Shown piece after piece: positions 1 through 64,000 of a stretch of 64,000 nt of DNA. Made by a program: the position numbers and the translations under genes. A model generated the notes under the pieces. It ran no database searches and had not been told where the DNA came from. It worked only from the letters and a program-made list of their open reading frames with translations. Position 1 is the stretch's first letter, and every line of letters begins with the position of its first letter. The stretch is taken from contig BPHE01000011.1 of the NCBI GenBank assembly GCA_026003395.1, forward strand, positions 1-64,000. Direction: 5' to 3'. The DNA comes from Vicingaceae bacterium. Lineage in GTDB: Bacteria; Bacteroidota; Bacteroidia; Flavobacteriales_E; Vicingaceae.

Positions 1-386
1 AGTTTTTGAAAAATCTCGATGTGGCCTATCTGCATGTCTTTACTTATTCTGAAAGAAACAACACCACTGCCGTACGCATGGAAGGGAAAGTACCGATGCA
101 CATAAGAAAAGAAAGAAGCAAAATTTTGCAACAATTATCGTCGCAACTTAAAAGCGCTTATTATCGACGCTTTACAGGAAAAGTAAGGCCTGTTTTGTTC
201 GAACAAGAAAATCACGAAGGGGAAATCCACGGATACTCCGACAACTACATTAAAATAGCCCTGCCCTACGATAAAGATTTGTGCAATAAAATTGTTCCGG
301 TTAAAATTTCCAGTTTCGATTCCACTTCATTTGTTTCAAAAGGAGAAATTGCAAAACATTCCCTAACGCTGAAAAATCATGTGTAA
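1..386 (+). CDS. mtaB: tRNA threonylcarbamoyladenosine methylthiotransferase MtaB, C-terminal part
   Basis: Partial gene cut by the left edge; the frame is open from base 3. MtaB is a radical-SAM enzyme that adds a methylthio group to t6A37 in tRNAs reading ANN codons. The stretch LDVAYLHVFTYSERNNT, followed by a KVP...R..RSKILQQLS helix, is typical of the end of the radical-SAM barrel in this family. The last 65 or so residues, around VLFEQENHEGEIHGYSDNY, look like the TRAM RNA-binding domain. The cluster-binding cysteines would lie outside the window. lgt follows after 18 bases on the same strand. Confidence 0.85.
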   Translation, partial: FLKNLDVAYLHVFTYSERNNTTAVRMEGKVPMHIRKERSKILQQLSSQLKSAYYRRFTGKVRPVLFEQENHEGEIHGYSDNYIKIALPYDKDLCNKIVPVKISSFDSTSFVSKGEIAKHSLTLKNHV

Positions 387-404
387 ATCTTCTAAGAAAA
401 TTAT

Positions 405-1550
405 ATGTATCCTACATTAGAATATTTTTTTGTCAAGTTGTTAGGTTGGAACGTCAATTTACCATTGCCTACGTTTGGTTTTTTTGTTGCTCTGTCTTTT
501 TTAGCTGCGGCCTATGTATTGACCAAAGAATTGAAGTTGAAAGAATCTATGCAACTCATCCTCCCACGTGAAGAAACAATCATTGTCGGCCGTCCATATC
601 CTTTTTCTACCTATCTCACACAATCTGTTATAGGATTCATTGCGGGATATAAGATCATAGGTATTTTGGCCGGATATGATGCCTTTGCCGAGGACCCACA
701 GGGCTTCATTTTATCGACACAAGGTAATTGGATGGGTGGATTGGCAGGGCTAATCTGGGCATATTATTCTACCCGAAAAGACGACCTCAAACAACGATTG
801 CCCAAACCCGAAAACAAAAAAATAAAAATCTATCCCCACCAGGAAGTAGGCAATATCACCATGATCGCAGCTGTTGCCGGAATTCTTGGAGCAAAATTGT
901 TTCACAACCTCGAAGAATGGGATATTTTTATACAAGATCCAGTTGCTGCATTGTTGTCTTTTAGTGGTTTGAGCATTTACGGTGGCTTGATCATCGGTGG
1001 AGGTGCTGTGTTGTATTATGCCCGGAAGAAAAAAATACCTATTTTGCATTTGCTCGATGCTGCTGCTCCTGCTTTGATGCTTGCTTATGCTATCGGCAGA
1101 TTAGGGTGTCATTTTTCCGGCGATGGTGATTGGGGAATTGTCAACCATCTGCCTAAACCCTCGTTTCTACCCGAATGGCTATGGATATCGACCTATCCCA
1201 ACAATGTTATTCAAGAAGGCGTACCCATTGAAGGTTGCACAGGAAAATACTGCACCGTATTGCCCGAAGGTGTCTTTCCGACCCCGCTCTACGAATCATT
1301 TGCAAGTTTTGTTTTTTTCATTATTCTTTGGAAACTACGCAACCGTCTGAGTCCCGGCAAGCTTTTTGCCATTTACCTTATGATGAATGGTTTTGAAAGA
1401 TTTTGGATTGAAAAAATAAGGGTCAATCCGCCTTATCATTTTTTAGGTATCGAAGCTACGCAGGCAGAGATCATCTCGGTAATTTTGTTTTTTGTCGGTT
1501 TGGGATTTTATGTTATTTTGCACAAAAAAATAAACCTCGTCAAACAATGA
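405..1550 (+). CDS. lgt: Prolipoprotein diacylglyceryl transferase
   Basis: Inner-membrane enzyme that moves diacylglycerol from phosphatidylglycerol to the lipobox cysteine of prolipoproteins, the first step of lipoprotein maturation. The protein has several membrane segments and an Lgt-type signature, GRLGCHFSGDGDWG, near residues 231-244. At 381 residues it is longer than the usual 260-300. The extra length is in a hydrophilic stretch near residues 45-65, a charged segment near 120-150 (KDDLKQRLPKPENKK) and a segment around residue 270. The asparagines of the E. coli signature are replaced here, which I believe is common in Bacteroidota. Its stop overlaps the next start (ATGA). Several lipoproteins in this window are plausible substrates. 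Confidence 0.88.
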   Translation: MYPTLEYFFVKLLGWNVNLPLPTFGFFVALSFLAAAYVLTKELKLKESMQLILPREETIIVGRPYPFSTYLTQSVIGFIAGYKIIGILAGYDAFAEDPQGFILSTQGNWMGGLAGLIWAYYSTRKDDLKQRLPKPENKKIKIYPHQEVGNITMIAAVAGILGAKLFHNLEEWDIFIQDPVAALLSFSGLSIYGGLIIGGGAVLYYARKKKIPILHLLDAAAPALMLAYAIGRLGCHFSGDGDWGIVNHLPKPSFLPEWLWISTYPNNVIQEGVPIEGCTGKYCTVLPEGVFPTPLYESFASFVFFIILWKLRNRLSPGKLFAIYLMMNGFERFWIEKIRVNPPYHFLGIEATQAEIISVILFFVGLGFYVILHKKINLVKQ

Positions 1551-2035
1551 ACAAGAAAGCAATCATATGGTTTTTCTCTTTTTTCTTGTCTGTATCGATG
1601 TATGCTCAAAACAAAATCTTACATTTCGACTTTAATACTATTCAAGAAAAAAAAGAAAAACTTGCACAAATTAACACCAACATACAATTACAGCCTATAG
1701 AAATCATTCAAGACAGTTTGATTCCTTATTTTTTTTCGTTATATCAGCAGGAGCGTAATTTGCCCGGATACCGTATTCAAATCATTTCCACCTCCAACCG
1801 TAATGAACTCAGAAAAGTGAAATCTGAATTTTTGAAAGCTTTCCCGGACATCAAAACCTATGAAATTTATCAACAACCTTACTTCAAACTCAGGGTAGGT
1901 GATTTCCTTTATTATTATGAAGCCATGTGCATCAAAAAATTTATCGAACAACAGTTCCCCGGGGCATATATTGTTTCAGAAAATAAAATTGAAAATGTTG
2001 CTTATCCACTAAATTGCCAATCAGATGAAAAATAA
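1547..2035 (+). CDS. Secreted SPOR-like domain protein
   Basis: A 162-residue protein with a cleavable signal peptide (hydrophobic FFSFFLSVSMYAQ). The C-terminal half has the pattern of a SPOR domain, which binds denuded peptidoglycan glycan strands: a GYRIQIISTSNR strand, a helix with KVKSEFLKAFP, a YFKLRVGDF strand, and a second helix leading to PGAYIVSE. The gene overlaps lgt by four bases and the next gene by eleven, so the three are probably co-transcribed. No catalytic domain is visible. A periplasmic cell-wall-binding role is inferred from the fold only. Confidence 0.65.
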   Translation: MNKKAIIWFFSFFLSVSMYAQNKILHFDFNTIQEKKEKLAQINTNIQLQPIEIIQDSLIPYFFSLYQQERNLPGYRIQIISTSNRNELRKVKSEFLKAFPDIKTYEIYQQPYFKLRVGDFLYYYEAMCIKKFIEQQFPGAYIVSENKIENVAYPLNCQSDEK

Positions 2036-2516
2036 ACCCGATGCTTCCCGGATTCTGTTTAAAGAAAGTCAACGTTTTGACCAACCCTGGTTATGGTTGT
2101 TGATGGCAGCGATATTTTCAGTCAACCTTTTTTTATTGGTCAAACTTGGATCGACGACCGTTGTGTTGTTAAGCGTAGCGATATTTTTGATGATTGTTAT
2201 CCTTTTTTTGTTGATGAAATTAGAAACAATTGTCACTACAACCGGTATTTATTATCGTTTTTTACCTTTTCAAATAAATCACAGAGTTATTCCGTATTCA
2301 TCGATCACCGAATGGTCTGTCAATAAATACAACCCTTTAAAAGATTTTGGCGGCTGGGGTATGCGTTGGTCTGTCAAATACAAATGTTGGGCTTATATAG
2401 TAAAAGGTCGTTACGGAATAAACATTGTATATGACAATGGAAAAAAACAAATCATCCTCGGCACCTGCCATCCTGAAGAGTTAAAACAACTGATCCATAC
2501 GCAAGGGGAGAAATGA
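2025..2516 (+). CDS. Two-TM membrane protein with PH-like domain
   Basis: A 163-residue protein of unknown function. Two adjacent hydrophobic segments (about residues 22-42 and 44-64) are followed by a soluble domain that reads like the bacterial PH-like fold: IPYSSITEWSVNKYNPL, then FGGWGMRW, then an IVYDNGKKQIILGT strand and a closing helix (HPEELKQLI). This layout recurs in small Bacteroidota proteins labelled only as DUFs. It overlaps the SPOR gene by eleven bases and is probably the last gene of the lgt transcript. No enzyme motif is visible. Confidence 0.55.
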   Translation: MKNKPDASRILFKESQRFDQPWLWLLMAAIFSVNLFLLVKLGSTTVVLLSVAIFLMIVILFLLMKLETIVTTTGIYYRFLPFQINHRVIPYSSITEWSVNKYNPLKDFGGWGMRWSVKYKCWAYIVKGRYGINIVYDNGKKQIILGTCHPEELKQLIHTQGEK

Positions 2517-2603
2517 ACAAAGTTGTCTCCTAATAGCATAAAAGTTCTCTTATCGATATTTCTATTATTTTTCTTATCTTAGTAGGGTTTTAACATTTTT
2601 TTA

Positions 2604-2634
2604 TTGACTCTCAATAGTTTTTTTATTATCATTG
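2604..2634 (+). promoter_or_regulatory. Candidate Bacteroidota promoter for the coiled-coil protein
   Basis: A TTG at 2604 and TATCATTG at 2627-2634 are separated by 20 bases. This fits the Bacteroidota pattern TTG-N(17-23)-TAnnTTTG with one mismatch in the -7 box. The start codon is 30 bases downstream. Confidence 0.4.
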
Positions 2635-2663
2635 TAATAGTAACAAATAAAAATTTAACATTT

Positions 2664-2945
2664 ATGGACAAAGAAACTTTAAAAGCAAAGATTAACCAAT
2701 TAATTGACGAAACAGCCGCAAAGATTGACGAACTAAAGGCCAAGAAAGAAAAAGCCGAAGCAAATATGAAGGCGAAGTACGAAGAAACTATTCGCGAACT
2801 TGAAGAAAGAAAGAACAAAATGCAAAACAAAATCAAAGAAATTCAAGAAACAAGCGAAGAAAAATGGGAACACGTCAAAGAATCATTCTCGGCTGCATGG
2901 GAAGATTTCAAAAGCGGCTTTGAAAAAATTAAATCGGCCTTCTAA
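2664..2945 (+). CDS. Small coiled-coil stress-type protein (Sll1863-like)
   Basis: A 93-residue, almost wholly helical, Lys/Glu-rich protein without cysteine, signal peptide or membrane segment. Heptad-like repeats (INQLIDETAAKIDELKAKK and onward) lead to a tail with regularly spaced aromatics (KWEHVKESFSAAWEDF). The layout resembles the Sll1863-type 'stress response' coiled-coil family; the biochemical role is unknown to me. I chose the ATG at 2664 over an in-frame TTG at 2604 because the protein pattern starts there and the gap holds a candidate promoter. It is a stand-alone gene followed by a terminator. Confidence 0.65.
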   Translation: MDKETLKAKINQLIDETAAKIDELKAKKEKAEANMKAKYEETIRELEERKNKMQNKIKEIQETSEEKWEHVKESFSAAWEDFKSGFEKIKSAF

Positions 2946-2975
2946 ACTCGTTATACACCCTTAATTCCTCCACCC

Positions 2976-3008
2976 ACCTGCCCGAAATGGCAGGTTTATT
3001 TTTTTTAT
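2976..3008 (+). terminator. Rho-independent terminator
   Basis: A perfect 7-bp stem (ACCTGCC 2976-2982, GGCAGGT 2989-2995) with loop CGAAAT is followed by TTATTTTTTTT. It lies 30 bases after the stop of the coiled-coil gene and isolates it from the kinase gene. Confidence 0.8.
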
Positions 3009-3055
3009 CTTTCATAATAGAAACTTTGGTTAATTTCGGCCAAAATTTCTTTGTT

Positions 3056-3985
3056 ATGAGTTTACTGGTTATCGGCACCGTTGCATATGATGCCATAGAG
3101 ACACCCTTCGGAAAAACCGATAAAATTCTTGGTGGTGCAGCTACATTTATCTCTCTTTCCGCTTCATTGTTTACTAAAAATATAAATCTTGTTTCGGTGA
3201 TCGGAGAGGATTTCGAACAAAAATACATCGACCTCTTTAAAGACAAAGGCATCAATATAGATGGATTAAAAATAGTGAGAGGAGGAAAAACATTTTTTTG
3301 GTCCGGACGCTACCATATGGATATGAATACTCGTGACACGCTCGAAACCCAACTGAATGTACTGGCTGATTTTGACCCCGAAATCCCGGATCAATATCAA
3401 GATTGCCAATATCTGATGTTGGGCAATTTGGACCCGGTGATTCAAAAGAAGGTGATTGAGAGATTGCATAACCGTCCGAAACTTATTGTGATGGACACAA
3501 TGAATTTCTGGATGCAAAACCGTTTGCCGGAGTTGATGGAAACACTCAAACTGGTCGATGTGCTTTCGATCAATGATGAAGAAGCCCGCATGCTTTCAAA
3601 CGAATACTCGCTGGTAAAAGCTGCCAAAAAAATACTTGATCTTGGCCCCAAATATCTGATTATCAAAAAAGGGGAACACGGTGCTTTGTTGTTTAACCGG
3701 GAAAGCAAAGTATTTTTTGCACCGGCTCTACCCCTGGAAGACGTTTTTGATCCCACCGGTGCAGGAGATAGTTTTGCCGGCGGTTTTATCGGATATCTGG
3801 CTTCTGTCAAACGTACCGATTTTGAATCGATGAAAAGAGCCATTATATATGCGAGCGCCATCGCTTCTTTTTGTGTGGAAAAATTTGGGACAGAACGATT
3901 GGTAGATCTCTCCAAGGAAGAATTATTTGAGCGGGTGCAGGAATTTATTGATCTCGTTCAATTTGAAATAGAAATCGAAGATTAG
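3056..3985 (+). CDS. PfkB-family carbohydrate/nucleoside kinase
   Basis: A 309-residue ribokinase-like sugar kinase. The substrate-binding front end (GTVAYDAIETPFG, then GGAATFISLSASLF) and the second PfkB signature DPTGAGDSFAGGF near residues 232-244 are both present; the last Asp of GAGD, about residue 238, is the expected catalytic base. DTMNFW and SINDEEARML are typical inner segments. The substrate cannot be told from sequence; similar Bacteroidota genes are often labelled 'sugar kinase'. The ATG at 3056 is preferred to an in-frame upstream codon inside the terminator. The gene converges with the Omp28 gene, leaving 21 bases. Confidence 0.8.
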   Translation: MSLLVIGTVAYDAIETPFGKTDKILGGAATFISLSASLFTKNINLVSVIGEDFEQKYIDLFKDKGINIDGLKIVRGGKTFFWSGRYHMDMNTRDTLETQLNVLADFDPEIPDQYQDCQYLMLGNLDPVIQKKVIERLHNRPKLIVMDTMNFWMQNRLPELMETLKLVDVLSINDEEARMLSNEYSLVKAAKKILDLGPKYLIIKKGEHGALLFNRESKVFFAPALPLEDVFDPTGAGDSFAGGFIGYLASVKRTDFESMKRAIIYASAIASFCVEKFGTERLVDLSKEELFERVQEFIDLVQFEIEIED

Positions 3986-4006
3986 GCCTATTTTTACTTG
4001 ACCTTA

Positions 4007-4858
4007 TCAGTGCAAATGTACATCCACAACCTGATAAACCTCATAAGTTTGACTGTTGTAGATGTAGGCAATAGCCGTCATATCGTTTTCTTTCCAATCA
4101 TCAGGCAATTGAGTAGTATATTCCAAAGAAAAAGTGTCATTGGCTTGTGTATTGCCAATCACTTCGCCCCACGCAGAGTTTAACGATTTTCGAAATACAT
4201 GGCGATGATCATAAGAATAATTCTCGTTTGCTCCCACTTGTTGCCAATCGGTTATGTGATCTTCACTCAGAATAACCACCAACTTAATTTCTCCACTTAA
4301 TGCAGTTAAAAAAGTCCCGTCAACTGATAGTTTCAATACACGGTTTGATGGGCTATAAAAAGCAGTCAATTTTAGCGTAACCGCATTTGGTTTGGCTTTT
4401 TCACTTTTCAATGCCGGTTCCCATTGCCCCACAGATTTAATTTGTCCATTTCCCGTTCTGCTGATCAATGCAGAAGGGTATGCCAGAGGATTGAAAGTAG
4501 TAAGATAATTTTCCCCCTCAGGAGTGCGCAGGTCTTTGGTAATTTTAGGATAAACCGAAGGGTCGGCAAAAGCACCACTATAATATGCCACAGTAACCAA
4601 TGTGTCGCCATAAATCGAATCGAGTTGCAAGGCCACTTGTGTACCTCCCGGACAATTGGGACAACCTTGCCCTGTAAATTCTTCCAATAAAACTGCCCGG
4701 TAGTTGCCCGTGGCTCTCATGAATGTATCTGTAAAAACAGTGCCGGTGGTATCTACAACTTCCTTGGGAGGATAAGGAAAATCGACTTTATCGCAATGGG
4801 TCATGGATATTGCGATGATTAAAATGGTCATGTAGACGTGTGAAAAATACCTTTTCAT
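4007..4858 (-). CDS. Omp28-related outer-membrane lipoprotein, thioredoxin-like
   Basis: A 283-residue exported protein. A hydrophobic leader ends in ISMTHC, which could be a lipobox with Cys22. The middle has EEFTGQGCPNCPGG with Cys66 and Cys69 in a CxxC spacing, followed by a thioredoxin-like layout (LVTVAYYSGAFADPSVYP, then NPLAYPSALISR). This matches the Omp28 family of Bacteroidota. The C-terminal 130 residues are beta-rich. The gene starts only three bases after the stop of the DUF6029 gene, so the two are almost certainly co-expressed. Function is unproven; redox activity is a guess from the CxxC. Confidence 0.8.
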   Translation of the reverse strand: MKRYFSHVYMTILIIAISMTHCDKVDFPYPPKEVVDTTGTVFTDTFMRATGNYRAVLLEEFTGQGCPNCPGGTQVALQLDSIYGDTLVTVAYYSGAFADPSVYPKITKDLRTPEGENYLTTFNPLAYPSALISRTGNGQIKSVGQWEPALKSEKAKPNAVTLKLTAFYSPSNRVLKLSVDGTFLTALSGEIKLVVILSEDHITDWQQVGANENYSYDHRHVFRKSLNSAWGEVIGNTQANDTFSLEYTTQLPDDWKENDMTAIAYIYNSQTYEVYQVVDVHLH

Positions 4859-4861
4859 ACC

Positions 4862-6511
4862 CTAAAAACTACTGGTTATACTTAATGTAAATCCGTTGGC
4901 GGCAGGTACATTCCGGCATACTCCCCCTACACAGAAAATACCCTGGCGTTGCCTGCCATAACTCAGCGTGATACGATTGGTTTTGTTGATGTATCCTACC
5001 ATAGCAGTATAATAATGTACGCGTTTGTATGGGATTTTGTTTCCATAATTATATTGGTCCATCAATGCCACAAACCAATGGGGCGAATGAGTATATTCCA
5101 ACAAAACAGTTGCCCAATCTCCCATGTCTTGTTTGGTAAACAATCCTTGCAATTCGGTGCGCAGTGCGTTCTTGGTATCAAATTTATAAGTTATATCCAA
5201 TACGCCAATGTGGGAATAAATTATACCATAGCCGCTTTTGCCTTGCAAAACATCTTTGTCATAACTAAAATAAGCATAGGTGGTGACGGTTTTAATTTTT
5301 TTGCTCCATTTCTTAGTAATTTCAACATTGAAATCGCTAAAATACAATTGTCCGGCTGAAAACCATTCGGATTTGTACCCTTGCCTTGTGGTAGACCAGT
5401 CATTTAATTGTAAGGTATCTAAATTGTTCATTTGAGAATAATTGATCAAAACCGATGTGCCATATTTTCCACCTAATGGCGACCCTTTCTTAAAACGGAA
5501 CAGAACTTCGCCTTGATAACCAATTTGTCCGTTCAATTGAGTTGCATAAGGGTATAGTGTTGCCAATAAATTATAGGTATGCTGTCTGGTCAGAGAAGGC
5601 ACGTAATTGATCAAAACCTCCTGCAACACGGCGGTACGTTCCGACCTGAAGCTGAAATTGTCGTTTCGAATAGCTCCCAACGATATGCCAAATCCCTTGC
5701 TTGAATAGGATGATTGCAACAAAAAAGCATTTCCGGGTTTGTAAATATAATTATTGTCTTGCGATGGGTCGTTGATTTTATAGGCATATTCGGTAAATAT
5801 ACTGAAACCGCCCCGCATAACCTGCAGGCGGCCTCCATATGCTCCGACATTTTCAGGGAGAATCAATTGGGCATTTTGATCGGCTTCATATTTACTCACA
5901 AAACTACCTCCCAAAATCAGTTTTGTTTTTTTATTTGCCAATGAATCAAAAAGTTCGTTGATATTAATCTCTCCGTCTATGCCTCTTACGATTCCCTCAC
6001 CCAAAGTAAAATATTTTCTTTGCCTGCCTATTAATCCTTTTACATAAATTCCTTTGTAAGGATTGTATTTTACCCTGAATCCGTCAAAAGCATTGTCATA
6101 TCCCAGCCCTCTGGCTTCGTAGGCACGTAATAGCAGGCCGCTGCCAAATTGCTCGTAAAAATTACCGGCAGTAACCGTCAAATCTTCGTTTTGAAAAGTG
6201 AAATAACGATAAGGAATGCCGCTCCCTTTATATTGTGGCGGAAAACCTTGAATTGGATTCAGATAACTTTCGTATCTGATACCGGCCTGGATAAATTTAT
6301 TGGTATAAATTATATTGGCAAATCCATTTGAAAGTATTTTTTCAGGAGCGGTGACAGCGCCAATGACAGTATCTTCTTGATAATACTGGGCATCCAATTG
6401 AAAATTACCATGTATTTCTCCTCCGGATAAAAAATTTTCTAATGTTCCCTGGGCAAAAACCGCTGCACTGCAAACAAACAACCAGAAATAACATACAATT
6501 CCACGGATCAT
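4862..6511 (-). CDS. DUF6029-family outer-membrane beta-barrel protein
   Basis: A 549-residue protein with a signal peptide (CYFWLFVCSAAVFAQ), then alternating aromatic/hydrophilic strands throughout, ending in a phenylalanine (SLSITSSF), as expected of an outer-membrane barrel. The segment FYEQFGSGLLLRAYEARGLGYDNAFDGFR is typical of the DUF6029 family, which often sits beside Omp28 genes. It is the first gene of a two-gene unit with Omp28 downstream. Substrate or role is unknown. Upstream, 132 bases separate it from cysQ, and a hairpin there probably isolates the two units. Confidence 0.72.
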   Translation of the reverse strand: MIRGIVCYFWLFVCSAAVFAQGTLENFLSGGEIHGNFQLDAQYYQEDTVIGAVTAPEKILSNGFANIIYTNKFIQAGIRYESYLNPIQGFPPQYKGSGIPYRYFTFQNEDLTVTAGNFYEQFGSGLLLRAYEARGLGYDNAFDGFRVKYNPYKGIYVKGLIGRQRKYFTLGEGIVRGIDGEININELFDSLANKKTKLILGGSFVSKYEADQNAQLILPENVGAYGGRLQVMRGGFSIFTEYAYKINDPSQDNNYIYKPGNAFLLQSSYSSKGFGISLGAIRNDNFSFRSERTAVLQEVLINYVPSLTRQHTYNLLATLYPYATQLNGQIGYQGEVLFRFKKGSPLGGKYGTSVLINYSQMNNLDTLQLNDWSTTRQGYKSEWFSAGQLYFSDFNVEITKKWSKKIKTVTTYAYFSYDKDVLQGKSGYGIIYSHIGVLDITYKFDTKNALRTELQGLFTKQDMGDWATVLLEYTHSPHWFVALMDQYNYGNKIPYKRVHYYTAMVGYINKTNRITLSYGRQRQGIFCVGGVCRNVPAANGFTLSITSSF

Positions 6512-6612
6512 TTATCAAAAATTATTGTGTAAAATTAAATCGGTTAGTTTACAAAACCAAAATTTTTGGTCTCTATTCTTGAAAACATAAAACAACCCGA
6601 TTGGGGATTGTG

Positions 6613-6647
6613 TTGAATAAATCAAAGAAAAATTTGATTTATTTCAA
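6613..6647 (-). terminator. AT-rich hairpin at the 3' end of the cysQ operon
   Basis: A perfect 10-bp stem pairs 6617-6626 (ATAAATCAAA) with 6633-6642 (TTTGATTTAT) around a 6-base loop. Further pairing reaches 6613 and 6647 across a one-base bulge. It overlaps the cysQ stop codon at 6644-6646. There is no strong T-run after it on the minus strand, so it may be an mRNA 3'-end stabiliser and not a classic terminator. Confidence 0.45.
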
Positions 6648-7456
6648 GACAAAGATGTCAAATCTACGCTCAACGAGCGTACAATGAATGGTCCATTTTT
6701 CAATGATTCTTTGTTGTATGATAATCTTGTCCATTCGGGCCATTGTATAACCTCACTTTTAGCACCTTCGGCAATGGCCTGACCTGCAGCAACATCCCAC
6801 TCCATGGTCGGTCCAAACCTCGGATAAACATCGGCAACTCCTTCTGCCACCATGCATATTTTCAACGAACTTCCGGCCGATATAATCTCCAGGTCTCCTT
6901 TTTGTTTTTTTAAATTTTCAATAAATAACCGGGTGGGTTCATTCATGTGAGAACGACTGGCTACTACCGTAAACAAACGGTTTGCATTTGTTTCGGGTAA
7001 AGTTTTTTTTGCTTCCATTTTATTTTCTTGAATACGTTTAGATGCGTCGGTCAATTTAAAGGATCCAAATTCTTTTCCTCCCCAATACATGCAATCTTTC
7101 ACCGGCACATAAACAACCCCCAGCAATGGATAATTGTTTTCTATCAATGCTATATTAACGGTGAATTCACCATTCCTTTGAATAAATTCCTTTGTTCCAT
7201 CCAATGGGTCAACACACCAGAATTTCTTCCAAGTTTTTCTTTGGGTATAATCAATATCTGCTCCTTCTTCGCTGAGTATAGGAAAACCCGTATCCGTCAG
7301 ATACGATGCAATGGTTTGATGCGAAATTTGATCGGCCAGGGTGAGAGGGCTCTTGTCGTTTTTGAAAGTAACAGAGAAATCGTCCCGGTATACCTCCAAA
7401 ATTTTTTTCCCGGCCTCTATGGCAGCATTCAAAGCTATTTGCAAAAGATTTTCCAT
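6644..7456 (-). CDS. cysQ: 3'(2'),5'-bisphosphate nucleotidase CysQ
   Basis: A 270-residue enzyme of the inositol-monophosphatase superfamily that removes the 3'-phosphate from PAP/PAPS. It shows the metal-binding set LSEEG (residues 62-65), CVDPLDGTKEF with Asp83 and Asp86, and the C-terminal motif EWDVAAGQAI. The start at 7456 (MENLLQ) is chosen because it overlaps the upstream stop by one base (TGATG), typical of translational coupling; an in-frame codon at 7501 would sit deep in the previous gene. It is the last gene of the mqnC-haaO-deoC-ALDH operon. Confidence 0.87.
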   Translation of the reverse strand: MENLLQIALNAAIEAGKKILEVYRDDFSVTFKNDKSPLTLADQISHQTIASYLTDTGFPILSEEGADIDYTQRKTWKKFWCVDPLDGTKEFIQRNGEFTVNIALIENNYPLLGVVYVPVKDCMYWGGKEFGSFKLTDASKRIQENKMEAKKTLPETNANRLFTVVASRSHMNEPTRLFIENLKKQKGDLEIISAGSSLKICMVAEGVADVYPRFGPTMEWDVAAGQAIAEGAKSEVIQWPEWTRLSYNKESLKNGPFIVRSLSVDLTSLS

Positions 7457-8340
7457 CAATATCCTCCACCCGATGGTTGAATGTTTTCGATTGGATGCCA
7501 TGTAGTTTTTACTTCACATACATCCAAAATACGGTAAGGGTTTTCCACAACATTTTCACTCATATCCACAGGATAGATATTCACTCTTTTAACGTTGATG
7601 GAAGCATTGTTTTGTAAAGTTTTTATTTCATCTTGATTGTTACCAAAATAAACTAAACCATGCACTTGCAAATGGGTGGAAAGATGGTCAATCAATTCTT
7701 TCCGGCTGCCCGTAAGAATATTGACCACCCCTGAAGGCAAATCTGAGGTGGCTAGTGCTTCAGCAAAAGTAATGGACGGCAAAGGATATTTTTCCGAAGC
7801 CAGAGCCACCACACAATTACCTGCAACAATCGCCGGTATAATGGCAGAAATCAGACCCAATAAAGGAAATTCGTCAGGACAAAATATACCGATGACACCT
7901 GTTGGTTCATACACAGAAAAATTGAAATAACTGCCGGCAATGGGATTGACACTGCTGAAAACTTGTTGGTATTTATCGGCCCAACCGGAAAAATAAACCA
8001 ACCTGTCGATACTTGACTCTACTTCTTCTTTTGCTTTTGATGCATCACCATAATATAGTGTCAATTCGTCAATAAACTGATTTTTTCTGCCTTCCAACAC
8101 CTCGGCCATCCGATACACTATCTGGCTTTTTAAAAATGCCGATGATTTGTTCCATTTACCAATTGCTTCATATGCTGCTTTAACCGCATCTCTTACATCT
8201 TTTCTCGAACATAAACAAGCATTGGCAATAAATTTCCCTTTCGCATCCTTTACTTTGTAATAACGTCCGCTTTCGGTTCTTGGAAATTGTCCATTGATAA
8301 ATATTTTGTATGTTTTTAAAACAGGAATTCTATTACTCAT
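7456..8340 (-). CDS. Aldehyde dehydrogenase-like protein lacking the catalytic half
   Basis: A 294-residue protein that aligns by eye with the first half of an aldehyde dehydrogenase: FINGQFPRTESG, the helix AVKAAYEAIGKW, YEPTGVIGIFCPDEFPLLGLISAIIPAIVAGNCVVAL, and LPSGVVNILTG. It then ends without the catalytic cysteine motif or the ELGGK general-base motif, and WN in the nucleotide site is replaced by DE. The frame is clean and well kept, so it looks like a deliberate pseudoenzyme. Gene order (active ALDH first, 15 bases away) mimics the two-domain ALDH16 proteins, whose second domain is also non-catalytic. Role as a partner subunit is inferred. Confidence 0.75.
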   Translation of the reverse strand: MSNRIPVLKTYKIFINGQFPRTESGRYYKVKDAKGKFIANACLCSRKDVRDAVKAAYEAIGKWNKSSAFLKSQIVYRMAEVLEGRKNQFIDELTLYYGDASKAKEEVESSIDRLVYFSGWADKYQQVFSSVNPIAGSYFNFSVYEPTGVIGIFCPDEFPLLGLISAIIPAIVAGNCVVALASEKYPLPSITFAEALATSDLPSGVVNILTGSRKELIDHLSTHLQVHGLVYFGNNQDEIKTLQNNASINVKRVNIYPVDMSENVVENPYRILDVCEVKTTWHPIENIQPSGGGY

Positions 8341-8355
8341 AAAAATTTGTTTTTG

Positions 8356-9858
8356 TTATGTTAAACGACAATAAGCTGCAAGTCCATGTAGCCCTCCTTC
8401 CCTGCCAAAGCCACTTTCTTTATAACCTCCGAAAGGAGAAGCCGGATCAAATTTGTTGTATGTATTGGCCCAAACAACACCGGCACGCATTTTAGTGGTT
8501 AAATTAAAAATCTTCGAACCCTTGTCTGTCCAGACCCCTGCACTTAAACCATATGGCGTATTGTTGGCTTTTTCGATTACCTCTTCTACCGTTCTGAATG
8601 TTTGAACAGCCAAAACCGGACCAAAAATTTCTTCCCGTGCAATGGTATGCGATTGGGCTACATTTGTAAACAATGTAGGGGGACAGAAATATCCTTTTTT
8701 AGGAAGCGGGTAGTCACTCTGATAAATTTCGGCTCCTTCCTTGATACCTATTTCAATATATTTTTGCACGGTTTTCCATTGATTGGCAGAGTTGATAGCA
8801 CCAACATCGGTGTTTTTATCCAATGGATCCCCGACAATCAAACTTTTTATTCGGTGTTTGAGCTTCCAAATCACTTCTTCGGCAATGTTTTCTTGAACAA
8901 ACAAACGCGAACCGGCACAACATACATGCCCTTGATTAAAATATATGCCGTTGATAATGCCTTCTACTGCCTGATCTATGGGAGCATCGTCAAAAATTAT
9001 GTTGGCTGCTTTGCCACCCAGCTCGAGTGTCACTTTTTTATGTGTACCGGCAATGGCTTTTTGAATAATCTTGCCTACTTCCGTAGATCCTGTAAATGCA
9101 ATTTTATCTACATCAGGATGATTGACAATGGCTGCACCCGTATCGCCAAAACCTGTAACTATATTCACTACACCGGGAGGTAGATCTGCTTCTTGTATCA
9201 ACTCTGCGAGTTTAAGTGCCGTCAACGGAGTGGTTTCTGCGGGTTTCAACACCACCGTATTGCCTGTGGCAAGTGCCGGAGCAATTTTCCATGCTGCCAT
9301 TAATAAAGGAAAATTCCATGGGATAATTTGTCCGGCCACTCCATAAGGTTCGGGTTTGCGGTTAGGAAAAGCATATTGCAATTTATCGGCCCAACCGGCA
9401 TAATAGAAAAAATGGGCTGCAGCCAAAGGAACATCTACATCACGGCTTTCCCTTATCGGTTTGCCTCCATCCATACTTTCGATGACGGCAAATTCCCGCG
9501 ATCTCTCCTGTATCATCCTGGCAATGCGGTAAATATATTTTGCCCTTTCTTTGGGCGGCATTTTTTTCCAATACTTTTCATAAGCATTCCTGGCCGACTT
9601 GACAGCCAAATCAATATCCTCCTGTTTGGCATAAGCCACATCGGCCAACTTTTCTTCCGTAGCCGGATTGATTGTTGGAAAATATTCCCCCTTTTTGGGT
9701 TTTACAAATTTGCCATTGATAAATAAACCGTATTGTTTTTCAATCCTGACATGAGATGAACTTTCGGGAGCAGGATCATATTTCCAGGATAAAACCTTGA
9801 AGTTTTTGTCTTCTTCTTGTTTTTGTTGCGGTTTTTGATTATTTTTTTTCTTTGCCAT
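8356..9858 (-). CDS. NAD(P)-dependent aldehyde dehydrogenase of the deoC operon
   Basis: A 500-residue aldehyde dehydrogenase with every core motif: IIPWNFPLLMAAWKIAPAL (about 178-196), KPAETTPL, FTGSTEVGK, LELGGK with general base Glu279, and NQGHVCCAGSR with catalytic Cys313. A 35-residue Lys/Gln-rich leader precedes the enzyme domain. Its place five bases after deoC suggests oxidation of the acetaldehyde released from deoxyribose 5-phosphate. The next gene, the non-catalytic ALDH homologue, may be its partner. Substrate is inferred from context; motifs are certain. Confidence 0.85.
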   Translation of the reverse strand: MAKKKNNQKPQQKQEEDKNFKVLSWKYDPAPESSSHVRIEKQYGLFINGKFVKPKKGEYFPTINPATEEKLADVAYAKQEDIDLAVKSARNAYEKYWKKMPPKERAKYIYRIARMIQERSREFAVIESMDGGKPIRESRDVDVPLAAAHFFYYAGWADKLQYAFPNRKPEPYGVAGQIIPWNFPLLMAAWKIAPALATGNTVVLKPAETTPLTALKLAELIQEADLPPGVVNIVTGFGDTGAAIVNHPDVDKIAFTGSTEVGKIIQKAIAGTHKKVTLELGGKAANIIFDDAPIDQAVEGIINGIYFNQGHVCCAGSRLFVQENIAEEVIWKLKHRIKSLIVGDPLDKNTDVGAINSANQWKTVQKYIEIGIKEGAEIYQSDYPLPKKGYFCPPTLFTNVAQSHTIAREEIFGPVLAVQTFRTVEEVIEKANNTPYGLSAGVWTDKGSKIFNLTTKMRAGVVWANTYNKFDPASPFGGYKESGFGREGGLHGLAAYCRLT

Positions 9859-9863
9859 ATTGA

Positions 9864-10766
9864 TTAATCTTTTGAAATATAGTCCATAGATTGATATATA
9901 CCCATGGTTTGCTTTCTGATTTGTAAAATGATGTCATTTGCCAACCGGCTTGCTCCGAATCTGAACCATTCCGGACTCATCCAACCCTCACCCAACACCT
10001 CGTTGACCATCACCAAATAATGCAATGCTTGTTTGGCTGTGGAGATGCCACCGGCAGGTTTCATTCCTACTTTCCGTCTGTGTTTGAGATAAAAATCCCT
10101 GATAGCTTCAAGCATAACTAATGTTACAGGCATTGTTGCCGCCGGGGATATTTTACCGGTAGATGTTTTGATAAAATCGGCCCCTGCCAGCATGGCTATT
10201 TCAGAGGCTTTTCTGACGTTGTCCAATGTGCTTAACTCTCCGGTTTCCAATATAACCTTTAATCTTGCCTGCTCACCGCACAATTGTTTGATAGAAGCAA
10301 TTTCATCAAAAACATATTGATAATCGCCGGCTAAAAATGCCCCTCTTGAGATTACCATGTCAATCTCGTCAGCCCCTGCATCCAAAGCCATTTTGGTATC
10401 TTCCATTTTGATTTTCAACGATGCCTGACCTGCAGGAAAGGCCGTAGCCACTGACGCAACCTTCACACCTGTGCCTTTGAGCATTTGCTTGGCAGTATAT
10501 ACCATTGAAGGATAAACACAAACAGCAGCCACGGTCGGCAAGCCGGGAATCTCATCATGCAAATGCAACGCCTTGATACACAATTGCCTTACCTTGCCGG
10601 GTGTATCACTTCCTTCTAGTGTAGTGAGATCTATCATACTCAAGGCAAGCTTTAGGCCATCTATTTTACTTTGTTTTTTGATGCTTCTTTTTTGAAAACG
10701 CAAACACCTTTCTTCTACTGCCGTCTGATCAACCGGCGGTAAGGTTTTTAACCATTGTTGCAACAT
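9864..10766 (-). CDS. deoC: Deoxyribose-phosphate aldolase
   Basis: Class I aldolase that splits 2-deoxyribose 5-phosphate into glyceraldehyde 3-phosphate and acetaldehyde, the end step of deoxynucleoside breakdown. Visible sites are EIDMVI (active-site Asp near 136), ADFIKTSTGK (Schiff-base Lys near 200) and GMKPAGGI (Lys near 236). At 300 residues it is the long DERA-like form, not the 220-residue bacterial short form. A GTG precedes the chosen ATG by one codon. It sits five bases upstream of an aldehyde dehydrogenase gene, a common partnership. Confidence 0.9.
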   Translation of the reverse strand: MLQQWLKTLPPVDQTAVEERCLRFQKRSIKKQSKIDGLKLALSMIDLTTLEGSDTPGKVRQLCIKALHLHDEIPGLPTVAAVCVYPSMVYTAKQMLKGTGVKVASVATAFPAGQASLKIKMEDTKMALDAGADEIDMVISRGAFLAGDYQYVFDEIASIKQLCGEQARLKVILETGELSTLDNVRKASEIAMLAGADFIKTSTGKISPAATMPVTLVMLEAIRDFYLKHRRKVGMKPAGGISTAKQALHYLVMVNEVLGEGWMSPEWFRFGASRLANDIILQIRKQTMGIYQSMDYISKD

Positions 10767-10786
10767 CACTTTTTAAAATTTTTAGA

Positions 10787-11308
10787 TTAAATAAACCTTT
10801 GATCGGCCTCCATTATATGACCACACTTCTTGCACGTTCTTAAATCTTCACTTGTATAAAATTCTTTAAAACGAGGCAAGAAATCTTTCTCGATGTTGGT
10901 CAAATGAAAATAAGTTTCATGCAATTTATTGTTACATTTTTCGCAAAACCATAAAAGTCCGTCTTTATGTTGTGGTTCTCTTTTTCTTTCTATGACCAAT
11001 CCAACTGTATTGGCAGGGCGAACGGGAGAATGTGGCACTTTGGCCGGTAACAAAAACATTTCCCCTTCTCTGATCTTTATTTCTTTGGCCTGTCCCTCCC
11101 ATTGAATTTTGACCACAATGTCCCCTTCCAATTGATAAAACAACTCTTCGGTTTCATTGTAGTGGTAATCTTTCCTAGCATTGGGACCTCCAACAATCAT
11201 GACGATATAATCGCCCGATTCGGTATACAAATTTTTATTTCCGACAGGGGGCTTCAAGATATCCCTGTTTTCTTCTATCCACTTTTGCAGGTTGAATGGA
11301 TTTTTCAT
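10787..11308 (-). CDS. haaO: 3-hydroxyanthranilate 3,4-dioxygenase
   Basis: A cupin dioxygenase that opens the ring of 3-hydroxyanthranilate to 2-amino-3-carboxymuconate semialdehyde in the kynurenine pathway. The iron ligands fit His49, Glu55 (YHYNETEEL) and His93 (KVPHSPVRP); substrate arginines fit Arg45 and Arg97. The C-terminal rubredoxin-like metal site of the bacterial enzyme is present as CEKC (122-125) and CKKC (159-162). At 173 residues it is full length. It lies 18 bases after mqnC and 17 before deoC. No other early kynurenine gene is next to it; an ALDH8-type gene at 24.8-26.3 kb may supply a later step. Confidence 0.92.
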   Translation of the reverse strand: MKNPFNLQKWIEENRDILKPPVGNKNLYTESGDYIVMIVGGPNARKDYHYNETEELFYQLEGDIVVKIQWEGQAKEIKIREGEMFLLPAKVPHSPVRPANTVGLVIERKREPQHKDGLLWFCEKCNNKLHETYFHLTNIEKDFLPRFKEFYTSEDLRTCKKCGHIMEADQRFI

Positions 11309-11326
11309 AGGTGTATTATTTTTTGG

Positions 11327-12451
11327 TTAGTAATCTATCACTTGTTCTTCAATATTTTCGGGCAACTCTCTGTATTCATACTGTTGGTTTCGCAATTGGG
11401 GAATAAAGCCGGCTTCACGAATAGCTTCCTGTATGGTTTTGTATGTGAATCTGTGTGGGGCACCCGCTGCCGAAACTACATTTTCTTCAATCATGATCGA
11501 ACCAAAATCATTGGCACCTCCATGCAAACACATTTGTGCCGTTTTTTTCCCTACAGTGAGCCACGATGCCTGTATGTTGGGGATATTGGGCAACATGATT
11601 CTCGACAATGCCACCATTCTGATATATTCTTCTGATGTGACATTGTTTTTTATTCCTTTGACCCTTTCCAAAATAGTGTCTTTATCCTGAAACGGCCAAG
11701 GAATAAATGCAATAAAACCTTTTGAATCAACCGGTTTTTTTGATTGCACCTCTCTGATGGCTATCAAATGATCAAATCTTTCTTCAATGGTTTCAACATG
11801 TCCAAACATCATGGTGGCAGAAGTCGTCAATCCTAATTTATGAGCTTCATGCATAATGTCCAACCATTCTTTTCCACTGCACTTGCCTTTTGAAATTAAT
11901 CTTCTCACCCTATCGCTCAAAATCTCGGCACCAGCACCCGGCAACGAATCCAACCCGGCCTCCATCAATGCTTTCAAAACTGTTCTATGATCTTTATTCT
12001 CAAGTTTGCAAATATGGGCTACTTCCGGTGGCCCCAATGCATGAAGTTTAATGTTCGGAAACATCGATTTTAAATCTCGAAACAAACGCACGTAATAATC
12101 CAAACCAAGATCAGGATGATGACCACCTTGCAGCAACAATTGATCGCCGCCATAACGTATTGTTTCTTCTATTTTTACTTTGTATTGTTTCAAAGTGGTG
12201 ATATACGTTTCCGGATGACCGGGAGGACGGTAAAAATTACAAAATTTACAATTAGCAATACAAACATTTGTTGTATTTACATTTCGGTCTATAATCCAGG
12301 TTACCACCGGTTCGGGATGTAAGTGCATGCGCATACGGTGGGCCACCCACATTAAATCCGGAGTAGATGCATGATAGTATAAGTATAACCCTTCTTCTTT
12401 GGTTAAAAATTCAAAATTTAATGCTTTTTCAAATAAGGTGGAAATATTCAT
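11327..12451 (-). CDS. mqnC: Cyclic dehypoxanthinyl futalosine synthase MqnC
   Basis: A radical-SAM enzyme that cyclises dehypoxanthine futalosine in the futalosine route to menaquinone. The cluster motif CIANCKFC gives Cys64, Cys68 and Cys71. QLLLQGGHHPDLGLDYY, LHALGPPEV and SWLTVGKKTAQMCLHGGANDFGS are typical of MqnC and separate it from its relative MqnE. The ATG at 12451 (MNISTLF) is preferred to an in-frame codon that would lie across the divergent promoter region. It is probably the first gene of the minus-strand operon running to cysQ. Confidence 0.88.
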   Translation of the reverse strand: MNISTLFEKALNFEFLTKEEGLYLYYHASTPDLMWVAHRMRMHLHPEPVVTWIIDRNVNTTNVCIANCKFCNFYRPPGHPETYITTLKQYKVKIEETIRYGGDQLLLQGGHHPDLGLDYYVRLFRDLKSMFPNIKLHALGPPEVAHICKLENKDHRTVLKALMEAGLDSLPGAGAEILSDRVRRLISKGKCSGKEWLDIMHEAHKLGLTTSATMMFGHVETIEERFDHLIAIREVQSKKPVDSKGFIAFIPWPFQDKDTILERVKGIKNNVTSEEYIRMVALSRIMLPNIPNIQASWLTVGKKTAQMCLHGGANDFGSIMIEENVVSAAGAPHRFTYKTIQEAIREAGFIPQLRNQQYEYRELPENIEEQVIDY

Positions 12452-12484
12452 AAAATATAAAGTAATTTTACGGCTTTCAAAACA

Positions 12485-12492
12485 CAAAGATA
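12485..12492 (-). promoter_or_regulatory. Candidate -7 box for the mqnC operon
   Basis: TATCTTTG on the minus strand is an exact match to TAnnTTTG, 33 bases before the mqnC start in the 44-base divergent gap with pepA. No well-spaced -33 element was found, so the call rests on the -7 box alone. Confidence 0.35.
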
Positions 12493-12495
12493 ATT

Positions 12496-13911
12496 ATGTT
12501 ACAAATACTATTTAAAAAAGATTCAAAAGATTTTGATGCAAAAGTTGTTTTTGCAAGTCAAAAAAAAGATTTAAACAAAAAAAATATTCCCGACATAGCT
12601 TTACCTGATGCTTTCCATGAAGGCATTTTTCAATTTTATCATGAAGGCAAATGGTGGTTTTTGGTATTGCAAGAAAATAGTATTCCTTTTTACGACCATA
12701 ATGAATCGATTAGAAGACAAGGAAATGCTTTGTTCTTAAGATTAAAAAATATCCATGCCGGAAGTATTCTCATTGAAAACTATGCACAAAAAGAGGCCTT
12801 TTTAAACTTTCTGGAAGGTTTTTTATTATCAACATATAGTTTTGACAAATACAAATCATCTTTCGGCAACAAAATAGAAAAAGTAACCATAACATCGCTT
12901 CAATTAAAAAAAGAGGTTGATGAATTATGGAATTTATGCAAATGTGTATTCATAACTCGAGATTTGGTAAATGAACCACAAGAATTCCTCACTGCCCAAA
13001 CTTTTTCCCAATTGATGGTAGAATCAGGACAAAAAAGCGGGCTGAAAGTAGAGGTACTCACTCTCCCCAAGATAAAATCACTCAAAATGAACGGGCTTTT
13101 GGCTGTCAATAAAGGTAGTGAAAATCCACCTGCATTTACCATAATTGAATGGAAACCCGAAAATCATCAAAATAACAAACCAATCATTTTGGTTGGTAAA
13201 GGAATTGTGTTTGATACCGGCGGTCTCAACATCAAGACGGCCGATGGCATGTCTACCATGAAATGTGATATGGCCGGAGGTGCTGCCGTTTTTGGCACTA
13301 TGTTGGCTTTGGCTGACAACAAAATACCGTTGCATGTGATTGCATTGATACCGGCCACGGACAACAGACCTGCAAAAAATGCTTATGCACCGGGAGATGT
13401 CATCCGGTTTATGAACGGTAAAACCGTAGAAGTGCTCAATACTGATGCCGAAGGACGGCTCGTCTTGGCCGATGCTTTATGTTATGCGTCAAAACTAAAT
13501 CCGAGGATTGTTATCGATATGGCCACATTAACGGGAGCAGCCGTAAGGGCTCTTGGCGATTATGTGGCAGCAGTCATGGGAACAGCCACACAAAAAGAAT
13601 TTGAACTCCTGGAAAAAGCAGCAAATCAAACTTTTGAACGTATTGCCATACAACCTTTTTGGGATGATTATTCCGAATTATTGAAATCACACGTTGCCGA
13701 TTTGAAAAATATAGGTGGTCCTCTTGCCGGACATATCACGGCCGGAAAATTTCTGCAAGAATTTACCGCATACCCATGGATTCACATCGACATTGCAGGA
13801 CCATCATTTATGGAAAAAAATTACTACTATTGGGGAACAGGAGGAACCGGTTTTGGTGTACGATTGATTTATCACTATTTAATCAACAAACTCTATGCAA
13901 GCAAAAAATAA
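12496..13911 (+). CDS. pepA: Leucyl aminopeptidase, M17 family
   Basis: A 471-residue cytosolic metallo-aminopeptidase that frees N-terminal residues from peptides. The M17 catalytic domain is clear: VGKGIVFDTGGLNIK holds the metal-binding lysine and aspartate, MKCDMAGGAAV a second metal site, and NTDAEGRLVLADAL is the family signature with its metal ligands and catalytic arginine. The N-terminal 150 residues form the divergent non-catalytic domain. The gene diverges from mqnC with a 44-base gap and overlaps pdxA by 17 bases, so the two are co-transcribed. Confidence 0.9.
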   Translation: MLQILFKKDSKDFDAKVVFASQKKDLNKKNIPDIALPDAFHEGIFQFYHEGKWWFLVLQENSIPFYDHNESIRRQGNALFLRLKNIHAGSILIENYAQKEAFLNFLEGFLLSTYSFDKYKSSFGNKIEKVTITSLQLKKEVDELWNLCKCVFITRDLVNEPQEFLTAQTFSQLMVESGQKSGLKVEVLTLPKIKSLKMNGLLAVNKGSENPPAFTIIEWKPENHQNNKPIILVGKGIVFDTGGLNIKTADGMSTMKCDMAGGAAVFGTMLALADNKIPLHVIALIPATDNRPAKNAYAPGDVIRFMNGKTVEVLNTDAEGRLVLADALCYASKLNPRIVIDMATLTGAAVRALGDYVAAVMGTATQKEFELLEKAANQTFERIAIQPFWDDYSELLKSHVADLKNIGGPLAGHITAGKFLQEFTAYPWIHIDIAGPSFMEKNYYYWGTGGTGFGVRLIYHYLINKLYASKK

Positions 13912-14992
13912 TCAAGTAAACAATCAAGTCATTTTGGGCATTACCATTGGTGATCTCAATGGAATTGGTCCGGAATTGGTTTTTAAAATTCTATCCGACA
14001 CATCCATTACTGAAATTTTCACACCGGTGGTTTATTGTGGAATGAAGACCGTTTCTTGGTATAAAAAACGTCTTGGTTTAAACAATTTTAATCCTTTTAA
14101 AGCCCCGGATATAAAACAAGTGCAACACGGCAAGGTCAATATTATCAGTTTGTGGGACGAAGATTTAAATATTCAGCCCGGCACTCCGGATGCATCTCTT
14201 GCAAAATATGCATTTTTATCTTTAAAAGCCGCTACCATTGACATCAAAAGAAATTATATCCATGCCATGACGACCGCCCCTATAGATAAATCGCTAATTG
14301 CCGAAGAATTATCCGGATTTACAGGACACACCGAATACCTTGCCGGACAAGACCAAAATGGCCGACCTTTAATGATAATGGTGGGGGATCTGATGAAAGT
14401 TGCCACTGCAACAACCCACGTTCCTTTAAAAGAGGTTGCTAGTCGACTTGACAAAGATAGTATATTGCAATCCATTGTATTGTTAAATGATTCATTAAAA
14501 AGGGATTTTCTTATACCCAAACCCAAAATAGCTGTTTTAGGCCTAAATCCCCATGCAGGCGATAATGGTTTGATTGGCAAAGAGGAAAAAGATTTTATTA
14601 TTCCGGCCATTCTTGACGCAAAAAAAGAAAATATAATAGTCTTGGGCCCCTATTCTGCCGATGCATTCTTTGGGACCAAGTTATTTAATAAATTTGACGG
14701 AATTCTTGCCATGTATCACGATCAAGGATTGGCTCCCTTTAAGCTTTTGGAACACGAAACCGGAGTGAATTTTACTGCTGGATTGTCGTTTGTCAGAACC
14801 TCTCCCGATCACGGTCCCGCTTTTGATATTGCAGGTAAAAACATTGCCAATCCTACTTCATTCAGACACGCCATGTTTCTGGCAAAAGACATTTACCTCA
14901 ACCGCATTCATTACCGGGAAATGTACAGCAACCCATTACAAACTAAAACCTCCCTGACTATTGACGCAGAAGAGCAAGGAAACAACAATTAA
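13895..14992 (+). CDS. pdxA: 4-hydroxythreonine-4-phosphate dehydrogenase
   Basis: NAD-dependent enzyme of the DXP-dependent route to pyridoxal phosphate; it yields the 3-amino-1-hydroxyacetone phosphate used by PdxJ, whose gene is at 20.9 kb. Family segments are ITIGDLNGIGPEL, TAPIDKSLI, FTGHTEYLAG with a metal-binding His, GLNPHAGDNGLIGKEE, MYHDQGLAPFKLL and VRTSPDHGPAFDIAGK. Length, 365 residues, is slightly above the usual 330. It overlaps pepA by 17 bases; a long inverted repeat follows its stop. Confidence 0.92.
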   Translation: MQAKNNQVNNQVILGITIGDLNGIGPELVFKILSDTSITEIFTPVVYCGMKTVSWYKKRLGLNNFNPFKAPDIKQVQHGKVNIISLWDEDLNIQPGTPDASLAKYAFLSLKAATIDIKRNYIHAMTTAPIDKSLIAEELSGFTGHTEYLAGQDQNGRPLMIMVGDLMKVATATTHVPLKEVASRLDKDSILQSIVLLNDSLKRDFLIPKPKIAVLGLNPHAGDNGLIGKEEKDFIIPAILDAKKENIIVLGPYSADAFFGTKLFNKFDGILAMYHDQGLAPFKLLEHETGVNFTAGLSFVRTSPDHGPAFDIAGKNIANPTSFRHAMFLAKDIYLNRIHYREMYSNPLQTKTSLTIDAEEQGNNN

Positions 14993-14997
14993 TTTGA

Positions 14998-15051
14998 TTG
15001 AATATTTAACACTTGATATGTGCTTTCAAGTGTTTTAAATGAAATATTCAA
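14998..15051. terminator. Long interrupted stem-loop between convergent genes
   Basis: An 8-bp perfect stem (AACACTTG 15008-15015, CAAGTGTT 15027-15034) is extended, after a 7-base one-sided bulge, by 10 more pairs (14998-15007 with 15042-15051). It lies six bases after the pdxA stop and 40 bases before the end of the convergent epimerase gene. It probably serves as a transcript end for one or both, though no long T-run follows. Confidence 0.5.
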
Positions 15052-15091
15052 TTTATTTAATAATACTTGCTTTCAAAATAAAACTTTGAAT

Positions 15092-15496
15092 CTACCGGGT
15101 TTCTTTTTCCTGACAAAATTCTACCAATACTTTTTGTGTATCAGAAGGATGTAAAAAATTGATGACCTTATTGTCGGCTCCGTCTCTATTTTGAGCATAA
15201 ATCCAACGAAAATCTTTCAAACGGTTTCTTTCTTCGTCCAGATTGTCGGTGGCAAATGCTATGTGATGAATCCCTTCTCCTTTTGTTTCTAAAAATTTTG
15301 CCAACGGCACATCTGAACGAATAGCAGCCAACAACTCTATTTTCACTTCTCCCACTTGATAAAAAACCGTTTTCACTCCTTCCGATTCAACCACTTCTTC
15401 TTTATATGGCTTCTTACCCAATAAGCGGTTGAATGTTTCAATGGCTTTCTCGAGGTCTTTTACTGCAATTCCGATATGTTCAATTTTATTTATCAT
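15092..15496 (-). CDS. mce: Methylmalonyl-CoA epimerase
   Basis: A 134-residue VOC-superfamily enzyme that interconverts the R and S forms of methylmalonyl-CoA in propionate metabolism. It starts with IEHIGIAVKDLEKAI (metal-binding His near residue 5), contains VKIELLAAIRSDVPLAKFL, then GEGIHHIAFATDNLD with a second His, and ends with KVLVEFCQ holding a ligand Glu. The ATG at 15496 fits the family N-terminus; the in-frame extension is not family-like. No mutase gene is in the window. Glyoxalase I is a less likely reading because IEL and GEGIHHIAF are epimerase-like. Confidence 0.82.
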   Translation of the reverse strand: MINKIEHIGIAVKDLEKAIETFNRLLGKKPYKEEVVESEGVKTVFYQVGEVKIELLAAIRSDVPLAKFLETKGEGIHHIAFATDNLDEERNRLKDFRWIYAQNRDGADNKVINFLHPSDTQKVLVEFCQEKETR

Positions 15497-15564
15497 TGGT
15501 TTGTATTTGATACAACAAAAAAGGCCGCACATAGGCGACCTTCAAAAGTATTGTTATCTACCGA

Positions 15565-16377
15565 TTATTTCTTTATAAATGTATCACCGGTGCTGTTGTC
15601 ATAATTGATATAATAAATACCTTTCGGCAAGTTGGATACGTCTACAGTTTTGCCAAATCCTTTTTTCACAATATTTCCATAAGAGTCATAAATTTCATAT
15701 AAAGTTTCTGCAGTAAATATAATTTCATCTTTCACTTTGATAGGACTGAAAGTAACTTTTTCAACTTTTGATTCAAATTTGGCAGTAGGAGATATTCTGG
15801 GTTTACCACTATAGTCAACTTGTTTGACACGTACTTGGTTTTCTCCGCTATGGGGCTCGATTTTGAATTGATATTCGTGTTCTTCCGGTGTCCCAACTCC
15901 TTCAACTTCGCCCACTTTCACCCATTTGTTCCAACGAAATTGCTCGATTATATATGGCAATTTTCCGGTTTCGTTTTTCGTCTTCCAAGTAATCAAACCA
16001 TCGGGAGTGGCTGAAATTGAAACCGTTTCGAAGGTGCTTTTTGGTTTCAAAACTTCAGGATTTAACACTTTAGGCTTACAGTCATCTTTGTGTTTTATTT
16101 TTACAACTACCGGAGTTCCCATTTTTAATCCCAAAGCAGTAAAATCAATTTCAAATGCACTGGAGTTTATTTCATCGGTAGTTACCTGGTCATTTACGGT
16201 TACTTCATAAACGCAATAACCCACACCACTACCGGCAATGGGGTTTTGAACATAAATGTTTTTACCTTGATAATTACCTTCTAATACAATCACACCACCC
16301 TGAGAAAAAACCATACTTGACAGAAGCAACGAAAAAACAAGCAACGTCTTTTTTGTTAAAAACATTTTATTTTTCAT
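15565..16377 (-). CDS. Secreted protein with T9SS type A sorting domain
   Basis: A 270-residue exported protein: signal peptide (KTLLVFSLLLSSMVFSQ), two beta-sandwich-like regions with a fibronectin-type feel (GLITWKTKNETGKLPYIIEQ and WVKVGEVEGVGTPEEHEYQF), and a C-terminal segment YEIYDSYGNIVKKGFGKTVDVSNLPKG, then YYINY and FIKK, the usual shape of a type A sorting signal. It should cross the outer membrane by T9SS and be attached or released. The ATG at 16377 is chosen over a TTG four codons upstream. No enzymatic motif is visible. Confidence 0.72.
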   Translation of the reverse strand: MKNKMFLTKKTLLVFSLLLSSMVFSQGGVIVLEGNYQGKNIYVQNPIAGSGVGYCVYEVTVNDQVTTDEINSSAFEIDFTALGLKMGTPVVVKIKHKDDCKPKVLNPEVLKPKSTFETVSISATPDGLITWKTKNETGKLPYIIEQFRWNKWVKVGEVEGVGTPEEHEYQFKIEPHSGENQVRVKQVDYSGKPRISPTAKFESKVEKVTFSPIKVKDEIIFTAETLYEIYDSYGNIVKKGFGKTVDVSNLPKGIYYINYDNSTGDTFIKK

Positions 16378-16420
16378 AAATGTATTCAATTAGTTAAATA
16401 CAATTTCGTATTTCAAAATG

Positions 16421-16428
16421 CAAATATA
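16421..16428 (-). promoter_or_regulatory. Candidate -7 box for the T9SS cargo gene
   Basis: TATATTTG on the minus strand matches TAnnTTTG exactly, 43 bases before the start codon at 16377. No correctly spaced -33 element was seen. Confidence 0.4.
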
Positions 16429-16490
16429 AATTTAGTTTCCAAAAATAAAAATAATTTGATAACTATTTTCAATAATTTATCGTTTTTTTT

Positions 16491-16521
16491 TTTGATTTCT
16501 TCTATACAAATGTTAGTTTTG
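16491..16521 (+). promoter_or_regulatory. Bacteroidota promoter of the polysaccharide deacetylase gene
   Basis: TTTG at 16491-16494 and TAGTTTTG at 16514-16521 are separated by 19 bases, a full match to TTTG-N(17-23)-TAnnTTTG. Transcription should start near 16528, leaving a leader of about 40 bases that holds a hairpin. Confidence 0.6.
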
Positions 16522-16540
16522 TAGCACACTAAAAGGTTTT

Positions 16541-16558
16541 TTAAGCGTTTTTGCTTAA
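16541..16558 (+). promoter_or_regulatory. Terminator-like hairpin in a 5' leader
   Basis: TTAAGC (16541-16546) pairs with GCTTAA (16553-16558) around a GTTTTT loop and is followed by TTTTTTATT, ending at the start codon at 16567. The shape is that of a weak intrinsic terminator or a structure over the ribosome-binding site. Whether it attenuates expression cannot be told from sequence. Confidence 0.4.
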
Positions 16559-16566
16559 TTTTTATT

Positions 16567-17169
16567 ATGAAATACAACTACCGGATACTCAGGTATTTTT
16601 TTAAAAATTTTATTTGGCATATTCCGAATCATCAAAATAAAATTTATCTCACATTTGATGATGGGCCAACACCCGGTGTCACGGAAAAAGTTATTGAGAT
16701 ACTTAATGAATTCGATGTTAAGGCGACATTTTTTTTATTAGGCAAAAATGCAGAAAATTACCCTCAATATTTTTCTTTGTATAAGCATTTCGGCCACAAT
16801 ACAGGAAACCATACTTACTCGCACCCAAATGGTTGGTTTACAAAACTTTCAGATTATATCAACGATGTAGAAAAATCCAAAAATATTATACCGGGAAATT
16901 TGTTTAGACCCCCCTATGGCAAATTGACCTTGAAACAAGCAAAAAATTTACAAGCAAATTTTAAAATTGTCATGTGGGATGTCATTAGTTACGATTTTGA
17001 CACTTCTATAACTCCCAATTTTTGCATCAAACATGTGATGAAGTATGCCAGGTCAGGGTCTATACTTTTATTTCATGATAGCAGGAAATCGGCGAGAAAT
17101 ACATTGCCTGCATTAACAGAAATAATCCCCCGCTTATTGGAACGGGGGTTTCAATTTGACGTTATCTAA
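16567..17169 (+). CDS. Polysaccharide deacetylase, NodB/CE4 family
   Basis: A compact 200-residue CE4 deacetylase. Motifs in order: LTFDDGPT (Asp31 base, Asp32 metal ligand), GNHTYSHP (His82, His86 metal ligands), RPPYG (114-118), MWDVISYDFD, and SILLFHDS with the catalytic His170. It could remove acetyl groups from peptidoglycan or an exopolysaccharide. No signal peptide is evident, though residues 8-20 are hydrophobic. It converges with the thioredoxin gene, overlapping its stop by four bases. Confidence 0.88.
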   Translation: MKYNYRILRYFFKNFIWHIPNHQNKIYLTFDDGPTPGVTEKVIEILNEFDVKATFFLLGKNAENYPQYFSLYKHFGHNTGNHTYSHPNGWFTKLSDYINDVEKSKNIIPGNLFRPPYGKLTLKQAKNLQANFKIVMWDVISYDFDTSITPNFCIKHVMKYARSGSILLFHDSRKSARNTLPALTEIIPRLLERGFQFDVI

Positions 17170-17474
17170 ACTTTTTCGGAAAGGTGGCTCTTAATAATAC
17201 TTTTCAATTGGGGTGCAGGAACCACCCCTGCCTGCCGCCAAAGTATTTTACCTTTGTGAAACAAAATCAAAGTAGGCACTCCTTGTACTTGATAATATGA
17301 TGCAGCCAAAGGATTTTTATCCACATCCACTTTTAAAAATTTTACCTTTCCTTCAAATTCCTTCGCCATTTCTTTGATAATGGGCTCCATCATTTTACAA
17401 GGACCGCACCAAACAGCATGGAAATCAACCAATACCGGTATATCGCCATTGATTATTTCTTGAAATTTACTCAT
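17166..17474 (-). CDS. trxA: Thioredoxin
   Basis: A 102-residue thioredoxin with active site WCGPC (Cys23, Cys26), the strand VKFLKVDVDKNP and the cis-proline segment VQGVPTLILFHKG. No signal peptide, so cytosolic. It is the last gene of the ArsR-rhodanese operon, eight bases after DUF6132, where it could reduce rhodanese persulfides or their products. That link is inferred from gene order. Confidence 0.9.
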   Translation of the reverse strand: MSKFQEIINGDIPVLVDFHAVWCGPCKMMEPIIKEMAKEFEGKVKFLKVDVDKNPLAASYYQVQGVPTLILFHKGKILWRQAGVVPAPQLKSIIKSHLSEKV

Positions 17475-17482
17475 AATTTTAT

Positions 17483-17671
17483 TTATTCTTTATTAGTATC
17501 CAAAGAAAGTAAAAAACCCATAATCCCACCATATAGAGTTGAAATGTAAGGATTCGAAGATATTGTGCAACCCCCTTCACAACCAAAAAAATACCAATAT
17601 CCCCAGCCAATTGTCATTCCGGGTATAATGTAATAAAGTTTTTGCCCTATTTTCTTAAAATTTACTTTCAT
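17483..17671 (-). CDS. Small membrane protein, DUF6132 type
   Basis: A 62-residue protein with two hydrophobic segments separated by a loop with conserved-looking cysteines: FFGCEGGCTISSNPYISTLYGGIMGFLL. The GC...GC.I.SNP pattern is that of DUF6132, a family I associate with rhodanese and sulfur-handling loci in Bacteroidota. It lies six bases after a rhodanese lipoprotein gene and eight before trxA. A role in carrying or sensing reduced sulfur across the membrane is possible but unproven. Confidence 0.65.
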   Translation of the reverse strand: MKVNFKKIGQKLYYIIPGMTIGWGYWYFFGCEGGCTISSNPYISTLYGGIMGFLLSLDTNKE

Positions 17672-17677
17672 GGTTTT

Positions 17678-18091
17678 TTATTCTACCGGCAAATTTTGTT
17701 TCTGCCATTCCATAAAACCATTTTCCAAATTTACGATTTTTTTAAATCCCATCTCTTTCATTATTTCGGCAGCCTTTGCACTACGCCCGCCGCTACGGCA
17801 ATATACCATTACAGTTTTGTTTTTATCTAATCGGTTTATTTGCTCCTTAAAATCATCGGCATAAAAATCGATTTCCAACGCCCCGGGTATCTTGCCTTGT
17901 TTAGTTTCCATTGGAGTTCTAACATCAACTACCACAACATCTTTATCTTTCATTTTTTTATAAAAATCCTGGGCTGAGACATTCTCAACAACTGCTGAGA
18001 CCTCGGAGCTATTTTTTTGTCCGCATGCCGTTAATTGCAATATGAATATTCCCATTATCAGGACAGCAGATTGTACGAATATTTTTTTCAT
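17678..18091 (-). CDS. Rhodanese-domain lipoprotein
   Basis: A 137-residue exported rhodanese. The leader ends in the lipobox LTAC (Cys23), so the domain faces the periplasm. The single rhodanese domain has VVVVDVRTPMETKQGKIPGA and the active loop YCRSGGRS with persulfide-forming Cys98. It is the third of three consecutive rhodanese genes and the only one exported. The gap to the previous gene is three bases. Sulfur donor and acceptor are unknown. Confidence 0.82.
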   Translation of the reverse strand: MKKIFVQSAVLIMGIFILQLTACGQKNSSEVSAVVENVSAQDFYKKMKDKDVVVVDVRTPMETKQGKIPGALEIDFYADDFKEQINRLDKNKTVMVYCRSGGRSAKAAEIMKEMGFKKIVNLENGFMEWQKQNLPVE

Positions 18092-18094
18092 CGC

Positions 18095-18397
18095 TTAAAA
18101 ATTTAAGTTATTCCAAGCTCCCGCATTGTAAACTTCTATACCATGTTTTTGTAAAATTGCTTTGGCTTGAGCACTACGCATGCCGGATGCACAACAAACA
18201 ATGACGGGTTTATTTTTTGCTTTTAATTCTTTTGCTTTACCTTCAATGCTCTGCAAAGGTATATTAATGCTTTTTTTAGCATGACCTTGCTTATACTCGG
18301 CAGGTGTTCTCACATCCACGATGATGGCACCCGATTCGACCATTTTTTTAAATTCTTCCCTGGTTTTCATTCCAAATAGTTTATACAGCCATTTCAT
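18095..18397 (-). CDS. Cytosolic single-domain rhodanese
   Basis: A 100-residue rhodanese with AIIVDVRTPAEYKQGHAKKSINIPL and the active loop CCASGMRS (Cys69, preceded by Cys68). The short basic, aromatic front end (MKWLYKLFGM) could be amphipathic. The ATG at 18397 is chosen over a TTG two codons earlier, which overlaps the upstream stop. The variant loop with a double cysteine sets it apart from its two neighbours, which share CRSGGRS, so the three are unlikely to be simple copies. Confidence 0.82.
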   Translation of the reverse strand: MKWLYKLFGMKTREEFKKMVESGAIIVDVRTPAEYKQGHAKKSINIPLQSIEGKAKELKAKNKPVIVCCASGMRSAQAKAILQKHGIEVYNAGAWNNLNF

Positions 18398-18399
18398 AA

Positions 18400-18714
18400 T
18401 CAATCCATTTTAATTTCACCATTCCATGCCATTATTCCGCCATTGAGGTTGGCAACATTTTGAAATCCATTGGCAACCATCCATTGACACGCAGCCATGC
18501 TCCGCCCTCCACTCCGGCAATAAACATAGTAGTTTTTACTTTTGTCCATTTGTATCATCTTGTCAGCAAAATCAGGAGAATAAATATCCACATTGATGGC
18601 CCCGGGAATATACCCTTCAAAATATTCCCCTTTGGTTCTTACATCAATAATTACAGCATTGTCGTCGTTTTGTAATGATTCTTGAAATTCTTTTGAGTTT
18701 AAATTCTTTACCAT
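18400..18714 (-). CDS. Cytosolic single-domain rhodanese
   Basis: A 104-residue sulfurtransferase: AVIIDVRTKGEYFEGYIPGAINVDIYSPDF, then YYVYCRSGGRSMAACQWM with catalytic Cys66, then VANLNGGIMAWNGEI. No signal peptide. It is the first structural gene after the ArsR regulator (23-base gap) and its stop lies two bases before the next rhodanese start. The NVDIYSPDF insert resembles the NIDFYADDF-like segment of the exported rhodanese in the same operon. Confidence 0.82.
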   Translation of the reverse strand: MVKNLNSKEFQESLQNDDNAVIIDVRTKGEYFEGYIPGAINVDIYSPDFADKMIQMDKSKNYYVYCRSGGRSMAACQWMVANGFQNVANLNGGIMAWNGEIKMD

Positions 18715-18737
18715 AGTTTTTAAATTTTTATTTTGTT

Positions 18738-19019
18738 TTAATTGTCTTCAACACACTTAAGTATATTGATAAACCTTTTTTCTTTTAAGTAATATATTCT
18801 GTTCTTACCGGCTTTGCGACATGCCACTATATTTTTATTCCTCATCACCGACAAATGATGAGAAACCACTGCTTGATCAATTTCTAACTTTTTTTGTATA
18901 TCTGTCACTGTCATCTCTCCTTCTTCATGAAAAATTTTCAATATCATAATCCTTACAGGATGAGCAATAACCTTTAATTTTTCAGCTGAATCTTCCAGTT
19001 TTTCAAAAATATTTTTCAT
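18738..19019 (-). CDS. ArsR-family transcriptional repressor
   Basis: A 93-residue winged-helix regulator: LKVIAHPVRIMILKIFHE, recognition helix region IDQAVVSHHLSVMRNKNIV, and wing RKAGKNRIYYLKEKRF. It has only two cysteines, Cys67 at the start of the wing and Cys89 near the end. No ELCVCDL metal site is present, so arsenic or cadmium sensing is unlikely; a persulfide or thiol signal fits the operon better. This is inference, since the cysteines do not match the BigR/SqrR positions I know. A 26-bp palindrome just upstream is the likely operator. The ATG at 19019 is preferred to a codon inside the promoter. Confidence 0.82.
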   Translation of the reverse strand: MKNIFEKLEDSAEKLKVIAHPVRIMILKIFHEEGEMTVTDIQKKLEIDQAVVSHHLSVMRNKNIVACRKAGKNRIYYLKEKRFINILKCVEDN

Positions 19020-19023
19020 GATG

Positions 19024-19031
19024 CAAATATA
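19024..19031 (-). promoter_or_regulatory. -7 promoter box of the arsR-rhodanese operon
   Basis: TATATTTG on the minus strand is an exact TAnnTTTG match, four bases before the arsR start codon, so the transcript would be leaderless or nearly so. It shares four bases with the palindrome at 19028-19053. Confidence 0.5.
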
Positions 19032-19053
19032 CATATAGATATTTATATGTATA
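19028..19053. promoter_or_regulatory. Palindromic operator for the ArsR-family regulator
   Basis: Two perfect 10-base arms, TATACATATA (19028-19037) and TATATGTATA (19044-19053), flank a GATATT spacer. The palindrome starts inside the -7 box and reaches upstream. Binding would block polymerase, as expected of autorepression by an ArsR-family dimer. The spacing is typical of the family; binding is inferred. Confidence 0.62.
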
Positions 19054-19285
19054 AATGTTTTAACTTTTTTAAGAATTTTCTTCCGATTTCAAATCAATTT
19101 ATAAACGAAAGAGATTTCGAAGATAACATTATTACTTTTACAAAGATGCTAGTTAAAAAATAAAACGTGGATAAAAAATCATATTAATGAGCTAAAAAAC
19201 TCACATACTACATCTTACTGAAAATAAAAAAATGCATGTGGTATGCAGATGCACACGGAAAAATCTTTTACAATGAAATAAAAAA

Positions 19286-19456
19286 TTATTCTTTATCGTC
19301 TGTTTTGGCTCCGATTAATTTGGCCGCCAATTCGGGATTGAATTTCTCGACAATTAAAGCTGTTACAACACCCGGGAGAACCAACAACAAAAATATCAAC
19401 AGCCAAAAAGCCATAAGCACGACTCCTAAAAAGAAAAACACTCCGAAGTACAACAT
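19286..19456 (-). CDS. 56-residue single-pass membrane protein
   Basis: A short gene on the minus strand: ATG at 19456, TAA at 19288-19286. The first 33 residues are almost all hydrophobic (FFFLGVVLMAFWLLIFLLLV then a Pro-Gly), followed by a soluble tail VEKFNPELAAKLIGAKTDD. The order membrane helix, Pro-Gly hinge, acidic amphipathic tail, and the absence of stop codons inside an otherwise AT-rich gap, make it look real. A plus-strand open frame over the same bases is low in hydrophobic order and is taken as the shadow. Function unknown; it stands alone between the arsR promoter and fumC. Confidence 0.6.
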   Translation of the reverse strand: MLYFGVFFFLGVVLMAFWLLIFLLLVLPGVVTALIVEKFNPELAAKLIGAKTDDKE

Positions 19457-19531
19457 TTTTTAAGTTTTTTTTTCGCTTCAAAACTAATAATAATTTTATT
19501 TTGCAAGCAAATTTTTTAAAACAATTTTATT

Positions 19532-20935
19532 ATGGAATACAGAATTGAAAGAGACACCATGGGTGAAGTAAAGGTTCCCGCTGACAAATATTGGGGAGCT
19601 CAAACAGAACGTTCACGCAACAATTTCAAGATCGGTCCTGAAGCATCCATGCCGCGTGAAATTATTTATGCGTTTGCTTATTTAAAAAAATCTGCTGCTT
19701 ATGCCAATCATGAATTGGGAGTATTGTCACAGGAAAAACGCGATTTGATTGCCCGTGTATGCGACGAAATTTTGGAAGGCAAATTGGATGATCAGTTTCC
19801 ATTGGTCATTTGGCAAACCGGCTCAGGAACACAAAGCAACATGAATGTCAATGAAGTAATTGCCAATCGTGCACACGTGATCAATGGCGGTAAACTCACA
19901 GACGAGAAAAAAATTCTTCATCCCAATGATGATGTTAACAAATCCCAATCATCCAACGACACATTTCCTACGGCTATGCATATTGCTGCATACAAAATGG
20001 TTCGGGAGATTACCCTGCCCGGTTTGGAGAAACTAACTAAAACCCTTACAGACAAAGCAAAAGCATTTATGCCGATTGTCAAAACAGGACGAACTCATTT
20101 TATGGATGCCACACCTTTAACATTAGGGCAGGAGTTTTCAGGATATGTTCAACAACTAAAAAATGGCAAAAGAGCTATTGAAAATGCTCTTGAAATGGTT
20201 GCAGAACTTGCATTAGGCGGCACAGCCGTCGGAACAGGGCTTAATGCTCCAAAAGGGTACGATGTTTTGGTAGCAAAATATATTGCCGAATTCACCGGTT
20301 ATCCATTCCGTACTGCACCCAACAAGTTTGAAGCACTTGCTGCACATGATGCAATGGTCGAGTTAAGCGCAGCTCTGAAGCGATTGGCTGTTTCTCTCAT
20401 GAAAATTGCCAACGACATTAGAATGTTGGCATCCGGCCCCCGTTGTGGAATAGGTGAAATATTCATCCCCGACAATGAACCGGGGTCTTCCATCATGCCC
20501 GGAAAAGTTAACCCAACCCAACCCGAGGCAATGACAATGGTTTGTGCACAAGTGATGGGTAACGATATGGCTGTAACTGTAGCCGGATCCAATGGGCATT
20601 TTGAACTTAATGTTTTCAAACCTGTAATCGCATATAATGTGCTTACTTCTGCCCGTTTGCTTGGTGATGCTTGCGTATCTTTCAACGATAAATGCGCTGT
20701 GGGCATAGAACCCAATCATGAAAATATCCGCAAGCATTTAAATAATTCATTAATGTTGGTGACTGCACTTAACCCTCACATTGGCTATGAAAATGCCGCA
20801 AAAATTGCCAAAAAAGCCCATAAAGAAAATAAAACTTTGAAAGAAGCAGCTGTTGAATTAGGGTTACTTACACCCGAGCAATTCGACGAATGGGTCGATC
20901 CTTCAAAAATGGTAGGAGAGTTTCCCCAACTATGA
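19532..20935 (+). CDS. fumC: Fumarate hydratase, class II
   Basis: A 467-residue oxygen-stable fumarase of the citric acid cycle. Strong signatures: [64 protein letters not shown], and the superfamily motif [16 protein letters not shown]. It is full length. The pdxJ start overlaps its stop (ATGA), so the two are translationally coupled. Confidence 0.93.
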
Positions 20936-21654
20936 CACGTTTAAGCGTAAATATAAACAAGATTGCCCTGATTCGTAATGCCCGGCAGGGAAATATACCT
21001 GATGTAACCAAAGCTGCAGTTGATATTGAAAATTTTGGTGCTGAGGGCATCACGGTTCATCCACGTCCTGACGAAAGGCACATTAGATATTCGGACGTAA
21101 GACAAATCGCGCCACTTATTAAAACAGAATTTAATATCGAAGGGAATCCTGTTATTGACAAATTTGTTGATTTAGTGTTGGAAGTCAAACCTCATCAAGT
21201 AACCCTGGTCCCCGATCATCCAGGGCAAATTACATCCGACCATGGATGGAATGTAAAAAAAGAGATGTCTTTTTTAAAAAAAATGATAGAATTATTTAAA
21301 AACACAGGCATTCGAACCTCTATTTTTGTTGATCCTGACCCGGATATTATAAAAGCTGCTGCAGATACAGGCACCGACCGTGTAGAATTATATACCGAAC
21401 CCTATGCAAAAACTTATCTTATCAACAAGGAAAAAGCCATAGAACCTTATAAAATAGCGGCTGCCACTGCAAAAGATTGTGGGCTGGGTATCAACGCAGG
21501 ACATGATTTGAATTTACATAATCTCAATTATTTAATCAGAAATATTCCTTTTATCGATGAAGTATCTATAGGACATGCTCTGATAGCAGATGCTTTATAC
21601 TATGGGTTGGAAAATACTGTACAAATGTATTTGAGACAAATAAAAGATTTATGA
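20932..21654 (+). CDS. pdxJ: Pyridoxine 5'-phosphate synthase
   Basis: A 240-residue TIM-barrel enzyme that joins 1-deoxyxylulose 5-phosphate and 3-amino-1-hydroxyacetone phosphate into pyridoxine 5'-phosphate. Typical parts are [70 protein letters not shown] and [13 protein letters not shown]. The start at 20932 overlaps the fumC stop by four bases; an earlier in-frame codon inside fumC is rejected. With pdxA at 13.9 kb it indicates the DXP-dependent vitamin B6 route. Confidence 0.94.
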
Positions 21655-22421
21655 ACCTGAATTATATAAAACTTGGTGATAATCGGCAATCATTCATTAT
21701 ATTACACGGTCTGTTTGGCAGTTTAGACAATTGGATGACACTTGGTAAAAGGTTTTCTATGCATTTTTCCGTCTATTTGGTTGATGCCCGGAATCATGGC
21801 CGGTCTCCCTGGCATGACCGGATAGATTACCCCTCTATGGCTCAAGATATTGCGGATTTTATCCGGGACAAAGGTTTGGATAAGCCACATATTTTAGGCC
21901 ATAGTATGGGAGGCAAAACGGCTATGCAATTGGCTTTAAACCACCCGAATATAATTAATAAATTGATAGTGGTCGATATTGCCCCCGACGCCTACCCTGT
22001 TCGCCATCAAACAATCATCGACGCCTTAAAAACTGTTGAACAATCCAATCCTTCATCAAGAAAAGAAGCCGAACAAATTTTGTCGCGATTTATACCTGAA
22101 CCACCTGTGATACAATTTTTGGCTAAAAATTTATACCGCACCGAAAACGGAACTTATCGCTGGCGATTTAACCTTTCTGCCATTGACAGGTATATTGTTG
22201 AAATATCCGGACCTGTCTCGGGAAAATATATTTTTGACAAACCGGCTCTTTTTATCAGAGGAGAATTTTCAGATTATATTCTACCGACTCACGAAAATAA
22301 CATTAAAAAGTTTTTTCCTGCAAGTAAAATTGTAACGATAGAAAAAGCAGGACATTGGGTGCATGCCGAACAACCTGAAATTTTTTTTCAAACAGTGATG
22401 GGATTTTTGCAGGAAAATTAA
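21651..22421 (+). CDS. Alpha/beta-hydrolase, YbfF-like esterase
   Basis: A 256-residue alpha/beta-hydrolase. Oxyanion-loop segment ILHGLFGSLDNWM, then VDARNHGRSP, nucleophile elbow GHSMGGKTAM with Ser85, and the catalytic His in GHWVHAEQP near the end. The DARNHGRSPW and GHSMGGK pattern is that of the YbfF thioesterase/esterase group. It overlaps pdxJ by four bases. Its stop lies four bases from the end of the convergent permease gene. Physiological substrate unknown. Confidence 0.83.
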   Translation: MNLNYIKLGDNRQSFIILHGLFGSLDNWMTLGKRFSMHFSVYLVDARNHGRSPWHDRIDYPSMAQDIADFIRDKGLDKPHILGHSMGGKTAMQLALNHPNIINKLIVVDIAPDAYPVRHQTIIDALKTVEQSNPSSRKEAEQILSRFIPEPPVIQFLAKNLYRTENGTYRWRFNLSAIDRYIVEISGPVSGKYIFDKPALFIRGEFSDYILPTHENNIKKFFPASKIVTIEKAGHWVHAEQPEIFFQTVMGFLQEN

Positions 22422-22425
22422 TACG

Positions 22426-23685
22426 TCAAGCCGAGGAAAATTTTTGAGACGCTTTTGCATCCAAAGCATCTCTCAAACCATTGCCTATGAAAATAAATGC
22501 CAGCACCAAGATCATGATAGCCAGACCGGGGATAATGGTCAGGTATTCTGTTCCGGCACCTGAAAACATATAACCTCTATGTTCACTGATTATTTTGCCC
22601 CACGTAGCTTGGGGAGGAGCTGCTCCGAGCCCAAGAAAACTCAATCCTGCTTCAATCAATATGGCAGATGCAAAGTTGGCGGCTGAAATAACAATCACAG
22701 GTCCCATAACATTGGGTAAAATATGACGGAATAAAATCCTCACATCATTATATCCCAAAGCTTTTCCGGCCTCAACAAACTCCTTTTCACGTATGCTCAA
22801 TACTTGTCCACGAACGACCCTGGCCACCTCCACCCACATTGTCAACCCCACGGCAACAAATACTTGCCAAAAATCTTTACCGATAACCAATGTAATAGCA
22901 ATGATAAATAAAAGAGTAGGAACAGACCAAACCACATTGATCAACCACATAATGACATCATCTACCCAACCTTTTACATAACCTGCCACAGCACCTAAAA
23001 AAATTCCTATGACAATGCTGATGATCACCGAAATAAATCCCACCGACAAGGATATCCAGGCACCTGACATCATACGACTCAAAAAATCCCTGCCATACAG
23101 ATCGGTTCCAAAATAGAACTTTTGATTGATGATATGATTTTCCAGTATTTTCTTTTTTAACAATTCAAAATCTTCCTTATGTTTTTCTCCGTCATAAGTG
23201 GTAAATTCAAGCATCAAGCCATTTTGCACGATAGGTGATCCGGGTTTCAAATGATATACCACATCCGGAAGATCAAACTCCAGCCAGGCACCATTGTTTG
23301 GATTTTTACCAGTATATTTTTCCACTTGAATTTTTGTTCCTACAAAACGATAAGAATATATAGGCATTTCAGTATAATCAGGCTCAATTCCCCATAGTAA
23401 TTTTTCAAAAAAAGATTGTTGATTGGGGCGGTCATTTTTATTAATCCTGATCATCAATACTTCAAACCCCGGCGGTTTTAAAGTGATTTCTAAATGTTGC
23501 TTATTGGCTTTAGGCGAAGAATCCGGCCTGATAAACGGGCCCAAAATGGCTATTAACACAACAGATACTATCACATACACCGATATTACAGCCAGCTTGT
23601 TTCGTTTAAATCTTTTCCAAGCAAGATCATACAATGTATGCGACCTTTCTTTTTCTGTTTTTATTTTATTTTCCTGTTTTTCCAT
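22426..23685 (-). CDS. Oligopeptide/dipeptide ABC transporter permease, OppC type
   Basis: A 419-residue inner-membrane permease. It has the N-terminal OppC-type helix (KRNKLAVISVYVIVSVVLIAILG), a 150-residue extracytoplasmic insert rich in charged residues, then five helices and the EAA loop (EAGKALGYNDVRILFRHILPN). GADLYGRD-like FGTDLYGRDFLSRMM is typical of the family. Partner OppB and binding-protein genes are not adjacent; a fused OppD-OppF ATPase gene lies at 55.7-57.5 kb and could complete the system. The start overlaps the glycosyltransferase gene by 25 bases. Confidence 0.85.
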   Translation of the reverse strand: MEKQENKIKTEKERSHTLYDLAWKRFKRNKLAVISVYVIVSVVLIAILGPFIRPDSSPKANKQHLEITLKPPGFEVLMIRINKNDRPNQQSFFEKLLWGIEPDYTEMPIYSYRFVGTKIQVEKYTGKNPNNGAWLEFDLPDVVYHLKPGSPIVQNGLMLEFTTYDGEKHKEDFELLKKKILENHIINQKFYFGTDLYGRDFLSRMMSGAWISLSVGFISVIISIVIGIFLGAVAGYVKGWVDDVIMWLINVVWSVPTLLFIIAITLVIGKDFWQVFVAVGLTMWVEVARVVRGQVLSIREKEFVEAGKALGYNDVRILFRHILPNVMGPVIVISAANFASAILIEAGLSFLGLGAAPPQATWGKIISEHRGYMFSGAGTEYLTIIPGLAIMILVLAFIFIGNGLRDALDAKASQKFSSA

Positions 23686-24791
23686 TCCGGTTTACCCTTT
23701 ATGGGCATTATGTTAACCCATAGTATAACCCAAGGATAGCAAATGTAAAAAAAAGCTGCTTCTATCCAATTAATTTTAATTTTTGATATTTTTCCTGCCA
23801 AAGATATAAACAATACATCAATCGTGACTTTTATTAATGATATTAATAGACCAATCACAATGTTTGAAAGGTTAAAAATTAAAATTTTAACGACCATTAA
23901 ATAAAAAGCCAAAAAGTTTATCCCCCAAAACCAGGATCTCATTTTGATGATTGTTCCCAAATGCTTCATTTTCCCCATCCAGCGTAATTTTTGTGAAAAA
24001 TATTGCTGCCACGTTAAGGCAATATCTGTTTTAACGAACGCCCACACAGCATTCACTTTTATTTTGTTATTTGATTTTTCCAAAGCATAATTCAGTAAAA
24101 ACATATCGTCACCGGATGCTATATCCGGACGCAAGTACTTCGTTGATTGCAAGTAAAAATTTTTTCTGACACCCATGGATGCCCCACTTGCCAGAAAGGG
24201 CGCTTTTAATTTTGCAGAAACGTATGTCAATAAGGAGAAAACAGTGAACTCAACTTTTTGCAATATAAATAATAAATCATTTCTAAGATAGTCTTTTGCA
24301 GAGTATAAACCTAAAACCAAATCGTTGGTATCAAGAGCTATCAACATTTTTTGAATCCATTCTTTGGAAATCAGACAATCGGCATCTGTCAAAAGAATTT
24401 TTTCATTTTTCGCCGAAACGATTCCGGTGAGAACAGCTTGCTTTTTACCTTGTTCTTTATTTTTAACAATTATACATCGAAAATTGAATTTTCCGGTGCA
24501 TTCCTTTATGATTGAGCTTGTATCGTCTTCACTGTGATCGTCCACGAAAATAACTTCTGCCTCTTGCCACCCTTCAAGAATATTTAAAGAATCCAACAAA
24601 TCTTTAATTCTTTTGCTTTCATTGCGAAATGGAATGATCAGCGAAAACCCTTGAAAATTATGATTTCTTTTTGTCTTTTTTTCTTTTCTGACATGTAAAT
24701 AAAAATAGAGCCCCACCAATGTGTTATGCAGGGTAAATAATACTAACAACAATTCAATCACCACTGAGATTTTTTTAATTGAAATCAACAA
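23661..24791 (-). CDS. Membrane glycosyltransferase, family 2
   Basis: A 376-residue GT-A glycosyltransferase with an N-terminal membrane helix and two or three C-terminal helices. Catalytic marks are LIIPFRNESKRI, VIFVDDHSEDDT, LLTDADC (metal-binding DxD-like), SGDDMFLL (acceptor-side ED-like) and QKLRWMGK (a QxxRW motif). These place it with processive or chain-forming family 2 enzymes, such as cellulose-synthase-like proteins. No ATG fits; translation probably starts at TTG 24791, within 24 bases of the preceding ALDH stop. Product unknown. Confidence 0.8.
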   Translation of the reverse strand: MLISIKKISVVIELLLVLFTLHNTLVGLYFYLHVRKEKKTKRNHNFQGFSLIIPFRNESKRIKDLLDSLNILEGWQEAEVIFVDDHSEDDTSSIIKECTGKFNFRCIIVKNKEQGKKQAVLTGIVSAKNEKILLTDADCLISKEWIQKMLIALDTNDLVLGLYSAKDYLRNDLLFILQKVEFTVFSLLTYVSAKLKAPFLASGASMGVRKNFYLQSTKYLRPDIASGDDMFLLNYALEKSNNKIKVNAVWAFVKTDIALTWQQYFSQKLRWMGKMKHLGTIIKMRSWFWGINFLAFYLMVVKILIFNLSNIVIGLLISLIKVTIDVLFISLAGKISKIKINWIEAAFFYICYPWVILWVNIMPIKGKPEWKNRKIK

Positions 24792-24814
24792 GCATTGCAG
24801 ACGTTTTTAACTTT

Positions 24815-26260
24815 TTAATAGTATTTTATACAAACATTTTTGGGCTCGGTAAAAAACTTCAAAGCTTCAAACCCGCCTTCCCGGCCGACTCCGGAGTTTT
24901 TCATACCTCCAAAAGGAGTTCTCAGATCACGCAACAGCCAGGTATTCACCCAAACTATGCCGGCTTCCAAATGTTCGGAAACATACAATGCTTTGTTTAT
25001 ATCTTGTGTCCACAGATTTGCAGCCAAACCATATTCCACTCCATTGGCCTTATCCAACAATTCATCAATAGTTTCAAACGGTTCAATGGTAACAACAGGA
25101 CCAAAAATTTCCTCTTGATTTGTTCTGCAATTGATACTTAACCCCTCTATCACCGTTGGGGCCACAAAATATCCATTGGCACAACGTCCTTGCAACTTAA
25201 TCCTTTCGCCACCACACAAAATTTTTCCACCTTCTCTTTGTGCCAGTTCAATATATGCAAGAACTTTATTCATATGACTTTCTGAGACCAGAGCCCCTAC
25301 TTGTGTTTCGTTTTCTAAAGGATCGCCAACCCTCAATTGTGAAGCTTTCTCAACAAATGCTTCTTTAAATTTTTCATAAACCGGCTTCTCGACATAAAGA
25401 CGTGATCCGCATAGACATATCTGTCCTTGATTTGAAAAAGCTGCCAATATCGTTCCCTTAAGTGCTTTATCGAAATCTGCATCGGCAAAAACGATGCTCG
25501 GATTTTTTCCTCCCAACTCAAGTGAAAGCTTTTTAAACATCGGCGCTGCAATGGAAGCTATTTTTCTTCCGGTGGACGTGCCTCCGGTAAATGATACCGC
25601 TTTCACCAATGGATGAGCAACAATTGGCTCGCCCACACCGGGACCTGTACCATGCACAATGTTTAACACCCCGGGAGGCAAACCGCATTCCATAGCAATT
25701 TCAGACAACATAAATGCAGTCATTGGCGTTATTTCTGAAGGTTTGGCTACCACCGTGCAACCGGCAGCCAATGCGGGAGCTATTTTCCATGTAAATAAAT
25801 ACAAAGGCAAATTCCAGGGAGAGATACAGCCGGCTATCCCCACCGGTTGATGCAAGGTATAATTCACGGCTGTTTTCTCCATAAAATAACTCTCATTTTG
25901 TAGATGCAATATACCGGTAGCATAAAATTTAAAATTAGCCGAAGCTCTTGGTATATCAACTTTTTTTGAAAGATTTAAAGGCTTACCGTTATCATTGGTT
26001 TCGGCTAAGGCCAATTCGTCCAGGCGCTCCTGTATTCTAGCTGCTATTTTCAACATGTATTCCGACCTTTTTTCGGCCGGAGTATTTTTCCATTCATTGA
26101 AGGATTTTTGAGCAGCTTTCACGGCCTTCTCCACATCCTTGACATTTGAATCGGGAATTTTGGAATAAACTTCTCCGGTTGCGGGATTTTTATTATCCAG
26201 GTATTGACCATCAACCGGATCATGCCATTGACCATCGATATAATTTTTTATTATTTTCAT
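24815..26260 (-). CDS. ALDH8-type dehydrogenase, likely 2-aminomuconic semialdehyde dehydrogenase
   Basis: A 481-residue aldehyde dehydrogenase. Motifs: CISPWNLPLYLFTWKIAPALAAG, SFTGGTSTGRKI, LELGGKNPSIVF with general base Glu249, and NQGQICLCGSR with nucleophile Cys282. The SPWNLPLYL and ICLCGSR forms are those of the ALDH8/AmnC/NbaE group acting on 2-aminomuconic or 2-hydroxymuconic semialdehyde, which differs from the deoC-linked dehydrogenase in this window. haaO at 10.8 kb makes the kynurenine role plausible. Substrate is an inference; the enzyme class is sure. Confidence 0.78.
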   Translation of the reverse strand: MKIIKNYIDGQWHDPVDGQYLDNKNPATGEVYSKIPDSNVKDVEKAVKAAQKSFNEWKNTPAEKRSEYMLKIAARIQERLDELALAETNDNGKPLNLSKKVDIPRASANFKFYATGILHLQNESYFMEKTAVNYTLHQPVGIAGCISPWNLPLYLFTWKIAPALAAGCTVVAKPSEITPMTAFMLSEIAMECGLPPGVLNIVHGTGPGVGEPIVAHPLVKAVSFTGGTSTGRKIASIAAPMFKKLSLELGGKNPSIVFADADFDKALKGTILAAFSNQGQICLCGSRLYVEKPVYEKFKEAFVEKASQLRVGDPLENETQVGALVSESHMNKVLAYIELAQREGGKILCGGERIKLQGRCANGYFVAPTVIEGLSINCRTNQEEIFGPVVTIEPFETIDELLDKANGVEYGLAANLWTQDINKALYVSEHLEAGIVWVNTWLLRDLRTPFGGMKNSGVGREGGFEALKFFTEPKNVCIKYY

Positions 26261-26359
26261 GCTACTTAAGTATTTATTTTATGTTATTTGTAAAATAATT
26301 TTATCTGTGTAAAATTACACAAGCCGTTGAAATGAAAATTTTTTTTCTAAAATTGTTAT

Positions 26360-27811
26360 ATGAATAAGCGTAAATTTATTTTGGCTGTTTCGTTTGGAAT
26401 ATTTATAATATCAGCCCTTATATTTCTACAAATATATTTCATGCGTTCTTTTTTTCTTCTGAAAGAAGAAGAATTCTCACATAACATTTATATAGTTCTT
26501 GACCATGTGGCCAAACAACTGGAAATCGAAGAAAATCGGCAACGATTGAAATTTAAAGAAAGATTAAACGAATTTTTGTTGAATGGTCAATTAGACATTA
26601 AAAAAGACAGTATTTTAATAGAGGTTTTCAAAAAAAACCCTTTACTGTTTACACAAATGTCCAACGAAATTAATTTCGACGAAATGAACCGGGCACTCTG
26701 GATCGAAAAAGTGTTTTCACAAGTCAATTGGGGCGAATACAGACCGGTTTACATGCGTTTCAATACGGATAAAATCGACTCTCTATTAAAAAACGAAATG
26801 AAACGCATGAATATCAAAACAAAATATGACTTTGCCGTCACCTATCAACAAAACGACATTATCATTTGCAGTAATCTTCAAAAAAAAGATTTAATACTCT
26901 CCTCACCTTATGTTGTTCAGATATATTCCGGAGAATTACTAAACCGGCCGGTTTTTCTTCATCTTTACCTTCCTAAATTTCACCAATATATTTTAAAAGA
27001 TATGTTGTTGATTTTGTCGGCATCGTCTATTTTGACTATTCTGATCATTGCCGGTTTCATCATCACCATTTACACAATCGTTCAACAAAAACGTCTAAGC
27101 GAAATTAAAAATGATTTTATCAGCAACATGACGCATGAGTTGAAAACGCCCATTGCCACCATTTCATTGGCAGAAGAGGCATTGGAAGATCCTGTGTTTT
27201 TCAATAATGAAAAACTTCGCAAAAAATACCTTGGAATGATCAAAGAAGAAGCCAAAAGACTCTCCGTAATGGTAGAATCGGTTCTTAAGAGTGCTACATG
27301 GCAAGAGCCGGAATTTAAGCTAAAAATCGAGGAAGCCGACATTCATCATATTTTGGCAGAAAGCATACAACATTTTGCCTTACAAATAGAAAGCCGTGGT
27401 GGCACCATAGAAACCGAATTTCTTGCCGAAAATCCTGTCATAAAAGGCGATAAAGGACATTTGTCAAATGTCTTTAACAATATTATTGAAAATGCCATAA
27501 AATATTCTCCCGATAAACCCATCATCAAAATCACAACCCAAAATACGGCCACAGGCATAAAAATAACGATTTCCGACAAAGGCATAGGGATCAAAAAAGA
27601 AGAGTTGAAAAAAATTTTCGACCGCTTTTACCGTGTACCCTCCGGAAACGTTCATAATGTCAAAGGATTTGGTTTAGGCCTTAGCTATTCAAAAGATATA
27701 GTAGAAAAACACGGAGGAAAGATAATTGTTGAAAGTGATTTTGGGAAAGGTTCAAAATTTATTCTATATTTACCCTTTGATTTTAATAAAAACGATTATG
27801 AAGAAGTATAA
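26360..27811 (+). CDS. Sensor histidine kinase
   Basis: A 483-residue membrane kinase. Helices near residues 7-25 and 214-240 bracket a 190-residue periplasmic sensor region with no recognised fold. HisKA follows (NDFISNMTHELKTPIATIS, phospho-acceptor His259), then HATPase_c with N box NVFNNIIENAIKYSP, G1 SDKGIGI and G2 GFGLGLSYSK. It overlaps the response-regulator gene by 14 bases, so the two form a pair. The signal is not evident; downstream lies a ferritin gene. Confidence 0.9.
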   Translation: MNKRKFILAVSFGIFIISALIFLQIYFMRSFFLLKEEEFSHNIYIVLDHVAKQLEIEENRQRLKFKERLNEFLLNGQLDIKKDSILIEVFKKNPLLFTQMSNEINFDEMNRALWIEKVFSQVNWGEYRPVYMRFNTDKIDSLLKNEMKRMNIKTKYDFAVTYQQNDIIICSNLQKKDLILSSPYVVQIYSGELLNRPVFLHLYLPKFHQYILKDMLLILSASSILTILIIAGFIITIYTIVQQKRLSEIKNDFISNMTHELKTPIATISLAEEALEDPVFFNNEKLRKKYLGMIKEEAKRLSVMVESVLKSATWQEPEFKLKIEEADIHHILAESIQHFALQIESRGGTIETEFLAENPVIKGDKGHLSNVFNNIIENAIKYSPDKPIIKITTQNTATGIKITISDKGIGIKKEELKKIFDRFYRVPSGNVHNVKGFGLGLSYSKDIVEKHGGKIIVESDFGKGSKFILYLPFDFNKNDYEEV

Positions 27812-28505
27812 AATTTTAGTGGCCGAAGATGATTTAAATCTTGGTGAGTTGTTAAAAGATTTTTTAACGGCCAAAGAATATGATGTTGTTTTATGCAGGG
27901 ATGGGGAAGAGGCATTCAAGTCATTCAAATCAGAGAAATTTGACTTATGTGTTTTGGATGTGATGATGCCTAAAAAGGATGGTTTCACACTTGCCAAAGA
28001 AATCAGACAAATCAACAAAGAGATTCCCATTATTTTTCTCACTGCAAAATCACAAAAACAAGATACTTTAGAAGGATTTATGTCGGGAGCAGATGATTAT
28101 ATCACCAAACCATTCAGCATGGATGAGCTGTTAAAAAGAATAGAGGTAGTCATTAAAAGAGTATACAAAGAACCCGGCTCAAAACCAGGCAAAGTTGAGA
28201 CACCGAAAGAAATTAATATAGGTAAATTCATCTATAATCCGTTAAAACAAACATTAATCATAGACAATCAGGTTAAAAATCTAACCACCAAAGAAAATGA
28301 GTTGCTTAAACTACTGACAGCACAAGAAGGCGGAATGGTTCCAAGAAAAGAAGTTTTGGAAAAAATATGGGGGGCTGATAATTTTTTTACAGCACGAAGT
28401 ATGGATGTTTATATTTCTAAGTTAAGAAAATACTTAAAAAAGGACCCGTCCATAGAAATTATCAACATTCACGGAAAAGGTTTCAAATTAATTGTACACG
28501 AATAA
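27798..28505 (+). CDS. Response regulator, OmpR/PhoB type
   Basis: A 235-residue regulator. Receiver domain: ILVAEDDLNLGELL (acidic pocket), LCVLDVMMPKKDG with phospho-acceptor Asp54, FLTAKS and YITKPF. The C-terminal winged helix (LTTKENELLKLLTAQEGGMVPRKEVLEKIWG, then TARSMDVYISKLRKYL and IHGKGFKL) is OmpR-like. The start at 27798 is 14 bases before the kinase stop; in-frame codons farther upstream lie inside the kinase and do not fit the fold. Targets unknown. Confidence 0.92.
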   Translation: MKKYKILVAEDDLNLGELLKDFLTAKEYDVVLCRDGEEAFKSFKSEKFDLCVLDVMMPKKDGFTLAKEIRQINKEIPIIFLTAKSQKQDTLEGFMSGADDYITKPFSMDELLKRIEVVIKRVYKEPGSKPGKVETPKEINIGKFIYNPLKQTLIIDNQVKNLTTKENELLKLLTAQEGGMVPRKEVLEKIWGADNFFTARSMDVYISKLRKYLKKDPSIEIINIHGKGFKLIVHE

Positions 28506-28522
28506 AAAAATACCTATCTTTA
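28492..28522 (+). promoter_or_regulatory. Candidate promoter of the ferritin gene
   Basis: TTG at 28492-28494 and TATCTTTA at 28515-28522 are 20 bases apart, fitting the Bacteroidota consensus with one mismatch at the last -7 base. The -33 element lies within the end of the response-regulator gene. Confidence 0.45.
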
Positions 28523-28553
28523 CGGCAACAAAATTTTAATAAATGTTAAGGAA

Positions 28554-29054
28554 ATGATAAGCAAAAAAATTGAAAAAGCATTGAATGAACAAGTTAAGGT
28601 CGAAGCCATGTCGTCACATATTTATCTTGGTATGGCTTCTTGGGCTGAAATAAACGGATTTCAAGGTGTGGCGGAGTTTCTTTACAAACATTCGGATGAA
28701 GAAAGGATGCACATGTTAAAACTTATACGTTATATCAACGAGCGTGGGGGAAAAGCTACCGTTCCTTCCCTTGAAGCTCCACCGGTTTCCTATGCTGGTT
28801 TAAATGAAATATTCGAAAAAATTTATGATCATGAGGTAAAGGTTACCAAAAACATACACTCCGTGGTAGATCTTTGTCTAAAAGAAAAAGATTATACCAC
28901 GCACAATTTCATGCAATGGTATGTTGCCGAACAAATAGAAGAAGAAGCTTTGGCACGTACTATTTTGGATAAACTCAAATTAATCGGTAACGACAAAGGA
29001 GGGCTATATCTGTTTGACAGAGATATCGCCACATTGGAGAACAACGGTAATTAA
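28554..29054 (+). CDS. ftnA: Ferritin
   Basis: A 166-residue non-haem ferritin that stores iron as a 24-subunit shell. The four-helix bundle has the di-iron ferroxidase ligands: Glu in NEQVKVEAMSSHIYLGMASW, Glu and His in HSDEERMHMLKL, and the Glu-rich QWYVAEQIEEEALART. It is a stand-alone gene with its own candidate promoter, after a two-component system and before a secreted basic protein. Confidence 0.93.
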   Translation: MISKKIEKALNEQVKVEAMSSHIYLGMASWAEINGFQGVAEFLYKHSDEERMHMLKLIRYINERGGKATVPSLEAPPVSYAGLNEIFEKIYDHEVKVTKNIHSVVDLCLKEKDYTTHNFMQWYVAEQIEEEALARTILDKLKLIGNDKGGLYLFDRDIATLENNGN

Positions 29055-29078
29055 TCCCTTTACTAACAATATTTTTTT

Positions 29079-29432
29079 ATGATGCGCTGGTTTGCTTTTT
29101 TATTTTTATCCTTTTTGTCGCTTCTTGGCTTTTCTCAAAAGAAAAACAAAGTGTCTGCCACTGCATACGAAACAGAGGTAGTTGATTATCGTGATGCCTT
29201 TACCCGTAAAACAAAAAAGGGGTCGAATGTCAATTCGGGCAAAATGCCTTTCTTTTGGAGATTCTCAAAAAAGAAAAGAGCCCAATACCGTTTCTCCAGA
29301 AAAACCAGAAAAGCACCCGGTGAATCTTTTTCGGCAACCAAAAGCCGCTATTCTAAAAGTTTAATGAAATCCAACAGAAAAGCCGGTTCAAAATCATCCC
29401 GTTCAAAATCATCCGGAAGAAAAAAAGATTAA
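29079..29432 (+). CDS. Secreted polybasic protein of unknown function
   Basis: A 117-residue protein. A signal peptide (FAFLFLSFLSLLGFSQ) is followed by a region with very high Lys, Arg and Ser content (FSKKKRAQYRFSRKTRKAP, ending in SKSSRSKSSGRKKD) and no acidic run. The predicted charge is strongly positive. No known domain is recognised. It starts 24 bases after ferritin and may share its transcript. Binding to DNA, polysaccharide or the anionic cell surface is conceivable, without direct evidence. Confidence 0.6.
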   Translation: MMRWFAFLFLSFLSLLGFSQKKNKVSATAYETEVVDYRDAFTRKTKKGSNVNSGKMPFFWRFSKKKRAQYRFSRKTRKAPGESFSATKSRYSKSLMKSNRKAGSKSSRSKSSGRKKD

Positions 29433-29533
29433 TCCCGAATTCTCAACTCTTTTTTTTCACTCATTTTTCGTCTACAAAGTTGATTGAATTAAATTTATTG
29501 GTGACGATTTAGAGATTATTTCAACATTTATTT

Positions 29534-29541
29534 TATCTTTG
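29534..29541 (+). promoter_or_regulatory. Candidate -7 box of the YfiR-TPR-PP2C operon
   Basis: TATCTTTG is an exact TAnnTTTG match 43 bases before the first gene. A short perfect hairpin (GGAATTT 29546-29552, AAATTCC 29557-29563) lies in the predicted leader. No well-spaced -33 element was seen. Confidence 0.45.
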
Positions 29542-29584
29542 GCTTGGAATTTGCAAAAATTCCTTTAATGCTTGTTTTCAAATT

Positions 29585-30103
29585 GTGAAAAATATTTTCA
29601 AAATATCACTGGCGGCAATTCTACTGCTGACACTTACTTCATTTCAACAAGATATCGATACGAATGCCAAAATCAAATCTGTATTCATTTATAATTTCAC
29701 AAAATATATCGAATGGCCTAAAAGCTATCGTGAAGGAAATTTTATCATCGGTGTTATTGGGGACGAATCACTAAAAAAAGAACTGATTTCAATGGCTCAA
29801 ATTAAAAAAGTTGGCAATCAAAAAATTGAAGTGGTGGAGTTTGACCCCGAAAAAATTGAAAAATGTCATATCTTGGTGCTTTCACGGGATAAAAGCCATT
29901 TGTTTGATCTGGTTTTAAAAAAAACCAAAAAATTATCGTCGCTGCTTATTACAGAAGGAAATGGCCTGGCAACAGCGGGGGCTTGTATCAATTTTATTGT
30001 AGTCAACAACCGTTTGAAATTTGAAATGAATAAAAAAAATATAGAAGACCGTGGGTTGAAAGTAAATTCGGCTCTCGAGTCCATGGCAATTTTGGTTAAT
30101 TAA
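29585..30103 (+). CDS. YfiR-domain periplasmic protein
   Basis: A 172-residue exported protein with a short signal peptide and a YfiR domain (DUF4154): AKIKSVFIYNFTKYIEWPKSYR, FIIGVIGDES, KCHILVLSRDKS, and LLITEGNGLATAGACINFIV ending in GLKVNSALESMA. In Pseudomonas, YfiR is the periplasmic inhibitor of the HAMP-bearing diguanylate cyclase YfiN. Here the operon holds a HAMP-bearing PP2C phosphatase instead. The start is a GTG. Its stop overlaps the next start by one base. Confidence 0.8.
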   Translation: MKNIFKISLAAILLLTLTSFQQDIDTNAKIKSVFIYNFTKYIEWPKSYREGNFIIGVIGDESLKKELISMAQIKKVGNQKIEVVEFDPEKIEKCHILVLSRDKSHLFDLVLKKTKKLSSLLITEGNGLATAGACINFIVVNNRLKFEMNKKNIEDRGLKVNSALESMAILVN

Positions 30104-31026
30104 TGAAACCGCTAAAATACATATGGCCCATTGCGATACTGATTGTAACATTGTTGTGCAGCCACACACATGTTGCCGCCCAAGACATCATCGACCAATC
30201 TATCATCGAATTTCAAGCAGGCAACCTCGACAAAGCTAAAGAACTTATAGACAAAGGTTCAATGCTATCTCTTTACAACAAAGAAGCTCGCACATGGTAT
30301 TACAAAGGGTATATCTATAAAGAACTGTTCAAAGAGCGTAAAAATGAATCTTACCGCGACTCGGCCATTGCTTATTTGTTGATTTCCATAGAGCTTGACA
30401 ATCATAACGAATATAAAGAATCTGCCACGAAAATGGCCAACTTTTTGGTTTCCTCTATTTTCAATGAAACCGCAGAATATTTCAATGAACTTGCAGGTAA
30501 AGAAAGTAATCTTTATCAAGTCAATGAAGCAACATTGCAGCATGTTATTGAAAAATACCAGCGTTTTAAATACTTGAAATCGCGTTTGGACCCTTCTTTT
30601 AATTTCAATAAGATGGACGAAGAGTTTTATTTTGTGGCAGGCAATGTTTATCTGGCTCTATATGAAAATTCCAATTACGAAAATGAAAATTACAGAGAAA
30701 AAATTGAATACTACTATAACAGAGTGCTCGAAATCAACCCCAAACACGACAAAGCTCTGTATAACCTGGGAATCGTTTATTACAATAAAGCTGTTTACTT
30801 GATAAAAAACCTGGATTATGATGCAGATTTCATGGAATTAGAGAAGAAAATGGACGAATGTGTCAATCTTTTTGAAAAAGCATTGCCATATATCAAAAAA
30901 TCTCTCGATGTTAACCCACAGAAAGTCGAAGCAATCAGAGCATTGAAAGGCATCTACCGTGGATTAAACAATTATGAGATGGTAGATTATTATGACCAAC
31001 AGTTAAAATCTCTTGAAAAAAGGTAA
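30103..31026 (+). CDS. Exported tetratricopeptide-repeat protein
   Basis: A 307-residue protein with a signal peptide (IWPIAILIVTLLCSHTHVAAQ) and TPR-like helices: ARTWYYKGYIYKELF, EFYFVAGNVYLALYE, HDKALYNLGIVYYNKAVYLI, and FEKALPYIKKSLDVNPQKVEAIRAL. TPRs are protein-binding scaffolds. It sits between the YfiR and PP2C genes with overlaps or minimal gaps, so it probably works in the same periplasmic signalling unit. The partner is unknown. Confidence 0.75.
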   Translation: MKPLKYIWPIAILIVTLLCSHTHVAAQDIIDQSIIEFQAGNLDKAKELIDKGSMLSLYNKEARTWYYKGYIYKELFKERKNESYRDSAIAYLLISIELDNHNEYKESATKMANFLVSSIFNETAEYFNELAGKESNLYQVNEATLQHVIEKYQRFKYLKSRLDPSFNFNKMDEEFYFVAGNVYLALYENSNYENENYREKIEYYYNRVLEINPKHDKALYNLGIVYYNKAVYLIKNLDYDADFMELEKKMDECVNLFEKALPYIKKSLDVNPQKVEAIRALKGIYRGLNNYEMVDYYDQQLKSLEKR

Positions 31027-31042
31027 CTTCGCACGTAACTAC

Positions 31043-32830
31043 ATGAAGTTAAAATTTAACATAGGAACTAAAATTGGTTTAGGTTTTGGTATTCTCATAC
31101 TATTTACTATACTGGTTTTTGCCATTACCAACAAAACACTGAATGAAAGTAAAGCCATTAACGACGAAATCATCAATCTTCACAACCCTTCGCTTGCCGC
31201 ACTCGAAGAATTAAAATCGCTTACTTATCGATCGAAATTGTTAATCTATACATGGGTCTATACTCCAAGAAGTTTGGAAGACGATCCTGACAAAAAAAAA
31301 TTAATCAATCTTCAAAACAAAGAATATCCCTATATAAAAACACGCCTGAAAACGCTCTACTATTTGTGGCCGGAAGAAGAACAAAAAATTCTGCAAGATA
31401 TTTTTATCAGTTTTGATGAACTCTGGCAACTACATGAAGAAATCAGAAATTATTTGCCGGATTTTGAAAGTTACAATGATCCACAAAACCGCTTCCTGGC
31501 TCAAATAGAAGTAGAGAGCGGCGGCCGGGTATATGAAAAAACGGATGAAATTCTTTTCCAGCTGGATGATTTGATCAAACGGCAGAAATTGCGTTCGGAA
31601 ACAATGACCGAGTCAATGATTGCATCATTCGAACGCTTGCAATTTTTATTTCGTTATCTTGGTGTTGGATTGGTTATTTTCGGTATCATCATTGCCTTTT
31701 ATGTGACAAGGTCTATCGTAAAACCGGTATTCAAACTCAAAAATGTCATTCTTAATTTAAGCAAAGGTATTTATCCCGACCAACCTATCACTGCTCCAAA
31801 TGACGAAATTGGCGAAATGGCAAATGCCATTGACACTTTAATTCAAGCGTTGAAAAAAACCAAGGAATTTGCCGAAAAGGTAGGTTCAGGAGATTTCACC
31901 GCCGAGTATACCCCGCTCAGTGAATATGACGATCTGGGTTATGCCTTGTTGAAAATGCGCGACGACTTGAAGCAAAACGAAGAAGAATTGGAAAGAAAAG
32001 TTATAGAAAGAACCGCAGAAGTAGTTAGACAGAAGGAAGAACTTGAAAAACAAAGTAAAAAAATTGAAGAATTATACCGCGAGGTTACCAGCAGTATCCG
32101 ATATGCCCGCAGGTTGCAGGAAGCAATCTTGCCTCCCGGAAATGTTTTGAAAAAATTATTGAAAAATTATTTCATATTTTACAAACCAAAAGATATTGTC
32201 AGTGGAGATTTTTATTGGGTGAGCGAACGCAATGGTTGTGTATATGCAGCAGCTGTTGATTGTACCGGACACGGTGTGCCCGGAGCTTTTATGAGCATTG
32301 TCGGATATAATAATTTAAATCAAACCATCGAAGAACTGGACGGGGGCTCTCCTGCTGAAATACTCACAGAACTGAATAAATTGATTACCGAAGCCCTTCA
32401 TCAAAAAGACGGGGATACCAGAGATGGTATGGATATGTCTCTTGTAAAAATCGACAGAAAAAATAAAACTATTGAGTTTGCCGGCGCTAATAACCCCCTT
32501 TATTTGGTTAGAAATAAACACCTGACCGAATTCAAAGGTGATAAATATGCCATTGGGTCTTATTATGAAAAGGAAACAAAAATTTTTACCAACCATCAAT
32601 TTAAATTCGAAGAGGGAGATATGTTATATTTGTTTACCGATGGTTTTGCCGATCAGTTTGGAGGAGCCAAAGGGAAAAAAATAATGTATAAAAATTTCCG
32701 TAACTTGATCATAGAAGTTTCTGATAAAGATTGCGATCAACAAAGAATTTTGATCGAACAATATTTTAATAATTGGAAGGGAAATCTCGACCAGGTAGAC
32801 GATGTTTTGGTGATGGGCATCCGTTGCTAA
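31043..32830 (+). CDS. Membrane SpoIIE-type PP2C phosphatase with HAMP domain
   Basis: A 595-residue transmembrane serine phosphatase. Helix 1 is near residues 8-28, a helical periplasmic sensor follows to about 195, helix 2 is near 200-220, HAMP runs to about 270, a coiled coil (EELERKVIERTAEVVRQKEELEKQ) to about 350, and a SpoIIE-type PP2C domain to the end: GDFYWV, VDCTGHGVPGAFMS, GMDMSLVKID, YLFTDGFADQFGG, QVDDVLVMGI. Such enzymes reset anti-sigma or anti-anti-sigma switches. ATG at 31043 is chosen over a TTG at 31013. YfiR and TPR partners are encoded directly upstream. Confidence 0.85.
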   Translation: MKLKFNIGTKIGLGFGILILFTILVFAITNKTLNESKAINDEIINLHNPSLAALEELKSLTYRSKLLIYTWVYTPRSLEDDPDKKKLINLQNKEYPYIKTRLKTLYYLWPEEEQKILQDIFISFDELWQLHEEIRNYLPDFESYNDPQNRFLAQIEVESGGRVYEKTDEILFQLDDLIKRQKLRSETMTESMIASFERLQFLFRYLGVGLVIFGIIIAFYVTRSIVKPVFKLKNVILNLSKGIYPDQPITAPNDEIGEMANAIDTLIQALKKTKEFAEKVGSGDFTAEYTPLSEYDDLGYALLKMRDDLKQNEEELERKVIERTAEVVRQKEELEKQSKKIEELYREVTSSIRYARRLQEAILPPGNVLKKLLKNYFIFYKPKDIVSGDFYWVSERNGCVYAAAVDCTGHGVPGAFMSIVGYNNLNQTIEELDGGSPAEILTELNKLITEALHQKDGDTRDGMDMSLVKIDRKNKTIEFAGANNPLYLVRNKHLTEFKGDKYAIGSYYEKETKIFTNHQFKFEEGDMLYLFTDGFADQFGGAKGKKIMYKNFRNLIIEVSDKDCDQQRILIEQYFNNWKGNLDQVDDVLVMGIRC

Positions 32831-32842
32831 AATTCATTCACT

Positions 32843-32850
32843 TATCTTTG
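32843..32850 (+). promoter_or_regulatory. Candidate -7 box of the porW gene
   Basis: TATCTTTG is an exact TAnnTTTG match 53 bases before the start. A TTG at 32824 is only 16 bases upstream, slightly short for a -33 element. Confidence 0.45.
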
Positions 32851-32903
32851 CCAAATGTTACCGACAATTAAAATAATAACATTTAAAATACGTTAGTCGA
32901 ATT

Positions 32904-35480
32904 GTGCAACCCGTCAAATACTCTATAGCAGTTATTTTCTTCCTGGCAATCTTGTTGTCAGGTTGTTCCGTCAAAAAGGACAAACCCATCAATCGTTTTT
33001 ACCATCAATTGACCACACATTACAATGGTTATTTCAATGCCCGTGAAATAATGCGCCAAAGAGAACAAACTTTTGCAAACAATTATAAATATGTTTATGA
33101 CGAATTACTGCCTGTCTTTCTTTTTCCCTCCGAAGAAGAAGCAAAATCCTGGCAACAAGACATGGACAAAGTTATAGAAAAATGTAACCGTGTCATTGTC
33201 AGACACTCCATGTTTATCAGAAAAAAAGAAAGAAACAAATGGATCGACGAGAGCTATCTTTTAATGGCAAAAGCTCACATGTATAAATACGATTTTACTA
33301 CAGCCATAGAAACTTATGAATTTGTCGCCCAAAACTTTAAAGGCGACCCTTCGCGCATCGATGCCCTCATGGGCATGATTCAATGTTATATGCACTTAAA
33401 ACAATATAACAAAGCAGCAAATCTTATCAACTTAATAGACAATGACGAAAAAATCACCGATGAAGATCAAAAGGTACAATATTATGCCATAAAAGCCGAT
33501 TATTTTATCACAAAACAAAAATGGGAAGATGCTATCGAATGGCTTAACAAAGCTATGGTCAAACAAAAAAACAAGAAAATCCGTTCACGTTGGGCCTTCA
33601 TTTTGGCACAACTCTCTCAAAAAACAGGTAATTTCAAAGATGCTACAAAATATTACTCGCTGGTTATTAAATGGAAACCTGATTATGAAATGGAATTTCA
33701 AGCAAAATTGTTCAGGGCCATTTATTTTGATGTGGCAAGTGGCAAATCCGGAGAAATTAAAAAAGAATTATTGAAAATGCTTGCTGATAAAAAAAACAAA
33801 GAATATCGCGACCAGATATACTTTGCCCTTGGTGAACTTGCCTTAAGGGAAAATGCAGAAGCCACCGCCATGGATTACTTTGCCAAAGCGGCAGCTGTCG
33901 GAAATAACAAAAAAATTAAATGGCAGGCCTACCTACGGCTCGGAAAATACTATTTTGCCAAACCCGATTACAAAAATGCCGCTGCATATTATGATTCTTG
34001 CTTGATGAATCTCGATAACAACCATCCGGACTATTATGAAATTGAAGACCGGACAAAAGCTTTGAAAAATTTGGTGATATACATCAATATCGTTGAAAAA
34101 GAAGACAGTTTGCTGCGGGTTGCCGAAATGCCCGAAGAAAAAAGAAAAGAAATTATTGAAAAACTCATCGCTCAAGCTAAAGAAAAACAAGAATCAGAAC
34201 AAACACAAGGGAATTTTTTAAATAACAACAATGCCCTTGCTTCCAACAACACCTCAACCGGAGAATGGTATTTTTATAATCCTACAGCACTGGGATTTGG
34301 ATTTACAGAATTTCGCAAACGTTGGGGCGACCGGCCACTGGAAGACAATTGGAGACGATCTGTGAAAATGTCTTCCTCATTTAACCTTGCAAATGATCAA
34401 GATTCATCCAAACAAGAAACAACAAACCCCGACAACAATCCAATGTTTTCCGAAGAATACTACTTAAAAGATTTACCACTGACCCAAGAACAGAAAATGG
34501 CTTCTCATGCAAAAATTCTTGATGCATACTACCAGCTGGGATTTATTTACAAAGAAAACTTCAATGACCTACAAAAGTCGATCGATGCATTTGAAAAAAT
34601 TGTTGAAAAATACGATACATCCGAACTGATTATTCCGGTATATTATCAACTTTTTAGAAACTATCAGAAAATACAAAATTTTTCGAAAGCCGAACACTAC
34701 AAAAATCTGCTGCTCGAAAAAGCTCCCTATTCAGATTATGCACGTTTGATCAACGACCCCGATTATCTTAAAAATCAAGACATCGACAAAAAAAGAGTAG
34801 AAAATTATTATTCTGCAGCTTACAATTACTACAAAAGCGGCGATTACCAAACATCGCTGACCCGTTGCCTGGCATCGTTCGAAAACTTCCCCGACAATCA
34901 TATTATGGACAAATTCTCTTTTCTTAAAGCCCTTAATTTAGGGAAATTGTATGGTAATGACACACTTAAAACACTCTTAAACGAATTCGTCAAAACATAT
35001 CCTCAAAGCGAAGAAAAACCTTTGGCAGAAGAAATTTTAAAAAAAATCGACCAAATCAATCAAACTGCACAAAACGCCCAAAACAATCAACAATTTGCAA
35101 AAAAAACCGAATATCTTTATGCCCCCATGGAAGACCACTTCTTTGTGGCATTGATTGATGAAAACAAAATTTCTATGAACAATGTAAAAAATTATTTCTC
35201 TAACTTCAATACTGCTTTGTTTAGCCAAAAACAGCTTTTTTCGAATTCCATTCTATTTAATGATCAATTTAACATGCTTCAGATTAAAACATTTCCAAAT
35301 CTCAACGAAGCCATGAATTACTACGATGCCGTCTCAAAAAACCATACCATACTTAAATATTTTCATCAGGCACAACCGGTGTATTTTGTTATTTCAAAAT
35401 CTAATTTCCAAATTTTTTACAAAGAAAAAGACATAGAAGGATATCAAAAGTTCTTTTCACAAATTAAAAATTCACAATAA
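32904..35480 (+). CDS. sprE: Type IX secretion system lipoprotein PorW/SprE
   Basis: An 858-residue TPR lipoprotein needed for T9SS function and gliding in Bacteroidota. The signal ends in the lipobox LLSGC (Cys21). INRFYHQLTTHYNGYFNAREI and the mid-protein mark FRKRWGDRPLEDNWRRS are characteristic of this family, with TPR-like helices on both sides (for example ALGELALRENAEATAMDYFAKAAAVG). Translation starts at GTG. It shows that the T9SS substrates elsewhere in the window have a cognate machine. A long hairpin ends the transcript. Confidence 0.88.
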   Translation: MQPVKYSIAVIFFLAILLSGCSVKKDKPINRFYHQLTTHYNGYFNAREIMRQREQTFANNYKYVYDELLPVFLFPSEEEAKSWQQDMDKVIEKCNRVIVRHSMFIRKKERNKWIDESYLLMAKAHMYKYDFTTAIETYEFVAQNFKGDPSRIDALMGMIQCYMHLKQYNKAANLINLIDNDEKITDEDQKVQYYAIKADYFITKQKWEDAIEWLNKAMVKQKNKKIRSRWAFILAQLSQKTGNFKDATKYYSLVIKWKPDYEMEFQAKLFRAIYFDVASGKSGEIKKELLKMLADKKNKEYRDQIYFALGELALRENAEATAMDYFAKAAAVGNNKKIKWQAYLRLGKYYFAKPDYKNAAAYYDSCLMNLDNNHPDYYEIEDRTKALKNLVIYINIVEKEDSLLRVAEMPEEKRKEIIEKLIAQAKEKQESEQTQGNFLNNNNALASNNTSTGEWYFYNPTALGFGFTEFRKRWGDRPLEDNWRRSVKMSSSFNLANDQDSSKQETTNPDNNPMFSEEYYLKDLPLTQEQKMASHAKILDAYYQLGFIYKENFNDLQKSIDAFEKIVEKYDTSELIIPVYYQLFRNYQKIQNFSKAEHYKNLLLEKAPYSDYARLINDPDYLKNQDIDKKRVENYYSAAYNYYKSGDYQTSLTRCLASFENFPDNHIMDKFSFLKALNLGKLYGNDTLKTLLNEFVKTYPQSEEKPLAEEILKKIDQINQTAQNAQNNQQFAKKTEYLYAPMEDHFFVALIDENKISMNNVKNYFSNFNTALFSQKQLFSNSILFNDQFNMLQIKTFPNLNEAMNYYDAVSKNHTILKYFHQAQPVYFVISKSNFQIFYKEKDIEGYQKFFSQIKNSQ

Positions 35481-35569
35481 TTTCATTCAGAATGTTTAAA
35501 TATCTATTAAAAACTTGAAATTGATTTTTCTATAGTTCATATTTTTAAAAAAACATGTAAACAAATATC

Positions 35570-35594
35570 AAAAAACAAATAAATTTGTTTTTTT
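35570..35594 (+). terminator. Terminator after the porW gene
   Basis: AAAAAACAAA (35570-35579) pairs perfectly with TTTGTTTTTT (35584-35593) around a TAAA loop and runs into a T-tract. It stands 90 bases after the stop and just before the bactofilin promoter. It is AU-rich, so its strength is uncertain. Confidence 0.45.
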
Positions 35595-35615
35595 CGAAAA
35601 ATAGGGATTATTTTA

Positions 35616-35623
35616 TATTTTTG
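35616..35623 (+). promoter_or_regulatory. Candidate -7 box of the bactofilin gene
   Basis: TATTTTTG matches TAnnTTTG exactly, 18 bases before the start codon. The nearest TTTG upstream is 28 bases away, outside the usual range. Confidence 0.4.
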
Positions 35624-35641
35624 CAAGAAAGAGGAAACAAA

Positions 35642-36046
35642 ATGATTACCAACAAAAAAGAAAAAACAGAACCGGTTTTGGTTAATATTATTGCCCAAAA
35701 CACTTTAATTAAAGGAGAAATGGAGTGCAAAGGTGACGTGAGATTAGAAGGGAGTTTTGAAGGATCGCTCAAATGTGAAGGCAAAGTTGTGATTAGCGAA
35801 ACCGGTCGTTTTAGAGGAGATTTGTTTTGCAACAATGCCGACATTGCCGGCTACATCGATGGAGATATTACTGTTGTTGGTTTGCTTCACTTGAGAAGCC
35901 ACGCAAAATTGAATGCCAATATCACCACCAATAAAATTTCCATTGAAGAAGGTGCAGTTTTCAACGGTACATGCACCATGAATAAACAATCATCCAAAGA
36001 AAACAATATCAATAAACAAAACCTTGCCGCAGTATCGCATACCTGA
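35642..36046 (+). CDS. Bactofilin-family cytoskeletal protein
   Basis: A 134-residue bactofilin: a short polar front end, then a right-handed beta-helix with repeating glycine-hydrophobic turns (IKGEMECKGDVRLEGSFEG, VVISETGRFRGDLF, IAGYIDGDITVVGLLHL, ISIEEGAVFNGTCTM). These proteins self-assemble into filaments without nucleotides and organise cell-wall or envelope machines. The ATG at 35642 fits the family; an earlier in-frame codon overlaps the promoter. It overlaps the AtpZ gene by 23 bases. Confidence 0.9.
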   Translation: MITNKKEKTEPVLVNIIAQNTLIKGEMECKGDVRLEGSFEGSLKCEGKVVISETGRFRGDLFCNNADIAGYIDGDITVVGLLHLRSHAKLNANITTNKISIEEGAVFNGTCTMNKQSSKENNINKQNLAAVSHT

Positions 36047-36248
36047 TCAATATGCACAGGTGCTGACCACCGTCTTCAAAATGATTCTTATCATTGGATT
36101 GTTTACATGGGGTGGTCATGCGTTGGATGGATTTCTACACATTAAATTTTACTTGTTTACCCTAATTTTTTCGATATTTGGCATTGCTTTGGCCATTTAT
36201 ATGTTGATAAAAGACACCAAACCCGGCAACCGTGAAAATCATTCGTAA
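36024..36248 (+). CDS. AtpZ/AtpI-family small membrane protein
   Basis: A 74-residue protein with two membrane helices: VFKMILIIGLFTWGGHALDGFL and FYLFTLIFSIFGIALAIYMLIKDTK. The WGG..LD..L and LF.IF..ALAIY..IKD pattern is that of the AtpZ/AtpI group, which assists F0 assembly or ion supply. ATP synthase genes would be expected nearby in many Bacteroidota, but none is seen here; ribF follows instead. No ATG is available near the front; the TTG at 36024 gives a typical length. Confidence 0.7.
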   Translation: MPQYRIPDQYAQVLTTVFKMILIIGLFTWGGHALDGFLHIKFYLFTLIFSIFGIALAIYMLIKDTKPGNRENHS

Positions 36249-37173
36249 TACAGACGACATTCGCATTCCTTACCCTACAGCCATCACTATGGGAATGTTT
36301 GATGGTGTGCATCGAGGTCATCAATATGTTATCAAAACTCTCATACAACGTTCTAAAGAAATGAATCTTGCTTCAGCCATCGTCACTTTTGACCCTCATC
36401 CCAAGTTAGTATTAAAAAATCTTCACGATGAAATTAAATTACTTACCACCCCCGAAGAAAAAATTGATATAATCAGCTCCTTCAACCCCGACTACATGAT
36501 AATCATCCCTTTTACATTGGATTTTTCGAGATTGACTTCTGATGAATTTGTCGAAAAATTTCTCATCGAAAAATTTAACATGAAACATCTACTGGTCGGA
36601 TATGACCATCGTTTTGGCCGTAACAGGCAAGGAACCTTTTCAGACCTGATGAATTTATCAAAACAATTAAATTTTAGCGTCGAGCAACTCAAACCGGTAG
36701 ATTTCAACGGAATAAAAATTTCATCGACAAAAATCAGAACATTGCTTGCCGAAGGTAAAGTGGAAGAAATGCCTGGTTATCTTGGACGGTATTACAGCTT
36801 GTCCGGCAAGGTTATATACGGTAAAGGCATTGGGAAACAATTGGGTTTTCCAACAGCCAACATCGATTGGGGCTATCCTTACAAATTACTTCCTAAATTT
36901 GGCGTTTATCTTGTGAAGGTTACACTCTCCGGCAACGATTATTTTGGAATTTGTAATGTTGGCATAAAACCAACCTTGCCGTCAAATCAGCCTACAGTGG
37001 AAGTTTATATTTTTGATTTTCAAGAAAACATATACGAAAAAAACATAAAAATAGAATTTCTAACGTTTATCAGAGAAGAGAAAAATTTTGGCAATTTAAA
37101 CGAATTGAAAAAACAAATAGAAAAAGATGTTGTCGCTGCGCAAAATAGCATTCATACTTTATTTCATCATTAA
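36232..37173 (+). CDS. ribF: Bifunctional riboflavin kinase/FAD synthetase
   Basis: A 313-residue enzyme making FMN and then FAD. The nucleotidyltransferase half has TMGMFDGVHRGHQYVI, TFDPHPKLVL, LLVGYDHRFGRNRQG and ISSTKIRTLL; the riboflavin kinase half has GKVIYGKGIGKQLGFPTANI, FGVYLVKV and PTVEVYIFDF. Translation starts at GTG, overlapping the AtpZ gene by 17 bases. The end overlaps the leucine-rich-repeat gene by 47 bases, an unusually long overlap for this window. Confidence 0.93.
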   Translation: MKIIRNTDDIRIPYPTAITMGMFDGVHRGHQYVIKTLIQRSKEMNLASAIVTFDPHPKLVLKNLHDEIKLLTTPEEKIDIISSFNPDYMIIIPFTLDFSRLTSDEFVEKFLIEKFNMKHLLVGYDHRFGRNRQGTFSDLMNLSKQLNFSVEQLKPVDFNGIKISSTKIRTLLAEGKVEEMPGYLGRYYSLSGKVIYGKGIGKQLGFPTANIDWGYPYKLLPKFGVYLVKVTLSGNDYFGICNVGIKPTLPSNQPTVEVYIFDFQENIYEKNIKIEFLTFIREEKNFGNLNELKKQIEKDVVAAQNSIHTLFHH

Positions 37174-37717
37174 TCCGGTCGCTAATCTTTTATTTTCGCA
37201 ATCAACCAAAATATACCGCTCGTTGGAGTCACTCAAAAATGTTCCGGTCGACAGTGTTTTTGCCATAGATTTGAGCAAAAAAAAATTAAAAGAATTTCCC
37301 GAAGAATTGTCTAAATTTTATCGTCTGAAATATTTAAAATTATATGGCAACCGATTGAAAAATTTCCCCGAGGTCATTTGCAATTTTTCCCAACTCGAAT
37401 ACCTGGATCTGTCTAAAAATCCTCTTGACAGCATTCCGCCTTGCATCGGCAAGTTACGTCATTTGAAAGAATTGGTGCTCAACCGGACCGAAATTGATCA
37501 ACTGCCCAAAGAAATAGCTTTTGTTGATTCCCTGGAAGTATTGGATGTTTGGGGAACCAATCTGGCTTTCTTACCTCCCGAAATAAGCCGTTTGAAAAAA
37601 CTGCGGGTTTTGGATATGAGAGTCATTGCCATGAACCGCAAAGAGCAAGAAATCATCCGTCAATTATTGCCAAATACGGAAATCAAATTTTCAAAACCAT
37701 GCAATTGTGGTTTTTAA
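37127..37717 (+). CDS. Exported leucine-rich-repeat protein
   Basis: A 196-residue protein with a signal peptide (IAFILYFIINPVANLLFSQ) and five or so leucine-rich repeats of 23 residues (for example LKYLKLYGNRLKNFPEVICNFSQ and LEYLDLSKNPLDSIPPCIGKLRH). The repeats are intact, which argues that the 47-base overlap with ribF is real. A closing CNCGF may form a cap. LRR surfaces bind proteins; the partner is unknown. dprA starts eight bases after its stop. Confidence 0.8.
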   Translation: MLSLRKIAFILYFIINPVANLLFSQSTKIYRSLESLKNVPVDSVFAIDLSKKKLKEFPEELSKFYRLKYLKLYGNRLKNFPEVICNFSQLEYLDLSKNPLDSIPPCIGKLRHLKELVLNRTEIDQLPKEIAFVDSLEVLDVWGTNLAFLPPEISRLKKLRVLDMRVIAMNRKEQEIIRQLLPNTEIKFSKPCNCGF

Positions 37718-37724
37718 CCGGTCT

Positions 37725-38822
37725 ATGTTGACACTACAAGACAAAATATATCTTCTGGCGCTGACTTTTCTGGACGGAATTGGGCCAATCACTCAAAGGA
37801 AGTTATTGATGCATTTCGACCCGGAAGAAATTTTCTCTCCCGGATTTAAACATCCCGGATTTCCCAAAATCTTGTCTCAACAAAGCAAAAAAAATATTGC
37901 TTTGGAAAAAGCCCATAAAGAACTGGAATCAATGGAAAAACACGGCATCAAAATGTTGTGCATCGCAGATGCCGAATACCCCAAAAAACTAAAGCAATGT
38001 CATGACGCACCGGTTTTGTTGTTTGTCAAAGGTAACATCAATTTTCAACAAAAATATTCACTGGCTGTTGTAGGCACGCGTAAATGCACACAGGAAGCCA
38101 AACTCTGGATAGAAAGATTTATAAGCGAATTGAAAGATATGTCCTTGCAAATAGTGAGTGGCATGGCCACAGGTGTCGACATTACGGCTCATTTGGCCGC
38201 AATGGACAATAACCTTTCCACTGTAGCAGTGATGGCTCATGGCTTGCATATTGTCTATCCTCCTCAACATAAAAAACACGCCATCCGGTTGTTGGATCAC
38301 AATAATTGCATGGTCAGCGAATATCCGATAGGACAAGACATGCATCCCGGCAATTTTCCTTCACGCAACCGGATTATTGCAGGGCTTAGTGATGCGGTAT
38401 TGGTGGTGGAATCGGATGTTAAAGGAGGAGCCATGATTACGGCTCAATGGGCAATCGAATATGACCGCGAACTTTTGGCAGTGCCGGGCAGGCCGGGAAT
38501 CAAAACATCCTCAGGATGTAATCATTTGATCAAGCAAAACATGGCCCAATTAATCGAAAATGCCGCTGATCTCCTTGCTTACATGAATTGGAAAAAAGAC
38601 GATGCCAAACAAACCAAACTTTTTGAAGAATCCAATCATGATGACCTGACCGAAGACGAAAAAAGCATTATGCAATTGTTTGAACATCAACAACGCCTTC
38701 ATCTGGAGCATATGTTGCAAAAACTTGGATGGAATCCGCAAAAATTACTATCTGTTTTATTGCAATTAGAATTAAAAGGTAAAATAACGGCATTACCCGG
38801 AAAATTTTTTTCTCCTGTCTAA
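37725..38822 (+). CDS. dprA: DNA-processing protein DprA
   Basis: A 365-residue DprA/Smf protein that loads RecA on single-stranded DNA taken up in transformation. The Rossmann-like core is clear: YPKKLKQCHDAPVLLFVKGN, LAVVGTRKCT, IVSGMATGVDITAH, VAVMAHGLHIVYPP, SEYPIGQDMHPGNFPSRNRIIAGLSDAVLVVES and GAMITAQWA. A C-terminal winged-helix-like segment follows, and a helix-hairpin-helix-like part leads. The ATG at 37725 is chosen over a GTG six codons earlier, which sits inside the previous gene. Confidence 0.92.
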   Translation: MLTLQDKIYLLALTFLDGIGPITQRKLLMHFDPEEIFSPGFKHPGFPKILSQQSKKNIALEKAHKELESMEKHGIKMLCIADAEYPKKLKQCHDAPVLLFVKGNINFQQKYSLAVVGTRKCTQEAKLWIERFISELKDMSLQIVSGMATGVDITAHLAAMDNNLSTVAVMAHGLHIVYPPQHKKHAIRLLDHNNCMVSEYPIGQDMHPGNFPSRNRIIAGLSDAVLVVESDVKGGAMITAQWAIEYDRELLAVPGRPGIKTSSGCNHLIKQNMAQLIENAADLLAYMNWKKDDAKQTKLFEESNHDDLTEDEKSIMQLFEHQQRLHLEHMLQKLGWNPQKLLSVLLQLELKGKITALPGKFFSPV

Positions 38823-38859
38823 AAAATGGATTAAATTCATAATAATTTAGAATTATTTC

Positions 38860-38867
38860 TACATTTG
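38860..38867 (+). promoter_or_regulatory. Candidate -7 box of gdhA
   Basis: TACATTTG is an exact TAnnTTTG match 24 bases before the gdhA start. No -33 element was recognised. Confidence 0.45.
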
Positions 38868-38891
38868 CCCTTACAATAAAAAATTTTATTT

Positions 38892-40250
38892 ATGAGTGTT
38901 GCGAAATCATTAAAAAGTAAAATCAATGATTTTTTAAATTATGTGGAGAAAAGAAATCCCAATGAACCTGAGTTTCTACAGGCAGTTAAAGAAGTAGCCG
39001 AAACAATCATTCCGTTCATTGAAGAAAATCCGCAATATAAAGATAAAATGTTGTTGGAACGCATGGTCGAACCTGAAAGGGTGGTAATGTTCAGAGTACC
39101 ATGGGTCGACGATAAGGGCAACATTCATGTCAACAGGGGTTTCCGTGTGCAAATGAACAGTGCCATTGGTCCTTATAAAGGAGGCATTCGTTTCCATCCT
39201 TCTGTCAATCTCAGTAAAATGAAGTTTCTTGCATTTGAACAAACTTTTAAAAATGCTTTGACCACCCTGCCCCTCGGAGGCGGAAAAGGTGGTTCGGATT
39301 TTGACCCTCGCGGAAGGTCAGAATTGGAAATAATGCGTTTTTGCTATAGCTTTATGAACGAGCTCTATCGCCATATTGGTCCGGACTCTGATGTACCGGC
39401 AGGAGATATTGGTGTGGGCATCAGAGAAATCGGATTTATGTTTGCCCAGTACAAAAAAATAACCAACAATTTCCATGGAGTATTCACCGGCAAGGGGCTT
39501 TCGTGGGGTGGTTCTTTAATCAGGCCTGAAGCAACAGGATTTGGTGCTGTTTATTTTGCCCGTGAAGTAATGAAATTTCATGGAGAAGACATTGCCGGAA
39601 AAACTGTTGCCGTGAGTGGTTTTGGAAATGTGGCTTGGGGTGTGGTTCAAAAACTCAATGAAGTAGGGGCCAAAGTATTAACTATCTCCGGTCCCGACGG
39701 GTTTGTCTATGACAAAGACGGCATCAAAGGCGAAGAAAAAATCGAATTTATGCGCGAAATGCGTGCCAGTAACCGTGACCGCGTGAAGGATTTTGCCGAT
39801 AAGTTTGGCGTGGAGTTTTATCCTAACAAACGCCCCTGGGTTGTTAAATGTGATATTGCCATGCCTTGTGCCACCGAAAATGAGTTAAATCTGGAAGACG
39901 CCAAAGAATTGGTAAAAAACAAAGTAAAATTTGTATGTGAGGTTGCCAATATGCCTACTACATACGATGCATATAAATATTTAACCGAAAATAATGTGAT
40001 TTTTGTGCCCGGCAAAGCTGCCAATGCAGGAGGCGTGGCTGTGAGTGGTCTTGAGATGACCCAAAATGCCATGCATCTCTCGTGGTCAAGAGAAGAGGTG
40101 GACACACGTTTAAAAGACATTATGTCAAATATTCACTTTGTGTGTGTGATGCATGGAAAAGAAAAGAAAAATATAAACTACGTGAAAGGTGCCAACATAG
40201 CCGGGTTTATTAAAGTAGCCGATGCAATGCTTGACCAGGGCGTGGTCTAA
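38892..40250 (+). CDS. gdhA: NADP-type glutamate dehydrogenase
   Basis: A 452-residue hexameric-type glutamate dehydrogenase that makes glutamate from 2-oxoglutarate and ammonium. Active-site segments: GPYKGGIRFHPSVN, PLGGGKGGSDFDPRGRSELEIMRF with the catalytic lysine, DVPAGDIGVG, and the nucleotide-binding GKTVAVSGFGNVAWGVV. AANAGGVAVSGLEM closes the site. The 450-residue length fits the NADP-linked bacterial form. It overlaps the acyltransferase gene by 29 bases. Confidence 0.94.
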   Translation: MSVAKSLKSKINDFLNYVEKRNPNEPEFLQAVKEVAETIIPFIEENPQYKDKMLLERMVEPERVVMFRVPWVDDKGNIHVNRGFRVQMNSAIGPYKGGIRFHPSVNLSKMKFLAFEQTFKNALTTLPLGGGKGGSDFDPRGRSELEIMRFCYSFMNELYRHIGPDSDVPAGDIGVGIREIGFMFAQYKKITNNFHGVFTGKGLSWGGSLIRPEATGFGAVYFAREVMKFHGEDIAGKTVAVSGFGNVAWGVVQKLNEVGAKVLTISGPDGFVYDKDGIKGEEKIEFMREMRASNRDRVKDFADKFGVEFYPNKRPWVVKCDIAMPCATENELNLEDAKELVKNKVKFVCEVANMPTTYDAYKYLTENNVIFVPGKAANAGGVAVSGLEMTQNAMHLSWSREEVDTRLKDIMSNIHFVCVMHGKEKKNINYVKGANIAGFIKVADAMLDQGVV

Positions 40251-41253
40251 TTTATTTGAAAACCCGCCAAATTACCGCTATCAATACATTGCCGGGTTTG
40301 ATTCGCTGAGGTTTTTGGCCTTTTTTGCCATATTTCTTTTTCACAACAATTATTTTTCCGAAGGGTATTGGGGAGTCGATTTCTTCTTTACCCTTTCTTC
40401 GTTTTTATTAACGTTTCTCGCTTTTCGCGAATATAAAACAAATGGTTCGTTTTCCATAAATAACTTTTTTATGCGGCGGGCTCTCCGCATCTATCCTCTT
40501 TATTACCTAACTGTATTTACAAGTTTCTGCATTTTTCCATTATTCTTTGCATTTTCTCTTCCCGGACAATCGTGGAAATATTGGCTCTTTCTTTCAAATT
40601 TTGATTATTCAGACAAGTTCTTCCCATTGCAATTTTTATGGTCTATCAGCGCAGAAGAGCAGTTTTATTTACTTTTTATGATCTTATCTCCTTTTTTTCT
40701 TCGCAAAATTTATCCCGTCATTCTATTCTTTCTTATTGTGTTTTTAGTATATTCTTTGGCGGCCATAACTATGGATCTTCCTTTTTACAAAACTTTGTTT
40801 GCACAGTTTCCTTTGTTTGCTTCAGGCATGTGGTTGGGCTACCGCTTTTCAAATAATAATTTACCCTCTTGGATTTGGTCTGTGGTTTTTTTTGTTGCCG
40901 GTTTTTCAGGGTACTTGTTTTTTAGTACTCTTCTTCCGGATATAAAAATAGTGCCCGGAAAATTTTTCTTTTCTTTTGTATTCTCCGGTTTAATCCTGGC
41001 TATTTTACATCTTAACAACTCCTCCTTGTTTTTCACATTATCACGCCTGACCGACTTTTTGGGCAGATACACTTATGGGTTGTACGTATACAGCGGTTTT
41101 GTTATTTTGGCTTTCAATATTTTATTTCCTGATGACAACACATTGCCGATTTTTGCGGGAAAGTTTGTTACAACCTTGATGGTTGCCATCATAAGTTATC
41201 ATGTTTGGGAAAAACCTTTTTTAAATTTAAAAGACAAGTTGACAAAAAATTAA
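40222..41253 (+). CDS. Membrane acyltransferase, family 3 (OafA-like)
   Basis: A 343-residue integral membrane acyltransferase with about ten helices. The family marks are GFDSLRFLAFFAIFLFHNN with the conserved His, GYWGVDFFFTLSSFLLTF, FFMRRALRIYPLYYL with the R.LRI.P pattern, and WSISAEEQFYLLF. Members transfer acetyl or succinyl groups to surface sugars. The N-terminus overlaps gdhA by 29 bases; the first conserved segment starts at residue 25, so the exact start is uncertain. It converges with yraN. Confidence 0.85.
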   Translation: MQCLTRAWSNLFENPPNYRYQYIAGFDSLRFLAFFAIFLFHNNYFSEGYWGVDFFFTLSSFLLTFLAFREYKTNGSFSINNFFMRRALRIYPLYYLTVFTSFCIFPLFFAFSLPGQSWKYWLFLSNFDYSDKFFPLQFLWSISAEEQFYLLFMILSPFFLRKIYPVILFFLIVFLVYSLAAITMDLPFYKTLFAQFPLFASGMWLGYRFSNNNLPSWIWSVVFFVAGFSGYLFFSTLLPDIKIVPGKFFFSFVFSGLILAILHLNNSSLFFTLSRLTDFLGRYTYGLYVYSGFVILAFNILFPDDNTLPIFAGKFVTTLMVAIISYHVWEKPFLNLKDKLTKN

Positions 41254-41273
41254 TCTTGATTTATACAAAAAGT

Positions 41274-41630
41274 TTATCCTCTGAAACAATCTTCAAAATG
41301 ACGTATTTCAAATGTTTCCGGGGAAGCAATATAGATATAGACCAGGTCAAAACGGTATTCTTCTTGCCTACCACTGATTTCATAATATTTTTGTGCTGCT
41401 TCGATCAAGAGGTTTTCTTTTTTGTTTGAAATCAATTCGGCAGGCTGTTGCCATTGGCCCGTCCTGGTTTTGACTTCAATAAATACTAAAAGATTTTCCT
41501 TCAAAGCAATAATATCAATCTCCTTATTTTTATACCTGAAATTCTTTTCAAGAATGATAAATCCTTTCTCTTCCAAATATTTTTCTGCCAATTGTTCACC
41601 CAGTTTTCCTGTATCATTATGAATGGCCAT
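41274..41630 (-). CDS. YraN-family (UPF0102) nuclease-like protein
   Basis: A 118-residue protein of the YraN family. GKLGEQLAEKYLEEKGFIILEKNFR, then EIDIIALKENLLVFIEVKTR give the restriction-like Glu, Asp and E-x-K core, followed by KKENLLIEAAQKYY and YRFDLVYI. The fold is that of Holliday-junction-resolvase-like nucleases; the cellular task is unknown. It overlaps the downstream end of the ldcA gene by 14 bases. Confidence 0.88.
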   Translation of the reverse strand: MAIHNDTGKLGEQLAEKYLEEKGFIILEKNFRYKNKEIDIIALKENLLVFIEVKTRTGQWQQPAELISNKKENLLIEAAQKYYEISGRQEEYRFDLVYIYIASPETFEIRHFEDCFRG

Positions 41631-42555
41631 GATAGTTTTGTTTTAATACCACTTTTTCTTCGTCTACTTCAAGTATTGCTGAGTGACCGAGTATCAATGC
41701 CACATTTTCAAATGTGTGACCTGCCGGAAATCCGGGTGCCACAGGAATATTTTTTTCCTTCACATAACCAAATATAATTTCTTCGGATTCCTGTCCAAAA
41801 GGAATTTCATTGTCTTTCATAGAAGTAAAACCTCCGATGATGAGTCCCTGCAACCGATCCAATTGACCGCTACGGTATAAGTTGTTCATCATTCTATCAA
41901 TATGATAAAGGTACTCATCCAAATCTTCCAAAAACAAAATCATGTCCATCGGAGGTAATTGTGAGGGCGTTCCACTCAACGAATACAAAATGGATAAATT
42001 GCCTCCGGCTATCATCGCTTCTGCTTTGCCCGGTTTGGCGTATGGTTTCAACGAATCAGGAATCTTGTATTGAATTTCAAGGGTTTCACCAAATAATGCT
42101 CTTCGCAAACTTTCTGTGGAATTTTGATGGGTTCCCAGGTAAATTTGAATGGGCATGCATGCATGAATAGTAGCTACCCCGCAGTTGGTCAATATATGGG
42201 AATGCAATACGGTAACATCACTAAATCCGACAATCCACTTAGGACGATCGCGAAATTTTGAAAAGTCGACCAAATCAATCATTCGGGCTGTGCCGTATCC
42301 TCCCCGGCCGCAAACAATGGCCTTGACGTCAGGGTCATCCAATGCTTCTTGAAAATCACGTGAACGGAAATGATCGTCGCCCGCAAACTGATTGTATTGC
42401 GCATCGATAGTTTTGCCTGTTTTCACATTTAAACCCCAGCTTTCAAACAATGCTATCGATGGCTTTAATTCTTCATAGGAAATCTTACGTGCCGTAGACA
42501 ATATTTTGATTGTGTCCCCCGGTTTTAAAAAGGGAGGAATGACAGGAAATTTCAA
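41617..42555 (-). CDS. ldcA: LD-carboxypeptidase, S66 family
   Basis: A 312-residue serine peptidase that trims the terminal D-alanine from L,D-tetrapeptides in murein recycling. The nucleophile is Ser112 in IVGFSDVTVL; GRGGYGTARMI precedes it, MILFLEDLDEYLYHIDRMM carries the catalytic Glu, and PVAPGFPAGHTFEN the catalytic His. No signal peptide, so cytosolic as in LdcA. Only a TTG start is available near the family N-terminus. It follows frr by 14 bases. Confidence 0.85.
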   Translation of the reverse strand: MKFPVIPPFLKPGDTIKILSTARKISYEELKPSIALFESWGLNVKTGKTIDAQYNQFAGDDHFRSRDFQEALDDPDVKAIVCGRGGYGTARMIDLVDFSKFRDRPKWIVGFSDVTVLHSHILTNCGVATIHACMPIQIYLGTHQNSTESLRRALFGETLEIQYKIPDSLKPYAKPGKAEAMIAGGNLSILYSLSGTPSQLPPMDMILFLEDLDEYLYHIDRMMNNLYRSGQLDRLQGLIIGGFTSMKDNEIPFGQESEEIIFGYVKEKNIPVAPGFPAGHTFENVALILGHSAILEVDEEKVVLKQNYHGHS

Positions 42556-42569
42556 TGTACCGTTTATTT

Positions 42570-43136
42570 TTATACGGTTAATATCTCTTTTTCTTTTATT
42601 TCTATCAGTTTATCTACCTTGGCAATAAATTCATCTGTCAATTTTTGTACATTTTCTTCGGCATCTTTGCATAGATCTTCAGGCAGCCCTTCTTTTTGCA
42701 TTTTTTTTATTTCATCGTTGGCTTCCTTACGGGCATTGCGGATAGCTATTTTAGCATGTTCGCCCTCTGCCTTGGCTTGTTTGACCAACTGTTTACGTCT
42801 TTCTTCAGTCAATGGTGGAATATTCAAAATCACCACTTCGCCGTTGTTTTGAGGGGTTAACCCTATGTTGGAATTAAGAATGGCTTTTTGAATGGGTTCC
42901 AGCATTTTCTTTTCCCATGGCTGAATCATGATGGTTCGTGCATCGGGCGTATTGATGTTTGACACTTGATTCAATGGTGTCATGGCTCCATAATATTCCA
43001 CCAGAATCCCGTCCAACATCATGGGATTGGCTTTTCCTGCACGAATTTTCACCAGCTCGTGTTGAAGGTGCTGTATGGCTTTTTCCATTTGTTCTTTGGC
43101 CGCTTCAATAATAATATCTAAATCTTCCATAGTCAT
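42570..43136 (-). CDS. frr: Ribosome recycling factor
   Basis: A 188-residue factor that, with EF-G, splits the ribosome after termination. The usual marks are HLQHELVKIRAGKANPMMLDGI, YYGAMTPLNQVSNINTPDART, IMIQPWEKKMLEPIQKAI, PPLTEERRKQLVKQAK and the C-terminal helix DEFIAKVDKLIEIKEKEIL. The ATG at 43136 gives normal length; earlier in-frame codons do not. pyrH, its common neighbour, is not adjacent here. Confidence 0.94.
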   Translation of the reverse strand: MTMEDLDIIIEAAKEQMEKAIQHLQHELVKIRAGKANPMMLDGILVEYYGAMTPLNQVSNINTPDARTIMIQPWEKKMLEPIQKAILNSNIGLTPQNNGEVVILNIPPLTEERRKQLVKQAKAEGEHAKIAIRNARKEANDEIKKMQKEGLPEDLCKDAEENVQKLTDEFIAKVDKLIEIKEKEILTV

Positions 43137-43238
43137 AGAATTTTGCGGGCTAAAATACAACTTTTATATCAATTTTCGGCATTCTTCCGTTTAGATTATC
43201 ACTTAAAAAAAATTTATGATATTTGTAAAAAAATAAAA

Positions 43239-43604
43239 GTGAACGGCAGGTCTTTGTTAATCATGTTTTTTTGTTTCACACTTGTGTCTTGTTATTACGA
43301 CAAGGAAGAGTATCTATACCCCGACGATTTTGCAAATATATGCGACACTACCAATACTACCTATACAAAAGACATTGCTCCCATAATCGACCAATACTGT
43401 GTTTCTTGTCATGGAACGTCTTCTCCAAAAGCCGGCATTTCGTTAACCTCCTACAACGAGGTCAAATCGGTGGCACAAAGTGGCAAGCTCAAAGGGGTGA
43501 TCAACGGTGAGCCGGGATATTCGAAGATGCCTCCTTCCGGACTGTTGGACGAATGCAAGAGAAATAAAATCAACAACTGGATCAATCAAAACATGCCACA
43601 ATAG
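43239..43604 (+). CDS. Mono-haem cytochrome-like lipoprotein
   Basis: A 121-residue exported protein. From the GTG at 43239 the leader RSLLIMFFCFTLVSC has a fair lipobox. The body has one haem-attachment motif, CVSCH, in DIAPIIDQYCVSCHGTSSPKAG, and a possible methionine ligand in GYSKMPPSG. This DI.PI...YC..CH...P.AG layout matches small c-type domains common in Bacteroidota. A start at the ATG at 43263 is also possible. It forms a set with the di-haem protein 20 bases downstream. Electron partner unknown. Confidence 0.75.
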   Translation: MNGRSLLIMFFCFTLVSCYYDKEEYLYPDDFANICDTTNTTYTKDIAPIIDQYCVSCHGTSSPKAGISLTSYNEVKSVAQSGKLKGVINGEPGYSKMPPSGLLDECKRNKINNWINQNMPQ

Positions 43605-43623
43605 TTGTTAATTTCAATTTGTT

Positions 43624-44301
43624 ATGAAGCAAAAAAAATCAATTACATTAATTTCCTCATTAGCATTGACCATAATTTTTCTAAATATCCAGGGGTGCAA
43701 ACATCATCCTGTGATAGAACCTAAAGAACATTGCTTCAAAACCGAAGTTTTGCCCATATTTCTTCAAAATTGTACCAACTCGGGTTGTCATAATTCGATT
43801 GATAAAGCCGAGGGTTATGATTTTACCCATTATGACGGGATTCTTCAAGGTCTAAAACCTTATGACCCGGAAGATAGCAAAATCTACAAATACATCAATA
43901 AAACCGATGAAGATAAGATGCCTCCGGACCCCTACCCTCCACTAACAAGCGAGCAAAAACTCATTATCTATGAATGGATTGCTGCCGGAGCAAAAAATGA
44001 CCCTAATTGCGATACCGCTCAAACTGTCGATTGCGATACAACTGCCATAAGTTATTCACAGGATCTCGTGCCTATTCTCAATCAATATTGCGTTAGTTGC
44101 CATACAACATCAAGCCCTTCAGGAGGAGTTGCCCTTGATAATTATTCGTCTGTAAAAACTGTTGCCGACAATGGCCGGTTGTATGGAAGCATTGCGCGCT
44201 TGCCCGGCTACGTTCCGATGCCTTACGGACAAGGTCCGCTCGATTCATGTATTGTCATTAAGTTTGACGCCTGGATAAAAGCCGGAGCGCCTAACAATTA
44301 A
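43624..44301 (+). CDS. Di-haem cytochrome-like lipoprotein with a CX4CH motif
   Basis: A 225-residue lipoprotein (lipobox NIQGC). It has two cytochrome-c-like units. The first has the longer haem motif CTNSGCH in EVLPIFLQNCTNSGCHNS with DKMPPDPYPP as a likely Met-ligand loop; the second has the regular CVSCH in DLVPILNQYCVSCHTTSSP, with VPMPYGQGP. The second unit closely resembles the single unit of the neighbour upstream, suggesting duplication. Adjacent DUF5777 and YceI genes suggest a periplasmic redox set. Confidence 0.75.
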   Translation: MKQKKSITLISSLALTIIFLNIQGCKHHPVIEPKEHCFKTEVLPIFLQNCTNSGCHNSIDKAEGYDFTHYDGILQGLKPYDPEDSKIYKYINKTDEDKMPPDPYPPLTSEQKLIIYEWIAAGAKNDPNCDTAQTVDCDTTAISYSQDLVPILNQYCVSCHTTSSPSGGVALDNYSSVKTVADNGRLYGSIARLPGYVPMPYGQGPLDSCIVIKFDAWIKAGAPNN

Positions 44302-44312
44302 TTTGTAAATGT

Positions 44313-45206
44313 ATGAAAAATTTGATGATGCTTATTTTTTTATTGACTTTTTCCTTGCTGTCGACGGCTCAAGAGGATGATCTTTTGAACGAATTGATGA
44401 ACGAAGTAAAAGACGAAGTTTCAAAAAAAGAAATAACCAAAGCTACATTTAAATCAACCCGCATCATCACAGCTCACTCTGTGGAAATGCCTGCCCATGG
44501 AGTGTTGGAATTTCGCATTTCCCATCGTTTTGGTGCTATCAACAGCGGACCTTATAATTTTTTCGGATTAGATCAATCTTTCATTCGCCTGGCACTCGAA
44601 TACGGATTTTTTAAATGGGCTGCTGTCGGCATTGGCCGAAGCTCGTTTGAAAAAACCGTTGACGGATATCTAAAATTTAAATTGCTTCCTCAAAGCAATC
44701 AAGTGCCTGTTTCGATCGTATGGCTTTCGACCATGGACATCAACACCCTCAAATGGGAAAATCCTGAACGTAAGAATTACTTCTCATCACGCTTGGCATA
44801 CAATCACCAAATTTTGATCGCCCGGAAATTTAATGAACAATTTTCCTTGCAAATTATGCCCACGCTCACCCATAAAAACCTTGTTACCCTCAACAAAGAC
44901 AAAAATGATATTTTTTCTCTGGGTACCGGCGGTAGAATAAAACTAACCAAACGCACCTCGTTCAATTGGGAGTATTTTTATGTGTTCCCCAATCAAATTT
45001 TTTCTTATACATACAATCCTCATTATATTGCCATTGGTTTTGACATCGAAACAGGAGGGCATGTTTTTCAACTGCAATTTACCAATTCGGTGGGAATGAT
45101 CGAGCGTCATTTCATCACACAAACACAAGACAGTTTCTTTCATGGTGGCATACATTTTGGTTTTAATATCTCCAGAGTATTCACAATTAAAAACTATAAC
45201 AAATGA
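44313..45206 (+). CDS. DUF5777-family beta-barrel protein
   Basis: A 297-residue exported protein: signal peptide (LMMLIFLLTFSLLSTAQ), an acidic linker (EDDLLNELMNEVKDEVSKKE), then beta-strand-rich sequence with the segment STRIITAHSVEMPAHGVLEFRISHRFG typical of DUF5777, ending in a strand with FNISRVFTI. It is probably an outer-membrane barrel. It starts 11 bases after the di-haem gene and overlaps the yceI gene by four bases. Role unknown, though its neighbours point to redox or small-molecule handling. Confidence 0.75.
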   Translation: MKNLMMLIFLLTFSLLSTAQEDDLLNELMNEVKDEVSKKEITKATFKSTRIITAHSVEMPAHGVLEFRISHRFGAINSGPYNFFGLDQSFIRLALEYGFFKWAAVGIGRSSFEKTVDGYLKFKLLPQSNQVPVSIVWLSTMDINTLKWENPERKNYFSSRLAYNHQILIARKFNEQFSLQIMPTLTHKNLVTLNKDKNDIFSLGTGGRIKLTKRTSFNWEYFYVFPNQIFSYTYNPHYIAIGFDIETGGHVFQLQFTNSVGMIERHFITQTQDSFFHGGIHFGFNISRVFTIKNYNK

Positions 45207-45751
45207 AAACCATTTTAAAAACATACATTCTTTTGCCTGTTTTCCTGATTTCAACCATTCAGGCGCAAACCTTAAAAACCGATTCCACTTATGTGCGTTT
45301 TTTTTCTGAAGCCCCGCTCGAAAATATCGAAGCCGATAATAAGCTATCCAAAGGCATTATCAATCTTGAGAAAAAAGAAATTGCATTTGTCGTTCCCATC
45401 AAAGGATTTCATTTTGAAAAGGCCCTGATGGAAGAACATTTCAACGAAAACTACATGGAAAGCGACAAATACCCACTGGCTACATTCAAGGGCAGCTTCG
45501 ACCATCTTCCCGAATTAAAGCAAGGCGTTCCTGTAGAAGTAGTTTTTAAAGGAAAACTTACTATTCATGGTGTGGAAAAAGACAGAGAAATTCCTGCGAA
45601 ACTTACCTTATTGCCCGGAGGACTAATCATTGGAGAAACCAAATTTATGGTAAAAACCGCCGACCACAACATTGAAATACCAAAACTGGTGGTCAAAAAC
45701 ATAGCCGAAGAAATCGAAGTGACCGTAAAGGCCTACTTCAGCAAGAAATGA
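45203..45751 (+). CDS. YceI-family lipid-binding-type protein
   Basis: A 182-residue exported protein with a signal peptide (ILLPVFLISTIQAQ) and a YceI lipocalin-like barrel: STYVRFFSEAPLENIEADN, GIINLEKKEIAFVVPIKGFHFEKALMEEHFNENYMES, YPLATFKGSF, FKGKLTIHGVEKD, PAKLTLLPGG, and a closing ITVEVKA-like strand. YceI proteins bind isoprenoid quinones or lipids, which would suit the haem proteins in the same operon. The link is inferred. Confidence 0.88.
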   Translation: MKTILKTYILLPVFLISTIQAQTLKTDSTYVRFFSEAPLENIEADNKLSKGIINLEKKEIAFVVPIKGFHFEKALMEEHFNENYMESDKYPLATFKGSFDHLPELKQGVPVEVVFKGKLTIHGVEKDREIPAKLTLLPGGLIIGETKFMVKTADHNIEIPKLVVKNIAEEIEVTVKAYFSKK

Positions 45752-45851
45752 TTTTTTTATTTTGATTGTGTAAACCGACGTATTTACAGCTGAATCTTAT
45801 CAATCTATTATTCACAACTTCACATAAAAAGTTTTAATTTCTTTAATTTTT

Positions 45852-45881
45852 TTTGCAAAAAATATCATTTTTATATTTTCG
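45852..45881 (+). promoter_or_regulatory. Candidate promoter of the restriction-modification island
   Basis: TTTG at 45852-45855 and TATTTTCG at 45874-45881 are separated by 18 bases, fitting the Bacteroidota pattern with one mismatch. It precedes the mod gene by 70 bases in a 200-base AT-rich gap. Confidence 0.4.
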
Positions 45882-45951
45882 TGAAAAATTAGTTGTGCAT
45901 ATTCATCGAATAAATTATCATTGTAAACAGTTTTAATAACTACAGGAATTT

Positions 45952-47385
45952 ATGAACTTGAAAGAACAAAAATTTTACAAAACATTGCAAGATGTATTCA
46001 TTGGAGCCAAAATTGAAGGCACCGGCGGCTTTGTCAATTTGATGAGAATAAAGTCAAACTATTATCGGAAAATAGAACAGCTGCTGAAAGATGATATAAA
46101 CAAAGCATTGCGGCAATATCCCGCTTTTCGGGAAGAACTGTTCGATAAGCTTTATTCGTTTTTCAGCCGCTATTTTTCAAGCAATGGTTCAATTTATTAC
46201 AATCAAACACCTTTTCACAACAATATTTACGAAAGGGTCTATACCAACGAAAAAGATGTTGTCTTGTTTTGGAAAACACAGATGCTCTATTATGTTAAAA
46301 CCGACCGCATTTTCAGAAGTTTGGAAATTGAGTCCGATGGATTTAAGTTTTTCTTTGATGTCTCAAAATTGGAGCATAAAAAAGCCAATGAAAGACGCAA
46401 CTTGATTTATGAATTAAAAGAAGTTAAGCCCGGCGGTATTGTGGTTTTTGATGTACTTTATTCGGAAAAGGGAAGAGTTACCAAAACGGATGATATACTC
46501 AAAGCACTTAAAAAACAAAATACGCAAATGGATGAAGAGCAACTGGAACGTGCTTTCCGGATATTTGAGCGCCAAAGCGAAGTGGACTTTTTCATCAACA
46601 AAAACGCCAAGGCATTTTTGCAGGAGCAGTTTAAGTTATGGAGTTATCAATACTTTTGGGAGGGGGCAAAAGAATGGACCGCAGACAGAGTCAATCAGCT
46701 GCAAATCCTCAAAGACATTGCATATAAAGTTATTGACTTCATTGGGCAGTTTGAAGACGAACTGGTAAAGATATGGAACAAGCCGAAGTTTGTAAAAAAC
46801 GCCCATTATGTGATTTCTCTAGACAGAATAGGGGATATTGGTTTGATAGAGAAACTTCTGTCACACGAAGGCATACAAGAGCAAAGTAAAGAATGGCAGT
46901 ACTTGGGCTTTGTAGATGATGCCTTCAAGGTAGAAGAGGTTTTTGAAACAGATTTGATGGGCAAGAAACTTTCGGATAAATACAAACATCTTCCCATTGA
47001 TACCAAGTATTTCAAAGATTTAGAATTGGAAATTTTAAGTTTATTTGATGATTTAGATAAGGCATTGGATGGCCGATTGATAAAAAGCGATAATTATCAG
47101 GCACTAAATACCATTCTGCCGAAATTCAAAGAAAAAGTGCAGACAATTTATATTGATCCACCGTTTAATTTGGACAGCAGTGACCAATTTTTATACCGCA
47201 CAAATTATAAAGATGCCAACTGGGCAACATTGCTGGAAAACCGATTACGTATTGCCAAAGAATGGCTGAATGAAAGAGGTAGTATTTTTGTTAGGTGTGA
47301 TTATAATGGCAATTGGATTGTGAGATGTTTGATGGATGAGATTTTTGGAAGGGAGAATTTTAGGAATGAGATTGTAATCAGATAG
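45952..47385 (+). CDS. mod: Type III-like DNA methyltransferase Mod, N-terminal fragment
   Basis: The first 477 residues of a DNA adenine methyltransferase. About 395 residues of helical, charged sequence without a known motif lead to TIYIDPPFNLDSSDQFLYRTNY, the catalytic motif IV (DPPF near residues 403-406), then LLENRLRIAKEWLNERGSIFVRCDYNG, typical of beta-class enzymes in which motif IV precedes motif I. The reading ends at a TAG at 47383, just after FRNEIVIR. The sequence goes on in other frames, so this is a broken gene or a consensus error. Intact, the protein would be about 810 residues. Confidence 0.82.
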   Translation: MNLKEQKFYKTLQDVFIGAKIEGTGGFVNLMRIKSNYYRKIEQLLKDDINKALRQYPAFREELFDKLYSFFSRYFSSNGSIYYNQTPFHNNIYERVYTNEKDVVLFWKTQMLYYVKTDRIFRSLEIESDGFKFFFDVSKLEHKKANERRNLIYELKEVKPGGIVVFDVLYSEKGRVTKTDDILKALKKQNTQMDEEQLERAFRIFERQSEVDFFINKNAKAFLQEQFKLWSYQYFWEGAKEWTADRVNQLQILKDIAYKVIDFIGQFEDELVKIWNKPKFVKNAHYVISLDRIGDIGLIEKLLSHEGIQEQSKEWQYLGFVDDAFKVEEVFETDLMGKKLSDKYKHLPIDTKYFKDLELEILSLFDDLDKALDGRLIKSDNYQALNTILPKFKEKVQTIYIDPPFNLDSSDQFLYRTNYKDANWATLLENRLRIAKEWLNERGSIFVRCDYNGNWIVRCLMDEIFGRENFRNEIVIR

Positions 47386-47714
47386 AACCAGAGCAAAGCA
47401 AAAAGTTGAGAGTCAATTCATCCAACAAACTGAGAGTTTATTTTTCTATTCTAAAGGAAGCAAGGTTTTATTAAATAGAAATTGAAAGGGAAAGAGAACC
47501 AGAATGGCATTCTTGTGACTTCATTCTTCCAAGGTCTGATGATCAAGCCAAGAATAATTTTGGGGAAAGAATATTACCCGCCAAAAGGTAGAAGACTGGG
47601 CTTTATTCCCAAAACAGAATAGACAAATTTTGAAAAAGCGGGGAAAATAATGAATAAATGAAAATTTAAGCTATATAGATTGCAGGGGAAATGTAATACA
47701 AGGGGTTCCTGAAA
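47386..47714 (+). pseudogene. Frame-scrambled centre of the mod gene
   Basis: No single frame is open, yet the expected Mod protein can be followed through all three. Frame from 47384: RTRAKQKVESQFIQQTESLF. From about 47475: IEREREPEWHSCDFILPRSD and NNFGERILP. From 47581: PKGRRLGFIPK. Then a piece reading INENLSYIDCRGNVIQGVPE before the last frame takes over near 47715. That is about six one- or two-base shifts in 330 bases, mostly beside short homopolymers. In beta-class methyltransferases this central region holds target recognition. The length (about 110 codons) matches an undamaged gene. Confidence 0.75.
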
Positions 47715-48383
47715 TTGTTATATGACACCGAACTCGTTGGTAATGAGTGGCTCGATATTTCTGGATATTCGCAAGCTCAACATTTCTCCACTGAAAATTC
47801 TGAAACTCTTCTAAAACGAGTTATTGAATCTGCTTCCAACGAAGGAGATTTAGTTTTAGACTTCTTCCTCGGCTCAGGCACGACAACAGCCGTAGCCCAC
47901 AAACTTGGCAGAAAGTGGATTGGCGTTGAGATGGGAGAACATTTTTATAGTGTGGTTTTACCAAGAATGAAAAAGGTTTTGGCGTATGACAAGTCTGGTA
48001 TTTCAAAAGAAGTTAAGGAATATCAGGGTGGTGGCTTCTTCAAATACTATGAACTTGAACAATACGAGGAAGCACTTGCCAATACGGTTTATGAAAATCA
48101 TGATATGTTTATTGCAGGAAATAAAAGTCCTTATGAGCAATATGTATTTTTAAAAGACGAAAAGATGCTCAATGCATTGGAAATAGATTATGAAAATAAC
48201 AAAGTAAAAGTGGATTTGGATAAACTTTATCCGAATATAGATATTGCAGAAACTTTGTCTAACTTAACCGGAAAGTGGATAAAGAAAATAAAAGATGCAG
48301 AAGTAGAGTTTGAAGACGGAACAAAAATCAATTTAAGAGACTTAGATTATAAGTTAATAAAACCGTTAATTTGGTGGGAGTGA
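47715..48383 (+). CDS. mod: Type III-like DNA methyltransferase Mod, C-terminal fragment
   Basis: The last 222 residues of Mod. DTELVGNEWLDISGYS, then FSTENSETLLKRVIESAS, then LVLDFFLGSGTTTAVAHKLGRKWIGVEMG give motifs X and I (FxGxG), the SAM-binding part. The remaining 130 residues form a Mod-type C-terminal region ending in LIWWE. The TTG at 47715 is only the first open codon in this frame, not a true start. The TrlF-like gene begins 37 bases on. Confidence 0.8.
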   Translation: MLYDTELVGNEWLDISGYSQAQHFSTENSETLLKRVIESASNEGDLVLDFFLGSGTTTAVAHKLGRKWIGVEMGEHFYSVVLPRMKKVLAYDKSGISKEVKEYQGGGFFKYYELEQYEEALANTVYENHDMFIAGNKSPYEQYVFLKDEKMLNALEIDYENNKVKVDLDKLYPNIDIAETLSNLTGKWIKKIKDAEVEFEDGTKINLRDLDYKLIKPLIWWE

Positions 48384-48420
48384 AAAGTGAATATGGGAAA
48401 AAAAGAATTTATACTATTCA

Positions 48421-49500
48421 ATGAACGGTGCAAACTGGGTAAAAGCAGATTTTCATTTGCATTCACCTTATGTACATTCTTTTACTTTACCTCCGGGTGC
48501 TGATTTAAGTGATATAGACAAGTTGGTCGATTTATACACAGAAAAATTAAAAGAAAGAGAGATTAAAATTGCTGCAATTACCGACTATCAGCAAATCAGA
48601 ATAGATTTTTTTGAAAAACTACAATCGAAGGCGGAACAAAATGGTATTTATATCTTTCCCGGTGTGGAACTGTCGGTAAACTACGGTAAAGGATTACATA
48701 TACTTTTAATTTTTGAATATAATCAAGATATAGATGGAATAAATGATTATATCAAAGCATTAGATCAAAACCCTCATGAAAATTTAATAAAAAATGATAG
48801 AAGTCATCGAGATATTAGTTTGCAGAAAGATTTAAAGTTAATTTTAGAAGAAATTAAATCCAAATTTAATTGTTTATTAATATATCCCCATCCGAATGAT
48901 AAAAACGGACTATTGAATTCCTTTCAGCCCAAAGAAGCTGCTGAGTTTTTAAAATATGCCGATGCAATTGAGTTTATTGATGAAAGAGATAAAAATAAAA
49001 TAATAAGTACAGGAGTGTTAGATAAATCATTTTTTACCAACCTCGCTGTTATTGAGAATACTGACCCAAAGTCATTCGATGAAATTGGTTCAAAGCAAAG
49101 AAAAAATCAAATCAGAACAACTTATTTAAAACTTAGTAGCGCTTCTATAAATGCTGTTAAACTTGCTTTACACGATCCGTCATTACGAGTGAGTATCTAT
49201 AACAAACCGGATGCAAAGAAAGACAAAATAGTATCTATAAGAATTAACGGCACATCTTTTTTAAAAAATGTTGAAGTACAATTTAATTCTGATTTAAATA
49301 CATTTATTGGTGGGCGTGGTGTAGGCAAATCGGCCATTTTAGAGGCAATTAGATATTGCCTTGATTTACCCGTTTACTCAGATAAAGAGTATAGAGAAAA
49401 TTTTGTAAAGAATGTAGTAGGAAGTGGTGGAGTTATTGAAATTGAAATTGAAAGATTTTTTGGCGATAAGGCATTAAACCAGATAAATTCAAAAGAGTGA
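48421..49500 (+). CDS. TrlF-like protein, N-terminal part: PHP domain and Walker A
   Basis: A 359-residue reading frame with a PHP phosphoesterase domain: KADFHLHSPY (His12, His14), AAITDYQQ, FPGVELSV (Glu83) and LLIYPHPNDKNG, most of a metal-ligand set. After about residue 270 an SMC/RecF-type ATPase begins: FLKNVEVQFNSDLNTFIGGRGVGKSAILEAIRY, with Walker A GGRGVGKS. It stops early at 49498. The next frame continues the same protein, so the gene is split by a frameshift. PHP plus AAA-like ATPase is the TrlF architecture, known from some restriction loci. Confidence 0.75.
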   Translation: MNGANWVKADFHLHSPYVHSFTLPPGADLSDIDKLVDLYTEKLKEREIKIAAITDYQQIRIDFFEKLQSKAEQNGIYIFPGVELSVNYGKGLHILLIFEYNQDIDGINDYIKALDQNPHENLIKNDRSHRDISLQKDLKLILEEIKSKFNCLLIYPHPNDKNGLLNSFQPKEAAEFLKYADAIEFIDERDKNKIISTGVLDKSFFTNLAVIENTDPKSFDEIGSKQRKNQIRTTYLKLSSASINAVKLALHDPSLRVSIYNKPDAKKDKIVSIRINGTSFLKNVEVQFNSDLNTFIGGRGVGKSAILEAIRYCLDLPVYSDKEYRENFVKNVVGSGGVIEIEIERFFGDKALNQINSKE

Positions 49501-51074
49501 TTGGACAACTGCCAGAAGTAGAAAATAAAAATATACCCCCCATTGAAGTGTTCGGTGATAAAACACCTTTGATTCTCGGGCAAAAAGAACTTTATGCCTT
49601 ATCATTGAAGGATGATTTTCAACTATCGCTTATTGATAATTTGATTGGCGATGAATTAAAAAAAGAAGACATAGAACTAAAAAAATTGATTAATCAATTA
49701 GATGAGAATGCCCGTGAATTATTAACTGCAAAAAAGAACATTCAAAAGAAAGATGAAGTAGAACAGGAACTAAAAACAATAAATGAACATCTTAAAACGT
49801 TTGAGCAACTTGGAGTAGCCGATAAAATGGCTAAACAAACAGCACTCATACAAGATGAAAAGAAATTAAAACAAGCAATAGAGCTAATTCAAAATCAAAT
49901 AAATAACCACAAACAATTATTTGAAGAAACAATATCAGAGATTGAAAAACAAGTAAAGTTATTGCATGAAGGCAAAAGTGTTGAAAAAGATATTTTATCA
50001 AATGCATCTAATATATTTTCAAATGTTAAACAATATTTTGAAGAGTTAAAAAAAGATTTTGAGATTAAAACAAAGGATTATGAGCAACAAATAGAAAAAA
50101 TAAAAAAACAATGGGAAGAACAAAAGAAAAAGTATGATAATGAAATTATTTCAATAAAACAAGAACTATCCGCTAAAGGTTTAGCACCCGATAAATACGA
50201 AGAACTAGTTAAAAGAAAAACTCAGTTAGAACCTCTTTTGAAGGAATATCAAAAAGTTAATTCCAAAATTACTGAGTTAGAAAAGAAGAGAAATGAATTA
50301 AAGTCACAATTAAAACATAAAAGACATCAACTGTTTGAAATAAGGAAAAATAAATTAGATAAACTGAATAATAAATTGAACGATAAACTTAAAATAGAGA
50401 TTGAATATCTGAGCAACAAAGAAAAATTCAAAGAAGATCTTACTGAACTTCTCAGAGGTTCCGGAATTTCAAGAGAGGTTATTAACTGTATCATTGAAAA
50501 AGAAGCAATTGATGGAATAGAGTTATCAAAACTTATTTCATTAGGAAAAAACAAAGTTATCGAAGAGTTAGGACTTACCGATGCAATGGCTCAGAGGTTT
50601 ATAAATTGGTTTAGTGACAATGAAAAGTTGTACAAGTTAGAAAATCTTTTTCCTGACGATAAAATTATTATAAAACTAAAAATAGAGGATACATATAAAG
50701 AATTAAATACTCTTTCGGCAGGGCAAAAAGCAACGGCATTATTAATTTTATTGTTTGCTCAGGAAGATAGAATTTTAATAATTGACCAACCTGAAGAAGA
50801 TCTGGATAATAGATTTATATATGAAGATGTGGTCAAAATATTACGAGAAATAAAAAAAACCAGGCAAATTATTTTAGTAACTCATAATGCCAATATTCCT
50901 GTGTTAGGCGATGCAGAGCAGGTTTTTGTTCTGGACGCTTCAAATAATGAATGTTCCATTATTGACACCGGTTCAATCGATAAACATTCCATTGCTCAAA
51001 ATATTAAGTCAATAATGGAAGGTGGTGAAGAAGCATTTAAACGTAGAATTGAAAAATATGGAGTTAACCTATGA
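49497..51074 (+). CDS. TrlF-like protein, C-terminal part: coiled coil and ABC-type ATPase end
   Basis: A 525-residue continuation of the preceding gene in another frame. RVIGQLPEV (partly before the nominal GTG), then PLILGQKELYALSLKDDFQ belong to the ATPase lobe. A long coiled coil (about residues 50-290) follows. The second lobe has LNTLSAGQKATALLILLFAQ (signature), ILIIDQPEEDLDNRFI (Walker B) and ILVTHNANIPVLGDAEQVFVLD (switch His). One added A in the A-run near 49491 would join it to the upstream frame. It overlaps the AlbA_2 gene by four bases. A nuclease or effector role alongside Mod/Res is inferred. Confidence 0.75.
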   Translation: MIGQLPEVENKNIPPIEVFGDKTPLILGQKELYALSLKDDFQLSLIDNLIGDELKKEDIELKKLINQLDENARELLTAKKNIQKKDEVEQELKTINEHLKTFEQLGVADKMAKQTALIQDEKKLKQAIELIQNQINNHKQLFEETISEIEKQVKLLHEGKSVEKDILSNASNIFSNVKQYFEELKKDFEIKTKDYEQQIEKIKKQWEEQKKKYDNEIISIKQELSAKGLAPDKYEELVKRKTQLEPLLKEYQKVNSKITELEKKRNELKSQLKHKRHQLFEIRKNKLDKLNNKLNDKLKIEIEYLSNKEKFKEDLTELLRGSGISREVINCIIEKEAIDGIELSKLISLGKNKVIEELGLTDAMAQRFINWFSDNEKLYKLENLFPDDKIIIKLKIEDTYKELNTLSAGQKATALLILLFAQEDRILIIDQPEEDLDNRFIYEDVVKILREIKKTRQIILVTHNANIPVLGDAEQVFVLDASNNECSIIDTGSIDKHSIAQNIKSIMEGGEEAFKRRIEKYGVNL

Positions 51075-52225
51075 ATACAATTGAACTATTAGAACTAATA
51101 AACAAAGGAGAGAGCTATCATCTTGAGTTTAAATTAGAGGAAGAAAATAACGAAGATTTCGCAAAAACTATCGTATGTTTTGCCAATACCGATGGAGGTA
51201 AAATAGCCATAGGTGTAGATGATGACGGCAATATCATTGGCGTTTCAGATGTTGATGAAATAATGCGCAAATTAGATGATGTAGCAATAAATCGATGTGA
51301 ACCTCCTGTGTCTATTATTCAAGAATCAGTGATTGTTGATGATAAAAAAGTAGTAATTGTACATATTGACAAAGGTAGTCAAAGACCATATAGAACTAAA
51401 AGTGGGCAGTATTATGTTAGAGCATCAAACCGTTGTCGTCAAGCATCAAGAGAAGAATTATTAAGAATTTTTCAGACAAACCAAAGCTTATATTACGATG
51501 AATTGCCCGTTAATCGTGCATCATTATCTGACTTGGATTTATCCGTCTTTAAAGATTTTCTGTCCAATTATCTTGATATAACCATTGACAATGACAACGA
51601 TTTGAAAAATTACCTGATAAATTTTCATTTGTTAACTAAGGATGAAATACCAACTATAACAGGAATACTATTTTTTGGAAAAGAACCTCAAAAATTTATT
51701 CCTGAAGCAAGAGTAATTTGTGCAAACATTAGTGGAAGTGATATTGGAGACACAGCCCTTGAACATCAAGAATTAAAGGGTACTATTCCTGTTATGATTA
51801 CCTATGTGGAAAATTTTTTGAGGAGCAATTTAAAAAAATTACATCAAATTAAAGATTTTAGTCCGGAATCAGAATATGAAATACCACTAACAGCCCTAAG
51901 AGAAGCTGTAATAAATGCCATAGCCCATAGAGATTATACTATAAGCGCACCCATACGAGTTATTATATTTGCCGACAGAATTGAAATTCATAGCCCCGGA
52001 ATTCTTCCCAATACAGTGACCGTAGAAAGCATGAAGGTTGGCGGTTCGCACGTACTACGAAATCCAACCATTTATAATTTGCTGGTTAAAATGAAAATGG
52101 TGACAGATTTAGGAAGCGGCGTACGAAGAATGATTAAGCTAATTAAAGAACACATAAACAAAGAGGTAAATCTTATCACTACCGAAAATGAATTTATCGT
52201 TAAAATACCAAGAAAAATAGTATAA
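51071..52225 (+). CDS. AlbA_2 (Schlafen-type) domain protein with RecG-like C-terminus
   Basis: A 384-residue protein. The N-terminal AlbA_2 domain has ESYHLEFK (Glu14, Glu19), FANTDGGKIAIGVDDDGNIIGV and KSGQYYVRASNRCRQASREE. The Glu-x4-Glu plus downstream Asp pattern (D50-D52) parallels the nuclease triad of eukaryotic Schlafen proteins, without proving activity. The C-terminal part has the ATPase/RecG-like segment TALREAVINAIAHRDYT, then IEIHSPGILPNTVT and NPTIYNLLVKMKMVTDLGSGVRRM, an HATPase_c_4/winged-helix type. It overlaps the TrlF-like gene (ATGA); res follows 104 bases later. Confidence 0.82.
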   Translation: MNTIELLELINKGESYHLEFKLEEENNEDFAKTIVCFANTDGGKIAIGVDDDGNIIGVSDVDEIMRKLDDVAINRCEPPVSIIQESVIVDDKKVVIVHIDKGSQRPYRTKSGQYYVRASNRCRQASREELLRIFQTNQSLYYDELPVNRASLSDLDLSVFKDFLSNYLDITIDNDNDLKNYLINFHLLTKDEIPTITGILFFGKEPQKFIPEARVICANISGSDIGDTALEHQELKGTIPVMITYVENFLRSNLKKLHQIKDFSPESEYEIPLTALREAVINAIAHRDYTISAPIRVIIFADRIEIHSPGILPNTVTVESMKVGGSHVLRNPTIYNLLVKMKMVTDLGSGVRRMIKLIKEHINKEVNLITTENEFIVKIPRKIV

Positions 52226-52329
52226 ATTTAAACACGGCATGAATAAACAAAAAATGAGATTTTACAGATATTTAGGATTATCTTTAATTTGATGGGAGCG
52301 GTATATTTAATTACAAATTAATTAAGCAT

Positions 52330-55275
52330 ATGAAACTTTATCTTCAAAACATAACCGACACCATTCGCCGGGAAAATTTACCCACTGAATGGATAGATGT
52401 TGATTTGACCAAATTTTCCAACAACAAAACTTTGTATAACTACCAACAAAAAGCCCTTCAAAATGCCATCGTTGCATTGTACAAATACTTTGGCAGCACA
52501 AGCGACCAACCCAAAAAAGATTTTTTTGAACTCTACCGTCAAAATGGTTTCAATGAAAATCTCGACTTGAATATCAACAAAAAACACCATAAAATTTTTC
52601 AAGATTATGAAGATGATTTCCCAATAGAAGACCACAAAATAGCTTTTGAGCACTACATCAACCGCATGAGTTTTTGGATGGCTACCGGTAGTGGCAAAAC
52701 TATTGTCATCGTTAAACTCATAGAAATTCTTGCTCGGTTTATCAAAGCAGGGCTTATCCCTGCCAACGACATATTGTTTTTATCCTACCGCGAAGATTTG
52801 CTTGAGCAATTTAAAAAACATGTGGAAGAATTCAATGCTGCCGGCAACGGTATTCATATCAACCTGTATGATTTGAAGCTGTTTGAATCTCTAAAAAATA
52901 CCAACCGCCTGCAATTTGCCAATGAAATAGACATATTTTACTACCGCAGCGATTTAATCTCAGACGAACAAAAAGACAAAATCATAGATTTTCGCAATTA
53001 CGATAATCAAGGCAATTGGTATATTCTGCTGGACGAAGCCCATAAAGGCGATAATGAAGAAAGTAAACGACAACATTACTATTCTATCCTTGCACGCAAC
53101 GGATTTTTATTCAATTTCTCGGCTACTTTTACCGACGAGATAGACATTGCCACAACGGTTTTTAACTTCAATCTTGAAAGATTTATTTCCGAAGGATATG
53201 GCAAACAAATATACATTTCCCAAAGCGATATTTCCACCTTGGGCAACAAACCGAAAGATGATTTTTCCAACGAGCAGAAACAAATTATCATCCTGAAACT
53301 TCTGCTGTTGTACACATACATAGCCAAGCGAAAAGAGCAAGTAGGACATTACTATCACCGCCCAATGATTTTGACTCTCGTCAACTCTGTCAATACCAAC
53401 GATTCAGATTTGTATCTTTTCTTTAAAGAACTGGAAAACATAGCCACCGGTCGAAGTAGTCAAAATTCGTTGGATATTGCCAAGCAACAACTCGTTGATG
53501 AATTAAATATGGTTCGTTGCGAATTTACCAATGAAAAAGTTCATTTTCATTTGTCCGAATTCAATAATTACACCTACCGTGATATTCTTAAGTATGTTTT
53601 TAATGCCGAAACTTTTGGAAAAATAGAAGTGCTGAAAATACCCGGCAACAAACAGGAAATTGTATTCAAATTAGCCACCACCGACCGCCCGTTTGGACTT
53701 ATCAAAATCGGCGACATTTCTTCATGGTTAAAAGAAAAACTCTCCGATTATGAAATTGTAGAAAAATTTGACAATGAAAGCGTTTTTGCATCTCTCAATC
53801 GTGATGATTCCGACATCAACATCCTGATGGGCTCCCGCTCCTTCTATGAAGGATGGGACAGCAACCGCCCAAATATGATTCTTTATATCAATATTGGCAA
53901 AGGCAGCGATGCCCGCAAATTTGTGCTGCAATCCATAGGACGCGGCATCCGCGTTGAACCACTGCCTAACAAAAGACAACGTTTGACCTTTTTGCTCATC
54001 AACAATGAAATAACCGCTGACGAGTTTGAAAAACTGAAAAACCACTATCAACCCTTAGAAACACTTTTTGTATACGGCACGAAAGCAGACAACCTTCGCG
54101 AAGTGCTCGAAACACTCAAACAAGAAAAACAAGACGAACTCCTTGGAGACCTTTTCGAAATCAATCCTGATGTTATAGGGAAACTCTTGCTTATTCCTGT
54201 TTACAAAGAGTCCGACAAATTAATTTCCCAATCACAACAACCCATCAAATTTTCCATACATCCCGATGATTACAAATTAGTAAAAGAGTACTTTCTTTAT
54301 TTAGGCGAAAAGGTAGTGCTGGCAAAATACCAATGCCATGTGGCAGTTCTGCATTCCTTGCAAGATGGTCTAAATGGGCATGCGGCTAATTATTTCCTTC
54401 AAGACACAAATGAAAGTCGTTTCCAAAACCCCGATCTTTTATTGAAAAAAATCATCAAGCATTTTGAAAATAAGACCAAAGAATTAAGCAATTTCAAGCC
54501 ACTGCAACAAGAAATCATACACTTTAAAAGCATCCGCATTTCAAAAGACAAACTCAATTCGTTGAGAGAAAAGATTGAAAAAGTCAAGCAATCGAGAAAT
54601 AAAGAAAAATTAGAAAGTAAGTTAGACAAACTGTTTGACGAAGGCAAAATCAGCAAAGATGAATATAAAACGAAAATTAAAGAATTAGAAGCCAAATATG
54701 TTCATGAACAAGAAGTTACATACAACAGTGCCAATGAAAAATTAAAAATCAAATATTTAGCCAATCATTATTACATACCTGTAGCATTGACAGAATCTGA
54801 AAAATCTGATTTTATCCAACATATTATTAAGCACAAAAGTGAAGTTGAGTTTATTGAACAATTGCAAGATTACATAAAAAAAGAAGACAATTTGTTCAAA
54901 CAATTCGATTGGTGGTTCTTCTCAAAAATAGATGAAACACTTGACGATGTTTATATTCCTTATTACAACCCCAATACCAATCGCATGGAAAAGTTCAAGC
55001 CAGATTTTATTTTTTGGCTGAAAAAAGGCAATGAATACACCATATTGTTCATAGACCCCAAAGGCACAGAACATACCGATGCCTACAGAAAAATTGATGG
55101 TTACAGGCGCATGTTTGAAGACGAACAAAGTAGCAAAACAAAAATTTTTGCTTCTAAAGAGATAAATGTGCGAGTGTGTTTGCTGCTCAAAGCCAAACAA
55201 ATTGCAAGTGTGCCGGACAATTACAAAAAATATTGGTTTGATGATATCAAAGAAATAGCTCAAAAAATATTTTGA
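52330..55275 (+). CDS. res: Type III-like restriction subunit Res (helicase-nuclease)
   Basis: A 981-residue protein. Superfamily 2 helicase: Q-like YNYQQKALQNAI, Walker A ATGSGKT (118-124), DEAH box LLDEAHKG near 235, SATFTDE (motif III), then RSFYEGWDSNRPNMILYINIGKG and the motif VI arginines in QSIGRGIRVEP. A long coiled region (about 735-805) leads to a PD-(D/E)xK nuclease: FKPDFIFWLKKGNEYTILFIDPKG. Length and order fit type III Res. The frame is intact, unlike mod, so if mod is truly dead, res alone should be harmless in the type III scheme, where cutting needs Mod. Confidence 0.87.
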   Translation: MKLYLQNITDTIRRENLPTEWIDVDLTKFSNNKTLYNYQQKALQNAIVALYKYFGSTSDQPKKDFFELYRQNGFNENLDLNINKKHHKIFQDYEDDFPIEDHKIAFEHYINRMSFWMATGSGKTIVIVKLIEILARFIKAGLIPANDILFLSYREDLLEQFKKHVEEFNAAGNGIHINLYDLKLFESLKNTNRLQFANEIDIFYYRSDLISDEQKDKIIDFRNYDNQGNWYILLDEAHKGDNEESKRQHYYSILARNGFLFNFSATFTDEIDIATTVFNFNLERFISEGYGKQIYISQSDISTLGNKPKDDFSNEQKQIIILKLLLLYTYIAKRKEQVGHYYHRPMILTLVNSVNTNDSDLYLFFKELENIATGRSSQNSLDIAKQQLVDELNMVRCEFTNEKVHFHLSEFNNYTYRDILKYVFNAETFGKIEVLKIPGNKQEIVFKLATTDRPFGLIKIGDISSWLKEKLSDYEIVEKFDNESVFASLNRDDSDINILMGSRSFYEGWDSNRPNMILYINIGKGSDARKFVLQSIGRGIRVEPLPNKRQRLTFLLINNEITADEFEKLKNHYQPLETLFVYGTKADNLREVLETLKQEKQDELLGDLFEINPDVIGKLLLIPVYKESDKLISQSQQPIKFSIHPDDYKLVKEYFLYLGEKVVLAKYQCHVAVLHSLQDGLNGHAANYFLQDTNESRFQNPDLLLKKIIKHFENKTKELSNFKPLQQEIIHFKSIRISKDKLNSLREKIEKVKQSRNKEKLESKLDKLFDEGKISKDEYKTKIKELEAKYVHEQEVTYNSANEKLKIKYLANHYYIPVALTESEKSDFIQHIIKHKSEVEFIEQLQDYIKKEDNLFKQFDWWFFSKIDETLDDVYIPYYNPNTNRMEKFKPDFIFWLKKGNEYTILFIDPKGTEHTDAYRKIDGYRRMFEDEQSSKTKIFASKEINVRVCLLLKAKQIASVPDNYKKYWFDDIKEIAQKIF

Positions 55276-55334
55276 TTTCAAAATGCAATCTTTTCTTTAA
55301 TAATATACTTACGTATATAGCCCAATGGTATATT

Positions 55335-55410
55335 GTTCCTCCTGAAAAATCTAAAAATGGCTACTTTATTTAGTTCCTCTTGAAAAACCCGGAAACTTTC
55401 GCTTTATTTA
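55335..55410. repeat. Imperfect tandem repeat, two units of 38 bases
   Basis: Unit 1 is 55335-55372 and unit 2 is 55373-55410. They share GTTCCTC, TGAAAAA and CTTTATTTA blocks at equal spacing (27 of 38 identical by hand). The middle of the unit has diverged. Purpose unknown. Confidence 0.5.
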
Positions 55411-55608
55411 CTGTTTATCAATAACATATTGTTGAAAAACAGGCGGGATATTAACTGCAAAATTGCAAGGAAATTGCTGCTTACGGTCAAAAATCTCAGT
55501 AATTTTTGCATTAAAAAATATACATCTTTTTTAGAGTGGCTTTTAAGGATTAACTACTTAATGACTTTAATCAAACAATCTTACAAGAAACATTCGATTT
55601 AGATTCTA

Positions 55609-55636
55609 TTTCTCAAAATTGTGAGAAAAATTTTTG
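55609..55636. terminator. Hairpin at the right border of the res gap
   Basis: TTTCTCA (55609-55615) pairs perfectly with TGAGAAA (55622-55628) around AAATTG; AATTTTTG follows on the plus strand. It lies 17 bases from the 3' end of the convergent ABC ATPase gene, so it could end transcripts from either side. Confidence 0.45.
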
Positions 55637-55652
55637 ATACCTGCAAGTGAAG

Positions 55653-57464
55653 TTAAACTGTTTGGTTTCTCCAACTGTTTTTGCGTTCGATTGATTTTTG
55701 TATATCTTCAATGTCTCCCTTGGGGATGGAGGCAATGAGCTTTTTGGTGTATTCGCTTTGGGGGTTTGCATAAATATCTTCAGCCCGGCCCATTTCTTCA
55801 ATTTTTCCTTTGTTCATAACAATCATCCGGTCGCTCATAAATTTTACCACACTCAGATCGTGAGAAATAAAGATATATGTAAACTTAAACTCATTTTTCA
55901 ATTGATTCAACAGATTGAGCACCTGTGCCTGTACGGAAACATCGAGAGCCGAAACAGATTCGTCGCAAATGATAAACCTGGGATTGACCGACAAAGCCCT
56001 GGCAATACAAATTCTCTGTCTCTGGCCACCGGAAAATTCATGTGGATATCGATAGAAATGGTCTTCTTCCAATCCAACTTTTTTCAACAAATCCATTACT
56101 TTTTCTTTGCGCTGCCGGTCGTTTTCATATAAATCATGCACTTTCATCGGCTCCATAATGGCTTCTCCGACGGTTATACGTGGATTTAGCGAAGAATAAG
56201 GATCCTGGAATACTATCTGCATTTCTTTACGGTATTCACGCATTTCTTTAGTGGTCAAGGGGGTAATGTCTCGCCCTTTATAAATGATTTGTCCACCGGT
56301 AGGTTCAATTAATTTTAATATAGTTCTTCCCAATGTGGTTTTACCACATCCCGATTCGCCAACCAACCCCAATGTTTCGCCCGGAAGAACATCAAATGAA
56401 ACATCATCTACCGCTTTAACATAATCTTTAACCTTGCTGAACAGGCCTTTTCTTATGGGAAAATAAGTTTTTAAATTTCTCACCTCAAGAATAGGTGAGT
56501 GTGTAAGCAATTGATTGTATTTTTGATCAAGTTCTTCTTTAGAAATTTCCAATGATTTAATGACTTGAGCAACCGAAACATTTTTTTCAACCATCTCTCC
56601 GCCATCATTTTCTTCCATAAAATCGGTGATGGTTGGCAACCAATGAAGTTTTTTGTTCAGGGGTGGACGGCATGCCAAAAGTCCTTTTGTATAGGGATGT
56701 TTTGGATTAGTAAAAATATCTATCACGGGACCTTGCTCCACAATTTTTCCTTTATACATCACCATCACCCGGTCGGCAAGTTCGGCAATCACTCCCAAAT
56801 CATGTGTAATAAAAATGATACTCATGCCATGGTCCCGTTGTACCTGCAACATCAAATCGAGGATAGTTTTTTGCACTGTAACGTCGAGCGCTGTTGTAGG
56901 TTCGTCTGCTATCAATATCGAAGGGTTGCAAGACATGGCCATGGCTATCATGACCCTTTGTTTTTGTCCTCCGGATATTTGATGCGGGTATGAGTCAAAG
57001 ATGGCTTCGGGTCTTGGCAATTTAACTTCTTCAAACAATTTTATGGTACGCTTTTTTGCCTCTTCTTTGCTTACTTTTTGATGTAGCAAAATGGCTTCCA
57101 TAACCTGCTCACCACAGGTAAACACAGGATTGAGCGAAGTCATTGGCTCTTGAAAAATCATGGCGATTTCGTTGCCCCTGATCTGACGCATTTCTGCATC
57201 GGTCAATTTGGCCAAATCGACAATCCCTTTGGATGGTGAATCAAAATAAATATTTCCATTACTGATCCTGCCGGGAGGCGAGGCAATCAGTCGCATAATG
57301 GAAAGGGATGTCACCGATTTCCCTGATCCCGATTCGCCCACTATTCCGATAGTTTCCCCCTTGTGAAGCCGGAAACTTACATTATCTACAGCTTTTACTT
57401 TTTTATCCTCGGTTTCAAATACAACCTCCAATTGGTCTACATCGAGAATTACCTGATTGTCCAT
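55653..57464 (-). CDS. Fused oligopeptide ABC transporter ATPase (OppD-OppF type)
   Basis: A 603-residue protein with two ATPase domains in one chain. Domain 1: [20 protein letters not shown] (Walker A), [32 protein letters not shown] (signature), [15 protein letters not shown] (Walker B). Domain 2: [62 protein letters not shown]. The [11 protein letters not shown] and ALDV pattern is that of the oligopeptide/nickel uptake class. It could power the OppC-like permease encoded at 22.4 kb, though the genes are 32 kb apart. Domain fusion is common in this class. Confidence 0.9.
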
Positions 57465-57576
57465 TTGTTTTTTGATTGAGCCGTAAAAATAACTTTTTTT
57501 ATTTTATACGATGACTTTTCTTCCATTTGATAGACAAACATCCGTATTCAGTCCATTAAGCATTTAAATTAATTGA

Positions 57577-58083
57577 CTAATAATCAAGGTTGTTGATGGT
57601 GATTGTGAAAAATCCATAACTTTCGCTGTTTTCTTTAATGGCAATTTCTACTTTTTGCGATAATTTATTTTGCGTATACCAGGTTGTATAGCCGTCTTTA
57701 GACAATACCCCTTCGCCAAATTTTTGGTTGTAATGGTTTTTAAATTCATTAAACAATTGTCCGGCTGTATTTTGCGAGTTTAAATAAACATCCATGGTTA
57801 TTTCATACAACTTATCCTGATAGAAGTTGTAGGTCAATGTATAACTTTCTTCATTTCCAAGGTCAAAATCATAGTATATGTAATCATTGCCCTTTTCGAT
57901 ATTCGTATAATTTTTTTCGGCAGACAATACCTCATCATAGGTTTCACCAGTTTCAAACCCTCTCAAAATGCCCTCTTTCTCTTTCAAAAGTTTTTCAAAC
58001 AAGGTTTTCTTCTCTTCACCACAAGACCATAAAACTGCCGAAAGAATGGCAGAAATAAAAATTATTTGATAATGAATTTTCAT
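57577..58083 (-). CDS. Hypothetical lipoprotein
   Basis: A 168-residue lipoprotein (lipobox VLWSC, Cys21) of unknown function. After a charged helix (KKTLFEKLLKEKEGILRGFETGE) come regular beta strands (DYIYYDFDLGNEESYTLTYNFYQDKLYEITMDVYL) and an amphipathic helix (AGQLFNEFKNHYNQKFG), ending in strands. The layout suggests a small alpha/beta domain. It lies six bases downstream of the exonuclease gene and is probably co-transcribed. Confidence 0.65.
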   Translation of the reverse strand: MKIHYQIIFISAILSAVLWSCGEEKKTLFEKLLKEKEGILRGFETGETYDEVLSAEKNYTNIEKGNDYIYYDFDLGNEESYTLTYNFYQDKLYEITMDVYLNSQNTAGQLFNEFKNHYNQKFGEGVLSKDGYTTWYTQNKLSQKVEIAIKENSESYGFFTITINNLDY

Positions 58084-58089
58084 AAATTT

Positions 58090-58815
58090 TTATTTTTCAT
58101 TTTTCGAAAATACAATTTTTTCATCATTTAACTCCGGTCCGTTCATAAAAAATAAAAAAATCCTTGCTAATGCAATTACATCCTGTTCGCAATAATCCAC
58201 AATTTTTTTTAAATTTTTTTCTTTCCAATATGTTTCGCCTACTTTAGAACCATCCAAACAGGATTTTGATGATGGAATGTTGAATAAATGTGTCAATAAT
58301 TCCAACGAAGTATAATTTTTATAATCGCCGAACCTCCACATTTGCATGGTGTCGTAATAACGGTCTTTTACCTCCCATGGTTTTTTCCCCGAATTGTCAA
58401 AAATTTCCGGCAAAGGTATGCGGTTGACCAGAGATCTTCTTGAAATATAAGGAAAATCAAATTCCAATCCATTATGGGCACACAATTTGGCATCTGAAAA
58501 ATGCGTGGTTATCAACATAAAAAAATTTTCTAAAATTTCTTTTTCGTCATCTCCATAAAATGATTTTATCCTGAATTGAAAATCATGTTGATTTTTGACA
58601 TAAAAATATCCGCAACTAATACATACAATTTTACCGAATTCCGAATAAATGGCAGCTCTGCTGTATAATTCGCGTGGATCTTTGTTTTCATCGATTTGAC
58701 GGGCTTTTATTTCCCAAAGTTTTTTCCATACATCCGGCATTTGGTCAAATTCAGGAAAAAAAGGCACCGTTTCTATATCCAAAAATAAAATTTTTTGTCT
58801 TAAAATAGGATGCAT
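58090..58815 (-). CDS. 3'-5' exonuclease, PolB-like DEDD family
   Basis: A 241-residue DEDDy-type exonuclease. Motif ExoI is LFLDIETVPFF (Asp13, Glu15), ExoII is LCAHNGLEFDFPYISRR, and ExoIII is DYCEQDVIALARIF. The LDIETV..FP front and the HNG.EFD..Y pattern fit the predicted PolB-like exonuclease group of stand-alone domains. Unlike DnaQ it has no link to a polymerase here. It follows the conserved hypothetical gene by 11 bases. Substrate unknown. Confidence 0.8.
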   Translation of the reverse strand: MHPILRQKILFLDIETVPFFPEFDQMPDVWKKLWEIKARQIDENKDPRELYSRAAIYSEFGKIVCISCGYFYVKNQHDFQFRIKSFYGDDEKEILENFFMLITTHFSDAKLCAHNGLEFDFPYISRRSLVNRIPLPEIFDNSGKKPWEVKDRYYDTMQMWRFGDYKNYTSLELLTHLFNIPSSKSCLDGSKVGETYWKEKNLKKIVDYCEQDVIALARIFLFFMNGPELNDEKIVFSKNEK

Positions 58816-58826
58816 AAGAATATCGG

Positions 58827-59231
58827 TTACATGATCAACATCCCCCGCCGGTTCATCAATGGAATTTCGGTAAAAAATTCCTCATGAATACTGTCTGCCA
58901 AAAAAATATATTTCTTGTCGAAAATTTGACGGTCTATATAATAACTTACCCAATATTCGTTGTTCAATACAAAAACTTCTTCTATAATCGGCTCTATTTT
59001 CACAAAACTTGTCGGTGGTATTTCTTCTACATAATGGCGCAATTGGGAAGTAACCCTGTTGTATCCGTCTATCACTCCATACCCCCGGGATGCAATGATA
59101 ACATTGTGTATAGGATGGTCGTTTAGATTAATCAAGTAAACATTCCAGATTTCATCATTGTTTTCATTTATTTCGGGCACAATGGCCATGGCTATATTTT
59201 CTACTTTGGGAAATTTTATATCTTTTTTCAT
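58827..59231 (-). CDS. Conserved hypothetical Bacteroidota protein
   Basis: A 134-residue cytosolic protein without a known domain. It has an ordered beta pattern: NDEIWNVYLINLNDHPIHNVIIASRGYGVIDG, then TSQLRHYVEEIPPTSFVKIEPI, then LNNEYWVSYYIDRQIFDKKYIFLADSI. I recall near-identical layouts in flavobacterial hypothetical proteins sometimes mislabelled as a tRNA-synthetase subunit; nothing in the sequence supports that label. It overlaps the serine-hydrolase gene by four bases. Confidence 0.65.
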   Translation of the reverse strand: MKKDIKFPKVENIAMAIVPEINENNDEIWNVYLINLNDHPIHNVIIASRGYGVIDGYNRVTSQLRHYVEEIPPTSFVKIEPIIEEVFVLNNEYWVSYYIDRQIFDKKYIFLADSIHEEFFTEIPLMNRRGMLIM

Positions 59232-60382
59232 AGTCCTGTAATTTCAAATCCGACATTTAACCATAACAAAATATCATCCGGTATTTTTCCTATACGTTTT
59301 GAAGATCTTTTATTTCCTAAACGAACAATGATGGTTTTTTGTTTCGGAATAACGAAAATATATTGTCCTTTAATGCCTCTGGCATAAAAAATTTCTTGAT
59401 CCTTGTATTTCATCAACCAAATTTGATATCCATAATAATCCACAGGGTCTCCATAACTGTCGATCGTCATGCAAGGTGTGATCATTTGTTGAAAATACCC
59501 CCGGGGTACAATTGTTTCATTATCAATTTTCAAACTATCCATCAACAATTTGCCAATTTTGGCAAAATCGCGAGCAGTGGCATGAAAACAACAATAGGAT
59601 TTTTCATCCCCGCGGTTATCGATCAACCAATAAGCTTCATGTTCGGCAATTTTACTCCACACTTTTTCTTCAAAATAACCGGATATGTTTTTTTTGATTT
59701 GATTGCTTACGATGAATGAAATCAACAATGTATTTCCTCCGGTGTAGAAAAAATGCCTGCCCGGAGGCATGCTTGATTGATATTGCAGTGTACGTTTTCG
59801 GATGTCTTTTCCGTAATAAACTTTTGCCATATAACCAAACGGATTGTCATAACTTTCTTCAAAATCTATCCCCGAGGACATTTGAAGCAAATGCCTCAAT
59901 CTTATTTGTCGGGCATATGGACCTTTCAATTCAGGCAGATATTTGGTTACATAATCAGTATCAGATTCAAGAAATCCATCTTTTATAGATATCCCCGCTA
60001 TAATGGCGGTGATTGTTTTGGCTACCGAGAACGAATTGGATACCGTTGCGCTGTCATAACCGTCAAAATATTTTTCCCAAATTAATGAATCGTTTTTTAC
60101 TACGAGAAATGCTTTGGTTTCAAGTTGGATCATACTGTCCAAAATCAACTCGTCAAGTACATAATTGTTGTAATCCATTGATTTGGGCCAAGGTTGACCA
60201 CCGGGTGTTAACAAGTGATAATCAAACCTTTTGTAATCGTCCAAATTAGGCCCGGTTGATCCGATCAGGTAGGTAGTTCTTATGGCTTTAAGCAGATGCA
60301 AATTATCGCTTAATGCAAGTATCAAATACACACCTGCAACAATCGCCAAAAGTATAACTGCTATTGATCGAAAATTTTTCAC
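59228..60382 (-). CDS. Beta-lactamase-family serine hydrolase
   Basis: A 384-residue membrane-anchored or secreted hydrolase. An N-terminal hydrophobic helix (residues 6-25) precedes the class C beta-lactamase/DD-peptidase fold: nucleophile motif SVAK (Ser119, Lys122) in VSNSFSVAKTITAII, LRHLLQMSSGIDFEESY, FFYTGGNTLLISF at the Tyr site, and GIKGQYIFVIPKQKTIIVRLG near the third site. Members include esterases and D-amino peptidases; true lactamase activity is unlikely. Translation starts at GTG. It diverges from the T9SS cargo gene. Confidence 0.83.
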   Translation of the reverse strand: MKNFRSIAVILLAIVAGVYLILALSDNLHLLKAIRTTYLIGSTGPNLDDYKRFDYHLLTPGGQPWPKSMDYNNYVLDELILDSMIQLETKAFLVVKNDSLIWEKYFDGYDSATVSNSFSVAKTITAIIAGISIKDGFLESDTDYVTKYLPELKGPYARQIRLRHLLQMSSGIDFEESYDNPFGYMAKVYYGKDIRKRTLQYQSSMPPGRHFFYTGGNTLLISFIVSNQIKKNISGYFEEKVWSKIAEHEAYWLIDNRGDEKSYCCFHATARDFAKIGKLLMDSLKIDNETIVPRGYFQQMITPCMTIDSYGDPVDYYGYQIWLMKYKDQEIFYARGIKGQYIFVIPKQKTIIVRLGNKRSSKRIGKIPDDILLWLNVGFEITGL

Positions 60383-60439
60383 TTTTAATTAGTTTGAAAG
60401 TAAATTTACTAATTTAGCCACTCTGTTTAAAAGGTAAAA

Positions 60440-61285
60440 ATGCATAAAAAATTTATATTTTTTACAATTTTTCTTTTTTTTATATTTACCAAAGCTTCCG
60501 GACAATGCGCCGCTTTTGTTCAAATATCGGCCAATCCTGCCGGTCAAGTTTGTAAGTTTCAATCTGTAACTTTTCAAGCGATACCAACCAACGGGGGAGC
60601 AAATCCTCAATATTTTTGGATTATTAACGGTGACACTGTCGATTATGATGACACATACACAGGATCTTTTTCACAAGACCGGGTGATTCAGGTGATGATG
60701 ATTTCATCGATGAATTGCGATCCCGATACGGTTTTTGCCACTTATAATCTCGATGTAATGAACTTTACCGCCGATGGTTTGACCAAAACCATTTATTGCA
60801 ATGACGATTTTGCCGACATTCAATTAACCAATATGCAAGATGGTCGTGAACCTTATATGTTTGTTTTGGACGGGCAATTTAAAGGATCATCGGGATATTT
60901 TGAAAAAGTGACTCCCGGAGGCCATGTTTTATCTGTCACCGATAATAATGGATGTCGGGACACAGTGCCATTGACCGTTGTAAAGGCAGAATGTCCTCCC
61001 ATCGAGCCCGTTCCGGTTTTATCTCCCAATGGGGATAACCGTCTTGATTTCTGGATCATCATAGATATTGACAAATATCCCGATAACGAAGTTTATATTT
61101 TTGACCGTTGGGGGCAAAGGGTTTTCTACAAAAAAGGATATAAAAACATTCCGGGTGAAGCATGGGATGGCACTTATATGGGCACACCTTTGCCGGAAGC
61201 AGCATATTATTATGTAATAGACCTGAAAGCGCAAGATTCGGAGGGAACCAAAAGAGTTAAAGGCGCTGTAAGCATAGTAAGATGA
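60440..61285 (+). CDS. Secreted protein with T9SS type B (gliding-associated) C-terminal domain
   Basis: A 281-residue exported protein. A signal peptide (IFLFFIFTKASGQ) is followed by two small Ig-like parts with cysteines, then a type B sorting domain: VLSPNGDNRLDFWIIIDIDKYPDNEVYIFDRWGQRVF, EAWDGTYMG and YYYVIDLK to VKGAVSIVR. Type B cargo usually depends on a neighbouring PorP/SprF, and exactly such a gene follows with a four-base overlap. It is short for its class and may be an anchoring or adaptor protein. Confidence 0.88.
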   Translation: MHKKFIFFTIFLFFIFTKASGQCAAFVQISANPAGQVCKFQSVTFQAIPTNGGANPQYFWIINGDTVDYDDTYTGSFSQDRVIQVMMISSMNCDPDTVFATYNLDVMNFTADGLTKTIYCNDDFADIQLTNMQDGREPYMFVLDGQFKGSSGYFEKVTPGGHVLSVTDNNGCRDTVPLTVVKAECPPIEPVPVLSPNGDNRLDFWIIIDIDKYPDNEVYIFDRWGQRVFYKKGYKNIPGEAWDGTYMGTPLPEAAYYYVIDLKAQDSEGTKRVKGAVSIVR

Positions 61286-62187
61286 AGAAAAAGTCCAACA
61301 TATTGCTGTTTTTGCTCACAATCTCTGCCTTTATTTTGAAAGGGCAACAAACCGCACAATTCAGCAATTATCTTGTTAATTATTTCGGGCAAAACCCGGC
61401 TGCCATGGGTCTCAACAGGTGTGTCGACATAAAATTTGGAGGCAAATTACAATGGTTGGGATTTGAGGGAGCGCCGCATTATTATTTCTTTTCCGTCACA
61501 ACTCCCATTCTCAAAAAAAATTATTCAAAAGTACGGCATTATGCAGGGGGATATATTTTACTCGACAACCAACATATTTTTTCTTCTACCTACATTAAAT
61601 TGGCCTATTCTCTACATCACCGCATCAGCAGAGGATGGTATGCCGGCTATGGGATTTTCGGAGGTATAAAGCAAGTGAGTGTTGCCAATATTGTGAGTGA
61701 CCCGGCTATCAATGGTGCTGCCCTACATTATCCTGACTTAATGCCGGGTATTATTTTTTATAATTCCAAAACTATGTTGGGACTGGGAATAGAGCATATC
61801 ATCCCCAAAAGAATAAAATCTTTGGACAACGGACGTTTTCGCAATCAATATTATTTCACCGGATCAAAAAAAATAGAAGGTGGCAATTATCATGATTACA
61901 TGCTTTCATTTAACCTCAAATGGGGATACCTGGCACCACCTGCATTGGACTTAAACGCCATGTTAATTAAAAATAAATTTAATTTAGGTCTTGGTTACAG
62001 GGTTGGAGAAGCAATAATCTTACAATTAAGATTCAGAATCAATACACTAATTATAGCTTATGCGTTCGATTTTCCACTTAACCGAAAAAGGTGGTTTACT
62101 ACCAACTCCCACGAATTGATTTTGGGATTCTCAAAATGTGGTTCACCTCAAGACAAAGAAGAATATTTCTGCCCGGCATACCAATGA
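61282..62187 (+). CDS. PorP/SprF-family type IX secretion membrane protein
   Basis: A 301-residue outer-membrane protein: signal peptide ending KGQQ, then TAQFSNYLVNYFGQNPAAMGLNRCVDIKFGGKLQWLGFEGAP, the family start, then repeated barrel strands (AGGYILLDNQHIFSSTYIKLAYSLHHRI) and the last strands around LNAMLIKNKFNLGLGYR. SprF proteins help partner cargo reach the surface through T9SS. It is coupled (ATGA) to the type B cargo gene and followed by the SprB-like adhesin gene. Confidence 0.88.
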   Translation: MKKKSNILLFLLTISAFILKGQQTAQFSNYLVNYFGQNPAAMGLNRCVDIKFGGKLQWLGFEGAPHYYFFSVTTPILKKNYSKVRHYAGGYILLDNQHIFSSTYIKLAYSLHHRISRGWYAGYGIFGGIKQVSVANIVSDPAINGAALHYPDLMPGIIFYNSKTMLGLGIEHIIPKRIKSLDNGRFRNQYYFTGSKKIEGGNYHDYMLSFNLKWGYLAPPALDLNAMLIKNKFNLGLGYRVGEAIILQLRFRINTLIIAYAFDFPLNRKRWFTTNSHELILGFSKCGSPQDKEEYFCPAYQ

Positions 62188-62272
62188 TCTTGCAACATTT
62201 TTTCATTTTCTTCCGTCTATTTATTAACAATTTATAACTTTTATTAACTTTACACTTTTCAGAATTTGTGTG

Positions 62273-64000
62273 ATGAACAAATACAGCTATAAATTATTGT
62301 TTTCTTTCAAGCTTGTTATTTTATTGATCTTTTGTGTTTCCGGTTTATATTCTCAAAGAGTATTTTATTTTACCAACCGGACCGGCCAATGGGACAATCC
62401 CGAAAATTGGATTTCCGATAACAATGAAAAGTCCCTGCCCGGGAAGGAGGATATTATTGTGTTTCACCCAAAATACTTTAAGAAACATACCAACTCCACC
62501 ATCAAAATGTCTAAAGACATAAAAATTAATACCCTGAAAATTTATGTTTCAAATCTACATTTTATCGGTGAAGGTAGTTTACATTTAAAAAGTTTACAAA
62601 ATTTCGGAGAAAACAACCTCTTTGATATCCCTTCCATAATCATTGAAAATCCTGATGAAAATGAACTTCCGGTTTTAGAAAATTTCCAAGGAAAAATCAT
62701 TCTTAGAACGGGCGATAGTTTTAAACCGGTTTATCATTGGATATTCCCGGAGGCGGAATTGGTTTTTGAAAAGGGATTGTTTGTATTCAATCGTGTTGAT
62801 ATTGTTTGCCGTAAAATAACTGTTGCAAAAAAAGCCGGATTGGTTTTAGACAACAATCGTCTTTATGTACAAACTATCAATGACGATTTTAAAAAAATTG
62901 AACAGAACAATGATTCAAAAATCTATTTTTTAAACCCCGGAAATCAAAATTCTCATCTTACAAATGTAAATAAAATCTCTCTTGAACAATATAAATTATT
63001 AACCTCCGTAAGTGTACAAAATGATACGGTATGTGCCAATTCATGTATAGGGTCATTGACCGCCAATATAAATTGCACATGCAATAATGGTTGTTCTATT
63101 GATTGGATACCGGGCAATCCTCCGGGAGATGGCACGCCAACTATTTATAATCTATGTCCGGGGTCATATCAAATCAAGGTTACAGACAATTGCACCGGCC
63201 AAAATCATTATGCATCTGCCACCGTAGTTTCCTATATACCTATATCCATAGACACACAAACAGTCATTAACGCTACATGTAAAGATTCTTGCAATGGATC
63301 TATTTCTTTAACGGTTGTAGGAAGTACCTTTACTTATACTTTTAACTGGAGTACCGGATTTAGTGAAACAACATCGGGCACAAGCAGTATTTCCAATTTA
63401 TGTGCCGGGAATTATTGGGTGCATGTTTATGATGGAGTCATTTGTGATACTGTTTTTTACTTTACCGTCAACGAACCGAATTATGTCGATCCGAATGCTA
63501 CCGGATACATGACATTATGTTTTGGAAGTTGTGATGGAACTGCCGTTTCTAATCCAACAGGAGGTACTCCCCCTTATGTGTCTTACCAGTGGAATGACCC
63601 ATTAAACCAAACCACTTCAACAGCCACAAATTTATGTCCAGGTACTTATACCGTAACGGTAACTGATGCCAATGGTTGCATAGGAGTGGATACCGTAACC
63701 ATCTTGTCTCCCCAAAATTTCAATTTGGATACTATCCACGTGAATGTTAGTTGCGGAGGGGCTTGTGATGCCACAATTGGAGTCAATGTCTTGAGTGGAG
63801 GCACTCCGCCCTATACGCATAGTTGGAGCAATGGTGCCAATACACCCATTATTTCAAATTTATGTCCGGGTGTATATTCCGATACTATCAGAGATGCCAA
63901 CAATTGTGACACTATCGTAACATTTGTCGTCACCGAACCAGCCCCCCTTTCAATCTTTACCAATGTGTATCCGGCTTTATGCAAAGGGCAGTGTAATGGT
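62273..64000 (+). CDS. SprB-repeat surface adhesin, N-terminal part
   Basis: Partial; the frame is open from ATG 62273 to the right edge, 576 codons. A signal peptide (LVILLIFCVSGLYSQ) is followed by about 210 residues of beta-helix-like sequence (FTNRTGQWDNPENWIS, a cell-wall/adhesin-type start) and then cysteine-bearing repeats of roughly 65-75 residues: C..SCNGSI...V, then GGTPPY..SW or QW, NLCPGTYTVTVTDANGC, and a TEP or SP end. Three full copies and parts of others are seen. This is the SprB repeat of gliding adhesins carried by T9SS. The rest lies outside the window. Confidence 0.85.
   Translation, partial: MNKYSYKLLFSFKLVILLIFCVSGLYSQRVFYFTNRTGQWDNPENWISDNNEKSLPGKEDIIVFHPKYFKKHTNSTIKMSKDIKINTLKIYVSNLHFIGEGSLHLKSLQNFGENNLFDIPSIIIENPDENELPVLENFQGKIILRTGDSFKPVYHWIFPEAELVFEKGLFVFNRVDIVCRKITVAKKAGLVLDNNRLYVQTINDDFKKIEQNNDSKIYFLNPGNQNSHLTNVNKISLEQYKLLTSVSVQNDTVCANSCIGSLTANINCTCNNGCSIDWIPGNPPGDGTPTIYNLCPGSYQIKVTDNCTGQNHYASATVVSYIPISIDTQTVINATCKDSCNGSISLTVVGSTFTYTFNWSTGFSETTSGTSSISNLCAGNYWVHVYDGVICDTVFYFTVNEPNYVDPNATGYMTLCFGSCDGTAVSNPTGGTPPYVSYQWNDPLNQTTSTATNLCPGTYTVTVTDANGCIGVDTVTILSPQNFNLDTIHVNVSCGGACDATIGVNVLSGGTPPYTHSWSNGANTPIISNLCPGVYSDTIRDANNCDTIVTFVVTEPAPLSIFTNVYPALCKGQCNG

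Follow-up and report, generated by a model that had tools for sequence, protein, structure and literature searches.

Is a methyltransferase gene whose reading frame is lost several times within one short segment broken in the cell, or is it broken only in the deposited sequence? The question is raised by a mod gene in the window, the whole stretch of 64,000 nucleotides of a Vicingaceae bacterium (contig BPHE01000011.1) that was analysed here. The source genome comprises 2.54 Mb in 33 contigs with a completeness of 97.7%, and its genus is otherwise unrepresented among the related genomes that we searched.

A Type III-like restriction-modification operon

The mod gene opens an operon at positions 45952-55275 of the forward strand, in which a TrlF/Ppl-like gene, an AlbA_2/HATPase_c_4 gene and a res gene follow. 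The features are as follows.

45952-48383 (+): mod overall, with a broken reading frame
45952-47385 (+): mod 5′ part, N-terminal domain and catalytic motif DPPFN; 477 aa, frame 1, intact; PADLOC MTase_III PDLC03638 (E 4.8e-197), Pfam N6_N4_Mtase
47378-47724 (+): mod target recognition domain (TRD); seven or eight breaks, each +1 modulo 3, from frame-aware alignment to intact relatives and the TRD consensus
47715-48383 (+): mod 3′ part, AdoMet motif FFLGSGTTTA and C-terminal domain; 222 aa, frame 0, intact
48421-51074 (+): TrlF/Ppl-like PHP-AAA ATPase gene (trlF); both pieces match NCBIfam NF045780, frame broken once at about 49479-49500
51071-52225 (+): AlbA_2 (Schlafen) and HATPase_c_4 gene, intact
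52330-55275 (+): res helicase-nuclease subunit, intact; ResIII, with GSGKT, DEAH and PD...DPK in the translation

The open frames bounded by 47385 and 47715 match the same family and are the two ends of a single beta-class methyltransferase. The order of its parts, motif IV followed by the TRD and motif I, is that of a Type III Mod, and the adjoining Res carries Walker A, DEXH and PD-(D/E)XK motifs. The frame of mod itself is not open, because the deposited sequence contains seven or eight breaks, which we judge to be artefactual. Provided that the cell holds an intact copy, the gene is predicted to encode the Type III subunit that recognises and methylates DNA, and the methylated base may be m6A or m4C.

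Known Type III Mods (PADLOC MTase_III PDLC03638; EcoP15I Mod, PDB 4zcf; 6k0w) share with this gene the beta-class order DPPF, TRD and F.GSGTT, and Type III systems likewise have a res helicase-nuclease gene downstream in the same operon. However, this Mod would have approximately 800 aa and a long N-terminal region compared with the 644 aa of EcoP15I, and its frame is broken in the TRD of the deposited record. Type III Mods can also produce m4C, so that the 6mA assumed in the sequence-only reading is not assured for this gene. The systems known to produce m4C (DthLIII, FnoB1III and others; PMC8259958) resemble this one in motif and layout, with a DPPY/F motif and a mod-res operon; thermophiles are the source of some of them and also of several relatives used here. 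In contrast to the usual Type III operon, mod and res are separated here by the trlF and AlbA_2 genes, an arrangement shared by only a few relatives. Among the 46 related loci (e.g., L002, L006, L010, L041 and L052) whose downstream sequence is long enough, res is present in 45, trlF in four and AlbA_2 in six, which from gene content suggests that the two intervening genes are an optional addition to the Type III operon of this mod family. The DNA from 47737 to 52227, which extends from the 3′ part of mod to the AlbA_2 gene, is 82.6% identical to that of L002, a Spirochaetota genome, and the 5′ part of mod is approximately 75.5% identical. The operon thus looks like a mosaic with recent exchange between phyla. 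The trlF homologue in L002 is an intact frame of 917 codons.

Frame breaks confined to the target recognition domain

The segment from 47131 to 48060 was compared, using a custom frame-aware aligner, with intact relatives whose flanks are closely similar (5′ part up to approximately 81% identical). A codon-usage frame finder had been rejected, as the frames inside the TRD could not be traced with it, and homology was used instead. The frame is lost seven or eight times between approximately 47378 and 47724 and nowhere else in mod. Against 20 intact relatives, three to nine breaks were needed (five to eight for most) and the conserved flanks required none. Against the consensus of 46 intact TRDs, eight breaks were placed, near 47381, 47478, 47533, 47597, 47604, 47629, 47654 and 47715; the pair at 47597 and 47604 (approximately 47597-47610) may alternatively be read as one two-base step, which gives the count of seven or eight. 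The sequence-only reading of this DNA had counted about six frame changes; the breaks are indeed in the deposited sequence, but the count was too low.

The order of frames along the consensus is 1-2-0-1-2-0-1-2-0, so that all eight steps are +1 modulo 3, and the probability that eight steps share one sign by chance is approximately 0.8%. DPPF and GSGTT lie 713 bases apart here, whereas the spacing in intact relatives is a multiple of three (e.g., 705 in L011). Seven or eight breaks fall within approximately 340 bases compared with one more, that of trlF, across the rest of the 9.3-kb operon, and this cluster is far beyond chance. That the protein can be read between the breaks as good family sequence, as had been claimed, is borne out: the read-through contains no in-frame stop, and the sequence between the breaks agrees with the consensus of family TRDs no less well than that of intact relatives, scoring 435 after paying for eight breaks compared with a mean of 427 (SD 90) for intact TRDs. 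The damaged stretch was also correctly placed in the target recognition region, where mean identity among relatives is 27% compared with 67% in the flanks. The proposal that the shifts adjoin short homopolymers is poorly supported, because only one of the eight breaks, judged by eye, lies beside a run of at least four bases. Four GGGG runs occur within the TRD stretch, and an explanation of this excess as homopolymer over-calling was rejected because the runs sit inside readable codons, away from the breaks.

In 59 relatives the frame stays open between motif IV and motif I, and the sole exception with both motifs is L009, whose mod has a lone in-frame stop near 7903 in a conserved motif on a contig with a coverage of approximately 3.5. 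That stop is probably an error too.

Elsewhere in the same genome, 1.26 Mb contained 188 same-strand coding junctions, 20 of them without a nearby ATG, although the filter that yields these 20 is leaky, since a confirmed broken gene resembling bioA is absent from them, and some of them are probably no more than normal boundaries between genes. The genome background is approximately one break per 50-100 kb. Because only about 20 suspicious junctions occur in 1.26 Mb, the fault is local. The bioA-like gene, a class-III aminotransferase at L117:3347-4658 (contig 5, approximately 23.3-24.7 kb), is split once beside an A/T homopolymer, as confirmed by Pfam. At L143:13442-19340 (contig 5, approximately 113.4-119.3 kb), two adjacent SprB/CHU_C adhesin-like genes, which represent another variable, repeat-rich gene type, also appear to be frame-broken, with two breaks and one.

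Consensus error, blended alleles or real damage

We consider it likely that the breaks are errors of the assembled consensus over an intact gene with a single TRD allele. This best explains what was observed directly: the frame is broken, always in the same direction and only within the TRD, and what lies between one break and the next is intact family sequence. This branch of the sequence-only reading is therefore supported. Reads of other strains carrying other TRDs would cover the conserved flanks only, and the TRD would be less well supported for correction because those reads match nothing but the flanks. The consensus of the TRD would then rest on few or uncorrected reads, and some eight surplus bases may have been left in from an insertion-prone, indel-rich read type. 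That local coverage was low, or left uncorrected, is our inference, as is the type of read. The errors of PacBio RS reads are nearly all indels (15.6 indels compared with 1.1 substitutions per 100 bases), whereas substitutions predominate in Illumina reads (PMC4719071). False gene breaks from long-read indel errors, the idea behind IDEEL (used in PMC9426551), similarly consist of frame changes without other mutations in genes that are intact in relatives, but here seven or eight of them lie in one variable domain of a genome that otherwise looks clean. In related metagenome loci, 36 contig ends were found within 6.15 kb on the downstream side of the catalytic motif, and eight of them lie in the first 565 bases, where approximately 3.3 are expected. 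This excess is modest (p of approximately 0.02-0.05 by a rough Poisson estimate), and its agreement with poorer support of the TRD is suggestive, not strong.

A consensus error could also have been a blend, in which two or more TRD alleles of the population were merged base by base. The damage does stop at the borders of a domain that diverges strongly between alleles, and within-population variation of restriction-modification genes is known from long-read metagenomes of lakes (PMC9426551). However, when we merged real allele pairs along their nucleotide alignments in blocks of 10, 30 or 80 bases, +1 and +2 steps were about equally frequent, and the score found here together with at least seven breaks was reached in 3%, 0% and 0% of trials, respectively. 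A blend should show both frame directions and lose the family signal, whereas here every step is +1 and a single allele can be read through as clean, stop-free family sequence. Surplus bases on one allele account for the observations better than a mixture does, and the mixed-allele version of the earlier proposal is quite improbable. The alternative that mod is a recent pseudogene with real damage, perhaps as part of a loss of the whole system, is also unlikely. Restriction genes are often lost, and the frame break of the neighbouring trlF is a counterpoint to consensus error that would suit such a loss. DNA recognition by the EcoP15I complex resides in its Mod subunits (PMC4490356); loss of Mod should therefore be tolerable, and if Mod were really broken, restriction should fall silent too. 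Nevertheless, mutation produces far more substitutions than indels. In Escherichia coli without mismatch repair, 30,061 substitutions were found compared with 5,324 indels, approximately 5.6 to 1 (PMC8510543), and eight indels should therefore bring at least 40 substitutions.

Substitutions in the TRD are not directly countable because only distant relatives of it were found in its own and related genomes, 395 genomes of the phylum, phages, plasmids and viral contigs. In a simulation, eight insertions were introduced into the intact TRDs of 46 relatives together with 0, 16, 40 or 80 substitutions. The score of the TRD found here was equalled or exceeded by 28%, 13% and 2% of the simulated TRDs with 0, 16 and 40 substitutions, respectively, and by 0 of 46 with 80, and the mean numbers of stops were 0.22, 0.98, 1.54 and 2.35 compared with none here. 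The read-through thus fits no or few substitutions, which speaks against the burst of real damage that had been offered as an alternative. The eight inserted bases yielded a mean of 5.3 detected breaks in these simulations; the eight breaks counted here may thus be a lower bound. Moreover, decay would not be confined to 340 of 2,430 bases or shift the frame in one direction only, and the substitutions and stops that accompany indels throughout a pseudogene were not seen. The dN/dS values of trlF and the AlbA_2 gene against L002 are 0.11-0.16, and therefore no long-standing decay is indicated. A real local process that adds single bases to the TRD, or a cell that decodes the shifts, is highly improbable. 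The one-directional, domain-limited pattern is the sole point in its favour, and we know of no mechanism that inserts single bases throughout a TRD or decodes such shifts. A simple-sequence tract of the phase-variation type, as expected of a phasevarion, was sought in mod and only weak imperfect repeats were found; a spare or silent TRD cassette was not found in the genome, and the 59 relatives are open across this segment. We accordingly give hardly any credence to breaks that are real in the cell, with single-base insertion limited to the TRD and a methyltransferase silenced by it or, in a minority of cells, switched on.

Implications for the organism and for genome mining

These observations call for caution in genome mining, as consensus errors may collect in TRDs and mimic pseudogenes: errors could accumulate there because the reads of other strains stop helping in the most variable domain of a restriction-modification gene. 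One-directional breaks together with absent substitutions provide a simple test, which needs no reads, for distinguishing error from blending and decay. Most likely, the shattered mod is not a real feature of this bacterium but a consensus artefact on an intact allele, and the bacterium's Type III Mod is very probably intact, with a TRD allele of its own.
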